Below are positions 1 to 64,000 of a stretch of DNA of 64,000 nucleotides, piece by piece. Each line of letters opens with the position of its first letter. Position 1 is the first letter of the stretch. A program made the position numbers and the translations under genes. Source of the DNA: Verrucomicrobiia bacterium (GTDB taxonomy: Bacteria; Verrucomicrobiota; Verrucomicrobiia; Limisphaerales; Pedosphaeraceae); NCBI GenBank assembly GCA_036268055.1, contig DATAUW010000010.1, positions 1 to 64,000 of the forward strand. Reading direction: 5' to 3'. The notes beneath the pieces were generated by a model that did no database searches, was not told where the DNA came from, and saw only the letters and a list, made by a program, of their open reading frames with translations.

Positions 1-108
1 GAACGGGGGGAAATGATTGAGCGTGGGGTGAAGCGGGTGGGGATGTTTTCGTGGAAGAAAACGGTGGCGGATCATGTGGAGATTTATCGCAGGCTGAGGG
101 GGAAATGA
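1..108 (+). CDS. Glycosyltransferase, C-terminal end only (partial)
   Basis: The window opens inside a reading frame that runs in phase from base 1 to a TGA at 106-108. It encodes the last 35 residues, ending VADHVEIYRRLRGK. The motif 'W-K-x-T-V-A-D-H-V-x-I-Y' is what is usually seen at the C-terminus of GT4-type (GT-B fold) glycosyltransferases, where a final helix packs back on the N-terminal domain. The genes that follow on the same strand are also glycosyltransferases, so membership of the same polysaccharide cluster is likely. The family call rests on the tail alone. Confidence 0.55.
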   Translation, partial: ERGEMIERGVKRVGMFSWKKTVADHVEIYRRLRGK

Positions 109-113
109 TTTTG

Positions 114-182
114 ACGCAGAGGTGGAGGGAGAGAAGAAACCGATTTGACGCAGAGGCGCAGAGACGCAGAGGCGCAGAGGGG
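114..182. repeat. Short GACGCAGAGGC-type dispersed repeat
   Basis: The intergenic gap between the first two genes holds one degenerate copy (113-121) and an array of alternating GACGCAGAG and GCGCAGAG units at 147-180. The same words recur at 1510-1529. The units are too short and too close together for a CRISPR array. They behave like a dispersed intergenic repeat of unknown function. Confidence 0.7.
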
Positions 183-272
183 GGAAAGAAATTTGGGGTT
201 GGGGGAATGGGGATTGGGGGCGGTGATTGATTTTTGTGGTGAGGGTTGGGTGGCTCGGCGAGATAATTAGTG

Positions 273-1319
273 ATGAGTGGTGTTCCTAAAATTTCGATTT
301 GTTTGCCGAGCCTGAATACGCGGCCGTATTTGATGGAGCGGTTTCAGTCTATTTTTGACCAGACGTTTCAGGATTGGGAGTTGATCGTTTGTGACAGTTT
401 TTCGGATGATGGATCGTGGGAGTTGATTCAGGAATTGGCGGCGAAGGAGTCGCGCATGCGGATTTATCAGACGCCGCGCAAGGGTGTCTATGCGGGGTTC
501 AACGATTGCATCGAGCGGGCGCGCGGCGATTATATTTATATCGCGACGAGCGATGACACGATGTCGCCGGAATGCCTGGAACGCATGGCGGCGGCGCTGG
601 AGGCAAATCCGGATTGTGGCATTGCCCATTGCTGCCTGGATTTCATTGATCAGCAGAGCCGGAAAGTAGCGGGTGAGCATCAATGGGAACAGTGGTTCAG
701 CACGCGGTTTTTTGGCGAGTGGAATAAGAAGAGCCATATCCGCCCGCGCGGCCACGACACGGTTCTGGCGATGGGATTGCGAAGTGTTTATTATTCGGTG
801 ACGCAGTTATTGATTCGGCGAAGCTTGTTTGCCGAGGCGGGTTTGTATGAAACGAAGTGGGGTCCGTTTGGCGATCTGGAATGGCAGATGCGAGCGGCGT
901 TGGTAACGAAAACGGTGCATGTGCCGGAATATCTGGCGACGTGGAGGATTCACGAGAAACAGGCATCGCAAATGGACCAGCATATCAAGGCGGTGCGCAA
1001 GGGATGGTTTTTGGAAATTGCGGATTCGGTGATTCGATTTTCGCGAGTAAAGAATTTGCCCTTTGCGGGCGGGTTGCCAACGCGGTTGCGGCGATTTTAT
1101 GGGATGGAATGGATCGGCGCGAAGGTGAGCGAAAGAAAAAATGTTTTTGGGAAACTGAATGTCCTATTTCAAACCCTGGGCGCGGACCCGACACTGACGA
1201 TTTCGTTTCTTAAAGAGCGCATAGAAACGAAAATATTTCACAAGCAAAAGGACTATGAAAAGGAATTGCGGACGGAATTGAATCTGGCGGGGTTGAATGC
1301 GTTGCTGGCTGTGAAATGA
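273..1319 (+). CDS. Glycosyltransferase family 2 (GT-A fold)
   Basis: Predicted 348-residue cytoplasmic or membrane-associated glycosyltransferase that would transfer a sugar from a nucleotide-sugar donor during polysaccharide assembly. The N-terminus ISICLPSLNTRPYL followed by WELIVCDSFSDDGS is the standard GT2 nucleotide-binding start. IATSDDTMSPECL around residue 95 supplies the acidic DxD-type metal site. GPFGDLEWQMRAAL near residue 200 matches the ED/W acceptor-side motif. There is no transmembrane segment or signal peptide. ATG 273 is chosen; a GTG directly before it (270) is possible, and no clear ribosome binding site distinguishes them. The donor and acceptor cannot be read from sequence. 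Its stop codon overlaps the start of a short downstream frame. Confidence 0.9.
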   Translation: MSGVPKISICLPSLNTRPYLMERFQSIFDQTFQDWELIVCDSFSDDGSWELIQELAAKESRMRIYQTPRKGVYAGFNDCIERARGDYIYIATSDDTMSPECLERMAAALEANPDCGIAHCCLDFIDQQSRKVAGEHQWEQWFSTRFFGEWNKKSHIRPRGHDTVLAMGLRSVYYSVTQLLIRRSLFAEAGLYETKWGPFGDLEWQMRAALVTKTVHVPEYLATWRIHEKQASQMDQHIKAVRKGWFLEIADSVIRFSRVKNLPFAGGLPTRLRRFYGMEWIGAKVSERKNVFGKLNVLFQTLGADPTLTISFLKERIETKIFHKQKDYEKELRTELNLAGLNALLAVK

Positions 1320-1477
1320 GTTTGGAAAAAAATCCCGATCTGAGGGCTGCGCTGGGCCAGGCGGCTAAGGCGATGATAAGTGAGGTCCTGAAGGAGGCGA
1401 GCGGGATGAATGAATTCGCGGAGAGTCTTGGAGTTAAAAAGCGGGAGGCAAAACCGGCAATGGCGGCTTGCGTGTGA
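1316..1477 (+). CDS. Small hypothetical protein (53 aa), translationally coupled to the glycosyltransferase
   Basis: An ATG at 1316 overlaps the TGA of the preceding glycosyltransferase (ATGA) and opens a 53-codon frame starting MSLEKNPDLRAALGQAAKAM and ending at the TGA at 1475-1477. The product is hydrophilic and probably helical, with no motif recognised. The overlap is the usual sign of translational coupling, and the codon choice resembles the upstream gene. Past it the sequence becomes repeat-rich and non-coding. It may be real, or it may be a decayed start of a lost gene. Confidence 0.4.
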   Translation: MSLEKNPDLRAALGQAAKAMISEVLKEASGMNEFAESLGVKKREAKPAMAACV

Positions 1478-1509
1478 GGATTTTGCAGGGTAGGGGAATA
1501 AACGATTTT

Positions 1510-1529
1510 GACGCAGAGGCGCAGAGGGG
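1510..1529. repeat. Second copy of the GACGCAGAGGC repeat
   Basis: The word GACGCAGAGGCGCAGAGGGG at this position repeats the array at 147-180. It sits at the left edge of the 1.1 kb non-coding block before the next glycosyltransferase. Confidence 0.7.
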
Positions 1530-1562
1530 AAGGAATTCGCGGGCATTGATGGAATATGGATT

Positions 1563-1895
1563 GGGTTAATGTTTTTGTTTGTTAGGTTTTGTTTCAAGGA
1601 ACGGGCCTGCCTCGCTTTGCTCGGGATAGACTTTTTTTGAGGGGTGGCGTTTTCCCCCCGGCTGAAGCCGAGGGTTAATGAGAAGCGATGGGTTTTTTGT
1701 GGGGCGATAGTAGAGTGGTGGGAGGTTCTTTAACTTCTGCGGATTGGCGCAAAGGTTAAAGTTTTTGTTTGTTAGGTTTTGTTTCAAGGAACGGGCCTGC
1801 CTCGCTTTGCTCGGGATGGACTTTTTTTGAGGGGTGGCGTTTTCCCCCGGCTGAAGCCGGGGGGTAATGAGAAGCGATGGGTTTTTTGTGGGTGA
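1563..1895. repeat. Pair of ~140-bp direct repeats
   Basis: Two near-identical units lie at about 1563-1706 and 1753-1895, both starting GGTTAA then a GTTTTTGTTTGTTAGG run. Each contains GAACGGGCCTGCCTCGC and a CCGGCTGAAGCCG hairpin, and each ends in AGAAGCGATGGG. The offset between units is 190 bases at the start and 189 at the end, so there is one indel. About 50 bases of unrelated sequence separate them. No credible protein is encoded in either strand. Confidence 0.8.
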
Positions 1896-1984
1896 TGGTA
1901 AAGTTGGTACGGATTTTTTTTGGTTCCTGCGGGGCTTGGGGGTTGTGGTTTGGATGCGATGGTTTTTATTCGGGATGTGCCGAC

Positions 1985-2416
1985 CCCTCTCTCCGGCTCT
2001 CTCCCCACGCGGTCGTGGGGCGAGAGGGACGGAGTGCGTCGGGTTGGCGGTTGCAGGTGACGAGGATGGCGCTGGTTGGGTCGTTGATTTCTGTCGTCCA
2101 TGCGGGACTTGATTTGGAACGGATGTAAACCCAGCCATAAATGGCTGGGCTAAGTTCGGTCGTCCCTGCGGGACTTCGGCGTTGTGATTTGGACGCGATG
2201 GTTATTCGTGGTAAGACAGCCTCTCTCTCCGGCTCTCCACGCGCGGTCGTGGGGCGAGAGGGACGGAGTGCGTCGGGTTGGCGATTGCAGGCGACGAGGA
2301 TGGCGTTGGTTGGGTCGTTGATTTCTTTCGTCCCTGCGGGACTTGATTTGGAATGGATGTAAACCCAGCCATAAATGGCTGGGCTAAGTTCGGTCGTCCC
2401 TGCGGGACTTCGGTGG
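1985..2416. repeat. Pair of ~190-bp direct repeats with palindromic hairpins
   Basis: Two copies of a composite unit lie at about 1985-2178 and 2219-2413. Each has an inverted CTCTCC...GGCGAGAGG arm pair. Each also has the word ACGGAGTGCGTCGGG, a GTCCCTGCGGGAC-type hairpin, the palindrome CCCAGCCAT-aa-ATGGCTGGG (2130-2149 and 2364-2383) and a second GTCCCTGCGGGAC hairpin. The same palindrome and hairpins occur again in the opposite orientation near 52.8-52.9 kb. The mosaic of palindromes resembles REP/BIME-type elements. Frames that run through it are by-products of the repeat. Confidence 0.85.
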
Positions 2417-2420
2417 ATCA

Positions 2421-2569
2421 GCAATTCCGTCCTATCATACCATGATAGGTTCCGGCGTCCTTTCAGGACGCAAAGGGAATGGCTTTGGTGTTCCGGGGGT
2501 AGCGTCGCGCGTCGCGCGTCTCAACCGCCCGGCTAATATCCTTCAACCCTCCGGGTTGCAAGAAACTGA
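2421..2569. repeat. Tail module of the composite repeat
   Basis: This stretch contains a CGTCCTTTCAGGACG hairpin, the word TTCCGGGGGTA, then CAACCGCCCGGCTAATAT and CTCCGGGTTGCAAGAAACTG. The same elements in the same order appear as the reverse complement at about 52618-52760. With the preceding module it forms one composite element. It ends about 60 bases before the next glycosyltransferase start. Confidence 0.8.
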
Positions 2570-2626
2570 AATGTGCCTGATAGGCTAAGTGGGTTGCTGG
2601 CGGTGAAATGATTTTTTAAGTCTTTG

Positions 2627-3877
2627 ATGAAACCACTACGAATTGCGCTCTGGAATAATCTTCCAAGCGGGGGCGGCAAGAGGGCTTTGTTTGAGTTCGC
2701 ATCCAGATTGAAAAAACGGGGGCATTATTTGGAATCGTGGTGTCCTCCGACTGCGCATAGAAACTATCTTCCGCTGGGGGCGATGATGACGGAGCATGTG
2801 GTGGATTATGATCAGACGCCGTTTCAAGTGAGGTTTCCGTGGGAGCGATTTGGCAAGGGGGTTCGGATGGCGGGCAAGAAATTCGCGGCGATGGATCGGC
2901 ATTGCCGGGAGTGCGCGGAGATGATGAATGCGGGTGGGTTCGATGTTTTGCTGGCGACCAATTGCTGGTATTTCGCGGTGCCGCCGATTTCACGGCACGT
3001 TCGGATTCCGAAAGTATTGTATCATCAGGAACCGCAACGGTGGTTGTATGAGGCACGACCCACGCTGCCGTGGATGGCGCCATCGGCGGTTGATCATCGG
3101 GTGTGGCCGCCGAAAAAATTGCGGCGATTGATTACGGACTACGGCAGCGTGGTCAGTAACCGGATTGCGGTGCGGGAGGAGTTGGAGAGTGTCCGGGCTT
3201 TTGACGTGGTGCTGGCGAATTCGTCGTTCAGCCGGGAGAGCATGATCCGCAGTTACGGAATCGAACCGCGATTGTGTTATCTGGGCGTGGATAGCGAGAT
3301 GTTCAAGCCGACCGGGGTTAAACGAGAAAATTATGTCGTGGGCCTGGGCGCGTTTCAATGGCACAAGGGAATTGATACGGCGATCCAATCCATCGGAGCG
3401 GTGGCGGCGGAAATTCGGCCAAAGCTGGTGTGGATCGGGAATATGGCGGAGGCATCGTACGTGGGTGAGATGACACAACTGGCGAAGAAGCTGGCGGTGG
3501 AATTTGAGCCGCGGCAGTTGATCAATGACGACGCGCTGGTGGATACGCTCAATCGCGCGGCAGCGATGATTTATACGTCGCGGCTGGAACCGTTTGGGTT
3601 CGCGCCGTTGGAGGCGAACGCTTGCGGCACGCCGGTGGTGGCGATCGCGGAAGGCGGCGTGCGCGAGACGGTGCAGGATGGAATCAATGGTTTGCTGGTG
3701 GCGGATCGAGAGGTCAAAGCGCTCGGCGCGGCGGTGGAGCGGTTGTTGAGAGACGGGGAATTGGCGCGAAAACTCGGCGAGGCGGGGCGGCGGTTGGTGA
3801 GTGAGAAATGGACGTGGGACGCTTCGACGAATCATTTGGAAGAAATTTTGCGTGAGGTTCAAGCGGGGCGGAATTGA
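2627..3877 (+). CDS. Glycosyltransferase family 4 (GT-B fold)
   Basis: Predicted 416-residue retaining glycosyltransferase. The N-terminal half starts with RIALWNNLPSGGGKRALFEF, a glycine-rich loop typical of the acceptor domain. The C-terminal half carries GAFQWHKGIDTAI (donor-domain start). It also has SRLEPFGFAPLEANACGTPV, the E-x7-E catalytic/donor-phosphate motif, followed by GGVRETVQDGINGLLV. No membrane span is seen. The ATG at 2627 is preferred to an in-frame TTG one codon upstream. It lies directly after the composite repeat and 4 bases before the next GT gene, so the two are probably co-transcribed. The specificity is unknown. Confidence 0.9.
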   Translation: MKPLRIALWNNLPSGGGKRALFEFASRLKKRGHYLESWCPPTAHRNYLPLGAMMTEHVVDYDQTPFQVRFPWERFGKGVRMAGKKFAAMDRHCRECAEMMNAGGFDVLLATNCWYFAVPPISRHVRIPKVLYHQEPQRWLYEARPTLPWMAPSAVDHRVWPPKKLRRLITDYGSVVSNRIAVREELESVRAFDVVLANSSFSRESMIRSYGIEPRLCYLGVDSEMFKPTGVKRENYVVGLGAFQWHKGIDTAIQSIGAVAAEIRPKLVWIGNMAEASYVGEMTQLAKKLAVEFEPRQLINDDALVDTLNRAAAMIYTSRLEPFGFAPLEANACGTPVVAIAEGGVRETVQDGINGLLVADREVKALGAAVERLLRDGELARKLGEAGRRLVSEKWTWDASTNHLEEILREVQAGRN

Positions 3878-3881
3878 GACT

Positions 3882-4790
3882 ATGAGTTGCCCCAAAATCA
3901 GTGTGATGGTGCCGGCGTATCGCCCAAACGAGGCGTATTTGCGGGAGACGTTAGAGTCTGTGTTGCAACAAGATGCGGTGGAAGAAATGCAGATTGAAGT
4001 GGTGGATGATTGTTCGCCGGAGGTGGATGTGGCGGGAATGGTGCGCGCGATTGCGGGCGATCGGGTGGGAATTTCGCGGACGGCGAAGAATTCTGGACTG
4101 GCTGGTTGTTGGAATGAGTGCATCGCGAGGGCGCGCGGCGAGTGGGTACATATTCTTCATCAGGATGATTTCGTGCTGCCGGAATTTTATGGGACGTTGA
4201 CTGAGGCGGCGCAGGTTCATCCCGAAGTTAATTTGTTAGCGACGCGATCATTTTATGTCACGCCGGAAGGAGTGATTCAGGATGTGACACCGCGGGTGAA
4301 AAATTTGGAACAAGGCAGCCGGGTGGTGGATGATTTTTTTTATGCGACGCCGATTCAATGTCCGGGCATTATGGTGAAGGCATCTTTTTATAAATCGCAC
4401 GGCGGCTTCCGAACCGACTTGCCTTATACTTTGGATAGCGAGATGTGGACGCGAGTGATCGGCACGGCAGGTGGTTTTTTGAGTTCAAAAGTTTTATCAT
4501 GCTATCGCATCTCTGGCGAGAACCAGACCGCGCGCCTGGCAAGGACGGCGGACAACTTGCATGACCTTGAACGCTTGCACCAAATTTTCGCAAGGCTTTA
4601 TCCCACGTTCGACCCGGACCGGGGAAGGAAACATATTTCCAGCATGGCGCTGCGGGAAGCGGAGCGTTTTGCCAGCATTGGCCTGCCGGATGTGGCGAAG
4701 GCGCAATTAGATTATTGGAAAAGAAATGCTCCGCTTTCGCATCGGGTGAGTCACGGCATAAGAGGGCTTGCTCGCCGGTTCTCAAAATAA
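3882..4790 (+). CDS. Glycosyltransferase family 2
   Basis: Predicted 302-residue GT2 enzyme. SVMVPAYRPNEAYLRETLES opens the GT-A fold, IEVVDDCSPE gives the donor-binding acid, NSGLAGCWNECIARARGEWV follows, and HILHQDDFVLPEF supplies the DxD metal site near residue 90. LDSEMWTRV near residue 188 is the acceptor-side acidic motif. A longer upstream frame exists from about 3801 but overlaps the previous gene; the ATG at 3882, 4 bases after that gene's stop, is the sensible start. It is probably in one operon with the GT4 gene before it and the DUF1919 gene after it. Confidence 0.9.
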   Translation: MSCPKISVMVPAYRPNEAYLRETLESVLQQDAVEEMQIEVVDDCSPEVDVAGMVRAIAGDRVGISRTAKNSGLAGCWNECIARARGEWVHILHQDDFVLPEFYGTLTEAAQVHPEVNLLATRSFYVTPEGVIQDVTPRVKNLEQGSRVVDDFFYATPIQCPGIMVKASFYKSHGGFRTDLPYTLDSEMWTRVIGTAGGFLSSKVLSCYRISGENQTARLARTADNLHDLERLHQIFARLYPTFDPDRGRKHISSMALREAERFASIGLPDVAKAQLDYWKRNAPLSHRVSHGIRGLARRFSK

Positions 4791-4800
4791 TCCGCTGCCC

Positions 4801-5475
4801 ATGCGCATCAGCCCCGGAAGCCTGCGGAGATTCATCGCCCGAAAATGGACGCGCCGGCAGATGCGTGGAATCAACTTCACGGTGGTCTCGAATAATTGCT
4901 GGGGCGCGCATATTTATCAGCAACTCGACCGGCCTTACGCGACGCCGTTCGTGGGCTTGTTCCTGATGCCGGATTGTTATTTGCGATTGCTATCCGATTT
5001 TCGAAATCATCTCGCCAAACCAATCACGTGGAAGGCGGCGTCGAAATATGATGAGTTGAATCGGATGCGAAGTGAGAAGGGTTTGAGTTATCCGATCGGT
5101 GATTTGGGCGCGGACATCGAGATTCATTTTCTACATTACACGAACGCGGACGAGGCGTTGGTGAAATGGAATCGCCGCCGGGAGCGCATGACGGTGAATG
5201 ATAATGAACTGTTGATCAAGTTTTGCGATCGCGATGGTTGCACGCCGGCGCAGATGGCGAAATTCGACGCGCTGAATTTCTCCAAAAAAGTTTGTTTCAC
5301 CAGCCGTCCTTATCCGCAAATCAAATGCGGCGTGTGGGTGCGGGAAGAAAAAGGGCCGACCGTGGCGGACGGGCTGGTGCTCTCGCGGATGTCGTATAAA
5401 TATTTTGACGCGGTAAAATGTATCCGCACGGGAGACGGGCGGGTGTTTGGAATGCCGGTGTTGCGGTGCATGTGA
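4801..5475 (+). CDS. DUF1919 family protein (exopolysaccharide-associated)
   Basis: This 224-residue protein matches the DUF1919 pattern. FTVVSNNCWGAHIYQ comes near the start, then PFVGLFLMPDCYL, a YPIG-x-L-x-DIEIHFLHY segment, WNRRRERM and KFCDRDGCT. Family members occur in capsule and exopolysaccharide clusters and are suspected transferases, but no reaction is established to my knowledge. The start is ATG 4801, 10 bases after the preceding glycosyltransferase; a TTG at 4768 would overlap that gene. The genetic context supports a role in modifying the same polysaccharide. Confidence 0.85.
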   Translation: MRISPGSLRRFIARKWTRRQMRGINFTVVSNNCWGAHIYQQLDRPYATPFVGLFLMPDCYLRLLSDFRNHLAKPITWKAASKYDELNRMRSEKGLSYPIGDLGADIEIHFLHYTNADEALVKWNRRRERMTVNDNELLIKFCDRDGCTPAQMAKFDALNFSKKVCFTSRPYPQIKCGVWVREEKGPTVADGLVLSRMSYKYFDAVKCIRTGDGRVFGMPVLRCM

Positions 5476-5657
5476 TTGCGGCTGGCTGCGATTGACGGGC
5501 AGGGAGCGAAAAGCTAACATCGCGGCATGAAGAAAAGCACTGTTAGAACGGGTAAGGCCCGGTTTTCAATTTCCCGTTCCTCGTTGAAGTTGCGGCATGT
5601 CCAGTTCAGAGCGGTAGTTAAAAAAGTGATGATGGCGGGTGTCCTTTGAGCGTCGCC

Positions 5658-6245
5658 ATGTCTTCGCCCATGAAGCAGTGGATTGACGGTTACATCACGT
5701 CTCAAAAAGCCGCGCACGATTCCATTCCGATGGATGCCGTCGCGCAACTCATCGAGACGTTGCGCATCGCGCTCGCGGAAGACCGGCAAATTTTTGTTTT
5801 TGGCAACGGCGGCAGCGCGGCCAACGCGGCGCATTTCGCGACTGACCTGGGCAAAGGCGCTTCGGACAAAGTCGGCAAGAAACGATTTCGCGTCATCTCG
5901 CTTTCCGACAATGTGAGTTGGACGACGGCGTTGGCAAATGATTACGCATACGAAGATATTTTCGCCGGGCAGTTGCAAAATTACGGGCGTCCGGGCGACC
6001 TGGCGATGGGCATCAGCGTGAGCGGCAATTCGCCGAACTGTGTAAAGGCGCTGACCTGGGCGAAAAGGAACGGTTTGAAAACGGTGGCGCTGGTCGGCGG
6101 CAAACGCGGGGGAATGGCCGAAGTGGCCGACCACGCACTGGTGATCAATGACACGCACTATGGGCGGGTCGAGGACGCGCAAATGTGCATCTGCCATTTA
6201 TTGTGCTATGCGTTCATCGAGCATCCCGAATGGGCCAAAGTCTAA
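5658..6245 (+). CDS. SIS-domain sugar-phosphate isomerase, GmhA-like
   Basis: 195-residue SIS (sugar isomerase) domain protein. FVFGNGGSAANAAHFATDL is the phosphosugar-binding signature, and GISVSGNSPNCVKAL is the second SIS loop. The overall length and layout match sedoheptulose-7-phosphate isomerase (GmhA), which makes the heptose precursor of lipopolysaccharide. By eye alignment to E. coli GmhA, the catalytic Glu of HFAEEL is Asp here, and the catalytic His in the last helix is Gln. A different substrate or a related isomerase is therefore possible. ATG 5658 is chosen; ATG 5670 and TTG 5646 are alternatives. About 180 bases separate it from the DUF1919 gene. Confidence 0.8.
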   Translation: MSSPMKQWIDGYITSQKAAHDSIPMDAVAQLIETLRIALAEDRQIFVFGNGGSAANAAHFATDLGKGASDKVGKKRFRVISLSDNVSWTTALANDYAYEDIFAGQLQNYGRPGDLAMGISVSGNSPNCVKALTWAKRNGLKTVALVGGKRGGMAEVADHALVINDTHYGRVEDAQMCICHLLCYAFIEHPEWAKV

Positions 6246-6404
6246 GGTCTTTGCGGACGGTTACTTTCGCATCAAACCGACTCAAGCCCGGACGAGAATT
6301 TGCCGATTTATGCAAGTGCGCGTGTGCCGTTTTACGCCGGTTGAATCTTGAATTTAAACTCGATTTTGCTCCCTGAAATCGGGAAACTTAGCAATACACA
6401 AATT

Positions 6405-7691
6405 ATGAAAATCTGCGTTGTCGGGCTTGGCTACGTGGGGCTTCCGTTGTCCCTGCAATTCGCCCGCTCAGGTGTGGCGGTCCTCGGGTTGGACATTGAC
6501 CAGGCAAAAGTTGAAGCGATCAACTCCGGGCGGAGTTACATTAAACACATCGCGTCCGAAACCATCGCCGAAATGGTGAAGGGCGAACACTTCGCCGCCT
6601 CAACGAATTTTGCGCGCGTCAAGGAAGCCAATGCGGTCATCATCTGCGTGCCCACGCCGCTGAACAAAAATCGCGAGCCGGACATTTCCTTTATTTTAGA
6701 GACGGGCAAATCCATTGCGCCGCATTTGGCAAACGGCACGCTCGTGGTGCTGGAATCCACGACTTACCCAGGTACGACCGATGAGGATTTGCGCGAAGTG
6801 CTCGAAGAAGGTTCGGGCCTGAAGGCGGGCACGGATTTTCATCTGGCATTTTCGCCCGAACGCGAAGATCCGGGCAATGCGGCGAGCAAGGTACAAATGA
6901 TTCCCAAGGTCATTGGCGGTTACACGCCGCAATGTTTGGAGCGCGCGAAGGAACTTTATGGCAAGGCGATCCAGACGCTCGTGCCGGTTTCGTCCTGCCG
7001 CGTGGCCGAGGCGACCAAGCTGCTCGAAAATATTTTTCGCAGCGTGAACATCGCCTTGGTCAACGAACTCAAACTCGTTTACGGTGCGATGGGCATTGAC
7101 GTTTGGGAAGTCATCAACGCCGCGAAAACCAAGCCGTTTGGTTTCATGCCGTTTTATCCCGGACCGGGATTGGGCGGGCATTGCATTCCGATTGATCCGT
7201 TTTATTTGACGTGGAAGGCGCGCGAGTACGGGCAGAACACGCGGTTCATCGAATTAGCTGGTGAGATCAATACCTCCATGCCACAGTACGTCATCAACCG
7301 CACCGCTGAAGCGCTGAATTCCCAGCGCAAACCGGTCAATGGCAGTTGCGTGTTGATTGTGGGCCTCGCGTATAAACCGAACGTGGACGATGACCGTGAA
7401 TCGCCAAGTTACGTGTTGATGGATCTGTTGGGTGAACGCGGCGCGGATGTATCGTATTACGATCCTTATGTCGCCGTGATTCCAAAGACACGCGAGCATC
7501 CGCATTGGGCGGGGACGCGTTCGGTGGCGTGGAACAAAGAGACGATTTCAAGCTTTGACGCGGTGATTATTGCCACGCATCATCAGGCGATCAATTACCA
7601 GGAACTAGCGGATTGGGCGCAGTGCATCGTGGACACACGCAACGCCATGACGGCGGTGCAAGCGAAACCAGGACAGGTTTGGAAGGCATAG
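6405..7691 (+). CDS. Nucleotide-sugar 6-dehydrogenase (UDP-GlcNAc/UDP-Glc dehydrogenase family, WbpA-like)
   Basis: 428-residue NAD-dependent enzyme that oxidises C6 of a UDP-hexose to the uronic acid. The Rossmann motif VGLGYVGLPLS is at the N-terminus. SYIKHI near residue 48 is typical of the UDP-N-acetylglucosamine/ManNAc type (WbpA, WecC) rather than plain UDP-glucose dehydrogenase. SPEREDPGN and the catalytic-cysteine loop GGHCIPIDPFYL (C260) are intact, followed by the C-terminal domain with GLAYKPNVDDDRESPS. The start is ATG 6405; longer in-frame alternatives lack support. It lies between the SIS protein and the outer-membrane barrel and probably supplies an N-acetyl-uronate donor to the locus. 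Confidence 0.9.
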   Translation: MKICVVGLGYVGLPLSLQFARSGVAVLGLDIDQAKVEAINSGRSYIKHIASETIAEMVKGEHFAASTNFARVKEANAVIICVPTPLNKNREPDISFILETGKSIAPHLANGTLVVLESTTYPGTTDEDLREVLEEGSGLKAGTDFHLAFSPEREDPGNAASKVQMIPKVIGGYTPQCLERAKELYGKAIQTLVPVSSCRVAEATKLLENIFRSVNIALVNELKLVYGAMGIDVWEVINAAKTKPFGFMPFYPGPGLGGHCIPIDPFYLTWKAREYGQNTRFIELAGEINTSMPQYVINRTAEALNSQRKPVNGSCVLIVGLAYKPNVDDDRESPSYVLMDLLGERGADVSYYDPYVAVIPKTREHPHWAGTRSVAWNKETISSFDAVIIATHHQAINYQELADWAQCIVDTRNAMTAVQAKPGQVWKA

Positions 7692-7735
7692 GCGGGTGCG
7701 CGCGGGGAGCGAGGGGCGCAGGCCGGCATAAAATT

Positions 7736-9046
7736 GTGAGACGACATAAGCGGACTATCATTGCCAGGCGAAAAAAACAGGCGCGAGCGATTTTGCTTTG
7801 CCTGATGGGTGGCGCGTCCGCCGCGAGGGCGCAATCCATGTTGGCCCCGGTCGCGCCGTCTTATTCCACCACCCCTCCGGCGGTTCTGGACACAGAATTC
7901 GGAGAATCGGGCACGGTCAAAACCTGGTTGGACAATGCGCTTCCCAGTCCCGCGGATCTTTTTAATTGGGGGCCCGTAGTTTTGCATCCGCACGTGGATT
8001 ATTCAGTCACCTACGGCAGCGGACTGGAATCCCAACCGGGCGACCAGAACACGAGCGTGATTCAGCGATTCACACCGGGCGTATTGTTTAATATAGGAAC
8101 CCACTGGACATTGGATTACGCGCCGACCTTCGTTTTTTATTCAAACAGCCAGTTACGTGATGCCGTAAATCAGTCGGTGACTCTGAATTGGGGGACATCA
8201 TTCGACGACTGGAGATTGAATTTGTCTCAAAGCTATCAAAGTTCTTCCGACCCGCTGGTGCAAACCGGCACGCAAACCGCTACCGAAAATTATAACACGA
8301 TCCTGGATGCCTCGTACGCTTTCAATAGCAAGATGTCGGTTGACTTGAATTTTAATCAATCCGTCAATTCCGCCGATCAGTTTTCGAGTTCGACCACTTG
8401 GAATACACTGGACTATCTCAATTACCAATTCTGGCCGCGCCTGACGGCGGGTGTAGGATTGGGTGTCGGTTATGATAGTGTCAGCAATGGCCCCAACATG
8501 TCGCATGAGACGGCCCAGGTCCGGGTGGATTGGCGGGTGGCCAATAAATTGAGTCTCAACGTGCATGGCGGCGGTGAAGACCGGCAGTTTATCCATAGCG
8601 ACGAAGGAAACTTGATCAGCCCGACCTACGGCGCGGCCATTGTCTATACCCCCCTGGATTTTACGGCCATCAATTTGTCGCTGGATCGCAATGTTTCGCC
8701 CGCCATCACGACGGGTGCGCAAGCTTCGGATGCGACTACTCTTTCCCTTAGCTTGAACCAGCGATTGTTAAAACGCTTGCAGCTTTCGGTAATAGGAACT
8801 TACATTCGATCAGAATACATCAACTCTGTAAGCGGACCACTGGCGCTGAATTTTCCGCTATCAGCGGCGGTGTTCAATCAAAGCCGCACCGACACGTATT
8901 ATTCATTGAATACGCAACTCAGCCTCACGCTTTTACGGCGGGTGGTGTTGTCCGGCACCTACCAATATAGCGAAAACATGTCCACGGTCGCCGGCTTCGG
9001 CTTTTCGAGCAGCCAGGTTGGAATTGACATCAGTTATAGATACTGA
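7736..9046 (+). CDS. Outer-membrane beta-barrel protein of the exosortase/EPS locus
   Basis: 436-residue exported protein. A GTG at 7736 gives a signal peptide with a basic start (MRRHKRTIIARRKKQ), a short hydrophobic core and an ARA-QS cleavage site. An ATG further upstream would overlap the dehydrogenase gene and give no signal. The mature chain alternates aromatic and polar residues in strands of about 10, such as LDYAPTFVFYSNSQL, and ends SSQVGIDISYRY, an aromatic C-terminal strand as in outer-membrane barrels. It is similar in style to the barrel proteins encoded beside exosortases and EPS export genes, where they are thought to act as polysaccharide or protein channels. The role here is inferred from position. 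Confidence 0.75.
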   Translation: MRRHKRTIIARRKKQARAILLCLMGGASAARAQSMLAPVAPSYSTTPPAVLDTEFGESGTVKTWLDNALPSPADLFNWGPVVLHPHVDYSVTYGSGLESQPGDQNTSVIQRFTPGVLFNIGTHWTLDYAPTFVFYSNSQLRDAVNQSVTLNWGTSFDDWRLNLSQSYQSSSDPLVQTGTQTATENYNTILDASYAFNSKMSVDLNFNQSVNSADQFSSSTTWNTLDYLNYQFWPRLTAGVGLGVGYDSVSNGPNMSHETAQVRVDWRVANKLSLNVHGGGEDRQFIHSDEGNLISPTYGAAIVYTPLDFTAINLSLDRNVSPAITTGAQASDATTLSLSLNQRLLKRLQLSVIGTYIRSEYINSVSGPLALNFPLSAAVFNQSRTDTYYSLNTQLSLTLLRRVVLSGTYQYSENMSTVAGFGFSSSQVGIDISYRY

Positions 9047-9098
9047 TGGTCGGGGACGCCGGTTGCGTTGTTCGAGGAGCACGAAGTTCTACTCTTTT

Positions 9099-10055
9099 AT
9101 GCACACAGAAAAAATAACTCGCCTGGAGGAGAAGTCGAATCCGGCGCCGATGGCATCCGGAGTGATGGGAAATCCGCCGTTCGCTCAGGAGCGCGGATAT
9201 TTGCCGGCGCTGTTGATAGTGCTGGCCTGTTTTGCCATTCCCTTGTGGCGGTTGGTGATGTTCGCGTTGCACGACGATTTATATTCGTACGTTTTGCTGT
9301 TGCCGTTCGTGAGCTGGTATCTGGTGCGCACCAAGCCACCGCAAGCGCTGGCGGCGTCAAAACCATTGCGGCCGCTCGGCGTGATTTTAATATTAGCGGG
9401 CGCGGCGGTGGGAGTGGGTTACCTGATGAAGGGCGCCGGTTTCACGACGGCGTACGCGGAAGATTATTTGTTCGTGAACATCCTGGCGTTCTATCTGTGC
9501 TTTCTGGGCGTGAATTTTCTGTTCCTCGGGCGGGCGACTTTGCGCGCACTGGCTTTTCCCGTGGGGATGCTGGCGTTCATGATTCCAATGTCGCTGGCGA
9601 TGCGCACCAGTTTGGAGACTTTCCTGCAATACGGCTCGGCTTACTGCGCTGATGGGATGTTCCGGCTGGCGGGCACCACGTTTTTTCGCGAGGGGCTGCT
9701 TTTTCATCTGCCGAGAATCAATATCCTGGTCGCGCCGGAATGCAGCGGCATTCATGCGAGCTGGATTTTGCTGATCACCAGCTTGCTGGCGGGTTATCTG
9801 TTTCTGGACACGATGTGGCGGCGAACGCTGTTGGCGGTATTGGTGTTGCCGCTGGCGCTGGTGAGAAATGGCTTCCGCGTTTTCACCTTGGGAGAACTTA
9901 GCATCCACATCAGTCCGGCGGTGATGGACTCGCCCATCCACCATCAGGGCGGGCCCCTATTTTTTGGAATCTTCATAGTGCCATTTTTTCTATTGCTGAT
10001 ATGGCTCAGGCGTTCGGAGCGTCCGCGCGCAAAAACCGAAACGCAAAAAAATTGA
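9099..10055 (+). CDS. Exosortase (transmembrane transpeptidase-like sorting enzyme)
   Basis: 318-residue inner-membrane protein with about eight hydrophobic helices. The three residues expected in exosortases are present: Cys215 in PECSGIHAS, Arg260 in NGFRVF and His281/282 in SPIHHQGGPLFF. Exosortases recognise a C-terminal PEP-CTERM-like signal, cleave it and probably attach the protein to a surface polymer. It lies between the outer-membrane barrel and a TPR lipoprotein, inside the polysaccharide operon. The nearest target genes (14.9 and 16.5 kb) carry a PDGG rather than a PEP motif, so a relation to the VPDSG-specific XrtC type is plausible but not proven. ATG 9099 was chosen; ATG 9150 would remove only a polar N-terminus. 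Confidence 0.93.
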   Translation: MHTEKITRLEEKSNPAPMASGVMGNPPFAQERGYLPALLIVLACFAIPLWRLVMFALHDDLYSYVLLLPFVSWYLVRTKPPQALAASKPLRPLGVILILAGAAVGVGYLMKGAGFTTAYAEDYLFVNILAFYLCFLGVNFLFLGRATLRALAFPVGMLAFMIPMSLAMRTSLETFLQYGSAYCADGMFRLAGTTFFREGLLFHLPRINILVAPECSGIHASWILLITSLLAGYLFLDTMWRRTLLAVLVLPLALVRNGFRVFTLGELSIHISPAVMDSPIHHQGGPLFFGIFIVPFFLLLIWLRRSERPRAKTETQKN

Positions 10056-10066
10056 TTGAGAAAAGC

Positions 10067-13000
10067 ATGAAAAAATTATCCCGATTCATTGTTCCATGCC
10101 TGTTGCTGTTCGTGCTGGCGGCGGCGGGTTGCTCCAAAAGGTCGCGCGAAGCGAAGTTTCTCCAGCGTGCGGACAAATATTTTGCCGCGGGTGATTACGA
10201 CAGCGCGGAACTGGAGTACATCAACGCCCTGCGGATCAATCATCAATCCGCCCGGGCTTACGGGCGGCTGGGCATCATCTCGTTCGAGCAGGGCCGCTTG
10301 CAGCGGAGCTATTCGCTTTTGCTCAAGGCCTGCCAGTTGGAGACGAACAACATTGATTTCCGCCTGGAACTGGGATTGTTCGATCTTTCAGCCGGGCGGC
10401 GTGAGAAAGCCCGTGAAGAAGCGATGTTCGTGTTGAGTCATCGCCCGGATGATCCGCAAGCGCCGGGTTTGCTCGCCGATGCGGCCGAGACGTCTCGACA
10501 GATGGACCAGGTAAAGGCTTTTCTGCAAAAGCTAAACGTGCCGCCGGCCAGAAGCGCCCCGATCGAGACGGCCATCGGTGAAATGGATTTGCGCGAGCGC
10601 AATCAGACCGAGGCGCTGGCCGCGCTCCAAAGGGCCAAGACTGCCGATCCAAAATACGAGCCGATGTACGATGCGCTGGCGAACTATTATTGGTCGGAGA
10701 AAGATCTCAAACGCGCTGATGAGGCCTTCAAGGCGAGCATTGAAACCGCGCCGCCGCGGTCCGTGCGCCGGTTGAAATACGCGCAGTTCAAGATTCAGAA
10801 CGGCGATATTCCCGGTGCACGGCTGATACTGGAAGAGAGCATCAAGAAAGCGCCGGATTATATGCCGGCCATGACGACCCTCGCGGGCGTGGACGTGGCG
10901 GAGAAAAAATTCGATTCCGCCAACGAATGGCTCGGCAAGGTGTTGGCGCGCGATCCGGACAATTACGAAGCGCTGCTCATGAGTGGCCGCCTGGGGTTGA
11001 TGGTCAACGAACCGGACAAAGCGGTGGCGCAGTTTGAAAAAATGGCGCGCGCTTATCCGAAAACACCGCAGGTCATGTATCAGCTTGGCCTCGCGTACAA
11101 TGCCGCCGGTGATACGACCAAAGCGTTCGCCACGCTGAACCAGATCGTCAATCAAAACACCAATTTTTACCAGGCCATCCTCGCGCTCGCGCAAATGAAA
11201 GTGGCCAAGGGTGATTTGAATTCCGCCGTCGTCTCGCTGCAACAAATCCTTCAGCAAAAACCAAAGATGCCGGAAGCCCAGCTCATGCTGGCTGATACTT
11301 ACCGTTTGCAAGGCGATCTCGAAGCCTCGGCAAAAGTCTATCGCCAGGTGGAGCAGGAATTTCCGGACAACGCGCAGACGCCCGTGCTGCTGGGCGTGGT
11401 CCTGATGCGGCAGCAGAAATGGCCGGAAGCGCGCCAGGAATTCAACCGGTCGCTTGCCCTCGCGCCGGATTATTTTTCGGCGCTGGAAGGGCTGACCGAT
11501 CTCGACCTCCAGGAACGAAAATTCTCTGACGCGCGGGACCGGGTAGAGCGGGAGATGCAGAAGAACCCGAAAGATCCGCAGCCCACTTTGCTGCTGGCGA
11601 AAATCAATGTGCTCGACAACAAAGTGCCCGAAGCCGTGGCCGCCCTGCAAAAGGCGATTGATGCGCATCCTGAATTCCTCCAGGGCTCGTTCACGCTGGC
11701 GGAAGTGTACGCGGATTCCGGACAGAACCAGAAGGCGATGGATACCATCCGCGGAATTGTGTCCAAGCATCCCGATCAGATCGGTTCGTGGCTGTTACTG
11801 GGCATGATCGGCGACAAAATCAAGGACTACAAAGTGTCCGTGGAAGGATACCAAAAAGTCATCGAACTGGATCCCAAACGCAGCGTGGCCCTTAACAACC
11901 TGGCCGTGCTTTATTCTGAGCATGGCGAATTGGACAAGGGCTATGACATGGCCCGCCGCGCCCGCGAATTGCTGCCGTATGAAGGTTCCACGGCCGACAC
12001 TCTGGGCTGGATCGTTTACAAAAAAGGTGATTACGCGCAGGCGGCGACACTGCTGCGCGAAAGTGTCACGCAACAGCCCAACGCCCCGGATGTGCAACTC
12101 CATTTCGGCTTGGCGAGCTACATGACTGGTGATGAAGAAAACGCGCGCCCCGCTTTGCAATACGCCGTGAAAGTTCTGACCCAGGCGAAGCTGCAGATCG
12201 AAGGCCAGGACGTCGCCCAACAACGGCTGGCGACGCTGGCGATTGACCCGCGAACCGCCGGGCCCGAGGCAAAAGCGGCCTTGGAAAAACAAGTGGCCGC
12301 GCAACCGGACGACCCGGTGGCGTTAAACAAGCTGGCGTTCATGTACGTTCGTGATGGCGCCGCGGACAAGGCTGTCAGCGCATACGAATCAGTCCTCAAG
12401 GCGAACCCAAAAAATGTGCCGGCAATGGTCCAGTTGAGCCGTCTCTACGCCGCGCAGCCTAACCAGACAGACAAGGCTCTGGCGCTCGCCAAGGAAGCTT
12501 ACAAACAGTCGCCCACGATGTCCGGCGTCGCGCAAACCTTCGGTCACATGTCATTGGTTTCGGGCGATTACAAACTCGCATTGAACTTGTTGACGGACGC
12601 CGACCGCCAGAAACCGGGCGATCCGGATTTGCTTTACGACCTCGCGCAGGCGGCGTACGGCGAAGGCCGCGTGGTGGACGCGCAATCGTATTTGCAGACG
12701 GCGTTACAGAGCGGTTCCAATTTTGCGCGCGCTGCGGAAGCAAAACATTTTCTTGATTTGGTGATGCTTTCGTCTGACCCCGCACGAGCCACGGCGGGCG
12801 CGTCCACGGTGGATGAGACTTTGAAGAGCAATCCCAAGAGCGGTCCGGCCTTGATGGCGATGGGCCTGATTGATGAACAGAAATCCGATTTCAGCGGCGC
12901 GATCGAGAATTATGACAAGGTGCTGGATCTTTATCCCGATTTTTCGCCGGCGCGGCGGCGGCTGGCGATCCTTTACGCGAACCAGCCCGGCGTGGATGAC

Positions 13001-13300
13001 AAAAAGGGTTATGACGTGGCGGTGAAAGCGTATCTCGCGTATCCCGACGATGCGGATGTCTCGCGGGCGCTGGGGATTTTATTGTATCGCCAGGGTGAGT
13101 TCACGAAATCTTCGCAACGGCTTAAGGACGTGCTGGCGAAGAAAAATAATGACGCGCTGGTGAATTATTATCTCGGCATGGACCAGTATCAACTCAAGCA
13201 GCGCGCGGAGAGCAAAAAGAATTTGCAGCGAGCGGTGGAATTGAAACTGCCCGAGAAACAGGCCGCGGAAGCCCAGCGCGTGCTGGTGGAATTGAAGTGA
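10067..13300 (+). CDS. prsT: PrsT-like TPR lipoprotein of the exosortase system
   Basis: 1077-residue lipoprotein. The signal peptide MKKLSRFIVPCLLLFVLAAA ends in a lipobox with the acylated cysteine of AAGCSK. The rest is a long run of tetratricopeptide repeats, for example AKFLQRADKYFAAGDYDSAE and later GEFTKSSQRLKDVLAKKNN. This matches the PEP-CTERM-system TPR lipoprotein PrsT, which accompanies exosortases and is thought to be a periplasmic scaffold for polysaccharide export. It is longer than the roughly 900 residues I recall for the family. The start is ATG 10067, preceded by GATTGAG, 11 bases after the exosortase stop. An upstream frame start at 10001 overlaps the exosortase and lacks a signal. 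Confidence 0.85.
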   Translation: MKKLSRFIVPCLLLFVLAAAGCSKRSREAKFLQRADKYFAAGDYDSAELEYINALRINHQSARAYGRLGIISFEQGRLQRSYSLLLKACQLETNNIDFRLELGLFDLSAGRREKAREEAMFVLSHRPDDPQAPGLLADAAETSRQMDQVKAFLQKLNVPPARSAPIETAIGEMDLRERNQTEALAALQRAKTADPKYEPMYDALANYYWSEKDLKRADEAFKASIETAPPRSVRRLKYAQFKIQNGDIPGARLILEESIKKAPDYMPAMTTLAGVDVAEKKFDSANEWLGKVLARDPDNYEALLMSGRLGLMVNEPDKAVAQFEKMARAYPKTPQVMYQLGLAYNAAGDTTKAFATLNQIVNQNTNFYQAILALAQMKVAKGDLNSAVVSLQQILQQKPKMPEAQLMLADTYRLQGDLEASAKVYRQVEQEFPDNAQTPVLLGVVLMRQQKWPEARQEFNRSLALAPDYFSALEGLTDLDLQERKFSDARDRVEREMQKNPKDPQPTLLLAKINVLDNKVPEAVAALQKAIDAHPEFLQGSFTLAEVYADSGQNQKAMDTIRGIVSKHPDQIGSWLLLGMIGDKIKDYKVSVEGYQKVIELDPKRSVALNNLAVLYSEHGELDKGYDMARRARELLPYEGSTADTLGWIVYKKGDYAQAATLLRESVTQQPNAPDVQLHFGLASYMTGDEENARPALQYAVKVLTQAKLQIEGQDVAQQRLATLAIDPRTAGPEAKAALEKQVAAQPDDPVALNKLAFMYVRDGAADKAVSAYESVLKANPKNVPAMVQLSRLYAAQPNQTDKALALAKEAYKQSPTMSGVAQTFGHMSLVSGDYKLALNLLTDADRQKPGDPDLLYDLAQAAYGEGRVVDAQSYLQTALQSGSNFARAAEAKHFLDLVMLSSDPARATAGASTVDETLKSNPKSGPALMAMGLIDEQKSDFSGAIENYDKVLDLYPDFSPARRRLAILYANQPGVDDKKGYDVAVKAYLAYPDDADVSRALGILLYRQGEFTKSSQRLKDVLAKKNNDALVNYYLGMDQYQLKQRAESKKNLQRAVELKLPEKQAAEAQRVLVELK

Positions 13301-13327
13301 TTTCGCGGCGTGGCAAGTTTACCATTT

Positions 13328-13352
13328 CGCGACCGTCCGTTGGGCGGTCGCG
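13328..13352 (+). terminator. Intra-operon hairpin (possible attenuating terminator or RNA stability element)
   Basis: CGCGACCGTCC-gtt-GGGCGGTCGCG forms an 11-bp stem (one G-U pair) with a 3-base loop, 27 bases after the prsT stop. The following bases are TTGTCCAATTC, only weakly U-rich, so termination would be partial. It may lower expression of the aminotransferase or protect the upstream mRNA. Confidence 0.55.
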
Positions 13353-13376
13353 TTGTCCAATTCAAGAAAACAAAAA

Positions 13377-14486
13377 ATGAACCAACCTATTCCTTATTTT
13401 GATTTGCCGGCTCAACTGCGTCCGTTACGCAAGGAACTTGATGCCGTGATCGCCAAAACCCTGGATAATTGCAGCTTTTGTCTGGGACCCGACGTTGCGC
13501 AGTTCGAACGCGATTTTGCCGTGTATTGCGGGGCGCAGCACGCCGTCGGCTTCAACAGCGGCACGTCCGCGTTGCACGTTGCGATGCTGCTGCTCAACAT
13601 CAGGCCGGGCGATGAAGTGATCACCACGCCGTTTACTTTCGTGGCGACGAGTTGGGCGATTTCCTACGTCGGCGCAAAACCGGTTTACGTGGATATCGAA
13701 GACCAGACGTTCAATCTCGATCCCAAGCTGGTCGAAAAAGCGATCACGCCGCGGACCAAGGCGATCGTGCCGGTGCATCTTTACGGCCAGCCGTGCGATC
13801 TGGATCCCTTGCTGGAAATTTGCCGCAAACACAAGTTGCCGCTGGTGGAAGACGCCGCGCAAGCTCACGGCGCGAAGTATCGCGGAAAAGTCGTCGGCAC
13901 ATTTGGCGCCATGTCCGAATTCAGTTTTTATCCCGGCAAAAACCTCGGTGCTGCCGGCGAGGGCGGGGCGCTCGTGACCAACGATGCCGCCTACGCCGCG
14001 CGCGCGAAGTCGTTGCGCGAACATGGTTCCACGCAACGCTATTACCACGACGAAGTGGGCTTCAACTATCGCATGGAAGGCATCCAGGGCGCGGTGCTCG
14101 GTGTAAAACTCAAGCATCTCGACAAATGGACCCACGAACGCCGGCGCGTGGCGCACCGCTATCACGAATTGTTGAAAGACACGCCGCTGCAATTACCGCT
14201 CGAAGCGGACTATGCCGAAAGCGTTTATCACGTTTACGCCGTGCGCCACCCGCGCCGGGACGATTTGAAGAAGCATCTCGATGAGAATCAGGTCGGTTGC
14301 GGTCTGCATTACCCGCTGCCGCTGCATCTCCAGAAGTGCTATAGCAATTTGGGCTATAAAGCGGGCGATTTCCCGGTGTCCGAGAAGGCCGCGCGCGAAT
14401 GTCTGAGTCTTCCTATGTTCCCGGACCTGACCGAAGAGCAAATTCAGCGGGTCGTAAGCGTCATAAAGACGTTTTTTAAGGGTTAA
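13377..14486 (+). CDS. DegT/DnrJ/EryC1/StrS-family PLP-dependent sugar aminotransferase
   Basis: 369-residue aminotransferase that would convert a keto nucleotide-sugar to an amino-sugar. GFNSGTSALHVAMLLLNIRPGDEVITTPFTF holds the PLP phosphate loop (split here: FNSGTSALH, then PGDEVI). VEDAAQAHGA carries the acid that pairs with the ring nitrogen, and FYPGKNLGAAGEGG carries the Schiff-base lysine K188. It is the last gene of the exosortase/EPS operon. Together with the WbpA-like dehydrogenase it recalls the WbpA/WbpE steps to 3-amino uronic acids, but no WbpB- or WbpD-like gene lies in the window. ATG 13377 follows an A-rich stretch without a clear Shine-Dalgarno sequence. Confidence 0.92.
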   Translation: MNQPIPYFDLPAQLRPLRKELDAVIAKTLDNCSFCLGPDVAQFERDFAVYCGAQHAVGFNSGTSALHVAMLLLNIRPGDEVITTPFTFVATSWAISYVGAKPVYVDIEDQTFNLDPKLVEKAITPRTKAIVPVHLYGQPCDLDPLLEICRKHKLPLVEDAAQAHGAKYRGKVVGTFGAMSEFSFYPGKNLGAAGEGGALVTNDAAYAARAKSLREHGSTQRYYHDEVGFNYRMEGIQGAVLGVKLKHLDKWTHERRRVAHRYHELLKDTPLQLPLEADYAESVYHVYAVRHPRRDDLKKHLDENQVGCGLHYPLPLHLQKCYSNLGYKAGDFPVSEKAARECLSLPMFPDLTEEQIQRVVSVIKTFFKG

Positions 14487-14515
14487 GAGCGGCGATTTTT
14501 TGACAAAAAACCTTC

Positions 14516-14555
14516 AAACAGGCTTGGCCGAAATAACGGCCAAGCCTGTTTTGAT
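14516..14555 (+). terminator. Rho-independent terminator of the EPS/exosortase operon
   Basis: A perfect 15-bp stem AAACAGGCTTGGCCG / CGGCCAAGCCTGTTT with loop AAATAA is followed by TTGATTTTAATTTT. It lies 30 bases after the aminotransferase stop and isolates this operon from the two regulated target genes beyond. Confidence 0.92.
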
Positions 14556-14734
14556 TTTAATTTTAAATAGCTATCAATCAATAACTAATAAGACTTCTGT
14601 GCCTTCTCGAAACCTGGATCAAAAAGCGTCGGTAAGCCGTTGGACGAGGGGAATTCCTTACAAGTCAAAATCCATGCGTAACTATCCTGAATATAGTAAT
14701 TTAAGCGGTTGGGGTGCGATTTTGAAGTTAGGAA

Positions 14735-14750
14735 CGTCGGTTTTCTTTAC
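14735..14750 (+). promoter_or_regulatory. Candidate activator-binding box (PrsR site), copy 1
   Basis: CGTCGGTTTTCTTTAC occurs here and, identical over all 16 bases, at 16281-16296. Its first base is 117 bases before the GG of a sigma-54 promoter; at the second gene the distance is 116. The surrounding sequences are otherwise unrelated. Distance and conservation fit a binding site for a sigma-54 enhancer-binding protein. PrsR, encoded at 25.7 kb, is the candidate. Confidence 0.7.
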
Positions 14751-14850
14751 GGTTTTGGAGCTTAGAAATGAGTCTGTCCAGAAATCAATATAATTTATAA
14801 CGTGTTTAGTTAAAGCATATTATAAAAATAGTATTCCCTTGAAAAATACT

Positions 14851-14866
14851 TGGTATGGCATGTGCT
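14851..14866 (+). promoter_or_regulatory. Sigma-54 (RpoN) -24/-12 promoter of the first PDGG-CTERM gene
   Basis: TGGTATGGCATGTGCT has GG and GC separated by exactly 10 bases, the sigma-54 hallmark, and matches TGG-Y-A-Y-G...TGCT. Transcription would start near 14877, giving a leader of about 37 bases to ATG 14914. The same element, differing only in three central bases, precedes the paralogue at 16465. Confidence 0.8.
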
Positions 14867-14913
14867 GAATGTCCAGTGTCGAAGAGAATATAATAATTCA
14901 AAAAACAAAAACT

Positions 14914-15531
14914 ATGAAGCAATGGATTAAACTTACTGTTCCGGCGGTTGCGATGGCACTGGCTGGATTTACTGCGAGCGCGAACGACATCACTGGCACG
15001 GTCAATATCGGCGGTTCCGTGGATTTCAATTCTACGGATTTGACGATGGCGACGATGGCCTCGTTTCCCACCGCAGGCCTTGTGGTCTCCGGAACCGATT
15101 CTTTTGCAACTGCCTTTGGCGCTTCGGTTACTTTTAAATCGTTCACGTTCCTTCCGCTGCCTCAGCCGGCCACTCCGATTGACAGCATCTGGTCTTTCAC
15201 CTCGGGTGGTTTGACCTATGCCTTCAATCTCGTGAGCATCGCCGACGCCGGTGTGACTGGTCCTATGGGCGGCCCTGTGACTGCTGGCCAAGCTGAATTC
15301 CTTCAGATTGACGGCAGCGGCACCTTGGACATCACCGGACCTGGCAGCACGTTTGACGAGACTCCCGCTAGCTGGAGCTTCTCCGTCACCCAAGCTGCTG
15401 GTGCTGCCCAGACCACGTTCACGTTCGCATTCTCGGACTCGAACAACTCCCTGCCTGACGGCGGCATGACGGTTATGATGCTCGGCGCGGCTTTGACCGG
15501 CCTCGGCTTCATCAAGCGCAAGCTCGCCTAA
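14914..15531 (+). CDS. Exosortase target protein with PDGG-type C-terminal sorting signal
   Basis: 205-residue exported protein. The signal peptide MKQWIKLTVPAVAMALAGFT ends near ASAND. The mature region is rich in Gly, Ser, Thr and Asp with no enzyme motif. The C-terminus is tripartite like PEP-CTERM signals: motif SLPDGGMTV, a hydrophobic helix (MMLGAALTGLGF) and a basic tail IKRKLA. PDGG in place of PEP resembles the VPDSG-CTERM variant. It is a paralogue of the protein at 16465, with shared TP-x2-W-x-FS and GPGS/GPAGS segments. A longer frame from 14869 would start upstream of the predicted transcript start. It is likely induced through PrsR/sigma-54. It has its own terminator, so it is monocistronic. 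Its role in the envelope or in the extracellular matrix is unknown. Confidence 0.88.
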   Translation: MKQWIKLTVPAVAMALAGFTASANDITGTVNIGGSVDFNSTDLTMATMASFPTAGLVVSGTDSFATAFGASVTFKSFTFLPLPQPATPIDSIWSFTSGGLTYAFNLVSIADAGVTGPMGGPVTAGQAEFLQIDGSGTLDITGPGSTFDETPASWSFSVTQAAGAAQTTFTFAFSDSNNSLPDGGMTVMMLGAALTGLGFIKRKLA

Positions 15532-15560
15532 TTAGGCGCGATATTCTCTTCGAAATTTAA

Positions 15561-15592
15561 GGGCAGGAATAATATTCCTGCCCTTTTTCTTT
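15561..15592 (+). terminator. Rho-independent terminator
   Basis: GGGCAGGAAT-aat-ATTCCTGCCC forms a 10-bp stem with a 3-base loop followed by TTTTTCTTTTTTT. It lies 30 bases after the PDGG-CTERM gene stop. Confidence 0.92.
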
Positions 15593-15599
15593 TTTTCTT

Positions 15600-16120
15600 C
15601 TTCCTTCGCAATACCCGGGGCCTCATTGTCTAAATTAATTCCATTGTCAGGTCGAGAAGCCGGCTTTGACCAGGGTAAAGTTGCCAACTCAGGTTAGCTT
15701 CTCCGTGAAGCCTCTGCCGTTCTGTAGCGTTTCCACAAATGGTGAGGTGGGGCGAGTTTCCTCAGAGCAACATCATCTCGGAATCTCAACGAGATTCTGG
15801 CCCAAAGCCCAAGGGTACGCCGTTCATCGGCGCGCTGCATCACCAACTCTCCGGGATAGCCTCTTTCGATGCCAGCTGATCGGATCACGCTTTTGCCAGC
15901 TCGAAGTTCCACCATTAAAAATTTCGTCTCAAGCCAGAGGGGATGCGTTACGTGAAGCGGGAGCGGCTGCCTAATCAGCAAAGTTTTTTCACACCAGCCG
16001 GGATAATAATATATGCTCGACAAAATTCCTTGTGGAGGCAAATCATTCTGTTTGGAGAATCCTCCAATTTTTTATACCTGCGGACGTTCATTTATAATCG
16101 TCGGACTTTTTTACATTTAA
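15600..16120. other. Non-coding stretch, content unexplained
   Basis: About 520 bases between the first PDGG-CTERM terminator and the regulatory region of the second gene. Open frames exist on both strands (about 100-115 codons), but neither reads like a known family and neither has a ribosome binding site or coupling to a neighbour. A 7-bp hairpin GAATCTC-aac-GAGATTC sits at 15781-15797. It could be a decayed gene or a longer dispersed repeat with no second copy in this window. Confidence 0.5.
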
Positions 16121-16123
16121 GTT

Positions 16124-16371
16124 ACGGATTTACATCCGTGATGAATTCATAAATGAGAATTAAGTTTGTGTTATGGATGGCGTAATTTATTATGTATTAA
16201 TCATTTACGTATGCTTATAATTCATCTGCTTACGTCCGTAACCTTCGCCATCCAAATTCGCATTGTTAATCAGAGAACGGCGTCGGTTTTCTTTACAATT
16301 CCAACTTTTTTATCAAGGCTGAGAAAAATATTTATTGACTTATAATTCATTTATTTGTAATAAGTTACGTA
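16124..16371 (+). promoter_or_regulatory. AT-rich region with repeated TTACG words upstream of the second PDGG-CTERM gene
   Basis: The region holds ACGGAT-ttac-ATCCGT (16124-16139), TTACGTAT at 16205, the palindrome TTACGTCCGTAA (16230-16241) and GTTACGTAT at about 16364. It also has a 12-bp direct repeat CTTATAATTCAT at 16214-16225 and 16339-16350, and GGATGGCG/CGCCATCC flanking arms (16175-16182, 16246-16253). The density of small symmetrical words in front of a regulated gene suggests protein-binding sites. The binding protein is unknown. Confidence 0.4.
16281..16296 (+). promoter_or_regulatory. Candidate activator-binding box (PrsR site), copy 2
   Basis: Exact second copy of CGTCGGTTTTCTTTAC, 116 bases before the GG of the sigma-54 element at 16396. 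The almost constant distance to the promoter in two otherwise different upstream regions is the main support. Confidence 0.7.
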
Positions 16372-16395
16372 TCCACGAATAAGGTGCAGGAGGGG

Positions 16396-16411
16396 TGGTA
16401 TGGCTAATGCT
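16396..16411 (+). promoter_or_regulatory. Sigma-54 (RpoN) promoter of the second PDGG-CTERM gene
   Basis: TGGTATGGCTAATGCT carries GG-N10-GC and is the same as the element at 14851 except for the three central bases. Transcription would begin near 16422, about 43 bases before the start codon. Confidence 0.8.
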
Positions 16412-16464
16412 GAAAGTAATTTGTTGCCAAAGCCTTTAGCTATAACAGGCAACAGAAAACGAAC

Positions 16465-17055
16465 ATGAGTATGAAAAAGAGCATCACAGCGGTCGCTGCA
16501 AGTCTTATCGCCCTCGCCACCGCGAGCGCTGATCCCATCTCGGGCAGTATTGCCTTTACCGGGGGAGTCACTTTGGATACCCAAGATGCGGGTACTGCCA
16601 TCAAGGTCATGCAATGGACGAGTGCGACGGGTCCGGGCATGCCTACCGTATTGAGTGACACAGGAAGCTTCGCGGCATTCGTGGCGCCTGGAACGGCTGC
16701 CGCTTTTAACCCGGCGTGGCTGTTTGATACCACTTCGCAAGTCAATAATTTTTGGTCGGTAGGCGGATTTGTTTTCAATCTTGTTTCGTCCCAGATCACT
16801 TCCCAAAAGGTCGGCGTGGGCGTGACGGTTTCCGGCATGGGTTTCATCACTGGACCTGCGGGTTCGGGTTTGGATTCTACTCCGGGCACGTGGACCTTTT
16901 CCGCGACGGATCCGGCCACGGGCATGTTCGATGAAAATACTCCTATCTTCACTTTTCAAGGGTTGACTCCGGCCCCGGACGGCGGCATGACGTTGGTACT
17001 CCTTGGCGCTTCGCTTTCTGGCCTCGCATTGGCCAAACGCAAAATCAAAGCCTGA
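16465..17055 (+). CDS. Exosortase target protein with PDGG-type C-terminal sorting signal (paralogue)
   Basis: 196-residue exported protein (ATG 16465, or ATG 16471 two codons later). The signal peptide MKKSITAVAASLIALATASA ends before DPISG. The mature part is low-complexity and shares TP-x2-W-x-FS and a GP-x-GS segment with the protein at 14914. The sorting signal is APDGGMTLV, hydrophobic LLGASLSGLAL, then basic AKRKIKA. No catalytic motif is visible. It is preceded by a sigma-54 promoter and the 16-bp box and followed by its own terminator, so it appears to be an independently transcribed member of a PrsR regulon. No Shine-Dalgarno sequence is visible in the A-rich leader. Confidence 0.88.
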   Translation: MSMKKSITAVAASLIALATASADPISGSIAFTGGVTLDTQDAGTAIKVMQWTSATGPGMPTVLSDTGSFAAFVAPGTAAAFNPAWLFDTTSQVNNFWSVGGFVFNLVSSQITSQKVGVGVTVSGMGFITGPAGSGLDSTPGTWTFSATDPATGMFDENTPIFTFQGLTPAPDGGMTLVLLGASLSGLALAKRKIKA

Positions 17056-17083
17056 TCCGGTACAATATTTTTTAATCAATCAA

Positions 17084-17113
17084 GGGCAAGGATTTTTCCT
17101 TGCCCCTTTTTTT
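17084..17113 (+). terminator. Rho-independent terminator
   Basis: GGGCAAGGA-tttt-TCCTTGCCC, a 9-bp perfect stem, followed by CTTTTTTT. It lies 29 bases after the second PDGG-CTERM gene. Confidence 0.93.
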
Positions 17114-17201
17114 GGCGTGAATCAGGAAGTTCCTTTGCGGTTTTAAGCAGTTTCGAGGGTAGCAAGAAGTTCATCTGAATTTTCATTGCAAAAACCGCAC
17201 C

Positions 17202-18476
17202 ATGAGTTACGCCTATTTGGTGAAAAATATTTTTGTTATTCTTCTTATCCTTTTGGGATTGAGCTTATCGCCCCTGCCGGCTTTTGCCTGGGGTTCTGCG
17301 GGCCACATGATGATCGCGGCCGAGGCTTACCGGAATCTTTCGCCTGAGTTGAAGGCGCAAGTGTTTGAGGTTTTGAAAAGCCATCCTGATTTCGCGAAAT
17401 GGACCAACGCTTATCATCCCAATGCCAATGTGGAACTGGCCGCGTATGTCTTTATGCGCAGCAGCACCTGGCCGGATGAAATTCGCCGCGACGGAAGCAA
17501 ATATGACCATCCCGACTGGCACTTCATGGATTATCCGTTGCGGCCTCCGCTGTTCCCGCTCGAGCCGGATGCCAAAACCAATGACGACGTGCTCTACGGC
17601 ATTGCGTACTGTGAAGCGATCGTGAGCAACCCCAACGCGGACAAGGAATCGCGCGCCGCTTATTTATCCTACTTGATCCATTTGATCGGAGACTTGCACC
17701 AGCCGCTGCACTGCGCTTCGTTTTTTGGCGAGGCCTATCCCGAAGGCGACCGTGGCGGAAACGATTTTTATGTAAAACCGTCCATCAAGGGAGTTCGCCT
17801 GCACGGAATTTGGGACAGCTTGCTGGGAAGTGCAATGAGTTCACAGATCCAGTGGAAATACGCCATCACCATCGCAACGGAATTTCCGCGGTCCGGACTG
17901 CCTGAACTGGCGGCGCACACGACTCCAAAATCGTGGAGCCTGGAAAGCCGTGAACTTGCCATCGAGAAAGGTTATTTGCGCGGCAAATTAAAAGGCAGCA
18001 CGAATGCCGAAACCGCGCCGAGCCTGCCCGAGGGTTACACGGCGGCGGCCAAGATTGTAGCCGAACGGCAAGCGGCCCTGGCCGGTTACCGGCTGGCAGA
18101 TGAGATCCAAAAATATCTCAAACTGGATCACCCCGTTCCATTGCTGCCGGCAAATACAGTTCCGGCTTCGCTCGCGCACGTGGGGAAAATTGGGACTGCG
18201 GAGGCCAGCCATTACTACGACGAAACGATGGTGGTTACGGGCAAGGTCGTTGATGTCAGCATTCGAGCCAATGTTGCCCTGCTAAATCTGGACAAGCCTT
18301 ATCCCGATTCGCCATTTACGGTGGCGATATTCGCGGAGAGCATGGATCAATTTGGCGATTTGAATCGTTTCAAAAATCACGATGTGGAACTCAGCGGCAC
18401 GATCACGGAATATCACGGCAAACCAGAAATGATTTTGGATTCTCCATCTGAAATCAAAATCACGGATGGGAAATGA
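17202..18476 (+). CDS. Secreted S1/P1-type nuclease with C-terminal OB-fold-like domain
   Basis: 424-residue exported zinc nuclease that should cleave single-stranded DNA/RNA and release 3'-phosphate from 3'-nucleotides. The signal peptide (residues 1-29, ending PLPAFA) leaves Trp30 as the mature N-terminus, as required for zinc binding in S1/P1 enzymes. Further ligands are in GSAGHMMIA, SSTWPDEIR, HLIGDLHQPLHC and DRGGNDFYV. The catalytic part ends near residue 310. Residues about 330-424 form an extra domain (TGKVVDVSIRANVALLNLDK, then GTITEYHGKPEMIL) that reads like an OB-fold nucleic-acid-binding module. It is flanked by a terminator upstream and an inverted repeat downstream, so it is probably monocistronic. 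A role in phosphate or nucleotide scavenging is an inference. Confidence 0.9.
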   Translation: MSYAYLVKNIFVILLILLGLSLSPLPAFAWGSAGHMMIAAEAYRNLSPELKAQVFEVLKSHPDFAKWTNAYHPNANVELAAYVFMRSSTWPDEIRRDGSKYDHPDWHFMDYPLRPPLFPLEPDAKTNDDVLYGIAYCEAIVSNPNADKESRAAYLSYLIHLIGDLHQPLHCASFFGEAYPEGDRGGNDFYVKPSIKGVRLHGIWDSLLGSAMSSQIQWKYAITIATEFPRSGLPELAAHTTPKSWSLESRELAIEKGYLRGKLKGSTNAETAPSLPEGYTAAAKIVAERQAALAGYRLADEIQKYLKLDHPVPLLPANTVPASLAHVGKIGTAEASHYYDETMVVTGKVVDVSIRANVALLNLDKPYPDSPFTVAIFAESMDQFGDLNRFKNHDVELSGTITEYHGKPEMILDSPSEIKITDGK

Positions 18477-18506
18477 AGTCGATGATTTCTAAGGCGATCA
18501 ACGGCA

Positions 18507-18598
18507 GGGCGAGCGTAATCGCGAGCCTCATTTAAATTCCCGCATTAATCTTCAATCGCGACCAACAAATTAATTGGGGCTCGCGAGTACGCTCGCCC
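18507..18598. terminator. Long inverted repeat between convergent genes (bidirectional terminator candidate)
   Basis: GGGCGAGCGTAATCGCGAGCC (18507-18527) and its reverse complement at 18578-18598 match at 20 of 21 positions around a 50-base spacer. It lies between the S1/P1 nuclease and the leftward repeat protein. There is no clear U-tract, so it may be a dispersed repeat pair used as a shared end rather than a classical terminator. Confidence 0.55.
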
Positions 18599-18609
18599 CT
18601 CCCGTTGGC

Positions 18610-20073
18610 TCAGGGCTTGATTCCGATCACTCGATAATAGAGTCCGCCGGTCGTGCCCAGAGTTCCCGTGACCGTCGTAGTAGTGTTCGACGCGAGCACG
18701 GCCGAACCAAAATTCGTCCAGTCAGAAACTCCCGGAGCGGAGTTGGACTGTAATTGATAAGTAATTCCCGGCAGCGAATTCCAACTGAAAGAGAGCGTCG
18801 AGTTATTGGCTGCCAGACTAATGGTGATTGGCGGTACGGAACCATCTACCAAAGCGAGCTTGAAGATCGTGCCCGGACTGTTGGTGCCGACGCCGGAAGT
18901 GGTTGTTCCAAAGAGATCGCTGCTTGGAGTGACGACCAGAGCGCTGCGAGGAACGGCGCCAGCGGCGCCATTGCTGTCACCAAAGGAAACGACCTGGCTA
19001 AGCACGAAGTTAGTGGTGAGATGATAGAGCGTGCCCATATTATTATTCGTGCCGCCGTTCAGGGTTGTGCCGTAAAAGCTGCCATCGGCCGCCTGGGTCA
19101 GCGGGCCGTAAGGCGTCGCGATGATATTCGTGTCACTCGTGCCGTTGAAAGCGGCCAGCGTTGTGAAACCAGTGCCATTCGTGCTAATGCGGAAAATACT
19201 GCCGAAACCATTCGAGCTGCCTTGTGAAGTCGTTCCGTAGAGATTGTTATCGGTCCCTTGGATGACGCCGCTGTAAGGACTGCCGCCAAAGTTGGCACCA
19301 TCGAATATGAAAAGATTTGTGATTACGCCGTTGGTCGTGATGCGGAAGATCGTGCCATTCTGGTTCGACCCGCCAAAGTAAGTCGTGCCATAAAGACTGC
19401 CGTCCTTGCCGAAAGTCAGCATGCCGTAGGGGCTCGAACCGTTCGTACTGTTGAATGAGAGAATCGTTTTGAATGCGCCATTGGTGGTCAGTTGATAAAC
19501 CGTGCCATTATTTCCATTCGTGCCGCCGATAGATGTCGTCCCGTAAAAGCTGCCGTCCACCGGGCTTTGCACAAGCCCGCTTTGAGGCAGGGAACCATTG
19601 GTGCCATTAAAAGTAACCAGGGTGGTCATCACAGTGTTGGTCGTTATCTTAAAAATTGTGCCATCGGAGTTGGATCCGCCTTGAGAAGTGACGCCATAAA
19701 AGACTCCGTCCGCACCCTCCGAAAACCCGACTGGCAATGAACCATTGGTGCCGTTGAATGAAAACAAGCTGTGAAACCTGCCGGTTTTATTTAACTCGAA
19801 GATTGTGCCCAGACTCCCATTCGTGCCGCCAAAAAGCGTGGTCCCATATAAATTGCCGTCCGACGCGAGGAACATCGAATTGGGATATGATCCATTCGTG
19901 CCGTTAAAAACAAAAGCCGTTGAGAAAGAGGATGCGGTAGCCACCGGAGTCGCAGCCAGCGCAAGCATCAAGCCAGCAACAGCAAAAACGCGGCGAATAA
20001 GCGGAAGCGACCTAAAGCCCGCTATGAAAGTTAAAACGGCCCGACTGCGGCTGAGACTGGTTATATTATTCAT
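18610..20073 (-). CDS. Secreted Gloeo/Verruco tandem-repeat protein (GloVer type)
   Basis: 487-residue exported protein. A long signal region (MNNITSLSRSRAV..., hydrophobic VFAVAGLMLALAATPVATA) is followed by about eight tandem repeats built on GTNGSYPNSMFLASDGNLYG, then TTLFGGTNGSLGTIFELN. This matches the Gloeo/Verruco extracellular repeat (beta-propeller-like). The last 60 residues form a different module (ITYQLQSNSAPGVSDW ... GGLYYRVIGIKP) also seen at the ends of two other giant proteins in this window. No PEP-CTERM signal is present. ATG 20073 is preferred because the longer frame adds a polar stretch before the signal peptide. The ligand or role is unknown; surface adhesion or matrix is a reasonable guess. 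Confidence 0.82.
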   Translation of the reverse strand: MNNITSLSRSRAVLTFIAGFRSLPLIRRVFAVAGLMLALAATPVATASSFSTAFVFNGTNGSYPNSMFLASDGNLYGTTLFGGTNGSLGTIFELNKTGRFHSLFSFNGTNGSLPVGFSEGADGVFYGVTSQGGSNSDGTIFKITTNTVMTTLVTFNGTNGSLPQSGLVQSPVDGSFYGTTSIGGTNGNNGTVYQLTTNGAFKTILSFNSTNGSSPYGMLTFGKDGSLYGTTYFGGSNQNGTIFRITTNGVITNLFIFDGANFGGSPYSGVIQGTDNNLYGTTSQGSSNGFGSIFRISTNGTGFTTLAAFNGTSDTNIIATPYGPLTQAADGSFYGTTLNGGTNNNMGTLYHLTTNFVLSQVVSFGDSNGAAGAVPRSALVVTPSSDLFGTTTSGVGTNSPGTIFKLALVDGSVPPITISLAANNSTLSFSWNSLPGITYQLQSNSAPGVSDWTNFGSAVLASNTTTTVTGTLGTTGGLYYRVIGIKP

Positions 20074-20408
20074 TATTAGATATTTGCGCGTCTGCAATTT
20101 TTGGACCGCATCCGAGGACAATACCACGCGCGCAGGATATTTTCCATCGGCTGAATCAGCAGCATCCATGCCCTTCGCACTTTTGGAACGGGTTTTCGGG
20201 CACGGTTGCAAAGCGGACTCTCGGGAAAAAATAATGACGCAACTCGTTATAATAAAACAAATTGCGTTTTTAAAAGTTCAGTCTCGTTTTTAAGAAATTC
20301 TCCCTTCCGCAATCAACCCGACGCGTTGGCGGGACAAGTACGGACAACAAAAACCGTCTCAAAATCACCCTCTTGCCGTGCTTTTGAGGCGAAGCCTTGC
20401 GGCGCGGC
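20074..20408. other. Non-coding spacer
   Basis: 335 bases between the rmlB stop and the repeat-protein start. No convincing small gene, hairpin terminator or dispersed repeat was seen. It must contain the promoter of the leftward repeat-protein gene, but no clear -35/-10 pair stands out. Confidence 0.5.
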
Positions 20409-21434
20409 TCAAGCCTTTTTTCGAACCTCGTTCACCCACGGCTGGTTTGCCAGATACCATTGCACCGTCTCGCGGATGCCCGTTTCAAACGTATGCGCCG
20501 GAACCCAGCCGAGTTCGTTTTTGATTTTGGCCGCATCAATAGCATAGCGACGGTCGTGCCCAAGGCGGTCTTTGACGAAAGTAATAAGCTGTCGGGAATT
20601 GCCGCCGCTCTGTGGTGACAACTCGTCAATCAAATCGCAAATCAAATGCACGATGTGAATGTTCGCCCATTCATTATGCCCGCCGATATTATAAGTTTCG
20701 CCATTTTTGCCGCCAGTAAGCACTTGCCAAAGCGCCTCGGCATGGTCGCGCACATAAAGCCAGTCGCGGATGTTCATGCCATCGCCGTAAACGGGAATCG
20801 CCTTGCGCGCGAGCACGCTCTGAATGACGACGGGAATCAGCTTCTCAGGAAATTGCAGCGGCCCATAATTATTCGAGCAATTCGTGATCACGACCGGCAG
20901 GCCATAAGTGTGATGATACGCGCGCACGAGCAAATCGCTGGAGGCTTTGCTGGCAGAGTAGGGGGAGTTGGGCGCGTAAGGCGTGGTCTCCGTAAAAAAT
21001 CCCGTCGCACCAAGGCTGCCGTAAACTTCATCCGTCGAAACGTGATGAAAACGATTTCCGGCGGGCGCTTTGCTGGAATCCTTAAGCCACGCTGCGCGGC
21101 ACGCCTCGAGCAAATGAAACGTGCCGACGATATTCGTGTGCACAAAATCACCAGGGCCGGTGATGGAACGATCCACGTGCGATTCCGCCGCGAGGTGCAT
21201 GACGTTCGTCACCGAATATTTTTCGACGACCTGCAACACGGCCGGCTTGTCGCGCAAATCTATTTTCTCGAAAACGTATTTTGGATGGCGCGAAACTTTT
21301 TCAAGGTTCGCGAGGTGCCCCGCATAAGTCAGGCAATCCAAATTGATCAGCCGCGTGATTTCCGGCCGCTCGATGATGTGATGAATGAGGTTGGAGCCGA
21401 TGAAACCCGCGCCGCCAGTGATTAAAAGATTCAT
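20409..21434 (-). CDS. rmlB: dTDP-glucose 4,6-dehydratase
   Basis: 341-residue extended SDR enzyme converting dTDP-glucose to dTDP-4-keto-6-deoxyglucose in the cytoplasm. [14 protein letters not shown] is the NAD-binding GxxGxx[24 protein letters not shown] (Thr-Asp-Glu catalytic triad part) and [13 protein letters not shown] (YxxxK) are all intact, and [14 protein letters not shown] is the typical RmlB signature. It is the last gene of a three-gene leftward operon, starting 2 bases after the reductase stop. ATG 21434 replaces an upstream in-frame start that would overlap the neighbour. Confidence 0.96.
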
Positions 21435-21436
21435 GA

Positions 21437-22387
21437 TTAATTTTCGCGCCGCCAATTCATCAGGGAATCATCGAGCGCCTCATCCACCGGGCGAATCTTT
21501 ACGCCCGCGCCCAGAAGTTTCGCGGCATCCATCACGCAATTCGAGCGCGGGGTTTTGGCGGCGACGCGATAAAACTCCTCATCGCTTTCCCAAAATTCAA
21601 AATGCCGCGCCGGTTTCAAAATGCGCTCCACTTTTTCCACGACCTGGCGCGTGGTGACAAAGCCAGGATTGGTCACATTATAAATGCCAAAGGGCGCGCG
21701 CAGTTTCCACAAATCCAGGCACGCCTTCACGAAATCGGCGCGATGCGAAATGGAATTCACATTGTCATAGACTTTCGGGTAACGCTGGACTTTCGAGAGA
21801 TAATTGCGCGCATTATCCACTTCATCGAAGGGAATGCGCAGGCGCCATACATAGCCTTGCCCGATGCCATGAATCGCTTCTTCACCGAGCGCTTTTGTAC
21901 CGCTGTAAAAACTGCATGGCGGACGGCGAAAAGAAAAGTTCGGTTCGTCTGTTTCCGTGAAACCCAGAATCGCCGAAGGATTTTTTGCGGCCAGATCTTT
22001 TAGTTCCGGACGCGTCAAATCTTTTTCCACAGTGAGATGGCCATTGCGATTCACCTTTGCGCCCGCAAAAATGCAGCCTGACGAAACATGTCCCCACGGT
22101 GTATTGGTGGCCTCGCAAGCGTGTGCGATGGTTGCGGGGAGGAGCGTATTTCCCTGAAGCGTGTCGGCCTGCGCGGTTTCACAGGCATCCACGTTAGGTT
22201 TGCCGGTATAGCCGGCGGCATTCACGAGGAACGCCGGGCGCGCCGAGCGCAAATATTCCAGCAGCACATCAAAGCGCGTGTAATCAACGTCGCGGCGCGA
22301 AAGCGCGGTGAAGGCTTGATTCCGTTGCCGCAACTCGCGGGCAAACGCTTCGCCGATGTAACCCGTCGCACCTAAAAGCAAAATCAT
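21437..22387 (-). CDS. RmlD-like NAD(P)-dependent sugar-nucleotide reductase
   Basis: 316-residue SDR protein. [14 protein letters not shown] is the dinucleotide loop, [16 protein letters not shown] follows, and [14 protein letters not shown] holds the YxxxK catalytic pair. The layout recalls dTDP-4-dehydrorhamnose reductase (RmlD) and plant-type epimerase/reductases more than a dehydratase. It sits between rmlA and rmlB with 14- and 2-base gaps, so it should act on the same dTDP-sugar. No rmlC (3,5-epimerase) is in the operon. The product could therefore be another dTDP-6-deoxyhexose unless the epimerase is elsewhere or this enzyme has both activities. ATG 22387 was chosen at the start of the Rossmann fold. 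Confidence 0.8.
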
Positions 22388-22401
22388 AAAATCAAAATCG
22401 T

Positions 22402-23280
22402 CTAATTCTTCAAACGCTTCGCCTCGGCGACCAACTCGATCAAATAATCGCGATATTCGCAATTTGGAATTTTGGCATTCAGTTTATCCAATTCCTCAAG
22501 CGAAATAAAATTTTTGCGAAATGCCGCTTCCTCTGGGCAACCGATTTTTATGCCCTGCCGCTTTTCAATCGTTTGCACATACGCCGAGGCTTCGTGCAAG
22601 CTGCTGCTCGTGCCCGCGTCCAGCCACGCGAACCCGCGGTCCAGCCGCGACACGCGCAATTTCCCGCGCCGCAAATATTCCACGTTCACCGCCGTAATCT
22701 CCAATTCACCTCGCGCCGAGGGCTTCAATGCTTTGGCGATGGCCACGACGTCGTTATCATATACGTAAAGTCCCGGAACCGCATAATTGCTGCGTGGCTT
22801 CTGTGGCTTTTCCTCAATGGAAATCGCCTTGCCCGCGGCATCGAATTCCACCACGCCGTAGCGTTCGGGGTCGTGGACATGATAACCGAAAATCGTCGCA
22901 CCGCTGCGGAACTCCGTGAATGCGCGATGAAAACCATCGCCGCCGTAAAAAATATTATCGCCCAGGATCAGCGTCACATCATCCTTGCCGATGAAGGATT
23001 CCGCAATGAGAAATGCCTGCGCGATGCCTTCCGGTTTGGACTGCTCGCGATATTCAATCGTGAGCCCCCAGTTTTTGCCATCGCCGAGCAGTTGCCGGAA
23101 GCGCGGCAAATCATGAGGCGTCGAAATGAGGCAGAACTCGCGCACGCCGCCCTCAATCAGCGTTGTGAGCGGATAATAAACCATCGGTTTGTCATAAACC
23201 GGCTGGAGTTGTTTGCTCGCCACCAGGGTCAAAGGAAACAAGCGCGAACCTGCGCCGCCTGCGAGGATGATGCCTTTCAT
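22402..23280 (-). CDS. rmlA: Glucose-1-phosphate thymidylyltransferase
   Basis: 292-residue nucleotidyltransferase making dTDP-glucose from dTTP and glucose-1-phosphate. The signature LAGGAGSRLFPLT with the catalytic arginine and lysine region, SKQLQPVYDKPMVYYPL, ILGDNIFYGG and FAWLDAGTSSSLHEA are all diagnostic of RmlA. It is the first gene of the leftward dTDP-sugar operon. ATG 23280 is chosen; the in-frame extension to 23391 encodes non-conserved residues. It likely feeds a 6-deoxyhexose donor to the surface polysaccharide glycosyltransferases elsewhere in the window. Confidence 0.96.
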   Translation of the reverse strand: MKGIILAGGAGSRLFPLTLVASKQLQPVYDKPMVYYPLTTLIEGGVREFCLISTPHDLPRFRQLLGDGKNWGLTIEYREQSKPEGIAQAFLIAESFIGKDDVTLILGDNIFYGGDGFHRAFTEFRSGATIFGYHVHDPERYGVVEFDAAGKAISIEEKPQKPRSNYAVPGLYVYDNDVVAIAKALKPSARGELEITAVNVEYLRRGKLRVSRLDRGFAWLDAGTSSSLHEASAYVQTIEKRQGIKIGCPEEAAFRKNFISLEELDKLNAKIPNCEYRDYLIELVAEAKRLKN

Positions 23281-23587
23281 GTCCGCGAAAGCTAAACCGC
23301 GTTGGCAAAAATGAAAAGAAAAAGTTGAATTTGACCCTCGCAAAATATAGCCCTTCGCAAAAACAGCCCGCCATAAAGATACAAATAACATAAAAAGTTG
23401 AAGAAAAGTGCATCCTTAACTGAATCGAAAATCGTTCTTCGTTAAATAAGTGAATAGGATCGGCAAAATGCCGGTGCGTTTGGAAAGAAAGTGCCGTTTT
23501 TGCGTGATTTTTCTATGGTTTTAAGTTACAGGTTGGGCTCGACGCCATTTGTGTTCAAATTGGTGGAAAGGTAACGCATATATATAT
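23281..23587. other. Divergent promoter region between rmlA and prsK
   Basis: About 300 bases that must hold promoters for both directions. A small hairpin CGGCA-aaa-TGCCG is at 23461-23473. A (TA)n run directly precedes the prsK start codon, and GGAAAGG lies at about 23566-23572. No sigma-54 GG-N10-GC element and no copy of the 16-bp box were found here. Confidence 0.45.
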
Positions 23588-25705
23588 ATGACCGACGCGA
23601 GCAACGCCGCGATCCTGGCCCTTATCGCCGCCTTCATTGGCGGGGCTATGGCATTGGGCGCGGCCAGCCAGGCCCGGCGCTCGTTGAGCCACTGGACGTT
23701 TGTCGTCGGCATGCTTTTGCTCGCCGGCGAAAGCGGGTTCAGTTGCCTCGGTCTATTCGCCGGGCAAAACGGCAATCTTGCGGGAGTAGTCCATTGGCAA
23801 ATCTGGCAGGACTTTTTCACCTCACTTCTGCCGGGCGTTTGGTTGTTCTTCAGCCTTATCTATGCGCGCGGCAATTCCCGCGAATTTTTAAAGTATTGGA
23901 GATATACCCTGATTGCGGCGCTGGTTCTCCCCGCCGGCCTGGCTGTTGGTCTTCGCGAAGGATTGTTGGTGGCCGTACAGGTGAAAGAGAAGTTGACGCT
24001 GGGCTGGTCAAATGCCGGCATGCTGCTGCATCTTTGTGTGCTGCTCAGTTCCGTGCTGGTCCTGATGAATCTGGAGCGTACCTTCCGCGCGACCGTCGGC
24101 ATGATGCGCTGGCGAATCAAGTTCATGGTGCTTGGCCTCGGCGCGCTTTTTCTCGCGCGGATTTACACCAGCAGCCAGATACTTTTATTTCATCATCTGG
24201 ATCCCTCACTCGACGGCGTGAATGCCGGCGCGTTGCTGGTCGGCTGTTTTTTGATCCTGCGCTCGCTGATGCGCTCCGGCCATTTCGACGTCAATGTTTA
24301 TCCCTCGCATTCGGTCATCCACAATTCACTGATTCTTTTGCTTGGCGGTGTGTATCTGCTGGTGGTCGGATTGCTGGCCAACATCGCGCGCCTCTTCGGC
24401 GGCAATACTTCCGTGACACTTTCCGCATTCGTGCTGCTGGTCGGGTTGGTATTGCTGACGGTGGTGTTGTTGTCCGACCGGGTGCGGCTTTACTCCAAGC
24501 GTTTTGTCAGCCGCCATTTTCAACGGCCGATGTACGATTACCGCACGGTGTGGCGGCGCTTCACTGAATGCACGACGTCGCGAATGGACCAGATGGAACT
24601 GTGCCGCGCGACGGTGAAATTGGTGGCTGAAATTTTTCAACTGCTTTCCGTCAGCATCTGGCTCGTAGATGAAAAAAAGACAGACCTAATTTTCGCCGCT
24701 TCGACTTCACTTTCGGACAGCCACGGCGCGGAATTAACACCGCCGAGCATCGCGGCACTGGAAATCCTGACTGCGCTTCGAGACCATCCTGAGCCAATAG
24801 ATATCAATGTTTCAAAAGAGACTTGGGCGGCGACCTTGCGGAACTGCCATCCCGATGAATTTCACAAGGGTGGGGGACGCATCTGCGTGCCAATGATCGT
24901 GGGCGGTGATGTGCTGGGCTTCATGACGCTCGGCGATCGCATCGGCGGGTTGCCGTTCATTCATCAGGACCTGGATTTGCTCAAATGCGTAGGCGATCAG
25001 GTCGCCGCGAGCCTGCGCAATCTGCAACTCTCTGGAAAATTATTGCAGGTGAAAGAACTGGAAGCGTTTCAAACCATGTCCGCTTTTTTCGTGCATGATT
25101 TGAAAAATACCGCTTCGACCCTTGGCCTGATGCTCAAGAATCTGCCGATTCATTTCAACGACCCGGCGTTTCGTGAAGACGCCTTGCGCGGCGTCGCCAA
25201 GACCGTCACGCATATTAATAATCTCATTAGCCGGTTAAGCCTCCTGCGGCACGGTTTGGAAATTCGCCGCGCCGAAGCCGATTTGAATGACGTCGTCAAC
25301 AAGGCTCTCGCCGCGCACAAGGGCACAATCGAAGTGGAAGTGCTCAAAGACTTCCAGCCGCTGCCAAAAATTTCGATTGATCCCGAGCAGGTGAACAAGG
25401 TCATCACCAATCTCGTGCTCAACGCGACCGAGGCGGTCTCGAAGCAGGGCCAGGTGCGCATCCAGACCAGCCGTGTAAACGGTTGGGCGGTGCTCGCCGT
25501 GGCCGACAATGGCTGCGGCATGAGCCCGGAGTTTTTGAATCGCTCGCTCTTTCGTCCGTTTCAGACTACGAAGAAAGCCGGACTTGGTATTGGCATGTTT
25601 CAGAGCAAAATGATTATCGAAGCCCACGGTGGGCGGATCGAAGTGGAAAGCCAGCCCGGCAAAGGCACCACCTTTCGTGTGCTGCTGCCCATGAATTTAA
25701 AATAA
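23588..25705 (+). CDS. prsK: PEP-CTERM-system sensor histidine kinase PrsK
   Basis: 705-residue membrane histidine kinase. The first about 320 residues hold roughly eight transmembrane helices, then a GAF-like region (LVDEKKTDLIFAAST ... CVGDQVAASLRN). The phospho-acceptor His503 is in FFVHDLKNTAS, and an HATPase domain follows with the N box NLVLNATEAV, G1 DNGCGM and G2 KKAGLGIGMFQ. The architecture of an N-terminal multi-pass domain, GAF and kinase, directly before a sigma-54 activator, is that of PrsK of exosortase systems. It is adjacent to prsR with no gap (TAA then ATG), so the pair is co-transcribed. The signal sensed is unknown. ATG 23588 follows a TA repeat. Confidence 0.9.
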   Translation: MTDASNAAILALIAAFIGGAMALGAASQARRSLSHWTFVVGMLLLAGESGFSCLGLFAGQNGNLAGVVHWQIWQDFFTSLLPGVWLFFSLIYARGNSREFLKYWRYTLIAALVLPAGLAVGLREGLLVAVQVKEKLTLGWSNAGMLLHLCVLLSSVLVLMNLERTFRATVGMMRWRIKFMVLGLGALFLARIYTSSQILLFHHLDPSLDGVNAGALLVGCFLILRSLMRSGHFDVNVYPSHSVIHNSLILLLGGVYLLVVGLLANIARLFGGNTSVTLSAFVLLVGLVLLTVVLLSDRVRLYSKRFVSRHFQRPMYDYRTVWRRFTECTTSRMDQMELCRATVKLVAEIFQLLSVSIWLVDEKKTDLIFAASTSLSDSHGAELTPPSIAALEILTALRDHPEPIDINVSKETWAATLRNCHPDEFHKGGGRICVPMIVGGDVLGFMTLGDRIGGLPFIHQDLDLLKCVGDQVAASLRNLQLSGKLLQVKELEAFQTMSAFFVHDLKNTASTLGLMLKNLPIHFNDPAFREDALRGVAKTVTHINNLISRLSLLRHGLEIRRAEADLNDVVNKALAAHKGTIEVEVLKDFQPLPKISIDPEQVNKVITNLVLNATEAVSKQGQVRIQTSRVNGWAVLAVADNGCGMSPEFLNRSLFRPFQTTKKAGLGIGMFQSKMIIEAHGGRIEVESQPGKGTTFRVLLPMNLK

Positions 25706-27073
25706 ATGAACCCAAAATTACTGATTGTTGACGACGACGAGGAAATCCGCACGCAGATGAAATGGGCGCTGGCGCAGGATTACGAAATCCTGCTGGCCCA
25801 GGACCGGCCGAGCGCGCTTGAGCAATTCCGCGCCGCGCATCCGGCAGTCGTGCTGCTTGATCTCGGCCTGCCTCCGCATCCCGGCAATCCCGAGGAAGGG
25901 CTCGCCACATTGTCCGAGTTGCTCGCGGCGGACGTGTCCACGAAGGTGGTCATCGTCAGCGGACAGGGTGAAAAAGAAAATGCGTTGCGGGCGATTGGTT
26001 CGGGTGCGTACGATTTTTTGGGCAAGCCGGTGGACGTCGAGGAATTGAAATTATTGCTTCGCCGCTGCTTTCACGTCGCGCATCTCGAAAAAGAGTATCG
26101 CGCCATGCAGCGCCTGATGCAGGGTTCGGGATTCGAGGGGATGATCGGCAACAGCACGCGGATGCAGAATGCTTTTGACTCGATCCGCAAAGTCGCCACG
26201 GCGGACGCGCCGGTGCTCATCCTCGGCGAGAGCGGCACGGGCAAGGAACTCGCGGCTCAGGCCATACATCGCAAGAGCAATCGCAAGGACGGCCCGTTCA
26301 TCGCGATTAATTGCAGCGCGATTCCCGAAACGCTGCTCGAGAGCGAATTGTTCGGTCACGAGAAGGGCGCGTTCACCGGCGCAACCGGTCAAGTGAAGGG
26401 GCGCATTGAGACCGCGAATGGGGGCACGTTGTTCCTCGACGAAATTGGGGAAATCCCATTGCCGATCCAGGTGAAGCTGTTGCGCTTTCTTCAGCAGAAA
26501 ACCATCGAGCGCGTTGGCGGCCGTGCCGAGATCACGATTGATGCGCGCGTCGTCGCGGCGACGAATGCGGATTTAAAAAAAGGCATGACCGACGGCACGT
26601 TTCGTGAGGATTTGTTTTATCGCCTCGCGGTCATCCAGATCGTGCTGCCGCCGTTGCGTTCGCGCGAAACGGACATTCAGCTTCTTGCGCAATCGTTCCT
26701 CCAGCGGTTCGCCGCGGTGAACAACAAGTCCGGCCTCGTGTTCGGGCAGGAAGCCCTGCGCGCGATCAACCAGCACAAGTGGCCGGGCAACGTGCGCGAA
26801 TTGGAAAACCGCGTCCGCCGCGCTGTGATCATGGCTGAGGGCAAACGTCTCACCGTCGCTGATCTGGAATTGTCTGATGTGCTGACTGCGCCGCAGGCGT
26901 CCACGCTCAAGGATGCGCGCGAAGGTTTGGAACGAAATATGATCCAACAATCCTTGCGCAAACACGGCGGCAAGATCACGCCAGTGGCCGCCGAGTTGGG
27001 CATCAGCCGTCCGACGCTTTACGAGTTGATGGATAAACTGGGGATTGTGCGCGAGGCGAAAGAGGCTTCATAA
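25706..27073 (+). CDS. prsR: PEP-CTERM-system sigma-54 response regulator PrsR
   Basis: 455-residue transcriptional activator. The receiver domain has acidic D9-D11 and phospho-acceptor D52 (LLDLGLP), with K in FLGKPVD. The AAA+ domain has Walker A GESGTGKE (about 174-181), the sigma-54-contacting loop GAFTGA (221-226) and LFLDEIGE (Walker B). The C-terminal Fis-type helix-turn-helix is KITPVAAELGISRPTLYELM. This is the AtoC-like organisation of PrsR, which activates exosortase-target genes with RpoN. The two PDGG-CTERM genes at 14.9 and 16.5 kb have matching sigma-54 promoters plus a shared upstream box, making them likely targets. A copy of its last 213 bases lies at 27862-28074. Confidence 0.93.
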   Translation: MNPKLLIVDDDEEIRTQMKWALAQDYEILLAQDRPSALEQFRAAHPAVVLLDLGLPPHPGNPEEGLATLSELLAADVSTKVVIVSGQGEKENALRAIGSGAYDFLGKPVDVEELKLLLRRCFHVAHLEKEYRAMQRLMQGSGFEGMIGNSTRMQNAFDSIRKVATADAPVLILGESGTGKELAAQAIHRKSNRKDGPFIAINCSAIPETLLESELFGHEKGAFTGATGQVKGRIETANGGTLFLDEIGEIPLPIQVKLLRFLQQKTIERVGGRAEITIDARVVAATNADLKKGMTDGTFREDLFYRLAVIQIVLPPLRSRETDIQLLAQSFLQRFAAVNNKSGLVFGQEALRAINQHKWPGNVRELENRVRRAVIMAEGKRLTVADLELSDVLTAPQASTLKDAREGLERNMIQQSLRKHGGKITPVAAELGISRPTLYELMDKLGIVREAKEAS

Positions 27074-27104
27074 ATCCCAAGTGCTAGGCCAAGGCGCGTA
27101 ATTA

Positions 27105-27698
27105 TTATGACCGTTTGCGCAACTGGTGAAATAAGAGTGTAAATGCAGCGATGGCACCGAGCGCAGTTGTGGATGGCTCAGGTGTGAATGTTATGCCTTG
27201 GAACATTCCGGGGCCTACGAGCGACGGTGGAGATGGAGGAGGGTTATTGCCAATACCATTTGGATTGGCAGCGGTAATGCTAAAAACAGGTGCTGATGAA
27301 AGCAAAGTGGAAAATTGAAGGGCATTGGCTAACGTGGTTGCGGCGTTGTTCCAAGCCACAATATCAATCCATGCGTTCGCGCCCCCAGTAATACCGGTCA
27401 GTGAAATGATGTCGGGAGTTGCGGAAAACCCGCCGGGTATAGTTGAAATTGGCACGACACTTGTGCCTTGCCAATTACCCCCGGCGAATAAAACAGAAAT
27501 GGGGGCAAGGCCACCAGTATTTGGTTGATAAAACAGTTCTACTTCGTAACCGGAATTTACCGGAACGGGTGATCCTGGGGTGAGTTGGATAAGACTTGAG
27601 CTGTCGTTATTATAATCAATGCGTCCCTGAGAATGAGCTTCCACACAAAACAACAGTGTTACTGCAATAAAGATTAGTGTTCTTATCCGCTCTTTCAT
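27105..27698 (-). CDS. PEP-CTERM exosortase target protein
   Basis: 197-residue exported protein. The signal peptide is MKERIRTLIFIAVTLLFCVE ending AHSQ. The mature part has GYEVELFYQPNTGG, an NWQGTSVV segment, GANAWIDIVAWNNAATTL and a proline-rich linker. The C-terminus is a classical signal: FTPEPSTTALGAIAA, a hydrophobic helix and the basic tail QLRKRS. It is a paralogue of the protein at 28139. It is convergent with prsR (31 bases apart). ATG 27698 gives the signal peptide; an upstream in-frame start would add a cysteine-rich polar leader. Its PEP motif differs from the PDGG motif of the two proteins nearer the exosortase, so a second exosortase elsewhere may handle it. Confidence 0.85.
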   Translation of the reverse strand: MKERIRTLIFIAVTLLFCVEAHSQGRIDYNNDSSSLIQLTPGSPVPVNSGYEVELFYQPNTGGLAPISVLFAGGNWQGTSVVPISTIPGGFSATPDIISLTGITGGANAWIDIVAWNNAATTLANALQFSTLLSSAPVFSITAANPNGIGNNPPPSPPSLVGPGMFQGITFTPEPSTTALGAIAAFTLLFHQLRKRS

Positions 27699-27762
27699 TT
27701 TATTTGTTGGTGATTCCGCCTCTCCACAACAAAGGACTCGATTCCTTTTTTGTGTGCTGGAG

Positions 27763-27792
27763 GACATAAACAATTTTGAATTTCAAAGTCAA
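27763..27792 (-). promoter_or_regulatory. Possible sigma-70 promoter for the first PEP-CTERM gene
   Basis: Reading the minus strand, TTGACT (27787-27792) and TATGTC (27763-27768) are 18 bases apart, about 65 bases before the ATG at 27698. The -10 match is weak. No sigma-54 element is present, unlike the PDGG-CTERM genes. Confidence 0.3.
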
Positions 27793-27861
27793 TAATTAAT
27801 AAAGTGCGATCCGCCAGGTTCGAATTTTCGGACCGCCAAAAATTATCCGCTTGCCGCCTAC

Positions 27862-28074
27862 GATCTGGAATTGTCCGATGTGCTGACTGCGCCACAGGCG
27901 TCCACGCTCAAGGATGCGCGCGAAGGTTTGGAACGGAATATGATCCAACAATCCTTGCGCAAACACGGCGGTAAAATTACGCCAGTGGCGGCCGAGTAGG
28001 GCATCAGCCGCCCGACGCTTTATGAATTGATGGATAAATTGGGAATCGTGCGCGAGGCGAAGGAAGCATCGTAG
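27862..28074 (+). pseudogene. Duplicated 3' end of prsR with an internal stop
   Basis: These 213 bases align without gaps to 26861-27073, the helix-turn-helix end of prsR, at a constant offset of 1001 bases and about 91% identity (19 differences). Eighteen differences are synonymous, including the stop codon (TAA versus TAG). The remaining one turns Leu TTG into an in-frame TAG in the recognition region (GCCGAG-TAG-GGC). No start codon or receiver/AAA+ sequence precedes it. It separates two paralogous PEP-CTERM genes, as if a unit of prsR end plus PEP-CTERM gene had been tandemly duplicated. The protein-level conservation implies it diverged while still coding. Confidence 0.93.
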
Positions 28075-28138
28075 GTCAAAGAATGTCTGTCTGCGGCGTA
28101 AAACAAACCTGCGGCATTGATTAATAGGCAGAGGCTGA

Positions 28139-28762
28139 TTATTTGGTGGCTTTGCGAGTCATTCCAAAGAGAGCCACTGCACAAAGTCCCCCAAGTGCGA
28201 GTGTAGAGGGTTCAGGCGTGACGAACACCATGCCCTGAAAGCCCAAAACCAGACCGGTGAATTTATCCGGCCCGGAAGTAAGAGGGGGAACGGTTGGCGG
28301 TTCGGCCACTGGGTTTCCAGTGAGGATATTAAATACGGAAGAGAAAGCAAAAAGAGTTGAGGAAGCTTCTGCATTTGCAAGAGACTGCTGCCCGTTGTTC
28401 CACCCAACGATTTCAATCCACGCGTTGGCGCCCGGTGCCACGCCTGTCAAAGATTGAACTCCCCCCAAAAAGATTCCTGGGATCGGTGTGCCGACGTCGA
28501 GGACCTTGGTTCCCTGCCATGCTCCCAACGAAAGTGAGCCATCAATGGGGGTTGGGGCAGCGCCGCCATTGTTGGGTTGATAAAACATTTCCACCTCAAA
28601 TCCGCCACCAGTGGGGGCAGGAACCAAACCCCTGCCCTGAGTGACTTGGACATAGGAATTTTCAGTATTGCCATAGGCAACATACCCTGAGGTGCCTTGG
28701 GCATGAAGATTAAGGGCAATTAGAAGACTGAGACTGGCTAATACGAAACTTTGTGTTTTCAC
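28139..28762 (-). CDS. PEP-CTERM exosortase target protein (paralogue)
   Basis: 207-residue exported protein starting at a GTG (28762) with AAAGGAT 6-7 bases upstream, a good ribosome binding site. The signal peptide is MKTQSFVLASLSLLIALNLH ending AQG. Shared with the 27105 protein are GFEVEMFYQPNNGG, AWQGTKV, GANAWIEIVGWNNGQQSL and the overall length. The sorting signal is VTPEPSTLALGG, a hydrophobic helix, then the basic tail TRKATK. Amino-acid divergence between the two paralogues is much greater than between the adjacent prsR fragments, suggesting fast evolution of the mature regions. Function beyond surface localisation is unknown. Confidence 0.86.
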   Translation of the reverse strand: MKTQSFVLASLSLLIALNLHAQGTSGYVAYGNTENSYVQVTQGRGLVPAPTGGGFEVEMFYQPNNGGAAPTPIDGSLSLGAWQGTKVLDVGTPIPGIFLGGVQSLTGVAPGANAWIEIVGWNNGQQSLANAEASSTLFAFSSVFNILTGNPVAEPPTVPPLTSGPDKFTGLVLGFQGMVFVTPEPSTLALGGLCAVALFGMTRKATK

Positions 28763-29087
28763 GATTCATCCTTTCTTTAATTCGATAGGAAGACCCTCCA
28801 TAAAAAGGAACTCTCCATGGTTTGTTCGAATGGACGCACATTAGCGAAATCCATTTACGAGGTCAATATTTTTTATGTTGTAATTTTTTTTGATGAAAGG
28901 GTCAAGGGATGTTTGCGACCGGTTTTCAACGACATTGTAATTTGTCCATTGCCCCCCTTGGTGGAAGTTGATTTAATCCGCGCGCAACTTTTTTTGGAAT
29001 TTCGCGCGGCCACATTTGACGTTTGGAGGATTGGTCGCTACTGTGGAAGTAATTCCAGAAATCATGTCCGGACGTTGAAAGGCGATT
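28763..29087. other. Intergenic region between PEP-CTERM gene and pilus operon
   Basis: 325 bases containing promoters in both directions and AT-rich sequence. An open frame on the plus strand (28817-29095) overlaps the pilB start and has no recognisable content. No terminator-like hairpin was seen. Confidence 0.5.
28838..28866 (-). promoter_or_regulatory. Candidate sigma-70 promoter of the second PEP-CTERM gene
   Basis: On the minus strand TTGACC (28861-28866) and TAATGT (28838-28843) are exactly 17 bases apart, about 70 bases before the GTG start at 28762. The -35 is a 5/6 match and the -10 is weak. Confidence 0.4.
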
Positions 29088-30794
29088 GTGGCTGAGAAAG
29101 ACGATTATTTAGTTGATATCCTGACGGACCTTGGGTTCGTCTCCCCCGACCAGGTGGCAACCCTTCGCGCCGAGGCGGCTTCCGCCGGCGTGGGTGTGGT
29201 GGACTTGATGCTGGCGAATAAACTTGTTCGCCCGGCGGACGTTGCCCAGGCCAAGGCCGCGCATTTCGGCGCTGAAGTCGTCAACCTCGCCGATCTCAAG
29301 CTTACCGATGATGTCATCGGCCTGATTCGCCGCGACATCGCCAAGAAATATCGCGCCGTTCCCATCGCGCAGCACGGCAGTACTATTACCGTCGCGGTCA
29401 GCGATCCTTCTGATCTGGATACGCTGGACACGCTGCATCATCTTTTACGCGCCGACATCGAATTGCGCGTGACCAGTGAGGAAGACCTTGAGAACGCGCT
29501 CAATAAATATTACGGCGGCAAGGCCCAGATATTGGATCCGCGCATGCAGCAAACGATTCAGGAAATCACTGAGTCGGAAGTCGCCGTGGCCGTTGAAAAT
29601 GACACGGGCGCGGTGGTCGAGGCGGATGCCCCGCTTATCAAGCTCGTGAACAGCTTGATCGTGGAGGCTTTCAAATTGCGCGCTTCGGATATTCACCTGG
29701 AACCGATGTCGCGGACATTCCGTGTGCGCTACCGCATTGACGGTGTGCTCAAGGAAATGAAGAGCCCACCCAAACGACTCCAGCCTTCGATCATCAGCCG
29801 CCTTAAAATCCAGTCGAACATGTCCATCGCCGAACGGCGCATCCCGCAGGACGGCCGTATCCAATCGAATGTCGGCGCCAAGACGATTGATTTGCGCGTG
29901 TCGTGCCTGCCTACGAACCACGGCGAAAGCATCGTCATGCGTATTCTGGACAAGGAAGGCCTGAAACTCGGCTTGCCGGATTTGGGATTTTTCACTGACG
30001 ACCAGCAGACGTTCGAGAAACTCATTGCGTTGCCCGACGGCATCCTGCTCGTGACCGGTCCGACCGGTTCCGGCAAGACCACCACGCTTTATTCCTGCCT
30101 ACACTTCATCAATCGTCCCGACCGCAAGATCATCACGGTCGAAGATCCGGTGGAATATGTGCTCGCGGGCATTAATCAAGTGCAGGTCAATGAATCGGTC
30201 GGATTGTCATTCTCAATGGCATTGCGTTCCATCCTGCGTCAGGCGCCGAACGTGATCATGCTGGGAGAAATTCGCGATCTTGAAACGGCGACCATCGCCA
30301 TCAACGCCTCGCTGACCGGTCATTTGGTGTTCTCCACGCTTCACACCAACGACGCCCCCAGCGCCGTGACGCGTTTGATTGACATCGGCGTGAAACCTTT
30401 CTTGGTCGCATCCTCGACGCGCGCGCTCATGGCGCAACGCCTCGTCCGTAAAATTTGCAAACGCTGTACCGCGCCCTATACTCCGTCGGAAACCGAATTG
30501 CGTTCCGTGGGCATTGACCCGAACAACATCCCGGCGGGCGCCACCTTCATGATGGGCAAGGGTTGTGATAACTGCAACGGCTCCGGCTATCGCGGCCGTT
30601 TCGGCGTGTTCGAGATATTCGTCATTGATGACGAAGCCCGCAAATTGATTTACGATCGTGTGCCGTCCTCGGTGTTGCGCGTTCGCGCGCGGGAAATGGG
30701 CATGCGGACGTTGCGCGAAGACGGCATCCGCAAAGTCCTGGCTGGCATGACCACGGCGGAGGAAGTCGTTCGCTCCACCACGGCGGATGATTGA
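29088..30794 (+). CDS. PilB/GspE-type assembly ATPase (first copy)
   Basis: 568-residue cytoplasmic hexameric ATPase that powers pilus/pseudopilus extension. An N-terminal MshEN-like domain (VDILTDLGFVSPDQVATL) is followed by the RNA-binding-like N2 region. Walker A is [13 protein letters not shown], and Walker B is IMLGEIRDLET. The zinc module is CKRC...CDNC. The Asp box just before Walker B reads RQAPN instead of the usual RQDPD. The GTG at 29088 follows a weak AAAGG site and gives a normal N-terminus. It is the first gene of pilB-pilT-pilB2-pilC; about 100 bases separate it from pilT. Confidence 0.93.
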   Translation: MAEKDDYLVDILTDLGFVSPDQVATLRAEAASAGVGVVDLMLANKLVRPADVAQAKAAHFGAEVVNLADLKLTDDVIGLIRRDIAKKYRAVPIAQHGSTITVAVSDPSDLDTLDTLHHLLRADIELRVTSEEDLENALNKYYGGKAQILDPRMQQTIQEITESEVAVAVENDTGAVVEADAPLIKLVNSLIVEAFKLRASDIHLEPMSRTFRVRYRIDGVLKEMKSPPKRLQPSIISRLKIQSNMSIAERRIPQDGRIQSNVGAKTIDLRVSCLPTNHGESIVMRILDKEGLKLGLPDLGFFTDDQQTFEKLIALPDGILLVTGPTGSGKTTTLYSCLHFINRPDRKIITVEDPVEYVLAGINQVQVNESVGLSFSMALRSILRQAPNVIMLGEIRDLETATIAINASLTGHLVFSTLHTNDAPSAVTRLIDIGVKPFLVASSTRALMAQRLVRKICKRCTAPYTPSETELRSVGIDPNNIPAGATFMMGKGCDNCNGSGYRGRFGVFEIFVIDDEARKLIYDRVPSSVLRVRAREMGMRTLREDGIRKVLAGMTTAEEVVRSTTADD

Positions 30795-30893
30795 AAGATT
30801 TAAGCGGTACAAGGAATGACAATTAAGCTTTATTAACTCCCGCCGTGCGTCTAAAACTCTCGCCCAGCATGCAGAACCCATAATCGAAAGCAT

Positions 30894-32006
30894 ATGTCGT
30901 ATTCAATGTCCGACCTTTTGCAGTTGGTGGTGTCCGAAGGCTCCTCCGACTTGCACGTCCGTGTAGGCGTTCCGCCGGTCATCCGTGTCCACGGTATTTT
31001 GCATCGTGTGGAAGGGCCCATTCTTCAACCCGAGGATACCGAGGAATTGATGCGCAGCATCACATCGGAAGACCATATCCAGCACGTGCGCGAGCGCGGC
31101 GGCGCGGACTTCGGTTTTGCTTTCGGCGAACTCGCCCGTTTCCGTGTCAGCGTGTTCAAAGAAAAGGGCAACTTTGGCATGGTCTTGCGCCAGATTCCGA
31201 CCAAGCTGTTGCGGCTCGAAGACATCGGCCTGCCGCCTTCCGTGCGCGAACTGCTTTACAAACCGCGCGGTCTTTGCCTGGTCACCGGCCCGACCGGTTC
31301 CGGCAAAAGTACCACGCTTGCTTCGATGATCAATATCATCAATGAAGAACGCGACGAGGCGCACATCATCACCATCGAGGACCCGATCGAGTTTTATCAC
31401 AAGCACAAGAAGGCGATCGTCACCCAGCGCGAAATCGGTGTGGATGTACCGAGTTTTGCCGAAGCCTTGCGCCGCGCATTGCGCCAGGATCCCGACATCA
31501 TTCTGGTCGGTGAAATGCGCGACCTTGAAACCATTGACGCCGCCGTGACCGCAGCTGAAACGGGTCACTTGGTGTTCGGCACGCTGCATACCACCGGCGC
31601 GGCCAAGACGATTGACCGTCTCGTCAACGCGTTTCCGACGAACCAGCAGGAACAAATCCGCATCCAGCTTTCCACAGTGTTGCAGGCGGTGATCTCGCAG
31701 TTGCTGATTCCGCGCATTGACAAGCCGGGCCGCGTGGCGGTGTTCGAGATCATGATCAATACGCCCTCCGTCGCCGCGCTGATCCGCGACAATAAAACTT
31801 TCCGTTTGAATTCCGACATCCAAACCGGCGCGAAGTACGGCATGGTGACGCTCGACGGCTTTCTCATCGAAAAATATCTGGCCGGCATGATCGCACGCGA
31901 GGAAGTCATCACCAAGGCGCAGGATCCGCTGACTATCCAGCAAAAATTGCAGGAACTCGAACTGGCGCAAGCCATGAACATCGAACCCGAAAAACCTAAA
32001 TCCTGA
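30894..32006 (+). CDS. pilT: Type IV pilus retraction ATPase PilT
   Basis: 370-residue ATPase that depolymerises pili and drives twitching or DNA uptake. It starts [20 protein letters not shown] as PilT/PilU proteins do. Walker A is [13 protein letters not shown], the Asp box and Walker B are [14 protein letters not shown], and the His box region is [11 protein letters not shown]. It lacks the zinc module, as expected for PilT. It lies 2 bases before the second PilB-type gene, so they are coupled. Its presence argues that the locus makes a retractable type IV pilus, not only a secretion pseudopilus. Confidence 0.95.
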
Positions 32007-32008
32007 TT

Positions 32009-33709
32009 ATGGCTGATCCTATTTCCAATCCGCTGCTCGAACTGGTCCGCGAAAAGGGACTGGTTGACGACTTGCAGTACGAGGAAGTGTCGGAAGAGAT
32101 GCAGCGCAGCGCGAAGTCGCCCATCCAGATTCTCCAAGACTTCGGCATTCTCGATCTTGATTCCATTTTGCAGATGGTGGCTGAATATCTCGGCACTGAA
32201 GTCGTGACCTTGCGCGACCGCGAATTCCCGCCGGAATTGCTCGCGGCGATCCCCGGCAACACCGCGCGGATGTACGGCTGCCTGCCAGTCGAGTTAAACG
32301 GCAATTCGCTTCAAGTCGCTTTTGTTGATCCGCTGAACCCCGAGCGCGCTTCCGAACTCGGCTTCGTCATCCGCAAGGAAATCGTGCCGGTGGTCGCCGA
32401 ACCTTCGCAAGTGGAGAAAGCCATCGAAAGGCTTTACGGCGCCGAGACCGAGAGCGTATCCGACATGTTAAAGGAACTCGGCAGCGACAAGGAGATCGCT
32501 GAGGAAGCCAAGCAGGCGGGCAGTGACTCCTCCATCCTGATTGATATCGCGAATGAAGTGCCCATCGTGCGCTTCGTGAATCTGATTTTGTTCCAGGCCG
32601 TGCAGGACCGCGCGAGCGATATTCACTTCGAGCCGTTTGAAGATGAGTTCAAGATTCGTTATCGCGTGGACGGCGCGCTTTACGAAATGGCCCCGCCGCC
32701 CAAGCATCTCGCGCTGCCCGTCGTGTCCCGCATCAAGGTCATGGCGAACCTGAATATCTCCGAGCGCCGCGTGCCGCAGGACGGCCGCATCAGTTTGACC
32801 ATGGGCAACAAGGGCATTGATCTGCGTGTTTCCACTCTCCCGACACAGTTTGGCGAATCGGTCGTGTTACGCGTGCTGGATCGTTCGGCGGTGAACCTGG
32901 AAATCGAATCGCTCGGCTTTCCGAAATACCTGCACGAATACGTTACTGAGGTCATCCAGCGGCCCAACGGTATTTTCATCGTGACCGGCCCGACCGGTTG
33001 CGGCAAGACCACCACGCTTTATTCCTGCCTGCGCCGGGTCAATACGATTGACTCCAAATTGCTCACCGCCGAAGACCCGGTTGAGTATGACATCGAGGGC
33101 ATCATGCAGGTCGCCATCAATGAAGGCGCCGGCATGACGTTCAGCAAGGCGCTGCGGTCGTTCCTGCGCCAGGACCCGGACGTGATCATGGTCGGGGAAA
33201 TGCGCGATTTGGAAACGGCACAAATCGCGATCCAGGCATCGCTGACGGGTCACTTGGTCATGAGCACGCTGCATACAAACGATGCCCCCGGGGCCGTCAC
33301 CCGTCTGGTGGATATGGGCGTGGAACCGTTTTTGATTTCCTCCACGCTCATGGGTGTGCTCGCGCAACGCCTCATCCGTACCACTTGCAAAAAATGCCGC
33401 ACGCCGTTCGAGCCAACCGAGAGCCAGCTTTCGCTGCTCAATCTTTCACCGCATGACATCGGCGACAAAGTGTTTTACTACGGGCGCGGCTGCTCGGTTT
33501 GCAATGACACTGGCTACAAGGGCCGCCGCGGAATTTTTGAATTGCTGAATTTGAATGACGTGATCCGCAATTTGATCAATGAACGCGCGCCCACCGTCGT
33601 GCTGCGGCAAAAGGCGGTCGAGTTGGGAATGATTACCTTGCGCGAGGATGGTCTGCGTGCTATTTTTGACGGAGATACAACCATCGAAGAAGTGGTGAAA
33701 TACACTTAG
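32009..33709 (+). CDS. pilB: PilB/GspE-type assembly ATPase (second copy)
   Basis: 566-residue paralogue of the ATPase at 29088. The N-terminal MshEN-like domain starts [19 protein letters not shown]. Walker A is [13 protein letters not shown]. The canonical Asp box [17 protein letters not shown] is intact, and the zinc module is CKKC...CSVC. Two assembly ATPases with one platform protein suggests division of labour between two pilus types, or an ancient duplication. The gene is flanked by pilT (2 bases) and pilC (20 bases). Since this copy has the standard catalytic motifs and sits next to pilC, it is the better candidate for the main extension motor. Confidence 0.93.
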
Positions 33710-33729
33710 TCACAAAGCCGGGATTCGTT

Positions 33730-35049
33730 ATGCCTAAATACAGTTACGTCGCCATGGATTCACGGGGCAAGGAGACCAAGGGAACCCTGGAAGTCGCCAA
33801 TCAAAACGAGGCCATTTCACGCGTGAAGGAAATGGGTTTTTTCCCCACCAAAATCGTCGAAGCCGACAAGGAAAAAGTTGATAAGAAAGCCGCCGGTAAA
33901 GGCAAGCCCGCTGCGAAGCCCGGGGTCAAGGGCAAGAAAAAGGGGATGGACATCAACATCAAGATCCCCTTCCTTAGCGGCCGTGTTAAGTCCAAAGTCC
34001 TCACTACTTTCACCCGCCAGCTTGCGACGCTGGTGGACGCCGGTCTGCCGTTGTTGCGCGGCTTGCGCGTTTTGGAAAAGCAGGAAAAGAACGTCGTGCT
34101 GAAGGGGATCATCGCGCAACTCGCGGCTTCCATTGAAGGCGGCAGTACCTTCTCCGAAGGTTTGGCGCAGCATCCCAAGGTTTTCAATCGCCTTTACATC
34201 AACATGGTGAAGGCCGGTGAGTTGGGCGGCGTGCTGGAAGTCGTACTCAATCGTCTTTCCGAGTTCATGGAAAAGGCGCAGAAGATCAAAGGAAAAGTCA
34301 TCGCCGCCATGTTTTATCCGGTGGCCGTGCTCATCGTCGCGGTCATCATCATGGCCGTGCTGATGGTGTATGTCATCCCGCAATTCAAGAGCGTGTTTGA
34401 GGGCATGTTGAACGGCCAGCAGTTGCCGGCCTTCACCCGTTTTGTCCTGGCAATTTCCGATACCATCAAAGACCACTTCCTTTATACCATCGCGCTCCTG
34501 GTGGTGGTGGTCATCTTATTTATGGTTTCCATCCGCACGAAGCTTGGCCGGCGCATCTTTGACAAGGTGAAACTGAAGATGCCCGTGTTCGGCCCGGTGA
34601 TTAGCAAGGTCGCCATCTCGCGTTTCACGCGCACGCTCGGCACGCTCGTGAGTAGTGGTGTGCCGATTTTGCAGGCGCTGACCATCGTCAAGGAAACTTC
34701 CGGCAATGTCATCGTCGGCGCGGCGGTCGGCGCGGTGCATGAAAGCGTCAAGGAAGGCGAAACCATCACGGCGCCCTTGGAAGCTTCCAACGTATTTCCC
34801 CCGATGGTGATCAGTATGGTGGACGTCGGCGAGCAGACGGGCGCCTTGCCGGAAATGTTGCTGAAGATCGCGGATAATTACGACGAAGAAGTGGATAATG
34901 CCGTCGCGGCCATGACCTCACTCCTGGAACCGATCATGATCGTGTTCCTGGCCATAGTTGTCGGTAGTATCGTTATCGCGATGTTCCTGCCACTGATCGC
35001 CCTCATGAATGGTGTGGATGCCGTCGGTCCGAAGGGCGACAAGGATTAA
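33730..35049 (+). CDS. pilC: Type IV pilus/type II secretion platform protein PilC/GspF
   Basis: 439-residue inner-membrane platform protein. It starts MPKYSYVAMDSRGKETKGTL as PilC/GspF does. It has a lysine-rich linker (KKAAGKGKPAAKPGVKGKKK) longer than I would expect, then two T2SF domains, each with FTRQLATLVDAGLPLLRGL-type and RFTRTLGTLVSSGVPILQAL-type starts. Three transmembrane helices are seen. It forms the membrane base on which the PilB/PilT ATPases act. It closes the operon and is followed by a terminator 18 bases downstream. Confidence 0.95.
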   Translation: MPKYSYVAMDSRGKETKGTLEVANQNEAISRVKEMGFFPTKIVEADKEKVDKKAAGKGKPAAKPGVKGKKKGMDINIKIPFLSGRVKSKVLTTFTRQLATLVDAGLPLLRGLRVLEKQEKNVVLKGIIAQLAASIEGGSTFSEGLAQHPKVFNRLYINMVKAGELGGVLEVVLNRLSEFMEKAQKIKGKVIAAMFYPVAVLIVAVIIMAVLMVYVIPQFKSVFEGMLNGQQLPAFTRFVLAISDTIKDHFLYTIALLVVVVILFMVSIRTKLGRRIFDKVKLKMPVFGPVISKVAISRFTRTLGTLVSSGVPILQALTIVKETSGNVIVGAAVGAVHESVKEGETITAPLEASNVFPPMVISMVDVGEQTGALPEMLLKIADNYDEEVDNAVAAMTSLLEPIMIVFLAIVVGSIVIAMFLPLIALMNGVDAVGPKGDKD

Positions 35050-35067
35050 GTTAGGTTTGGAATTTTC

Positions 35068-35102
35068 AAGGCGCGTCTGAGGAAATCAGGCGCGCCTTTT
35101 TT
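35068..35102 (+). terminator. Rho-independent terminator of the pilus operon
   Basis: AAGGCGCGTCTGA-ggaaa-TCAGGCGCGCCTT forms a 13-bp stem with one G-U pair, followed by a run of T. It lies directly after the pilC stop. Confidence 0.93.
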
Positions 35103-35179
35103 GGTTTTGAATCTCTTTGGATCACATTTTTTATTCCGTTTGCCTGGTTTAGAGTGAAGCAAAGATACCGATACTTTCC

Positions 35180-35223
35180 TTGCTGGATCGGCAGGAAATA
35201 TGATATGTTAGCAGTCAACTGCT
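35180..35223 (+). promoter_or_regulatory. Promoter and palindromic operator of the first toxin-antitoxin module
   Basis: TTGCTG (35180-35185) and TATGTT (35204-35209) are 18 bases apart. The palindrome AGCAGT-ca-ACTGCT (35210-35223) starts at the next base, and a half-site GGCAGTCA recurs at about 35230. Position and symmetry fit an autoregulatory antitoxin operator about 30 bases before the antitoxin start. Confidence 0.5.
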
Positions 35224-35251
35224 GCAGAAGGCAGTCAGAAAAATCCTATTT

Positions 35252-35512
35252 ATGGAAGTAACCGTCGAGTTGCCGGATGACATTGCCCTGACTCTTGGAA
35301 ACGTCGGCGAAATACCGCGCAAGATGTTGGAAGCATTCGCCGCTGAGGCATATCGGGAGCAACGGCTTTCCCGGCATCAGTTAAGTCGGCTTTTGGGACA
35401 AGACTACTGGCAGACAGAAGAATTTCTTACCCGTCACGAAGCGAAACGTCCGTTTACGCTTGCAGATTTGCAAGTTGACCGCGATTCACTCGCATCACTT
35501 CCGGAGAAATGA
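35252..35512 (+). CDS. UPF0175-family antitoxin
   Basis: 86-residue small protein. VTVELPDDIALTLGNVGEIP followed by EAYREQRLSRHQLSRLLG is the UPF0175 pattern: a short N-terminal strand then a helix-turn-helix-like part. The family is paired with PIN-domain toxins (DUF3368). The stop overlaps the ATG of the PIN gene (ATGA), as in an antitoxin-toxin operon. It should bind the palindrome upstream and repress its own operon. It remains intact although the partner toxin is frameshifted. Confidence 0.88.
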   Translation: MEVTVELPDDIALTLGNVGEIPRKMLEAFAAEAYREQRLSRHQLSRLLGQDYWQTEEFLTRHEAKRPFTLADLQVDRDSLASLPEK

Positions 35513-35993
35513 TTCTCGTCGTCGCAGATACCGGTCCTATCTGTTACTTGATTCTCATTGAAGCCATTGAATTTCTTCCCCGACTCTATGACCGTGTCAT
35601 CATACCGAGCGCCGTGTTCGCAGAATTGACTCATCCCAAGGCCCCATTGGCAGTCAAAAACTGGGCTGACGCATTGCCTTCATGGGCCGAGGTTCGAACC
35701 GCCGCCCACGCCGAATTGGACCACCTCCTTGATCCGGCGAAGCCGAGGCAATCATTCTGGCGGAGCAACTTCAGGCGGCTTCGCTTTTGTTGGATGAAAT
35801 GGAAGCCCGGCGGGAGGCGCTGCGGCGTGGCTTGCCGGTCGCTGGAACTATTGGCGTATTGGAAAAAGCGGCCGAACGGAATCTCGTCAGCCTTCCAGAA
35901 GCATTTTCACGGCTTGCTCACACTAATTTTCATATCGCTCCCGAAGTTCTCCAACAAGCTTTACAGCGGGCCGCCGCAAAACAGAGGAGGTAA
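35509..35993 (+). pseudogene. PIN-domain (DUF3368/VapC-like) toxin, frameshifted
   Basis: The first frame reads VVADTGPICYLILIEAIEFL, PRLYDRVIIPSAVFAELTHP and on to HLLDP, a normal DUF3368 PIN ribonuclease with its first catalytic Asp. After about base 35736 this frame becomes unrelated and runs on. One base further the expected continuation appears: GEAEAIILAEQLQAASLLLD, EMEARREALRRGLPVAGTIG, VLEKAAERNLV, ending at the stop 35991-35993. A missing G in GATCCGGCGAAG (GATCCGGGCGAAG expected) explains it. The toxin is thus split by a 1-base deletion unless this is a sequencing error or a programmed shift. Confidence 0.9.
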
Positions 35994-36060
35994 TAGGACT
36001 TTCGGCACATCCCACATTACACCCGGCCAAACAAAATCTTGCACTAATCCACTTTTCCAT

Positions 36061-36102
36061 TTGACAAGCGTCATTCTCACGCGTAAATACATTGTAATTA
36101 CA
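36061..36102 (+). promoter_or_regulatory. Promoter and operator of the BrnT/BrnA-like module
   Basis: A perfect TTGACA (36061-36066) and TAAATA (36084-36089) are 17 bases apart. The palindrome TGTAATTACA (36093-36102) follows immediately, inside the repeated word ACATTGTAATTACATTGT. A ribbon-helix-helix antitoxin such as the product of 36445 typically binds such a site. Confidence 0.5.
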
Positions 36103-36152
36103 TTGTGTGGGCGACTAAACCCGAGGAATTTTAGATAATTGATTTTTTGTTT

Positions 36153-36440
36153 ATGGAATTTGACTGGAACAATCCACCGTTCAAGGCCGATGGCTCTCCG
36201 ACCAGTCAGGAGATTGAGGAATCGTTTGAAGATCCCTTTGCCATCAAGTTACTGCCCGATTCGCCCCGGTTTTCCGTCCAGGCGCGGTTTTTCAATTTGG
36301 GAATGTCCGCTGGCGGCAATGCCGTGTTCAGTGTTTATCGAACGAATGGCAAGCACGTTCGCGTCATCCATGCTCGGGGCATGGAGCCGGAGGAGCGTTT
36401 TTTTTATCAACGGAAACTGAACCAGACTTTGGCGCATTAA
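36153..36440 (+). CDS. brnT: BrnT-like type II toxin
   Basis: 95-residue basic protein. The early EFDWNN-type start and FEDPFAIKL segment are followed by RFFNLGMSAGGNAVFSVYR and HVRVIHARGMEPEERFFYQ. The latter is the strand-rich core and R-x-I-x-AR-x-M-x3-E ending of BrnT ribonucleases (RelE/ParE-like fold). It precedes a CopG/BrnA-like antitoxin by 4 bases, the usual toxin-first order of brnTA. ATG 36153 is chosen over a TTG two codons upstream. It would arrest translation when free of its antitoxin; the activity is inferred from the family. Confidence 0.8.
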   Translation: MEFDWNNPPFKADGSPTSQEIEESFEDPFAIKLLPDSPRFSVQARFFNLGMSAGGNAVFSVYRTNGKHVRVIHARGMEPEERFFYQRKLNQTLAH

Positions 36441-36444
36441 ACCA

Positions 36445-36771
36445 ATGGCATCGCAAATCCAAGTCGCGGGCGGAGTGGTGGCCAAGCCATCCAGCATCAA
36501 TTCCTTTTCCAACTGGGAAGAAGTGCCTATTTTCGACAGCGAGGTTGCCGAGGCGGATTTCTGGGCGGAAAATCGGCCGGACATGCGCCTGATGGAATCG
36601 GCGGTGGCGGGGAGCGGCGAGGCTTCCGAATCCGTCACCATCACTTTGCGGATTGACCCGCGCATGCTCGCGCGCATCAAACGCCTCGCCCGCTCGCGCT
36701 ATCTCAATTACCAGAGCATGATGAAGCAATGGCTCAGTGAACGCATGGAAAACGAACTCCGCGAACGATAA
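36445..36771 (+). CDS. brnA: BrnA/CopG-like ribbon-helix-helix antitoxin
   Basis: 108-residue antitoxin. EVPIFDSEVAEADFWAENRP is the CopG-antitoxin N-terminal motif, and VTITLRIDPRMLARIKRLAR followed by YLNYQSMMKQWLSERM is the ribbon-helix-helix DNA-binding and dimerisation part. It should neutralise the upstream BrnT-like toxin and repress the operon through the TGTAATTACA palindrome. The next gene, a pseudopilin, begins 11 bases later, so read-through into the pseudopilin cluster is possible. Confidence 0.85.
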   Translation: MASQIQVAGGVVAKPSSINSFSNWEEVPIFDSEVAEADFWAENRPDMRLMESAVAGSGEASESVTITLRIDPRMLARIKRLARSRYLNYQSMMKQWLSERMENELRER

Positions 36772-36781
36772 ATTTAAAAGC

Positions 36782-37480
36782 ATGAATCCTTTTTCAAATC
36801 GCCGCCCACCCGATCACCACCGTTCCCGTGCTGCGTTCACGCTGGTGGAATTGCTGGTGGTCATTGCGATCATCGGCATCCTGGCGGCGCTCATCATTGG
36901 CGGCGCAGGCATCGCTTCCATCAAGGCCCGCACCTATCGCGTGCAAGCCGAGCGCGATGCCCTCATCACCGCCATCGAGCAATACAAAGCCCATCAGGGA
37001 TATTATCCGCCGGATAACACCAACAACCCCGCCATCAACGCGCTCTACTACGAATTGACCGGCACGCTCACCACCAACAACAACGCTCTCTTTAAAGCCG
37101 TTACTGGAGAGCAACTCGCTTCGGGAACCGTCCAGACTGTCTTCGGCATGCAAGGGTTTATGAACGCCTCCGCTGATCCCACCGAGCCGCCAAAAAACTT
37201 TTTCGGCGCCATCGGCAAGGGCGCGCGCACCGCTTCTTTTTATGTCAGTGGAAATGCGGGGCCGACCTTTACGCTATTTGGAATCAGTGTACCTCCGGGG
37301 TTGCCGGCAGGCTTTCCCTACGTGCTAGCCAGCGGCGGCGTGCCTTCCCTTTGGCATTACGTGTCCAGCAATCCCACCAACAACCCCAGCGAATTCGACC
37401 TCTGGATGGATGTCGCGTGGGCCGGCAAGACCAACCGCATCAGCAACTGGAGCAAAGACCCGCAAGTCGTCACCCATTAA
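36782..37480 (+). CDS. Type II secretion/type IV pilin-like pseudopilin (GspG-like)
   Basis: 232-residue prepilin-like protein. A short basic leader is followed by the cleavage/methylation motif AFTLVELLVVIAIIGILAAL, with Glu at +5 after the predicted cleavage. A GspG-like helix (AERDALITAIEQYKAHQGYY) is followed by a PPDNT segment. The rest is an Asn/Gly-rich globular part ending NRISNWSKDPQVVTH. No separate prepilin peptidase is in the window. It lies between the toxin-antitoxin modules and a second pseudopilin, and probably builds a pseudopilus with the PilB/PilC proteins encoded upstream. Confidence 0.9.
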   Translation: MNPFSNRRPPDHHRSRAAFTLVELLVVIAIIGILAALIIGGAGIASIKARTYRVQAERDALITAIEQYKAHQGYYPPDNTNNPAINALYYELTGTLTTNNNALFKAVTGEQLASGTVQTVFGMQGFMNASADPTEPPKNFFGAIGKGARTASFYVSGNAGPTFTLFGISVPPGLPAGFPYVLASGGVPSLWHYVSSNPTNNPSEFDLWMDVAWAGKTNRISNWSKDPQVVTH

Positions 37481-37717
37481 CCGCACGGCACTCATACCAT
37501 TATGATACTCCCATTTAAAGCCACCCAATCATTGCCCGTCCGCTGGTCCGACCGCGCGTGGACGCCTCGCATCTCCAACCCTCGCCGCCTCGCCGGCGCG
37601 ACCCAAAATATTTCCCTCTCCCTCGCAAACAGCGCCTCGGAAAGTTCCGCCAACCTGCGCCGCCCAAATTTTCATTCCGCACTCCGCCCCTCGCACCCCG
37701 CCTTCAAAATCACCCCT

Positions 37718-38572
37718 ATGATCAAGCTCGTTCCCCGTTCTCCGCGCCACAATCGCGCGCAATCGCGCGCATTCACCCTCATCGAACTGCTCGTCGTCAT
37801 CGCCATCATCGCGATCCTGGCCGGGCTCATTCTCCCGGCGATCAGCGCCGCCAAGGCCCGGGCCAAAGTCGCCCAGGCCAAGACCGAAATCTCCGGCATC
37901 GTCTCCGCCATCAATCAATACGAGGTAACCTACAGCCGCTTGCCGACCTCGACCCCAGCCAGCGTAGCCGCCACTCAAGCTGGAGCGGCCTCCCCGATAA
38001 CCGGCGATTTTACTTTCGGAACACTTTTGAATGGAAGTGCTGTTCAGGGTGGAAAACCGGGCGTCACCCTTCCCAGCATCTCCAGCCAATACATTTCCGG
38101 TTACACCGCGCCCAATTCCGACGTCATGGCCATTCTTATGGACATAACAAATTTTCCCGGCACGACCACGCCCACCGTCAACACCAACCACATCAAGAAT
38201 CCCCAAAAGACTTCCTTCTTGAATGTTAAAATGAATAGCGACAACACCCATGCCGGTCTGGGCAGTGATTTGGTCTATCGCGATCCCTGGGGCAACCCCT
38301 ACATCATCACCCTCGACTTGAATTACGACAATCAATGCCTCGATGCCCTCTATTGCAAGGCGGATGTTTCTTCCACCGGCACCGGTACGCTTGGCTTCAA
38401 TGGAACCGTCAACCAGACCGACGGCGGCAGCGGCGACCATTACACCGTAAACGCCACTTCAATGGTCTGGTCCATGGGCCCCGATGGCTTGGCGGGCAAT
38501 AAGGATAATATGGGTATCCCCATCAAAGCCAACGCCGGCGTCAACAAAGACAACGTCCTCAGTTGGCAATAA
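37718..38572 (+). CDS. Pseudopilin (GspG-like)
   Basis: 284-residue prepilin-like protein. The basic leader MIKLVPRSPRHNRAQSR is followed by AFTLIELLVVIAIIAILAGL, the methylation motif. The helix AKARAKVAQAKTEISGIVSA leads into QYEVTYSRLP, as in GspG. The C-terminal region has DPWGNPYIITLDLNYDNQ, the calcium-loop-like DPWG-x-PY motif of major pseudopilins. An in-frame ATG at 37502 would add 72 low-complexity residues before the leader and is rejected. About 235 bases of non-coding sequence precede it. It directly precedes the Verru_Chthon cassette (13-base gap). Confidence 0.9.
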   Translation: MIKLVPRSPRHNRAQSRAFTLIELLVVIAIIAILAGLILPAISAAKARAKVAQAKTEISGIVSAINQYEVTYSRLPTSTPASVAATQAGAASPITGDFTFGTLLNGSAVQGGKPGVTLPSISSQYISGYTAPNSDVMAILMDITNFPGTTTPTVNTNHIKNPQKTSFLNVKMNSDNTHAGLGSDLVYRDPWGNPYIITLDLNYDNQCLDALYCKADVSSTGTGTLGFNGTVNQTDGGSGDHYTVNATSMVWSMGPDGLAGNKDNMGIPIKANAGVNKDNVLSWQ

Positions 38573-38585
38573 ATCGAAAGCTCCC

Positions 38586-39386
38586 ATGCACCGCCGTTCG
38601 CCAGAGCCGTTGAATCCGCTTCCCCCGCGCACCGGCGCGCATGCGTGCCAAGCCTTCACCCTCATCGAAATGCTCGTGGTCATCGCGATCATCGGCATCC
38701 TTGCGACCATTGGTCTGCCCGCCATCAAAGGCATGACCAAGTCCAACGCCACCATCGCCGCCAACCGCCAGTTGCTCGACGACTTCACTTACGCCCGCCA
38801 GCGCGCCATCGCCGACCATACCAGCGTTTACGTCGTGTTCGATCCGCCGACCATTCTCAACTTCACGCCGACCAAGCTCACCTCGCAAGCCTCGGCCATG
38901 CACACCTACACCAATCTTTTGGGCGGCCAATACACCACCTACGCGCTCCTCTCCCTGCGTTCCGTCGGCGATCAACCGGGGCAAACCTCGCCCCATTACC
39001 TCACCGCGTGGCGCTCGCTTCCCCAAGGCATATTTATCGCCGCCAGCAAATTTTCCGGCACCACCAATGCCGTGAATTTTTACACCAACGCTTTTCGTTA
39101 CGCGCAATTTCCCTTTCCCACCATAGATACCAATTCCACCCTCACCACCTTTCTGCTGCCCTACGTCGGATTCGATTATCAGGGCCAGTTGATCTCCCAG
39201 GTGGATGAAGCCATACCCCTTTCGCGCGGCAGTATTTTGTATCCGCGCGATGCCGACGGAAATTTTATCAGCAGCGCGCCCGACGTCCTCGAAACGCCGC
39301 CGGGAAATTCCATCACCACCTCCAACGTCATTCACATAGACTGGCTCACCGGCCGGGCTCACATCGAACGCCAGGAAGTCCAGTGA
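38586..39386 (+). CDS. Verru_Chthon cassette protein D-like pseudopilin (GspH-type)
   Basis: 266-residue prepilin-like protein. It has a leader of about 22 residues, then AFTLIEMLVVIAIIGILATI, and a GspH/FimT-like start (NRQLLDDFTYARQRAIADHT) followed by SVYVVFDPP. The order and overlaps of the next three genes match the four-gene tandem cassette named Verru_Chthon after Verrucomicrobium and Chthoniobacter; this would be the D member. It overlaps the next gene by GTGA. The letter is assigned from memory of the family set and should be checked with the TIGRFAM models. Confidence 0.75.
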   Translation: MHRRSPEPLNPLPPRTGAHACQAFTLIEMLVVIAIIGILATIGLPAIKGMTKSNATIAANRQLLDDFTYARQRAIADHTSVYVVFDPPTILNFTPTKLTSQASAMHTYTNLLGGQYTTYALLSLRSVGDQPGQTSPHYLTAWRSLPQGIFIAASKFSGTTNAVNFYTNAFRYAQFPFPTIDTNSTLTTFLLPYVGFDYQGQLISQVDEAIPLSRGSILYPRDADGNFISSAPDVLETPPGNSITTSNVIHIDWLTGRAHIERQEVQ

Positions 39387-40267
39387 AAATACTCCTCCAT
39401 ACATCCCGCCGCGCCCGCCGTGCCTTCACGATGGTCGAGATCGCCATTTGCCTTGCCATCATCGGCTTCGCCCTCGTCGCCATCATCGGCATATTGCCCA
39501 TCGGCATGTCCGTGCAAAAAGACAACCGCGAAGAAACCGTCATCAATTTCGACGCCCAATATCTGCTCAACGCCATCCGCAGCGGCGCGCTCGGGCAGGA
39601 TGAACTGACCAATTACATTATCAGCATCACCAACATTTATACTGATTACAATGCCAACATGATTTTCCAAGGCCGGGGAACAAACTGGTACTCGCAGAGC
39701 GGCGTTGGTGGTTCTTACTATGCGGTTGTTCCCGTGTCACCTGCTACAAAACCTGGAGTCCCGGTCCTGACCAATGGCCTGAACATCATCGGCTTGTTAT
39801 CCACTCCCAAGTGGACGCAGGACTCCAAGGGATTTTTCCGCAGTAATTATGTCCAGGCGGATTTTCGCGCCATCACCGGTTCGCCGATGGACCAGGGCAC
39901 GAGCCAGACCTCCAAAGACTTCGCGTTCACCTATCGCATATTCCCCGAAATCGTTCCCTTCGGTGTCGCGGATGGCTCACTCACGAATTGGAACACCAAT
40001 AATATCACCCTCGCGGACAAGACCGCCCGATTCACGTACGCCACCTACGTCACCAATCTTCAACCTAACCTGAACGAAATCCGCCTGCGCTTCCGCTGGC
40101 CGATTCTGCCCAATGGCCAGACCGGGCCGGGCAATCAGATATTTCGCTCTGTGGTGGGCGGCGCGATTCGTTCCACGAATTTCTACGCGCCCATGTATTA
40201 CTTCCAACCGCAAACCTTCGTCAGCGGACAGTCGGTTTACGCAGGAGGCAAACCTTTTCTCCCATGA
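39383..40267 (+). CDS. Verru_Chthon cassette protein B-like pseudopilin
   Basis: 294-residue prepilin-like protein starting at a GTG that overlaps the previous stop (GTGA). The basic leader (HTSRRARR) is followed by AFTMVEIAICLAIIGFALVA, the methylation motif with Glu at +5. The globular part includes FDAQYLLNAIRSGALGQDEL and a C-terminal EIRLRFRWPILPNGQTGPGN segment, the latter reminiscent of pseudopilins with long variable loops. It overlaps the next gene by ATGA, implying tight co-translation and fixed stoichiometry within the cassette. Confidence 0.75.
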   Translation: MKILLHTSRRARRAFTMVEIAICLAIIGFALVAIIGILPIGMSVQKDNREETVINFDAQYLLNAIRSGALGQDELTNYIISITNIYTDYNANMIFQGRGTNWYSQSGVGGSYYAVVPVSPATKPGVPVLTNGLNIIGLLSTPKWTQDSKGFFRSNYVQADFRAITGSPMDQGTSQTSKDFAFTYRIFPEIVPFGVADGSLTNWNTNNITLADKTARFTYATYVTNLQPNLNEIRLRFRWPILPNGQTGPGNQIFRSVVGGAIRSTNFYAPMYYFQPQTFVSGQSVYAGGKPFLP

Positions 40268-41139
40268 AGCATTTCTGGCATCATTCCGCATCAAGCTTTT
40301 TTCGACGCGCCTTCTCGCTGATCGAAATCATGGTCACCGTGGCGCTCCTCTCGGTCATCATCCTTGGCCTCGTCGCCATGTTTGACCAGACCCGGCGCGC
40401 TTTTACTTCCAGCATCACGCAAGTGGATGTCCTGGAATCCGGACGCGATGCCACCGCTCTCATCGCGCAACAGATGGAACAAATGGCCGCCAGCAGTATT
40501 TCCACCGGCGTGAATTTTTTCGTCGAAACCCCTTCCACCGCGCCGCCCATGACCCAGGCGTTGGTGGATCCATCCGACGTCAGGACGAATATCCTGCAGG
40601 ATGTGTTTTTCCTCACGCGCCTCAACCAAACCTGGACCGGTGTGGGCTATAAGGTATTTAACTCAGGCGGAACCACCGGCGGCAGTCTTGGGACGCTCTA
40701 CCGTTATGCCGGTGTTAATATTCCCGCGACGAACGGTTTTTTGATTGGGCAGCAATGGACGAATTTCAACCTCGGCGCGCCCGGCACGAATTTTACTCGC
40801 ATCGTGGATGGCGTCGTTGATTTTACCATCCGGGCTTATGACACGAACGGAAATTTATATCCGTTCATCACCACGTTTCCCTCAATCTCCACGAATTATT
40901 TGTTTCCCCTGCAAAGCTCATGGTACTACCGGTTCACCAGCAATTCCCTGCCGGCTTATGTCGAAGTAGAGCTTGGCGTCTTGGAAGACCGGACTCTCGC
41001 ACGTTATCAAGCCATTGCCGGCCCCGCGAACATCAATTTAACTGCCGCCAATAATTATCTCGCCGACCACCCCGGCCAGGTTCACGTTTTCCGCCAACGC
41101 ATCCCCATTCGTAACGTCAGTTCCGCTGCCTATCAATGA
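40264..41139 (+). CDS. Verru_Chthon cassette protein C-like pseudopilin (GspJ-type)
   Basis: 291-residue prepilin-like protein. The leader is followed by AFSLIEIMVTVALLSVIILG, then QVDVLESGRDATALIAQQME, a GspJ-like helix. The globular part has YVEVELGVLEDRTLARYQAI and ends HVFRQRIPIRNVSSAAYQ, matching the GspJ pattern of a late strand before the C-terminus. The ATG overlaps the upstream stop, and its own stop overlaps the next start. Confidence 0.78.
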   Translation: MKHFWHHSASSFFRRAFSLIEIMVTVALLSVIILGLVAMFDQTRRAFTSSITQVDVLESGRDATALIAQQMEQMAASSISTGVNFFVETPSTAPPMTQALVDPSDVRTNILQDVFFLTRLNQTWTGVGYKVFNSGGTTGGSLGTLYRYAGVNIPATNGFLIGQQWTNFNLGAPGTNFTRIVDGVVDFTIRAYDTNGNLYPFITTFPSISTNYLFPLQSSWYYRFTSNSLPAYVEVELGVLEDRTLARYQAIAGPANINLTAANNYLADHPGQVHVFRQRIPIRNVSSAAYQ

Positions 41140-44100
41140 AACGCCAATCCCAACAAGGTGTCGCGCTGGTCATCACCCTGATCCTCCTCTCGGTGATCAC
41201 CTTCATGGCCGTCACCTTCCTCGTCGTCAGCCGCAAAGAAGCCGCGCAGGTAAATACTCTGACCCAGCAGAGCAATTCAAAATTCGCCTCCGAAGCCGCC
41301 GTCGAAGAAGCCAAAGCCCAGATCATCGCGCAAATGCTTGCGACTGGGAACGGACTCAACTTCGGTCTGCTCGTCTCGACCAACTATCAGATGACCAATT
41401 TTTTCCATGGCGTTGGTTTGGCTTCCATTACGAACGTCAGCTACACGGGCCTTGCGGCGGGAGATGTGCCGCAACTGATGAACAACCTACAAATTCTCCC
41501 GCGCGTCCCGGTATTTATCGCTACCAATAAAGGCTCCGCCAATCTCGACTTCCGCTTCTACCTCGACCTGAATCGCAACGGACGTTACGACACGAATGGC
41601 GTGGTTGAAAATTTTGACAGCAACGGACTGCCGATTCTGGATGCTAGCCAGCACCCGACCTTTAGCACCCAAGTCGGCGATCCCGAATGGATCGGCATCC
41701 TCGCTCATCCCGATCAGCGGCATTCCAGCAGCAACCAATTCGTGGCTCGCTATTGCTTTATCGCTCTGCCCATCGGGAATTCTCTCGATGTGAATTATAG
41801 CCACAACCAGTCGCAACAAATCGCAAATATGTCCGCGGAAACGGACGAAGGCTATTTGCGCAATCAGGGATTCGGCTCTTGGGAAATCAATCTCGCCGGT
41901 TTCCTGAACGCGTTGAACACAAATTCGTGGCCAACCGCCAATTTCAAATACGCGCCACTCAACACGACTCCACCCTGGAGCCTTGGTTTTCAAAGCGGTG
42001 GTGAGGCGTTTAACGACGCCGCTTCCATAGTGCAATACCGCTATAACAACAGCTACAGCAGTCTGTTGAGATTTACTGACATGTTCAGTTCATTGACCGC
42101 CGCGCCGTCGTTTGGAAACGATTTTATTGATGGCTTCTGCAATGGGCCGCTGATGACTAACACATTCGCGCTCACGAATGATCGCGATTTTAATTCGATA
42201 TCCGCGCAACGGACGTGGAGCGGTTCGAGCCCGGCCCACCCTATTTTCACGACGCAGGATTTCTTTGCCGTGCCCGGTGCAAATGGTCAGCCAGTCAGTT
42301 CCTTTACCAACCATCTGCGCGCGCCCGGTCTCAGCCGCGGCACATACGATCGTTACACCTATTATCGTATGCTCGCGCAAATGAGTTTTGGTTCCGCGCC
42401 CGAATCCTCGGCGACCTATAATACAAATACGGTTTTGCCTTCGCCTGGTTTCCTGCCCGCTTATCCCGGTTATTATCCTTATACCAATCGCCTCAATCTG
42501 AACTACAATAACATCGGGGCTTTAAACGCGACGAATTTCCAACCGTGGGACGCCCTTACATTTTTTTCTAATACCGCCAATCGTCTACTGGCAAATGCGG
42601 GCTATACCTTCACCGTCACCAACATCCCGCTCTATCCGATTAACGAATACACTCCCGCCGTCCATCGCCTCTTGCAGGTCGCTGCGAACATTTATGATGC
42701 GACGACGAATCGTTTTACCAATAACGCTGAAGGCACATTATTTTATCCATCGGTATTTCGCCCCGTTTTCAACAAAGGGGTCGGAACGTCAAATATTTTC
42801 ATCAGTGGTTATGTGGAAGAAGCTCCGATAAATTTTGTTGCTCCTAAATTTACTGGCTCATACAGCTCAACTCCGCTTTCCCTTCCCGAACAGGCCAATC
42901 AATTCGTACCCACCTTGGCTGGTGGTAACACCACGAGTAATTTATATGGAGTTCCGTGGATAATTGGCGCGAAAAAAGGCCTGCCCAACTTCAATGAATT
43001 TTCGATGGCGTCTGTTTCGCAAATTACCCGTAAATTGGAAGTGATTAATATGAATGCCGGCTCTTCGCCGCCCAAATTCCAAACGAATGTTCAATATACC
43101 ATCGGCGTTTCAAACTTGATGGGGGTGGAAGCTTGGAATTCTTATACGAATTTTTATGGTCGCAGTGTGGATCTGATTGGTTCCGTGGTTGTTCAGGCTT
43201 CTGTCAGTAATTTCGATGGATTGACGTTAAGGCCGCTTGCTCTGGTTACGACTAATGTCGGCTGGCTTTATACTCTAAGCCCTGGTGCCTGGCCGGGAGC
43301 TGTTGTGAGTTCATCAAGTCCACACGTTTTTAATAACAGTTCCTTTCAGATTCCATTGATGACGAATATTATCATGTTGACAAATTCGGTTTATCATCAA
43401 TTTCCGACTCCACATTTGTCACCAGGAACTAACTTTGATGTGCCTGCTATAGTTTTTCAGCCGCACTTCATATATAATTGCACCAATTATTTACGCTTTA
43501 TTGTTCAGGATCATACAACGGGGAGAATTCTGGATTATGTGACTCTAAATGGAATGAATTACACTCGGGATCTTACCGCCGAACTTCCGGGGCCGCTCGG
43601 GGCGAACTATGGAGGACCAGGAGGCGTTTGGTTAACAAACATACAGAGTCGCACTGTGCCACAAGGCATGCAGAATCAAATAACTATATCAAGCGGGCTG
43701 ACTCCGACGGGTCCTCCTTTCACATCTGCAAATTGGATTAATGATACTCTGCAAGGAAACTCTCAGCAAAGTGCTACCGGTGGCTTTGCGGCATTTTTGA
43801 ACGGACAGGGCGGCATCACTAATTCCATGCAGGCGCCCTATACCCCGACGCGTAAAGTAGCCTTAATCTATCATTTCCAAGTTAATGATCCGCTGGTCCA
43901 TTATACTTTGAGCGATATTTCTCCGCAACCATTCCAAAATACCATTTCTACCAATTACCCAACTCTTGCTGCGGGCGCGACCATTGCCACTAACTATCTC
44001 GATAATATCGGGCTTCCTAACCAGAACTATCGCCCTTGGGGTGATGTAGGAACCCCTAATGGCACTCGGACCGACCCAATGGCTAAAACCGACGCGAATT

Positions 44101-44978
44101 ATAATTTCAAAGATTCTCAGGTTACCGGTTCGGATGCGTGGCAATTTCCCACAAATAAATTCCCAAATATTGGATGGCTTGGCCGCGTGCATCGCGGCAC
44201 GCCTTGGCAGACGCTCTATCTCAAGTCTGTGGATTCGTCGGTGATGAATATCACGAACTGGCAAATGTGGACCGGAAATGTGGCCGTCAATCAGTTCGCT
44301 GCCGCGCTTCCTGTGAATTCTGCTGACGCCCTTCTCACGACGCCAACAAATGATTGGAGCATCCTTGATCTGTTCACCACTGCGCCGAATGATAATGCGA
44401 GCCGTGGTCAATTATCCGTGAACCAGACGAACTTCGCGGCGTGGGCGGGAATTCTTGATGGCGTTATCGTGGTTTCCAATGGCCCCAGCGGACAAATTCC
44501 AATGATGATTGATCCGCGGGCCAATAATTTGGCACTCCAACAAATCTTGAACGGGATTTATTCCGCGCGCACAAATACTGCCATGTTCCCGGCACAAGTA
44601 TTTACCAGCGTCGGTCAGGTTTTATCCGCGCCGCAACTCACGGTCGCTTCGCCTTATCTAAACACCACGGGTAATACGACAGCCGCCACTTATCCCAACG
44701 ACGCCGAAATGGAACGCATCCCGCAGCAGATTATGTCCCTGTTGCGCGTCGGATCGCCACGATACGTCATCTTCGCTTACGGCCAGTCGTTGAAACCCGC
44801 GGACCATTCCATCATACAAAGCAGCGGCCCGTTCTTCGGCATGTGTACCAATTACACCATCACCGGCGAGGTCGCCACGCGCACCGTATTGCGCATTGAT
44901 AACCCCCCCGTTCCCGGCCGCACAGTCGGTTCGCCGCAAGCGGTCGTCGAGGCATTCAACGTCATTCCGCCCGAATAA
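41136..44978 (+). CDS. Verru_Chthon cassette protein A-like giant PilX/GspK-like protein
   Basis: 1280-residue protein with a type III-like prepilin/PilX start: QGVALVITLILLSVITFMAV, then SRKEAAQVNTLTQQSNSKFA and AAVEEAKAQI. GspK and PilX tip proteins begin in the same way but are only about 150-330 residues long. The remaining about 1200 residues are Asn/Thr/Tyr-rich with repeated short beta-like segments and no enzyme motif. The size and cassette position match Verru_Chthon protein A. It would be a very large tip or adhesive subunit displayed on the pseudopilus. The start overlaps the previous stop by ATGA. Codon use becomes AT-richer between about 42.8 and 44 kb. Confidence 0.78.
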   Translation: MKRQSQQGVALVITLILLSVITFMAVTFLVVSRKEAAQVNTLTQQSNSKFASEAAVEEAKAQIIAQMLATGNGLNFGLLVSTNYQMTNFFHGVGLASITNVSYTGLAAGDVPQLMNNLQILPRVPVFIATNKGSANLDFRFYLDLNRNGRYDTNGVVENFDSNGLPILDASQHPTFSTQVGDPEWIGILAHPDQRHSSSNQFVARYCFIALPIGNSLDVNYSHNQSQQIANMSAETDEGYLRNQGFGSWEINLAGFLNALNTNSWPTANFKYAPLNTTPPWSLGFQSGGEAFNDAASIVQYRYNNSYSSLLRFTDMFSSLTAAPSFGNDFIDGFCNGPLMTNTFALTNDRDFNSISAQRTWSGSSPAHPIFTTQDFFAVPGANGQPVSSFTNHLRAPGLSRGTYDRYTYYRMLAQMSFGSAPESSATYNTNTVLPSPGFLPAYPGYYPYTNRLNLNYNNIGALNATNFQPWDALTFFSNTANRLLANAGYTFTVTNIPLYPINEYTPAVHRLLQVAANIYDATTNRFTNNAEGTLFYPSVFRPVFNKGVGTSNIFISGYVEEAPINFVAPKFTGSYSSTPLSLPEQANQFVPTLAGGNTTSNLYGVPWIIGAKKGLPNFNEFSMASVSQITRKLEVINMNAGSSPPKFQTNVQYTIGVSNLMGVEAWNSYTNFYGRSVDLIGSVVVQASVSNFDGLTLRPLALVTTNVGWLYTLSPGAWPGAVVSSSSPHVFNNSSFQIPLMTNIIMLTNSVYHQFPTPHLSPGTNFDVPAIVFQPHFIYNCTNYLRFIVQDHTTGRILDYVTLNGMNYTRDLTAELPGPLGANYGGPGGVWLTNIQSRTVPQGMQNQITISSGLTPTGPPFTSANWINDTLQGNSQQSATGGFAAFLNGQGGITNSMQAPYTPTRKVALIYHFQVNDPLVHYTLSDISPQPFQNTISTNYPTLAAGATIATNYLDNIGLPNQNYRPWGDVGTPNGTRTDPMAKTDANYNFKDSQVTGSDAWQFPTNKFPNIGWLGRVHRGTPWQTLYLKSVDSSVMNITNWQMWTGNVAVNQFAAALPVNSADALLTTPTNDWSILDLFTTAPNDNASRGQLSVNQTNFAAWAGILDGVIVVSNGPSGQIPMMIDPRANNLALQQILNGIYSARTNTAMFPAQVFTSVGQVLSAPQLTVASPYLNTTGNTTAATYPNDAEMERIPQQIMSLLRVGSPRYVIFAYGQSLKPADHSIIQSSGPFFGMCTNYTITGEVATRTVLRIDNPPVPGRTVGSPQAVVEAFNVIPPE

Positions 44979-45017
44979 AGCGCACGATTTTCAGAATGGA
45001 CAGGAAACCAAAAATCT

Positions 45018-45046
45018 TTGGAGAAAAGTTAAAATAGCGATATAAT
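45018..45046 (+). promoter_or_regulatory. Sigma-70 promoter of the giant protease gene
   Basis: A perfect TATAAT (45041-45046) lies 17 bases after TTGGAG (45018-45023). Transcription would begin near 45053, giving a leader of about 90 bases to ATG 45143. Confidence 0.6.
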
Positions 45047-45142
45047 AACTGCACGATCAGCGGCATCCGAGGCGAACCTGGCGGTTCGTTTGTTCGAATA
45101 ATCGCCATGCTTCGAGGTCGTGGAAGAAAGCCTAAATTACTT

Positions 45143-48100
45143 ATGCAGCGGAAGTCTTTGTTCTGGTACGCGGTATGTCTGCTTTGCCTCGGAGGCGCGG
45201 TATATTCCTGGCATCTCGGCGACCAATGGCAGGCCGAAAAAAATGCCGCCCATCAAGCCGCCGAGCCATCCGGCAACGCCCACAAATCCACCACCCCGCA
45301 CGCCTTCGCCCCGGCAGTTGCCACCACCAACGCCGCCGTTCTCGCACCCGCGCTTTCGCCCGCCGCCATCGCCGCCGCCAAAAAGAAAAACCCCTATCCC
45401 TATCGCCTGACCAACTCCACCGAATCCGTCCAGCAGTTGATCCACAACGACAAAGCCATCCTGCTCGGCAACGCCATGTTCGACACCGGCAAAGCGCTCG
45501 ACCTCGCCTCCATTCCCGATCGCCTGCGCGCCCCCGCCAACGGCGGCAGCTACATCGTCCAGGCGCGCGGAGCCTTGGACGATAATTTCCGCGAAACCCT
45601 GCGCAACGCAAACGCCACGATCGTTTCCTACATCCCCAACAACGCCTATCTCGTCCGCGTCTCCGATTCCGGCGCGCAACAACTTTCCGCCAACCCCCAA
45701 ACCCAAAGCGTCCTCGCGTATCAGCCCTACTACAAACTCGACCCGTCCCTCCTGCAACTCGCGATGACCGATACCTCCGCGACCCCGCCCAACGGCGTTA
45801 AACTCACCGTCTTCCCCGACGCCATTCAAGCCACCCGCACCGCCCTCGACCAAATGGGCGCCATCGTCGTCGGCCAAGACCAATCGCCCTTCGGCCCCGT
45901 CCTCGCCGTCGAACCCGCGCAAGGAACCCTGTCCGCAGTAGCCAGCCTCCCCGGCGTCCAAGTCGTCGCCGCCCTGCATCGCCGCGTCCACGCAAACGAT
46001 CTGGTCCGCCCGACCCTCGGCGCCGCAACCGATAATTTCACCACCACCAATTACCTCGGCCTAAGCGGCAACGGCGTCCTCCTCAACATCAATGACGACG
46101 GCGTGGACGCCACCCATCCCGATCTCACCGGTCGCCTCACCAGCGATAATCCGGGGAATCTCGTGGACACCTCCGGCCACGGCACGCACGTCGCCGGCAC
46201 AATCATGGGCAGCGGCACCGAATCCACCACCGTCTCACCCGTCCCGCCCGGTTCCGCCACCAACAACGCCCCCAACGCAAGTCCATTAGTTTTCCGCGGC
46301 CTCGCCCCCAGCGCCGACGCCTTCGTCATCTCATTCCTCGAACCCGATTCGTACATGCAGGAAACCGCCGCCCGCACCAACGCCTTCATCTCCAACAACA
46401 GTTGGAACTACACCGGTGACGCCGGCTACGACATCGCCGCCGCCAGCTACGACGCCGCCGTCCGCGACGCCTTGCCCGAAGTCACCGGTTCGCAGCCCAT
46501 CCTCTACGTCTTCTCCGCCGGCAACGACGGCGGCGCGGCCACCGACGGAACCGCTGGTGATGCCGACACCATCCTTTCTCCCGCGACCGCCAAAAACGTG
46601 ATCACCGTCGGCGCCGTCGAGCAGTTGCGCAACATCACCAATGACGCCGTGGTGGATGGCATGACGAATTTCCCGTTCCAGGCAGACACCGACAGCAGCG
46701 ATCAAGTCGCGGATTTTTCGAGCCGCGGCAACGTCGGCGTGTCGGTCGAAGGCACGGCGGGCCGTTTCAAACCCGACCTCGTCGCCCCCGGCACTTACGT
46801 GATCTCCGACCGCTCGCAGCAATGGGATCAGCAAGCCTATTACAATCCCACCAACGACACCCAAACTTTTCTGCCCAACCGCAACGTCACCACCAACCTA
46901 TTGGATTTGCTGCCGCCCATTTTCATCGAGGACAACGACGTGCGCATCGAGGTCATCATCTCGACCAACCGCTTTTCGCCGAACCCGATGCCGCCCATTC
47001 CCATCTACGCCGTCATCAACAGCACCGTCGTCAATCCCACCACGAATGATTTCGTCGGGACCAACGCCGTAGTATTTCCCACCAACGGCCTTGCGCTCGT
47101 GCCCTTCGATTCCTTGCGCGTCGGCATCGGCAACCTGACCAATCCACCCATCAATTATGATGTGACTATCCATGTCTTCTCGACGAACGACACCGGATTC
47201 TTCATCGCCTTGAGCAACTTGAATAATTCGTTCGGCTCGAACAGCCCGGTTTATTATCGCTACGAATCCGGCACCAGCATGGCGGCGGCGGGCGTGTCCG
47301 GCATGCTCGCGTGCATGCAGGAATTCTTCAACACGCATTCTTTGAGTTACAGCCCGGCATTGATGAAGGCGCTATTGATCAACGGCGCGAATCCGCTCGA
47401 CGATTACGATTTGCAAGTGAACACCGGCCTGAACTCGCAAGGCTGGGGCGTGCCGAGCCTGACAAATACCTTGCCACCCCCCTTCGCGAACTTCACCGCC
47501 GCGAACCGGAACACCATGCCCGTCTTGTTCATTGACCAGAACCTTACAAACGTCATCGCGACCGGCCAGAGCAATTCCTATAACATCACGGTCACGCCCG
47601 ACGGGCAGAACCAGGATTTGCGCATCACTTTGGTTTGGACCGACCCGCCCGGCAACCCCGTCGCCGGCACGAAACTGGTGAATGACCTCGACCTGATCGT
47701 GCGCGACAGCCAAAGCAATTATTATTACGGCAACGATATTCCCGCCGGCAGTATTTATAATGAATTAGGCGACACCAACTCGCCGATTGCCGATTCGGTG
47801 AACAACGTCGAGAACGTGTTCCTGCAAGAACCGGTGGATACGAACTTCACCATCACCGTGCTCGGCCGCCGCGTGAATGTAAATGCCGTGACCGCCAACA
47901 ACACCAGCGTCGTGCAGGATTATGCGCTCGTGATTTCCAGCGTGGCCACCCCGGGCCAGCCGCTGGTGGCCAGCCCCTTCACCAACTTCGTTGCGGTGGC
48001 GACGCCCGTGACCATTCCCACCGCCGATGAGGTGACGAACGTGATCATCGCCACCAATGGTGTGCCGCTCTTCAACCAGCGCGTCGGCGCCAATTCGCAA

Positions 48101-51100
48101 TTCTCCGGCAGCACCAACGGCACGCTCGCGCAATGGAATTTTTATGTCTATACCAACACCGCCATAACGGACCCGACCTTGACCAATGCCGCGTCATTCA
48201 CAAATCTGGCCTTCGTCACATTCTCACCACCAAGCCTCGGCGTGCCGCGCATGGAAGCCTCCGGCGAATTGGTTTCGCCCGATCCTGGAGTCACGCGCTA
48301 TGCGGGCGCCGATGTGGATTTGTATGTCTCAACCAACTCGGGATTGACGAACCTCAATCCGGCGGCGCTGGCGACCGCGCTCGTTTCCACGTCGCGCACG
48401 GGAACGGAAAAAGTTTTGATCACCGATGCGCCCTCCCGGGTTTATTACATCGGCGTGAAGTCCGAAGACCAGCAGGGCGCGCAATTTGATCTGCTCGCCA
48501 CCGCGGTCAATGAGCCTTTCGATCAAACCGATGGCAATGGCAATACCATCGTGACCATGCTCACGCCGTTCCCGGTCGTTATCCCGCCGGGCGGACCCTC
48601 CAACCCGAATCACGCGCTCATCCTCGGCGTCACCACTTCCACGCAGTTGATCCGAAAAGTTCTGGTGACGAATGAAGTGACGCACCAGGAATTCGGCGAC
48701 TTGATCGGCACGCTCACGCATGAGGATGCCAAACCTGTGAGCGCCGTCCTGAACAACCATTCGTTCTTTCTCAACACGACCGACCAGACCAACACGTTTG
48801 TGTATGACGACAGCGGCGAAAACGAAATACCCGGTTCGCGGACCAGTGACGGCCCGGGCACGTTGCGCAACTTCACCGGCGATACCGCGTCGGATGGCAT
48901 CTGGCGTTTTGTGATGGTCAACGACAGTTCCCTCACGGACACCGGCGCGGTGTTGAATTTCGTCATCACGCTCGAACCGCAGCCGCCGCTCAATGGCTTC
49001 ACCATCAAGATTCCGGCTGAATCGTTCTTTTACGATTTCGTGGATGTGCCCGCGGACGCCACGAACCTGACCATCACCGTCGCGCAGCAGGGCACGAGCG
49101 ACTCTGTGGACTTGTATGTTCGTGAAGGAGATTTCCCGACGCAATCCATTTTCGATTTCTTCACGGCGATCAATTCTCCCGGCGGCTCGCTGACGATCAG
49201 TAAATTCTCCAATCCACCGCTCAATGCGGACCGATATTTCTTCGGCATCTTCAACCCGAACCCTGAACCGGTTACCCTGGTGGTCACCGTTCAGCTAGGG
49301 ATTTCACTGGCGGCTGCGGGGCCGGCCACTTTCACGTCTCGAGGCAACGAACCGCTTCTGGATGATGCCGTCACTTACTCGACGAATTTCGTAAATGCCA
49401 ATAGCGACGTGGTCAGCACGGAAGTCGGTGTGCGCATCGAACATCCCCGGGAATCGGACCTCGTGCTGACCTTGATCAGCCCGCAGGGCACGCGCGTGTT
49501 GCTGGCGGAAAATCGCGGCGGCCTCGACACCAACGGTTATGGATCGGGTATGAATGTTACGAATGTTTTCCCCGTCACCGCCAATGGCGATAACTCGGCC
49601 TCGACCAATACCATTGGCCTGACCAACGACGCCGGCACATTGTTGATCAACTATGACTTCTTCCAACTGGCGGATGACCTGCGGGTCTTCTATGACGGAA
49701 ACCAGATTTACGACTCCGGCTTGATTGCTGGCAGCGGAAATATTTCCGTGGATTTTGGTCCGGGCAATTCCACCAACATCGAGATCATCATGAACCAGCC
49801 GGGCACGAACCCGGACACGAACGGTGACAAATGGACTTACACCGCCTCGATCGTGACGAAGAACGTGACCTACGCCGTCTTCAGCGAAGACACGAACCTG
49901 GCCACGATACCGATCAAGTTCGCCCTGCCGCCTTTTGGCAACGCGTCCGCCGGCATCGGCGGTTCCAATGTGTTGACAAGCAGTTTTGAAGGCGTCGCCG
50001 CCGGGCCGTACCTCGATCAGTCAACCGTGGATGGCTGGACGGTTCATAGCAATCAAGTTCCTCTGGCAGCCAGCAATGCAGTGCGGGTCGTCACCGTGCC
50101 TCAGTTTGCAGCTTCTGAAAACAATACGATCTCCGGAAGCAATGTGGTTGCTTTGCACGCCGGATCCATCAGTCGCGTACTGCCTACGATTGCCGGCCGC
50201 AATTACACGCTGACTTTTGAAAATCACGGGCGTCCATCATTGGCTCCTGTTAGTTGGTACAAGGCTGAAGGAAATGGCTTCGACAGCGCTACGGGCAATA
50301 ATCAGGGTATGTTGGAAAACGGCGCTATTGCAACTGCGGCTGGCGAAGTGGGTGAGGCATTCAGCTTTAATGGAACCAGTCAATTCTTGCTGGTTCCCGA
50401 TTCGCACACTCTCGAGTTCACGGGCCCCATGACATTGGAAGCTTGGATATTTCCAACCGACATCAGTAGCTCCCATTCCATTATGTCCAAGTTTGATGCT
50501 ATTGACATGAGTCAAACGGCATATATCCTGCAAATGGAAGCCGGAGGCTTGGTGTTCTTTTCACTGAATCCAGTTGGTAATGACCAAACCCAAGCCTATG
50601 GGTTGGCCGAATCATCTATTGGAGTGCCGATCAATCAATGGTCACACGTGGCCGGAACCTATGATGGAACCAATCTGGATGTCTATATAAACGGCCTTCT
50701 GGAAGGCACCGTGCCTTACTCAGCCGGCATCTTCCCCGGGTCAGATAACTTGGGAATCGGCGCTAATCTGGGCGGTGAAACGGTTCCGAATTTAAACGGT
50801 GGAAATGTTAACCTCTTCAAGGGCTTGATAGACGAAGCGTCACTCTATGGCGCTGATCTTTCGGTCGTTGAAATTCAAGATATCTATGCCGCGGGCAGCG
50901 CCGGCAAATGCCTGTCGGATGGCTGCATCGTCAGCGCGACCGTTATGCTGGGCAGCGCGCCGCATGAAATATCGGGCATTGATAAATGGGAGATCAATAG
51001 CTTCACCTTCACCGCGCCGAGCAATAATATGGTGTTGACCATCACCCCGGACACCAACTTCGACGGCTCCATCGAGGACGGCATGCTTTTGGATTCGTTC

Positions 51101-52567
51101 AAGCTGGTGCAGAATCCGACGGCCAATCCCACAAATTATTTCCTGCCGGAGGAATCCCTCGACAAGCTCAAGGGCGAGTCGGCATTTGGTAACTGGCGTT
51201 TGGAAGTCCTGGATAACCGTGCTGGCGCGACCAATCCTGCGCCTTCGCTCGTAAGCTGGCAGTTGAGCTTGCAAGTCTCCGACAAGCTGCCGGAATCCAT
51301 CCCGCTTCAACATGCGTTGCCGCAGACCAACACCGTGGGTGGCAAAGGCATCGTCTATTACTCTGTGGCCGTGCCGTTGTGGGCGAAGTTTGCCACCAAC
51401 CAATTTAGTGTCGTCAGTGGTGGGCCGCTTAATCTGTATTATAGCTCGCTTGCGCCGCCCACGGGCACGAACGTCGGAGACGTGACCCTCTTCTCCAGCG
51501 TGAACGGCAGCAACGTCGTGACGCTTTCCACCACCAACGGTTCGCCGCTATTGCAACCGGGCCAGACGTATTACCTCGGTGTGCAAAATCCCAATGCCGC
51601 CCCGGCCTCCTTCATCATCGAAGTGGATTTCGACATCACCACCTTGAGCAATGCCGTGCCGGTGGCCAGCATGATCGCGCCGACGGACGTCCCGCAATAC
51701 TTCCAGTTCGACGTGCTCAGCAACTCCATCGTGGCGGCCTTCCAGGTCCTCAATCCTGTCGGCAACCTCGAAATGCTCGTCAAGAAAGGTCCGCCATTGC
51801 CGGTCAATACCGACTTCGATTACGCGGCCACCGCCTCGCCGTATCTCGTCACGGTGATCAGCAATTCGCTGCCCGTGCCCGTCGGCCCCGGCCGCTGGTA
51901 TATCGGCATCTTCAACACCGGCACGGGCCCCGCTACCTACAGCGTCGAAGCCTCGCAATCCGGCCCGCCGACGATCATCACCTTGACCAACGACGAGCGC
52001 TTCACCAACGTCGCGTCGCCTGGGCCCGCCTTGTCCACGTTCTATCAATTCTCCATCACCAATACCAACTCGGCGGCGCTGTTTGAATTGTATGGCCTCA
52101 GTGGCAACGTGGATCTCACGCTGCAACGCGGAGCCTTGCCCTACACCACGCCGTTTTTCGCCTTCAGCGGCAACGCCGGCCGGACGAACGAACAGATCGT
52201 CATCCGCACGAATGAGCTTGGCACGAACATCAACGGCACTTGGTTCCTCGGCGTGCCTAATGACACCGCCGGCAACGTGACCTACACCATCCACGCCGTC
52301 GTGACCGGAACCAATGGCATCCTGCCCTCACAAGTGCCCATCACGCCCACCATTATGGTGCCACCTGTCGGCTCCCCATTGGGCCCGACCCTTACCATCC
52401 CGACCGTGCAAGGCGAGATGTACGAAATCGATTCCGCGCCAACGCCCATTGGCCCGTGGATGGAGATTGCCATCATCACCGCCAGCGGTGAAACCACCAT
52501 CTTCACCGCCCCGCCACCCACCGGCAGCAGCACCTTCTATCGCGTGATCCAAATACCATCACCGTGA
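45143..52567 (+). CDS. Giant secreted subtilisin-like (S8) protease with P-domains and a LamG domain
   Basis: 2474-residue exported protein. An N-terminal signal or anchor (KSLFWYAVCLLCLGGAVYSW) is followed by a propeptide-like part. The S8 domain has catalytic Asp318 (NINDDGVDATHPDL), His346 (SGHGTHVAG) and Ser712 (SGTSMAAAG). A beta-rich region follows with several P-domain-like modules (RIEHPRESDLVLTLISPQGT; AFGNWRLEVLDNRAG). A LamG/concanavalin-like domain runs from VSWYKAEGNGFDSATGNNQG to QDIYAAGSAGKC and appears inserted in another beta domain. The C-terminus is the YRV-type module (FYRVIQIPSP). An alternative ATG at 45107 adds 12 basic residues. It probably degrades extracellular protein; the substrate is unknown. 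Confidence 0.88.
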   Translation: MQRKSLFWYAVCLLCLGGAVYSWHLGDQWQAEKNAAHQAAEPSGNAHKSTTPHAFAPAVATTNAAVLAPALSPAAIAAAKKKNPYPYRLTNSTESVQQLIHNDKAILLGNAMFDTGKALDLASIPDRLRAPANGGSYIVQARGALDDNFRETLRNANATIVSYIPNNAYLVRVSDSGAQQLSANPQTQSVLAYQPYYKLDPSLLQLAMTDTSATPPNGVKLTVFPDAIQATRTALDQMGAIVVGQDQSPFGPVLAVEPAQGTLSAVASLPGVQVVAALHRRVHANDLVRPTLGAATDNFTTTNYLGLSGNGVLLNINDDGVDATHPDLTGRLTSDNPGNLVDTSGHGTHVAGTIMGSGTESTTVSPVPPGSATNNAPNASPLVFRGLAPSADAFVISFLEPDSYMQETAARTNAFISNNSWNYTGDAGYDIAAASYDAAVRDALPEVTGSQPILYVFSAGNDGGAATDGTAGDADTILSPATAKNVITVGAVEQLRNITNDAVVDGMTNFPFQADTDSSDQVADFSSRGNVGVSVEGTAGRFKPDLVAPGTYVISDRSQQWDQQAYYNPTNDTQTFLPNRNVTTNLLDLLPPIFIEDNDVRIEVIISTNRFSPNPMPPIPIYAVINSTVVNPTTNDFVGTNAVVFPTNGLALVPFDSLRVGIGNLTNPPINYDVTIHVFSTNDTGFFIALSNLNNSFGSNSPVYYRYESGTSMAAAGVSGMLACMQEFFNTHSLSYSPALMKALLINGANPLDDYDLQVNTGLNSQGWGVPSLTNTLPPPFANFTAANRNTMPVLFIDQNLTNVIATGQSNSYNITVTPDGQNQDLRITLVWTDPPGNPVAGTKLVNDLDLIVRDSQSNYYYGNDIPAGSIYNELGDTNSPIADSVNNVENVFLQEPVDTNFTITVLGRRVNVNAVTANNTSVVQDYALVISSVATPGQPLVASPFTNFVAVATPVTIPTADEVTNVIIATNGVPLFNQRVGANSQFSGSTNGTLAQWNFYVYTNTAITDPTLTNAASFTNLAFVTFSPPSLGVPRMEASGELVSPDPGVTRYAGADVDLYVSTNSGLTNLNPAALATALVSTSRTGTEKVLITDAPSRVYYIGVKSEDQQGAQFDLLATAVNEPFDQTDGNGNTIVTMLTPFPVVIPPGGPSNPNHALILGVTTSTQLIRKVLVTNEVTHQEFGDLIGTLTHEDAKPVSAVLNNHSFFLNTTDQTNTFVYDDSGENEIPGSRTSDGPGTLRNFTGDTASDGIWRFVMVNDSSLTDTGAVLNFVITLEPQPPLNGFTIKIPAESFFYDFVDVPADATNLTITVAQQGTSDSVDLYVREGDFPTQSIFDFFTAINSPGGSLTISKFSNPPLNADRYFFGIFNPNPEPVTLVVTVQLGISLAAAGPATFTSRGNEPLLDDAVTYSTNFVNANSDVVSTEVGVRIEHPRESDLVLTLISPQGTRVLLAENRGGLDTNGYGSGMNVTNVFPVTANGDNSASTNTIGLTNDAGTLLINYDFFQLADDLRVFYDGNQIYDSGLIAGSGNISVDFGPGNSTNIEIIMNQPGTNPDTNGDKWTYTASIVTKNVTYAVFSEDTNLATIPIKFALPPFGNASAGIGGSNVLTSSFEGVAAGPYLDQSTVDGWTVHSNQVPLAASNAVRVVTVPQFAASENNTISGSNVVALHAGSISRVLPTIAGRNYTLTFENHGRPSLAPVSWYKAEGNGFDSATGNNQGMLENGAIATAAGEVGEAFSFNGTSQFLLVPDSHTLEFTGPMTLEAWIFPTDISSSHSIMSKFDAIDMSQTAYILQMEAGGLVFFSLNPVGNDQTQAYGLAESSIGVPINQWSHVAGTYDGTNLDVYINGLLEGTVPYSAGIFPGSDNLGIGANLGGETVPNLNGGNVNLFKGLIDEASLYGADLSVVEIQDIYAAGSAGKCLSDGCIVSATVMLGSAPHEISGIDKWEINSFTFTAPSNNMVLTITPDTNFDGSIEDGMLLDSFKLVQNPTANPTNYFLPEESLDKLKGESAFGNWRLEVLDNRAGATNPAPSLVSWQLSLQVSDKLPESIPLQHALPQTNTVGGKGIVYYSVAVPLWAKFATNQFSVVSGGPLNLYYSSLAPPTGTNVGDVTLFSSVNGSNVVTLSTTNGSPLLQPGQTYYLGVQNPNAAPASFIIEVDFDITTLSNAVPVASMIAPTDVPQYFQFDVLSNSIVAAFQVLNPVGNLEMLVKKGPPLPVNTDFDYAATASPYLVTVISNSLPVPVGPGRWYIGIFNTGTGPATYSVEASQSGPPTIITLTNDERFTNVASPGPALSTFYQFSITNTNSAALFELYGLSGNVDLTLQRGALPYTTPFFAFSGNAGRTNEQIVIRTNELGTNINGTWFLGVPNDTAGNVTYTIHAVVTGTNGILPSQVPITPTIMVPPVGSPLGPTLTIPTVQGEMYEIDSAPTPIGPWMEIAIITASGETTIFTAPPPTGSSTFYRVIQIPSP

Positions 52568-52617
52568 CGCGGCGGTAGTTTGATTCACATGGGCGCAGCT
52601 TGGTTTCTGTCGCGTCT

Positions 52618-52920
52618 CAGTTTCTTGCAACCCGGAGAGTTGCTGGATATTAGCCGGGCGGTTGAGGCGCGCGTAGCCACGATACCCCCGGAACACCGAG
52701 CCCATTATTCTTTGCGTCCTGAAAGAACGCCGGAACTTGTTATGGCGTGGTAAGGCGGAACTGCCGCTCCGTCGAGTCCCGCAGAGACAACCGATAATCC
52801 GGCGCATGGTACGGCGGAGCTGCTCCGCCATCCGAAGTCCCGCAGGGACGACCGACCTTAGCCCAGCCATTTATGGCTGGGTTTGCATCCGTTCCAAACC
52901 AAGTCCCGCAGGGACGAAAG
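52618..52920. repeat. Inverted copy of the composite palindromic repeat
   Basis: Read on the minus strand this region repeats the elements of 2095-2569 in the same order. These are GTCCCTGCGGGAC hairpins, the palindrome CCCAGCCAT-tt-ATGGCTGGG (52862-52881 here), then CTTTCAGGACGCAAAG, TTCCGGGGGTA, CCGCCCGGCTAATAT and CCGGGTTGCAAGAAACTGA. An extra palindrome GGCGGAGC-TGCTCCGCC lies at about 52814-52830. It sits between two convergent giant genes and may act as a shared transcript end. A minus-strand frame through it (52559-52870) is a repeat by-product. Confidence 0.85.
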
Positions 52921-52994
52921 AAATTCTGCAACCACTCTGCCATCGCCCATAAAAATCAATTATAACCTCCAAAGCCTGCCAGCATCGTGACCAG

Positions 52995-55900
52995 CTACGG
53001 CAACCTTACCCGATAATAACGATTCAAAGTGGCAGCGCTATTAGTAGTCGAAAACGAAGCCGTTCCATTCGCCGCCACCTTGTTCGTTGCGACCGATGTC
53101 CACGTCACCGGCTGCGCGAGGTTCGTCGCCGTCTGAAGAATATAAGTGGCTCCCACCGCGCCATTGAGTTGCAGTTGCAATACACCCGGACCCGCGACCA
53201 ACGCACTCAACGGAGAAAGTCCCACCGGCAAATTCACGCTATTCGTCGTGCTGCCATACGGGCTTGTGACGATCAGGTCATAAACTCCCGCGTTGGTGAT
53301 CGTAAGATTGGTGAGCACCAATGTGGACGAAGTGAAAATTTCGCGGATGCGATTATTTCCCTTGTCCGCGAAATAAATGCTGTCCTTCGAATCCACGATC
53401 AAACCGCTGGGCGAACTGAGAACCGCATTCGTAGGCGAACCACCATCCCCCGAGAAACTTCCCGCGCCCTTGCCTCCGACAGTCGTGATGATCCCATTCG
53501 TATTCACCACGCGGATGCGCCCATTACCCGTATCCGCGATAAAAATATTGCCAAAGCTATCCAAGGCCACCCCCGTCGGAGATGAAAGCACGGCATTCGT
53601 AGCCTGTCCACCGTCACCGGAGAACGCTCCGGAACCTTTTCCCGCGATCGTCGTGACAATTCCATTGGTATCCACCACGCGAATGCGGCCATTCGCGGTA
53701 TCAGCAATAAAAAGATTGCCATGTGCATCCACCGCCAGGGCGCCCGGCGAAGACAAGCCAGCATTGGTCGCCGCGCCGCCGTCGCCGGAAAAAGTTCTGC
53801 TCTTCGCCATGCTTCCCGCGATAGTTGTGATGATCCCATTCGCATCCACCTTGCGAATCGTGCCGTGAGTCGTATCCGCTATGAGCAGATTCCCTGACGC
53901 GTCCAACGCCACGGCCTGTGGCCCTGAAAGTCCCGCTTTAACGGCAGGCCCGCCGTCGCCAAGCGTGGCAGTATTGGTTCCAGCAAAGGTTGTAATGATG
54001 CCATTGGTATCCACCTTGCGGACGCGATTATTGGCGGTGTCAGCAATGTAAATATTTCCGATCGCATCAACCGTCACCCCACTCGGCTGCGACAAATTAG
54101 CGATCACCGCCGGACCACCGTCTCCGCCGAAGGTAATAAAGGAATTGTTGGTTCCGGCCACCGTCGTGATGATTCCATCGGTCCCAATTTTGCGAATGCG
54201 ACTGTCTTGCGTATCCGCGATATAGAAATTGCCTGCTAAATCTGAGGCCAATCCCATTGGGGCACTCAAAGCGGAATTGGTCGCCGCGACGCCATCGGTC
54301 ACAGTCGCGGAACCATTCCCCGCGATAGTTTTAATAAAATTATTGGGCACATTCGTTCCATGTATTTGCCATTGATAAATAAACGGCCCAGGACCTGAAA
54401 CCGTCGCGGTAAGGGTCAGGCTATTGCTCAATATGCCCACCGGATTAGCCGGAGTCAGCGTAACCACCGGTGGAAAACTAAGAACAACGAAAGCGACCGT
54501 TGAAGTCACGGTATTATAATCAATCGAATCCACCGGTGTGAAAACAGCCGACAATATATTCGTGCCGGGCGAAAGCACCACCCCAGCCCCCGGATTGTAG
54601 CTGAATGAACCAGCCACATCCGCAGACGCGTCGAGTTGGTTCGTATCAAGCGCAGCCCCATATTCAACCGTCGCAGGCGTGGGCCACGTGATGTTGGGCG
54701 TCAACTTGTTTGCGGGCAGGAATGTCGCGAGACGAATAGTATTATTGTCACTATCCGCGACGTACAAATTCCCGTTCGCATCAATGGCAACAGCGTTGAC
54801 ATCAGAGAAAAGTGTCTCGTTATTGAGGCCGTCCGCGCTGCCATAAGCGCCGGGCAAACCACCAATCGTCATCGAAACCCAATTCGTACCCACCGGCGAC
54901 AACTTCCGGATCGTATAATTTCCGCTATCGGTAATATACAAGTTCGTTTGCATATCCACCGCGATCCCCATCGGATGGAAAAAGAGCGCCGCATTATTCG
55001 TCCCGTCCACAATGCCCGAAATTCCCGGCTGTCCCGCAATCGTGGTGGAAATCCAGGCACTGTTGCTCAGCGTGAGTTCGCGAATCGTATTATTATCAGT
55101 GTCCGCGATGTAAAGATTGGTGCGCGTATCCGCCGCGATTCCCGTAGGAAAACTGAAACGAATATTCGCGCTGACGCCGTCGTTCGTGCCCGTAGTCAGC
55201 ATGGCCGGACCGGCGATGGTACTTGGCGAATAAGAGCCATTGAACAAGGCGAGCTTGACGATGGCGGTTCCTTCGGTGTCCGAAATATACACATTGCTGC
55301 TCGTATCCAATGCAATTCCCTGTGGAGTATCCAGGGACGATGGCGGGTTGCCTGTTAAAGTCAAATTGCCCCCAATCGTTTTGGCGACGTAATTAGTGCC
55401 AGTCAAAGTCAGCTTGCGCACCGAAGTTTCGTCCGCAACATAAACATTCGACGCCGCATCCGCGGCCACCGTCCAGGGAAGAACAAACGTCGTAGATTGA
55501 TTGGTGCCGTTGGCCGCGATTCCGCGGAATGGTTTTCCGGCAATCGTGCTGGAGTTCCAATTCGTACCGTCAAAAGACAACTTGCGCACAGTGCTTGCAA
55601 GGCTGTCCGCCACATAAATATTTGTGCCGCCGTCCACGGCAATCCCCGTCGGTCGGTCAAATTGAACGCTGCCATTCGCTCCATCCGCGATGCCGATTGA
55701 ACCAGCCTGCCCGGCAATCGTGCTCGAAATCCAATTCGTGCCCGCCGGTGTCAATTCGCGGATCGTGCAGTTGAGCGTGTCCGCAATGACAAGATTGTTT
55801 TGGGCATCCAGAATGATTCCCTGCGGACGAAAGAACAACGCGTTGGTATTCGTTCCATCCGTGCTTCCAACAATGCGGGGAACGCCCGCTATCGTGCTCG

Positions 55901-57095
55901 AAATCCAATTCGTTCCGACCGGCGAAAGCTCGCGGATGGCATCATTGAATTCATCCGCGACAAAAAGATTGGTCTGCGCATCCACCGTAATTCCATAAGG
56001 CACGGATAATTGGATGCTGCCATTCGTCCCGTCATTACTGCCAGAAGAAGTGCCCGTGAGAAGATTTTTTATCCAATTCGTGCCGCTCGGCACAAGCTGA
56101 TAGATGCCATCTGTCGAAGAATCGGCCACATAAATATCCCCACTGTTATCCAGCCCAATGCCAAGCAAACTGGAGAACCCAGTGGCCAGCGTGGTGCATA
56201 TAAAGTTAGTGCCGTCCGTGGTGAGCTTTCGCACTGCCCTGCCGTCAGAGATATAAATATTCCCCATCGCGTCGCTGGTCAGTCCACCAATGGATTGAAA
56301 CCGTATCATGCCATTCGTCCCATCCACCGAACCGAACGAAATCAGTGAACCCGCGACGGTGCTCACTACCCAATTCGTTCCCGACAGGGTCAACTTGCGC
56401 AGCACAAGATTATGATTATCTCCCACATAAATATTCCCGGAAGGGTCAACCGCAATCGCATCCGGCTCAAAAAATAATGCGCCACTGCCAATGCCGTCGT
56501 TCGTGCCGATGACTCCGGGCAGGCCCGCAATGGTGCTCGAAACCCAATTCGTGCCGTTGCGCATCAACTCACGAATAGTCGAGTCGAAAGTGTTAGCGAT
56601 ATAAATATTTCCCTGCGCATCTTTGGCGATTCCTGATGGCCGGTTAAAATGAGCGCCATTATTGGTTCCGTCCACCGAACCGGCTATTGCCGTGCCGGCA
56701 ATCGTGGTCCAAATGTAGCTGGGTTCAATGTGATAAGTATATCCCTGAAGCAGCATTGAGCTTTTGCCGTCAACATTGCTGACCGTAACGCTCACCGGGC
56801 CAAAATATGCCGGAGGAGTAATGACCGTGAGTGCGTTGCTGTTCACGCTGACGGACAAGGCAGCGCTGCTGCCAAAACTTACCGTCGTGCCCGGCTGAAA
56901 ACCAGTTCCAGTGATGGTGACAATGGCCCCGCCGTTCGTTGGCCCAAAGTTCGGAACGATTTGGCTAATCATCGGCGGCGGCACTGGATCGGCTGCGGCG
57001 TTCAATGCGAGCGATAGGATTGCCAGAAGCGAAAGAACCTGCAAAAAGCGAATTTGAAGTCTCCCTGCGTTTCCACCTTGAATGAATAATTTCAT
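52995..57095 (-). CDS. Giant secreted NHL-repeat beta-propeller protein
   Basis: 1366-residue exported protein. The signal peptide is FLQVLSLLAILSLALNAAA-D. An IPT/TIG domain (PNFGPTNGGAIVTITGTGFQ) is followed by a long set of NHL repeats of the kind FNRPSGIAKDAQGNIYIANT, FDSTIREL. A linker with an Ig-like module (ITWPTPATVEYGAALDTNQL) and PFIYQWQIHG comes next. A second NHL set with almost identical 56-residue units follows (NGRIRVVDTNGIVTTIAGKG). An Ig-like part and the YRV module (YYRVRLP) end the protein. ATG 57095 is chosen; the frame extends to a TTG at 57128. NHL propellers bind proteins, RNA or sugars, so no reaction is assigned. Divergent from uvrA. Confidence 0.87.
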   Translation of the reverse strand: MKLFIQGGNAGRLQIRFLQVLSLLAILSLALNAAADPVPPPMISQIVPNFGPTNGGAIVTITGTGFQPGTTVSFGSSAALSVSVNSNALTVITPPAYFGPVSVTVSNVDGKSSMLLQGYTYHIEPSYIWTTIAGTAIAGSVDGTNNGAHFNRPSGIAKDAQGNIYIANTFDSTIRELMRNGTNWVSSTIAGLPGVIGTNDGIGSGALFFEPDAIAVDPSGNIYVGDNHNLVLRKLTLSGTNWVVSTVAGSLISFGSVDGTNGMIRFQSIGGLTSDAMGNIYISDGRAVRKLTTDGTNFICTTLATGFSSLLGIGLDNSGDIYVADSSTDGIYQLVPSGTNWIKNLLTGTSSGSNDGTNGSIQLSVPYGITVDAQTNLFVADEFNDAIRELSPVGTNWISSTIAGVPRIVGSTDGTNTNALFFRPQGIILDAQNNLVIADTLNCTIRELTPAGTNWISSTIAGQAGSIGIADGANGSVQFDRPTGIAVDGGTNIYVADSLASTVRKLSFDGTNWNSSTIAGKPFRGIAANGTNQSTTFVLPWTVAADAASNVYVADETSVRKLTLTGTNYVAKTIGGNLTLTGNPPSSLDTPQGIALDTSSNVYISDTEGTAIVKLALFNGSYSPSTIAGPAMLTTGTNDGVSANIRFSFPTGIAADTRTNLYIADTDNNTIRELTLSNSAWISTTIAGQPGISGIVDGTNNAALFFHPMGIAVDMQTNLYITDSGNYTIRKLSPVGTNWVSMTIGGLPGAYGSADGLNNETLFSDVNAVAIDANGNLYVADSDNNTIRLATFLPANKLTPNITWPTPATVEYGAALDTNQLDASADVAGSFSYNPGAGVVLSPGTNILSAVFTPVDSIDYNTVTSTVAFVVLSFPPVVTLTPANPVGILSNSLTLTATVSGPGPFIYQWQIHGTNVPNNFIKTIAGNGSATVTDGVAATNSALSAPMGLASDLAGNFYIADTQDSRIRKIGTDGIITTVAGTNNSFITFGGDGGPAVIANLSQPSGVTVDAIGNIYIADTANNRVRKVDTNGIITTFAGTNTATLGDGGPAVKAGLSGPQAVALDASGNLLIADTTHGTIRKVDANGIITTIAGSMAKSRTFSGDGGAATNAGLSSPGALAVDAHGNLFIADTANGRIRVVDTNGIVTTIAGKGSGAFSGDGGQATNAVLSSPTGVALDSFGNIFIADTGNGRIRVVNTNGIITTVGGKGAGSFSGDGGSPTNAVLSSPSGLIVDSKDSIYFADKGNNRIREIFTSSTLVLTNLTITNAGVYDLIVTSPYGSTTNSVNLPVGLSPLSALVAGPGVLQLQLNGAVGATYILQTATNLAQPVTWTSVATNKVAANGTASFSTTNSAATLNRYYRVRLP

Positions 57096-57305
57096 AAATA
57101 TGCGGCGCGGACTGATTCCTGTATTCAAAGATGCGTTTCGCCACAGCCGTTCATTTGCGCGAGACGTTTCCCTGTATTATGTCGGATAATTTTTCGTAAA
57201 TCAGAATGGCCTTGTCAATAATTTCCGGTTTTTTCGCATTGCCCTTTGCATCCGCCGCGCTCTCGGTTAGATTTAGCGATTGTTCAATCAACAAATTTGG
57301 CTGAA

Positions 57306-60236
57306 ATGGCACAAGGTTTCATAAAAATCGGCGGCGCGCGGGAGCACAATCTCAAGAACCTCACCCTCACGATTCCGCGCGATCAGCTCGTGGTGATCAC
57401 CGGCTTGAGCGGCTCAGGAAAATCTTCGCTCGCCTTCGACACGATTTATGCGGAAGGCCAGCGCAAATACGTCGAATCGCTTTCGGCTTACGCCCGCCAG
57501 TTCCTCGACCAAATGCAAAAACCCGAGGTGGATTTCATCGAGGGTTTGTCACCGGCGATTGCCATCGAACAACGCAGTTCCGGCACGAGCCCGCGCTCGA
57601 TCATCGCCACCACCACGGAGATTTACGATTATCTTCGTCTCCTGTTCGCGCACATCGGCCAGGCGCATTGCCCGATCAGCGGCGTGCCCATCGTGGCGCA
57701 AACCACGAGCGATATCGTGGACAGAATTCTCGCGCTGCCGCCCAAGACGCGCGTGATGCTGCTCGCCCCGGTCGTGCGCGAACAAAAGGGAGAATTTCGT
57801 GACGTCGTCGAACGGCTCGGCCGCGAAGGCTTTGTCCGCGCGCGCGTGGATGGCGAATTGGTCGAGCTTGCCAACAACGTCCGCGTGAAGCTCGATCCCA
57901 AGCAGAAACACACCATCGAAGCCGTCGTGGATCGCCTCGTCATTGACGACAAAATCCGCGTGCGTCTTAGCGACTCCGTGGAAACGTCGCTACGCTGGGG
58001 AGAAGGGCGCTTGGTCGCGTTGCATCAGCCGGGCGGGACTGAGCCCTCCAATACTTGGACCGAGACGCTTCATTCCAATCGCAATTATAGTCCCGCCACC
58101 GGCCTCAGCTACGAACCGCTGACGCCCAAACATTTTTCGTTTAATTCACCTGCCGGTGCGTGTCCCGTTTGTCACGGCCTTGGCCAGAAACTGGTGTTCG
58201 ACGAAGGCCTCGTCGTGCCCGATCCGGAGAAATCACTTGAGCAAGGCGCCGTGTTGCCGTGGCGTCGCGGCGGCAAGCGCATGGTTGTTTATTATAAAAG
58301 TCTTTTGCGCGGACTCGCGGAACATTACCAGCAGAATCTGGAGACGCCTTACAAATCGTTACCCGATGATTTCAAGCGCGTGCTCATGTGGGGTTCCGGC
58401 GAAACCGAAGTCGGTTTTTATTTTTCGCGCGCGGGCAAGGTCAGCAAAATATCGCGCCCGTTTGAAGGCGTGGTTCCCAACCTTGAGCGCCTCTATCAGG
58501 AAAGCGAAAGCGAATTCACCCGCAACCGCCTCAAGAGTTTTATGAGCCCGCAATTCTGCGACGCTTGCGGCGGCCAGCGGCTCAAGCCCGAAGTACTTGC
58601 GGTGACGATTGGCGATGCCACTGTGCCCGAGGAATATAAAATTCCCAAATCAAAACCGCCAAATGTTCCCGGCCTTTCCATCATGGAAACGTGTTCGCTT
58701 TCGATCACGGCGGCAGACGAATTTTTTGCCGGACTCAAGCTCAGCGAGTTTCAGCAAAAGATCGCCAATGAGATTATCCGCGAAATCCGCGCACGCCTTG
58801 GCTTCCTGAAAAATGTCGGCCTCGGTTACCTCACCTTGAATCGCGAGAGTGGCACGTTGAGCGGTGGCGAAGCTCAACGCATTCGGCTCGCGACCCAGAT
58901 CGGCGCGGGCCTGGTGGGCGTGCTTTATATTTTGGACGAGCCGAGCATCGGTCTGCATCAGCGCGACAACGAACGCCTTTTGAAAACGCTCGAAGGCCTG
59001 CGAAATCTGGGCAATTCGGTCCTCGTCGTTGAACATGACGAAGACACCATCCGCCGCGCCGATTACATTTTGGATCTCGGTCCCGGCGCGGGCGTGCGCG
59101 GCGGCGAAGTCGTGGCTGCGGGCACACTCACGGAAGTTTTGGCGACACCGCGTTCGCTCACCGCGAAATATCTGACGGGAGAATTAAGCGTCGCCGTGCC
59201 GAAAAAACGCCTCAAGCCCACCGAAGAGCGTGGCTGGCTGGAAGTCCTCGGCGCGCGCGAAAATAATCTGCGAAACATTGACGCCCGCATTCCGCTTGGA
59301 ACGATGACGTGCGTGACCGGCGTGAGTGGTTCAGGCAAGAGCACGCTGGTGGACGATATTTTGCGGCGCGCCTTGTTCCGAAAATTTCATGGCTCGAAAG
59401 AACGCCCGGGTTTGCATCGCGAACTGCGCGGCTTTGAAAATTTGGACAAGGTTATCGTCATTGACCAGACGCCGATTGGCCGCACGCCGCGCAGCAATCC
59501 CGCGACTTACACCGGCATGTTCAATCACATCCGTGATCTGTTTGCGAAATTGCCCGCCGCGCGCATCCGTGGCTACGAAGCCGGCCGTTTCAGTTTCAAC
59601 GTGAAAGGCGGACGTTGCGAGAAGTGCCAGGGCGATGGGTTGATCAAAATCGAAATGCATTTTTTGCCACCGGTGTATGTGACATGCGAGGCGTGCAATG
59701 GCCGCCGTTACAATCGCGAGACTCTGGAGATCAGTTACAAGGGCATGAACATCGCCGACGTGCTCGACATGACCGTGGACGAAGCGGTGAATTTTTTCCG
59801 CGCGGTGCCGCAGATTTATGATCCGTGCCTGACGCTCGCGGACGTGGGGCTCGGCTACATCGGCGTTGGCCAGGCGGCCACGACCTTGAGCGGCGGCGAA
59901 GCGCAACGCATCAAACTCGCGGCGGAACTTACGCGAAAAGCCACGGGCCGCACGCTCTACATTCTCGACGAGCCTACGACCGGCCTGCATTTTCACGACG
60001 TCGCGAAATTGCTCGAAGTCTTGTTCAAATTGCGCGCGTCAGGAAACACGCTCCTGGTCATCGAGCATAATTTGGAAGTGATCAAGACCGCTGATTGGGT
60101 CATTGACCTGGGACCGGAAGGCGGCGCGGGCGGCGGGCGCATCGTGGCGCAAGGCACGCCCGAGGACGTGGCGCGTTGCGCGGAAAGTTATACTGGCCAA
60201 TATTTGAGTCGTATGTTGCCGGGGATTGTTGGATAA
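57306..60236 (+). CDS. uvrA: Excinuclease ABC subunit A
   Basis: 976-residue DNA-damage recognition ATPase of nucleotide excision repair. Two ABC modules are intact: Walker [21 protein letters not shown] and [10 protein letters not shown]; signatures [19 protein letters not shown] and [20 protein letters not shown]; Walker [16 protein letters not shown] and [15 protein letters not shown]. The C-terminal zinc finger ([10 protein letters not shown] ... CEACNGRRY) is complete. The first zinc finger has only the second cysteine pair (GACPVCHG); the segment where the first pair should be, about 20 residues earlier, has none. ATG 57306 has a weak ribosome binding site. No LexA-type operator was recognised. 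Confidence 0.97.
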
Positions 60237-60303
60237 ATATTTTGTGAAGCCGGATTTCCATAACTTCAAATTCACGCGCCCGGCCGGCGAATTTTTTTCG
60301 CCG

Positions 60304-62955
60304 ATGGCCATGCGTCTGCTCGTGATATTATTTATCGCGCTGGCCAGCCTTCCCGCGGTGGCCGCAAGTTCAACTGAAAAACGCGCATGGGAAGCGGACC
60401 TGAAACATTTTGAAGACGCCAAGTCGCCATTGCTGTGGGCGATGGTCGAGACAAATTTTTCGCAGTTCATCAAAAAATTTCCCGACTCGGAACATTACGC
60501 GGACGCAGTGGTATTTGAATCGCGCGCGCTTTATGAACAAGGCAAATACGACGCCGTGATCTCGTTGCTGTCCTCGCAAACCAATCGCGGAAGCGGGGTA
60601 GCCGACCAGTTTGATTATTGGACGGCCAAGTCCTACGCGAAGAAACAAAATTATCAGCAGTCGGCGGACACCTTCGCAAGGCTCGTGCGGGAAAATCCGA
60701 ATTCACCGCTTCGGCTCGAGGCGATTTTTCGCGAGGCCGAGGCACACGCAAAACTGGAATCCTGGCCGAAGGTGATCGAAGAACTGCGTGAGCCGTCCAG
60801 CTTGTTTCAACAATTTGCCCGCACGAACCAGAGCGACGAATTAGTCGTGAGCGGATTATTGCTGTTGAGCGAAGCCGAGCTGGCGCAAAAAGATTACGCC
60901 GCCGCCGGCAAAACTTTGCAGGGTATCGCCACGGAACATTTGCGGCCGGAGCTGGAATGGGAGCGGCAATTTCTTTTGTGCCGCGTGCAGATGGCCGATG
61001 GCCAGGCGCAAGCGGCGCTGGAAGCGAGCACAAATTTGCTGATGGTGGCGGAGGCGGCCAACCGGCCCGAACTCAAAGCCAAGAGTTTTTTCCTGCAAGG
61101 CCAGATCCATGAGCAACTCGACGACATGCCGTCCGCCGTGCGCAGTTACGAAATCAATTTGACGAATGATCTGCCCGCGGTACGGCGACAGGCGCTGTTG
61201 CGGATCGTAGACTTGAACCTGCGCCAAAACCAGACGGCGGATGCCGCGCAAAAACTCAGTGATTTTTTGAAAGACAATCCCAAGACCGCGGATTTTGAAC
61301 TGCTGGTGCTCGGTGAATTGCGGTTGAAGGAATATTTTCAGCCGACCAATAACGCGAGTGTCATAAATCCGTTGCAATCCGCCGAAACAAATTTTGAAAC
61401 CATCATTCGAAATTTTCCCAATAGTGAATATTTAGGGAAAGCCGAGTTGAATCTCGCTTGGTGTTTGGATGCCCAGGGCCGCACCGCGGAAAGCCAGGCG
61501 GCGTTCGGACGCGCGGGTGATTTGCTGCCATTTTCCGAGGATCAGGCCGTCGCGCGGTTCAAGCTCGCGGACACGCTCTATCAGCAAAAAGATTTTTCCG
61601 GCGCCGTGGCGAACTATCGCCTGGTGATTGAGAAATACGATTCGCTTCCCGCCGTCAAAAACGAATTGTTCGAGCCCGCGCTTTATCAAATGGTGCAGGC
61701 GAGTCTTTCGCAGAGCAATCTCGCCGTCGCGACCGAGGCGATGAATAAAATGCTCGAGTTATTTCCCAACGGCTCGCTTGCGGACGACAGCCTTCTGCTG
61801 GTGGGCCAGGCCGAGACACCGGCCAAGGCGCGCGAACTTTTTTCCCGCTTCCTCACGCAATATCCCAACTCCGATTTGCTGCCCGAAATGAAACTTGCCA
61901 TGGCCCGCACTTATGAATCCGAAGCCAACTGGATGGAGGCGATCAACCTGTACGACAAGTGGGTGCAGACTTACACGAACGATCCGGCGCTGCCGCGCGC
62001 GGAATTTTCCCGGGCGTCGGCAAATTATCGCGCGGCACTGGCCGCGAATACGCCCGAGACGAATGCGTTTTATTTATTCACGAGTTTCGTGACGCAGTTT
62101 GCGACTAACCCTGTGGCCTTGAGCAATGATCTGCCGGCGCGCGCGCAGCATTGGGTCGGTGATTATTACTGGCGGCAGGAGGATTTTCAAAAAGCGGAAT
62201 TGAGCTACAAGGAAATCTTCAGCGATTGGCCGAAGTCCAGCCTCGCGCTCGAGGCGCGCATGATGGCCGGACGCGCCGCGCTGGCCAACCAGAGTCCACA
62301 AGCGGCGATTTCCTATTTCACAAACCTCATCAGCCTGTCGAATTGCCCGCCCACCGTCATCGCGCAGGCCTTGTTCGCGAGTGGTGATGCCGCGCTGGCG
62401 CTGCCTCCGGCAACCACTCCCGGGAAATACCAGAACGCCATTTATTTTTTCCGCCTGGTCGTGGACACTTATACGAACACCCCGATCGCTATTCGCGCAT
62501 GGGGTCGGTTGGGTGATTGTTATTTCGCGCTGCCGGAAAATCAGATGTCGCAATACGAAACCGCCAGCAACGCCTTCACGCTTATCATCAACGCGAACGC
62601 CGCGCTGGCGGACGCCACCACGCGCAGCATGGCGGAAATCCGGCTCGGGCAAACCTTGGAAGCAATGTCGCGCCTGCCCGGAGCCGCCGATCCCAAGGGA
62701 CTGACCTTGCAGGCATTGAAACATTTTATGAACGTGCTTTACGGGAGCAATTTGCGGGACACCGAACAAGCCGATTTGATTTGGGTGAAAGAAGCGGGGC
62801 TGGATGCCGGCAAACTTGCCGAAGACCTGGGCGAGAACGCGCAAGCGGTACAATTTTATGAGCGATTGATTTCCATCGCGCCGCCGTTGCGGGCGACACT
62901 CGAGAAAAAAATCGCGAAGTTGCAGGAAAGCCAAAGTGCATCCGCAAAGAATTGA
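60304..62955 (+). CDS. Exported TPR-repeat protein
   Basis: 883-residue exported protein. ATG 60304 (or ATG 60310) gives a signal peptide RLLVILFIALASLPAVAA; the longer TTG frame from 60226 overlaps uvrA and has none. The mature part is a chain of TPR-like helical pairs, for example ADAVVFESRALYEQGKYDAV, then QSADTFARLVRENPNSPLRL and KAELSYKEIFSDWPKSSLAL, with some units like the outer-membrane assembly lipoprotein BamD/YbgF. No lipobox. It starts 67 bases after uvrA and may be co-transcribed. A periplasmic scaffold role is likely; the partner is unknown. Confidence 0.82.
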   Translation: MAMRLLVILFIALASLPAVAASSTEKRAWEADLKHFEDAKSPLLWAMVETNFSQFIKKFPDSEHYADAVVFESRALYEQGKYDAVISLLSSQTNRGSGVADQFDYWTAKSYAKKQNYQQSADTFARLVRENPNSPLRLEAIFREAEAHAKLESWPKVIEELREPSSLFQQFARTNQSDELVVSGLLLLSEAELAQKDYAAAGKTLQGIATEHLRPELEWERQFLLCRVQMADGQAQAALEASTNLLMVAEAANRPELKAKSFFLQGQIHEQLDDMPSAVRSYEINLTNDLPAVRRQALLRIVDLNLRQNQTADAAQKLSDFLKDNPKTADFELLVLGELRLKEYFQPTNNASVINPLQSAETNFETIIRNFPNSEYLGKAELNLAWCLDAQGRTAESQAAFGRAGDLLPFSEDQAVARFKLADTLYQQKDFSGAVANYRLVIEKYDSLPAVKNELFEPALYQMVQASLSQSNLAVATEAMNKMLELFPNGSLADDSLLLVGQAETPAKARELFSRFLTQYPNSDLLPEMKLAMARTYESEANWMEAINLYDKWVQTYTNDPALPRAEFSRASANYRAALAANTPETNAFYLFTSFVTQFATNPVALSNDLPARAQHWVGDYYWRQEDFQKAELSYKEIFSDWPKSSLALEARMMAGRAALANQSPQAAISYFTNLISLSNCPPTVIAQALFASGDAALALPPATTPGKYQNAIYFFRLVVDTYTNTPIAIRAWGRLGDCYFALPENQMSQYETASNAFTLIINANAALADATTRSMAEIRLGQTLEAMSRLPGAADPKGLTLQALKHFMNVLYGSNLRDTEQADLIWVKEAGLDAGKLAEDLGENAQAVQFYERLISIAPPLRATLEKKIAKLQESQSASAKN

Positions 62956-62995
62956 TTTGGATCAGCAAATTATTTTAAAAAAGATTTTCCGCAGT

Positions 62996-63024
62996 TTGAC
63001 ACGAAAGTTTAAAGCGGTTAGAAT
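62996..63024 (+). promoter_or_regulatory. Sigma-70 promoter of the Fe-S carrier gene
   Basis: A perfect TTGACA (62996-63001) and TAGAAT (63019-63024) with a 17-base spacer, 18 bases before the ATG at 63043. It is one of the best vegetative promoters in the window. Confidence 0.75.
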
Positions 63025-63042
63025 TCATCCAGAGAGTCAAAC

Positions 63043-63393
63043 ATGAGCGCAGCCACTCCAACCGAATCAGTCATTAACCTCACAGAAAGTGCGGCCGGAC
63101 AAATCCGGCATCTGGTCGAAAGTAACTCGGAAAACACCGGAAAACATCTGCGCGTTTATGTGGAGCAGGGCGGCTGCTCGGGCAAGCAATACGGCATGGT
63201 CTTCGATGAAAAGCGCCCCGAAGATTTATTTGTGGAAATGCACGGTGTGACCGTGCTGGTGGATCCAGTTAGCGCTGGTCATATCCAGGGCTCCATTCTT
63301 GATTTCAACGACGGGCTCAACGCTTCCGGTTTCAAGATCACAAACCCGAATGCCCGTCAAAGTTGCGGTTGCGGAAAATCCTTTGAGGCCTGA
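63043..63393 (+). CDS. erpA: IscA/ErpA/HesB-family iron-sulfur cluster carrier
   Basis: 116-residue A-type Fe-S carrier that receives a cluster from the scaffold and delivers it to apoproteins. The three conserved cysteines are present, one in YVEQGGCSGKQYG and two in QSCGCGKSF at the C-terminus. The fold signature VLVDPVSAGHIQGSILDFND is also present. The length is that of ErpA/IscA. It is monocistronic: a strong promoter upstream and a terminator 28 bases downstream. It cannot be told from sequence whether it acts as ErpA or IscA. Confidence 0.92.
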   Translation: MSAATPTESVINLTESAAGQIRHLVESNSENTGKHLRVYVEQGGCSGKQYGMVFDEKRPEDLFVEMHGVTVLVDPVSAGHIQGSILDFNDGLNASGFKITNPNARQSCGCGKSFEA

Positions 63394-63421
63394 CCGGGAA
63401 TTGTCCCGCAGGCTGTACAAC

Positions 63422-63453
63422 GCCGTCTCGTGCGATGCGAGACGGCTTTTTTT
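63422..63453 (+). terminator. Rho-independent terminator
   Basis: GCCGTCTCG-tgcgatg-CGAGACGGC forms a 9-bp stem followed by TTTTTTT. It closes the Fe-S carrier gene. Confidence 0.93.
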
Positions 63454-63528
63454 GCCCGCTTTTCGAGAAACGCTCGCCGGTTAAAATCAAAAAAATCCCA
63501 GCGGAGTTTTAATTGAAATACGCGGCTT

Positions 63529-63549
63529 CGCTCGAATAGGATTCGAGCG
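63529..63549 (+). promoter_or_regulatory. Hairpin covering the ribosome binding site of the glycosidase gene
   Basis: CGCTCGAAT-agg-ATTCGAGCG is a perfect 9-bp inverted repeat. The Shine-Dalgarno-like AGG lies in the loop, and the first base of the GTG start codon is the last base of the stem. This could restrict translation until the structure is opened. It may be chance. Confidence 0.4.
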
Positions 63550-64000
63550 TGAAAACCCTCTCCCTCGTCTCGCTTATCGTTTGCGGCTTTGCCGCCAGCG
63601 CATTTTCCAGTGATTTGACCTTGTGGTATTCCCAGCCGGTGGGTTCGGTGGTCAGCACTATATTGACCACGAACCAGGGACAACCGGTGTTAAACATGGG
63701 TGGCGGCAAGGCTTCGTCTTTCATCAATGAGGCGCTGCCGATTGGAAATGGCCGTCTTGGCGCGTTGATCGCGGGCGGCACAGCGCGCGAACGGGTCGTG
63801 CTCGATGAAGACAGCTTGTGGACCGGCGACGAAAATCCCAGCGGCAATTACGACACGATGGGCGCTTATCAGATGCTCGCGAATCTGATCATTGATTTGC
63901 CCAGACACCAGGACGCCCTCGAATATCGCCGTGACCTGGACATCGGCGATGCCGTCGCGCATGTGAGTTACATATCGGGCGGAATAAGATTCACGCGCGA
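63549..64000 (+). CDS. GH95-like glycoside hydrolase (alpha-L-fucosidase family), N-terminal part
   Basis: Partial gene running off the window; 150 codons are visible. The GTG at 63549 gives the signal peptide KTLSLVSLIVCGFAASAFSS. The mature start has DLTLWYSQPVG, and after an insert EALPIGNGRLGALIAGG, then ERVVLDEDSLWTGDENPSG. These are the opening motifs of family GH95 (1,2-alpha-L-fucosidase and related L-galactosidases) and its N-terminal beta-sandwich. The catalytic residues lie beyond the window. Probably secreted and used to trim fucose-containing polysaccharide, possibly algal or plant glycans. Confidence 0.85.
   Translation, partial: MKTLSLVSLIVCGFAASAFSSDLTLWYSQPVGSVVSTILTTNQGQPVLNMGGGKASSFINEALPIGNGRLGALIAGGTARERVVLDEDSLWTGDENPSGNYDTMGAYQMLANLIIDLPRHQDALEYRRDLDIGDAVAHVSYISGGIRFTR

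Follow-up and report, generated by a model that had tools for sequence, protein, structure and literature searches.

A putative PrsR activator site upstream of VPDSG-CTERM genes in Verrucomicrobiota and its likeness to the proteobacterial PEP-CTERM box

Exosortase locus and two boxed promoters

The window, the whole 64-kb stretch of DNA that was analysed, carries glycosyltransferase and nucleotide-sugar genes in addition to an exosortase locus. The exosortase (9018..10055, + strand) exceeds the cut-off of the general signature (TIGR04178, 57.6 bits, cut-off 23) and is nearest to XrtC, its best subfamily match (TIGR04151, 273.1 bits) lying below the cut-off of 300. The locus also encodes a PrsT-like TPR protein (10001..13300, +; TIGR02917, 495.5 bits, cut-off 312.2), the histidine kinase PrsK (23549..25705, +; TIGR02916, 422.6 bits, cut-off 300) and the response regulator PrsR (25706..27073, +; TIGR02915, 609.5 bits, cut-off 502.6), which is the proposed reader of the box described here. 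PrsR consists of a receiver domain, a sigma-54 AAA+ domain (Sigma54_activat) and a Fis-type helix-turn-helix (HTH_8).

The products of two further genes are predicted to be secreted and carry PDGG tails. Gene 2 (16465..17055, +) encodes a VPDSG-CTERM protein recognized by both TIGR03778 (23.4 bits, cut-off 22) and PF18205 (25.1 bits, cut-off 25). Gene 1 (14914..15531, +) is its tandem paralogue (36% identity, E 1e-17), with a VPDSG-CTERM-like tail that scores below the same cut-offs (15.8 and 21.2 bits). The start of gene 1 was set at 14914 because an ATG at 14869 would precede the expected transcription start. Both genes have good sigma-54 promoters: the -24/-12 site TGGTATGGCATGTGCT for gene 1 (14851..14866, +; GG at 14852) and TGGTATGGCTAATGCT for gene 2 (16396..16411, +; GG at 16397). 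Each shows GG-N10-GC geometry in a TGG...GCT context, and RpoN is encoded elsewhere in the genome (433.9 bits, cut-off 277.35). The two promoters are nearly identical and have TGGTATGGCNNNTGCTGAA in common.

The initial annotation described an identical 16-bp box, CGTCGGTTTTCTTTAC, at 14735-14750 and 16281-16296, beginning 117 and 116 bases before the promoter GG, and exact matching confirms both copies and both distances. There is no third exact copy in the 64-kb window, and, for the 250 bp upstream of each gene, only ~7e-7 common 16-mers would be expected with offsets no more than 1 bp apart. Both 16-bp copies are thus real, but the actual site is degenerate and extends over 17 nt. It comprises CGTCGGTTTTCTTTACG upstream of gene 1 (14735..14751, +; 23.3 bits by position weight matrix) and CGTCGGTTTTCTTTACA as the proximal box of gene 2 (16281..16297, +; 24.4 bits), with 116 and 115 bp, respectively, between box start and the T of TGG. 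A distal box of gene 2, CGTCGGACTTTTTTACA (16099..16115, +; 22.3 bits), lies 182 bp above the proximal box in the same orientation, and its positions 16099-16114 show three mismatches to the exact 16-mer. The ~860 bp from the end of gene 1 to the gene 2 promoter (15532-16395), which include the distal box, contain only short mechanical ORFs of 102 and 115 aa. Five further matrix matches above 11 bits occur in the window (12.1–18.1 bits; at 40521, 42544, 43256 and 57180, and at 20991 on the minus strand), and these are taken as chance because none has a sigma-54 site within 200 bp. The matrix scan at the same 11-bit threshold shows no box upstream of prsK/prsR (23549).

Identical boxes before tandem paralogues could be the mere remnant of a duplication of gene and upstream region, with no regulatory meaning. 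Because the genes are paralogous and the promoters nearly identical, a single duplicated promoter is probably the ancestor of both upstream regions, the spacer having since eroded. The intervening sequences show no likeness beyond that of shuffled sequence, in line with the initial annotation: their local score is 12.0 compared to 11.3 ± 2.3 for shuffles, and 205 of 500 shuffles score at least as high. The initial annotation had overlooked that the genes are paralogues, and its statement that this is no simple duplicated upstream region is corrected accordingly. A mere remnant would not be expected to keep box and promoter when its spacer diverges to the level of shuffled sequence, and the same 17-nt motif is found at ladder distances before other CTERM genes of this genome and before gammaproteobacterial PEP-CTERM genes. 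Duplication was rejected as the whole explanation of the motif on the basis of this recurrence, and a remnant lacking regulatory meaning is highly improbable. Duplication may nonetheless explain the identical middle bases of the two boxes, which may be inherited rather than required.

Motif and target genes in Verrucomicrobiota

To avoid circularity, the motif was sought by an unseeded count of all trinucleotide dyads in 320 bp of upstream sequence, with expectations from dinucleotide shuffles. The set consists of 47 upstream regions from other verrucomicrobial records (67 PrsR-related loci), remaining from 59 CTERM frames near PrsR once PEP-type tails, frames below 110 aa, upstream regions below 320 bp and frames with no signal-peptide-like start had been dropped. 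The dyad GTC-N9-TAC ranks first, occurring in 36 of 47 regions (1.9 expected), and after its shifted forms come sigma-54 promoter dyads such as TGG-N10-GCT (32 of 47). A matrix built from these regions reads YGTCGGANNNNYTTACA; it is 17 nt long with a YTTACA end, and a box exceeds the threshold in 40 of the 47. The motif, YGTCGG-N6-TTACA with the last base sometimes G, is looser than the 16-mer, and both window boxes end in TTTAC followed by G or A. Strict boxes precede 15 of the 59 CTERM frames near PrsR and the reversed pattern precedes none. Among the copies in the window's own genome the middle varies. The box had been described as not obviously palindromic, which is true of its asymmetric inside, but the ends (YGT...ACR) form an inverted repeat. 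A TGT...ACA frame is common among sites of Fis-type activators (PMC6615313), and this answers the concern over the missing palindrome.

Since the middle of the box is free, the exact 16-mer is the wrong model for a genome-wide search. With up to three mismatches it gives 102 matches against 88 for the reversed control, no clear enrichment, and it was rejected. The pattern CGTCGG-N6-TTAC gives 26 matches in the same genome against 13 for its control; by hand count 16 of these precede CTERM genes, two form an orphan pair and eight lie elsewhere. One of the 16, at C41:224110 (minus strand, locus L011), falls inside a mechanical ORF, and here the box and a sigma-54-like site, AGGCATGGCGGCTGCT, precede a protein with an APDATG tail. 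This protein is absent from the TIGR03778 matches, so the target set in this genome probably exceeds 15. The orphan pair (C27:118080-118095 and 118171-118186, minus strand, loci L004 and L245) consists of boxes 91 bp apart with a sigma-54 site at 116 bp. The pair stands upstream of an ORF of 74 codons whose N-terminus is signal-like and whose R/P-rich tail shows no CTERM motif; this ORF is a candidate for a PrsR target outside the sorted proteins.

The initial annotation had made its reading depend on enrichment of the box upstream of other exosortase targets, and such enrichment is present. TIGR03778 matches at 15 places in the window's genome (E ≤ 1), 11 of which have an upstream box. Boxes accompany 11 of 12 PD/PEAT-type tails and none of three PEP-type tails, and the unboxed twelfth PD/PEAT-type case, a frame of 111 aa, resembles a remnant. 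In another PrsR-bearing genome, G223, with 38 TIGR03778 matches, the box was found before 2 of the 18 CTERM genes examined (part of loci L132–L161), and most of its sorted proteins seem to be under other regulation. In four more PrsR-bearing genomes the box precedes 7 of 26 CTERM genes, after short or partial frames at 4 of 30 TIGR03778 loci had been set aside. Box and sorting are thus only partly coupled, and the proposal that a box precedes every sorted-protein gene was rejected given the count in G223. The motif provides a sequence handle for listing those surface proteins that are switched on together.

Association of the box with PrsR

Across the order, 32 of 116 genomes encode a PrsR above the cut-off. 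Strict boxes number 71 in these 32 genomes (13 for the reversed-pattern control) and 24 in the 84 PrsR-lacking genomes (control 29). At least one box occurs in 24 of the 32 genomes with PrsR and in 19 of the 84 without it (Fisher p 3e-7). This comparison is limited by variants that escape the strict consensus, by incomplete genomes among those classed as PrsR-lacking, and by the relatedness of genomes, which makes them non-independent. Removal of the window's own genome leaves 64 boxes against 13 controls in 31 genomes. The strict-consensus box is absent from 8 of the 32 PrsR-bearing genomes of the order, and three PrsR-lacking genomes from the same family as the window hold 1, 0 and 0 boxes.

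The surroundings of the boxes show the same association, with 2 of the 88 box places read from a neighbour's region. Here as elsewhere in the analysis, home-made heuristics were used to score sigma-54 sites, detect CTERM tails and choose starts. The 64 places in other PrsR-bearing genomes include 41 with a sigma-54 site 50–260 bp downstream, 33 with a CTERM gene and 29 with both, compared to 5, 5 and 4 of the 24 places in PrsR-lacking genomes. Three of these last four are in genomes 76–82% complete and one in a genome 97% complete. By hand count, 11 of the 64 places fall inside stop-to-stop frames of at least 150 codons, as opposed to 17 of the 24.

The box might instead be read by another of the genome's Fis-type enhancer-binding proteins, its association with PrsR being indirect. 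A second NtrC-type regulator (C32:31500) reaches 425 bits against the PrsR model, a first look gave 101 candidates, and many Fis-type activators share sites of the form TGT-N10-12-ACA in the accessible text of PMC6615313. However, box counts track PrsR above the curated cut-off rather than NtrC relatives generally. In a phylum sample of 240 genomes, 151 have a relative at E ≤ 1e-120 and five have PrsR above the cut-off; boxes occur in four of these five (14 boxes, 0 controls) and, by hand count, in 38 of the remaining 235 (48 boxes, 63 controls). A point against the association with PrsR is that five genomes whose PrsR-like loci are filed under non-verrucomicrobial titles or are distant matches show no enrichment (2 boxes, 2 controls).

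The DNA-binding helix also differs between PrsR and the one paralogue aligned. The alignment retained only frames with matches to Walker A and GAFTGA/GAFTDA: 33 frames from 70 verrucomicrobial loci plus that of the window, 11 from 13 proteobacterial loci, and one paralogue. The motif LG..RPT.Y, which is matched by LGISRPTLY of the window's PrsR and is common to proteobacterial PrsR, is more than 85% conserved in both phyla (34 verrucomicrobial and 11 proteobacterial sequences). The single aligned non-PrsR paralogue has MSRRTLHRKL instead. The DNA-binding region of the window's PrsR is as a whole just 30–42% identical to the 11 proteobacterial sequences. PrsR genes 60–64% identical to that of the window occur at loci L093, L107, L098 and L114, in records assigned to Porticoccaceae, Gammaproteobacteria, Planctomycetes and Pirellulales, which may reflect transfer or mis-binned contigs.

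Box, promoter and regulator, and their association genome-wide and between phyla, are thus read directly from sequence. An enhancer for a Fis-type activator, with PrsR as the candidate, had been put forward as the simplest reading; the co-occurrence with PrsR, together with the cross-phylum dyad described below, supports it. A reader other than PrsR is unlikely, and the box is very probably a PrsR upstream activator site, the verrucomicrobial form of the PEP-CTERM box.

Cross-phylum recurrence, distance ladder and known systems

The same dyad is recovered in Proteobacteria. Upstream of PEP-CTERM genes, mostly from PrsR-bearing Gammaproteobacteria and partly the best-scoring among the matches listed, GTC-N9-TAC is again first, in 46 of 59 regions (2.1 expected), and sigma-54 dyads are among the leading dyads in the sets of both phyla. 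The search covered 20 of 63 PrsR-bearing gammaproteobacterial genomes, 18 of which gave matches, and 40 additional proteobacterial regions were the best-scoring among the matches listed; assignment of this second set to Gammaproteobacteria rests on the class of one genome, G356 (locus L107). In a plasmid of Vibrio alfacsensis, a PEP-CTERM gene near prsT, prsK and prsR has TGTCGATATATTTTACA 89 bp before TGGTATGCATATTGCT. With the same top dyad in gammaproteobacterial PEP-CTERM upstream regions, the box matches motif 1 of Haft 2006 (PMC1569441), to the extent that the accessible text defines it, and the comparison with published PEP-CTERM boxes proposed in the initial annotation thus has a positive outcome. 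Identity with motif 1 was judged by length, 3' end and the motif re-derived in Gammaproteobacteria.

The orientation of the box relative to the promoter is strongly preferred, with 60 same and 4 opposite in Verrucomicrobiota and 57 same and 0 opposite in Proteobacteria (verrucomicrobial-trained matrix). The distance had been described as constant. This holds for the two copies in the window, but their value is one rung of a ladder of ~11-bp steps, in favour of which a single constant distance was rejected. Rungs lie at about 80, 90 and 102 bp in Proteobacteria and at 103, 116, 126 and 138 bp in Verrucomicrobiota. From box start to the T of TGG, distances are mainly 102–105, 113–119, 124–128 and 134–140 bp in Verrucomicrobiota and 69, 78–83, 88–92, 102 and 112–114 bp in Gammaproteobacteria, and off-rung distances exist (134, 144). 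The distance is ~30 bp longer in Verrucomicrobiota (120.0 versus 89.4 bp), with a mean spacer of 103 nt for 37 verrucomicrobial and 72 nt for 35 gammaproteobacterial promoters.

Periodicity was tested for any period of 9.5–12.5 bp against a null of ±8 bp jitter. The null reached the observed value in 0 of 4000 trials for 35 verrucomicrobial distances near PrsR (R 0.73; 2 of 37, 61 and 231 bp, left out), 0 of 4000 for 35 gammaproteobacterial distances (R 0.78), 5 of 4000 for 28 order-wide distances (R 0.57; 13 of 41 left out at 55 or above 165 bp, partly distal boxes), and 16 of 4000 for 11 own-genome distances including the window's two. At least one genome, recognized by its identical promoters, belongs to both the order-wide and the near-PrsR set. 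Removal of repeated promoters, which left 62 of 64, gave 0 of 3000 in each of two groups, and the control distance from promoter to ATG gave 295 and 174 of 3000. Box-to-box distances show a weaker tendency: 7 of 4000 for 17 verrucomicrobial pairs, 74 of 4000 for 12 proteobacterial pairs and 0 of 4000 pooled, with pairs closer than 40 bp left out (3 verrucomicrobial, 1 proteobacterial). Ten own-genome pairs lie outside this test, and two of their distances, 180 and 182 bp, fit an 11-bp ladder poorly. The best periods range from 11.05 to 12.30 bp by set, all above the 10.5-bp helical repeat of relaxed DNA, and at a period of 11.2 bp the ladder phases of the two phyla differ by ~2 bp, so the two may not strictly follow one common ladder. 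Preferred orientation and ~11-bp quantisation are both features of the sequences themselves, and what recurs in two distant phyla looks like the same site, placed at nearly whole helix turns from the promoter.

A 15-bp G...C core with an AT-rich middle is reminiscent of Fis-family sites, and the 17-mer could be conceived as an architectural (IHF/Fis-like) site or as a repressor operator near the promoter. Its position ~100 bp upstream, phased to the promoter in one preferred orientation with no promoter overlap, and its co-occurrence with PrsR make such a role very doubtful. As a PrsR activator site, the degenerate 17-bp YGTCGG-N6-TTACA would be bound by a PrsR dimer through its Fis-type helix-turn-helix, and its AAA+ ring would assemble once PrsK had phosphorylated it. 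The intervening DNA of ~100 bp would loop so that the ring could remodel sigma-54 polymerase at the -24/-12 site, and single genes for exosortase-sorted proteins would be switched on. A short, stiff loop would require the two sites to lie on facing sides of the helix, and the permitted distances would then differ by whole helical turns; as ~100 bp cannot twist cheaply, selection would keep both sites on matching faces. We infer PrsR binding, phosphorylation and looping, as well as co-expression with exopolysaccharide. The ladder makes the loop geometry at sigma-54 enhancers testable, with 11-bp insertions predicted to be tolerated and 5-bp insertions not.

More tentatively, and with slightly more doubt than confidence, PrsR regulation can be viewed as an enhancer architecture that is transferable and has its loop hard-wired. 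An asymmetric box in one orientation, whole helical turns away from the promoter (and, with less certainty, from a second box), would have been kept in two phyla with different exosortase/tag pairs, the number of turns being shifted by 2–3. If this is true, PrsR promoters would represent a natural multi-phylum experiment on the evolution of short enhancer loops. Among the literature matches listed, with subscription journals mostly outside their scope, neither the box in Verrucomicrobiota nor a distance ladder for PEP-CTERM promoters was found described.

A PrsR enhancer site was already suggested in Haft 2006 (PMC1569441), where PrsR was proposed as the binder of motif 1. In the accessible text of that study, motif 1 is a 17-nt sequence ending in TTTACA, followed by the sigma-54 motif 2, and it precedes 99 of 167 proteobacterial PEP-CTERM genes and is found in no other phylum of that set. 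The verrucomicrobial box is likewise 17 nt long, ends in TTTACA, is sometimes repeated and is followed by a sigma-54 site; in both cases the operons are mostly single genes for sorted proteins and occurrence matches that of PrsR. Unlike the set of 2006, limited to Proteobacteria as far as that text goes, the present examples are from Verrucomicrobiota, with an exosortase nearest to XrtC, VPDSG-type tails and quantised distances. The spacer from motif 1 to the sigma-54 site averaged 62.8 nt (range 32–92) in the 2006 set, and the window's 98–99 nt falls outside this range, which is descriptive and is not taken as defining. The PEP-CTERM box and PrsR regulon, described for Proteobacteria and PEP-type tails, are thereby extended to Verrucomicrobiota and to VPDSG-type tails.

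Three other systems bear comparison, each on the accessible text of its source. The Fis-type activator sites of Clostridiales, FhlA and NifA (TGT-N10-12-ACA; PMC6615313) have the same TGT...ACA ends and similar spacing, whereas in the PEP-CTERM box the inside is asymmetric (CGG / TTT) and a single orientation is preferred. The pepA gene of Aquincola tertiaricarbonis (PMC9850573) is a PEP-CTERM gene in a genome that, like the window's, has prsK/prsR, and it has a mapped start, -24/-12 motifs, RpoN1-dependent transcription and a predicted upstream enhancer; it is proteobacterial, and its experimental evidence concerns RpoN only. At the LuxO-driven qrr enhancers of Vibrio (PMC4740811), sigma-54 loops of ~80–120 bp are clustered in ~11-bp steps, and helical tolerance at sigma-54 enhancers therefore has a precedent. 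The clustering of enhancer distances is alike in both, but qrr/LuxO has a different activator and site within one genus, while here another activator is associated with the ladder in two phyla.
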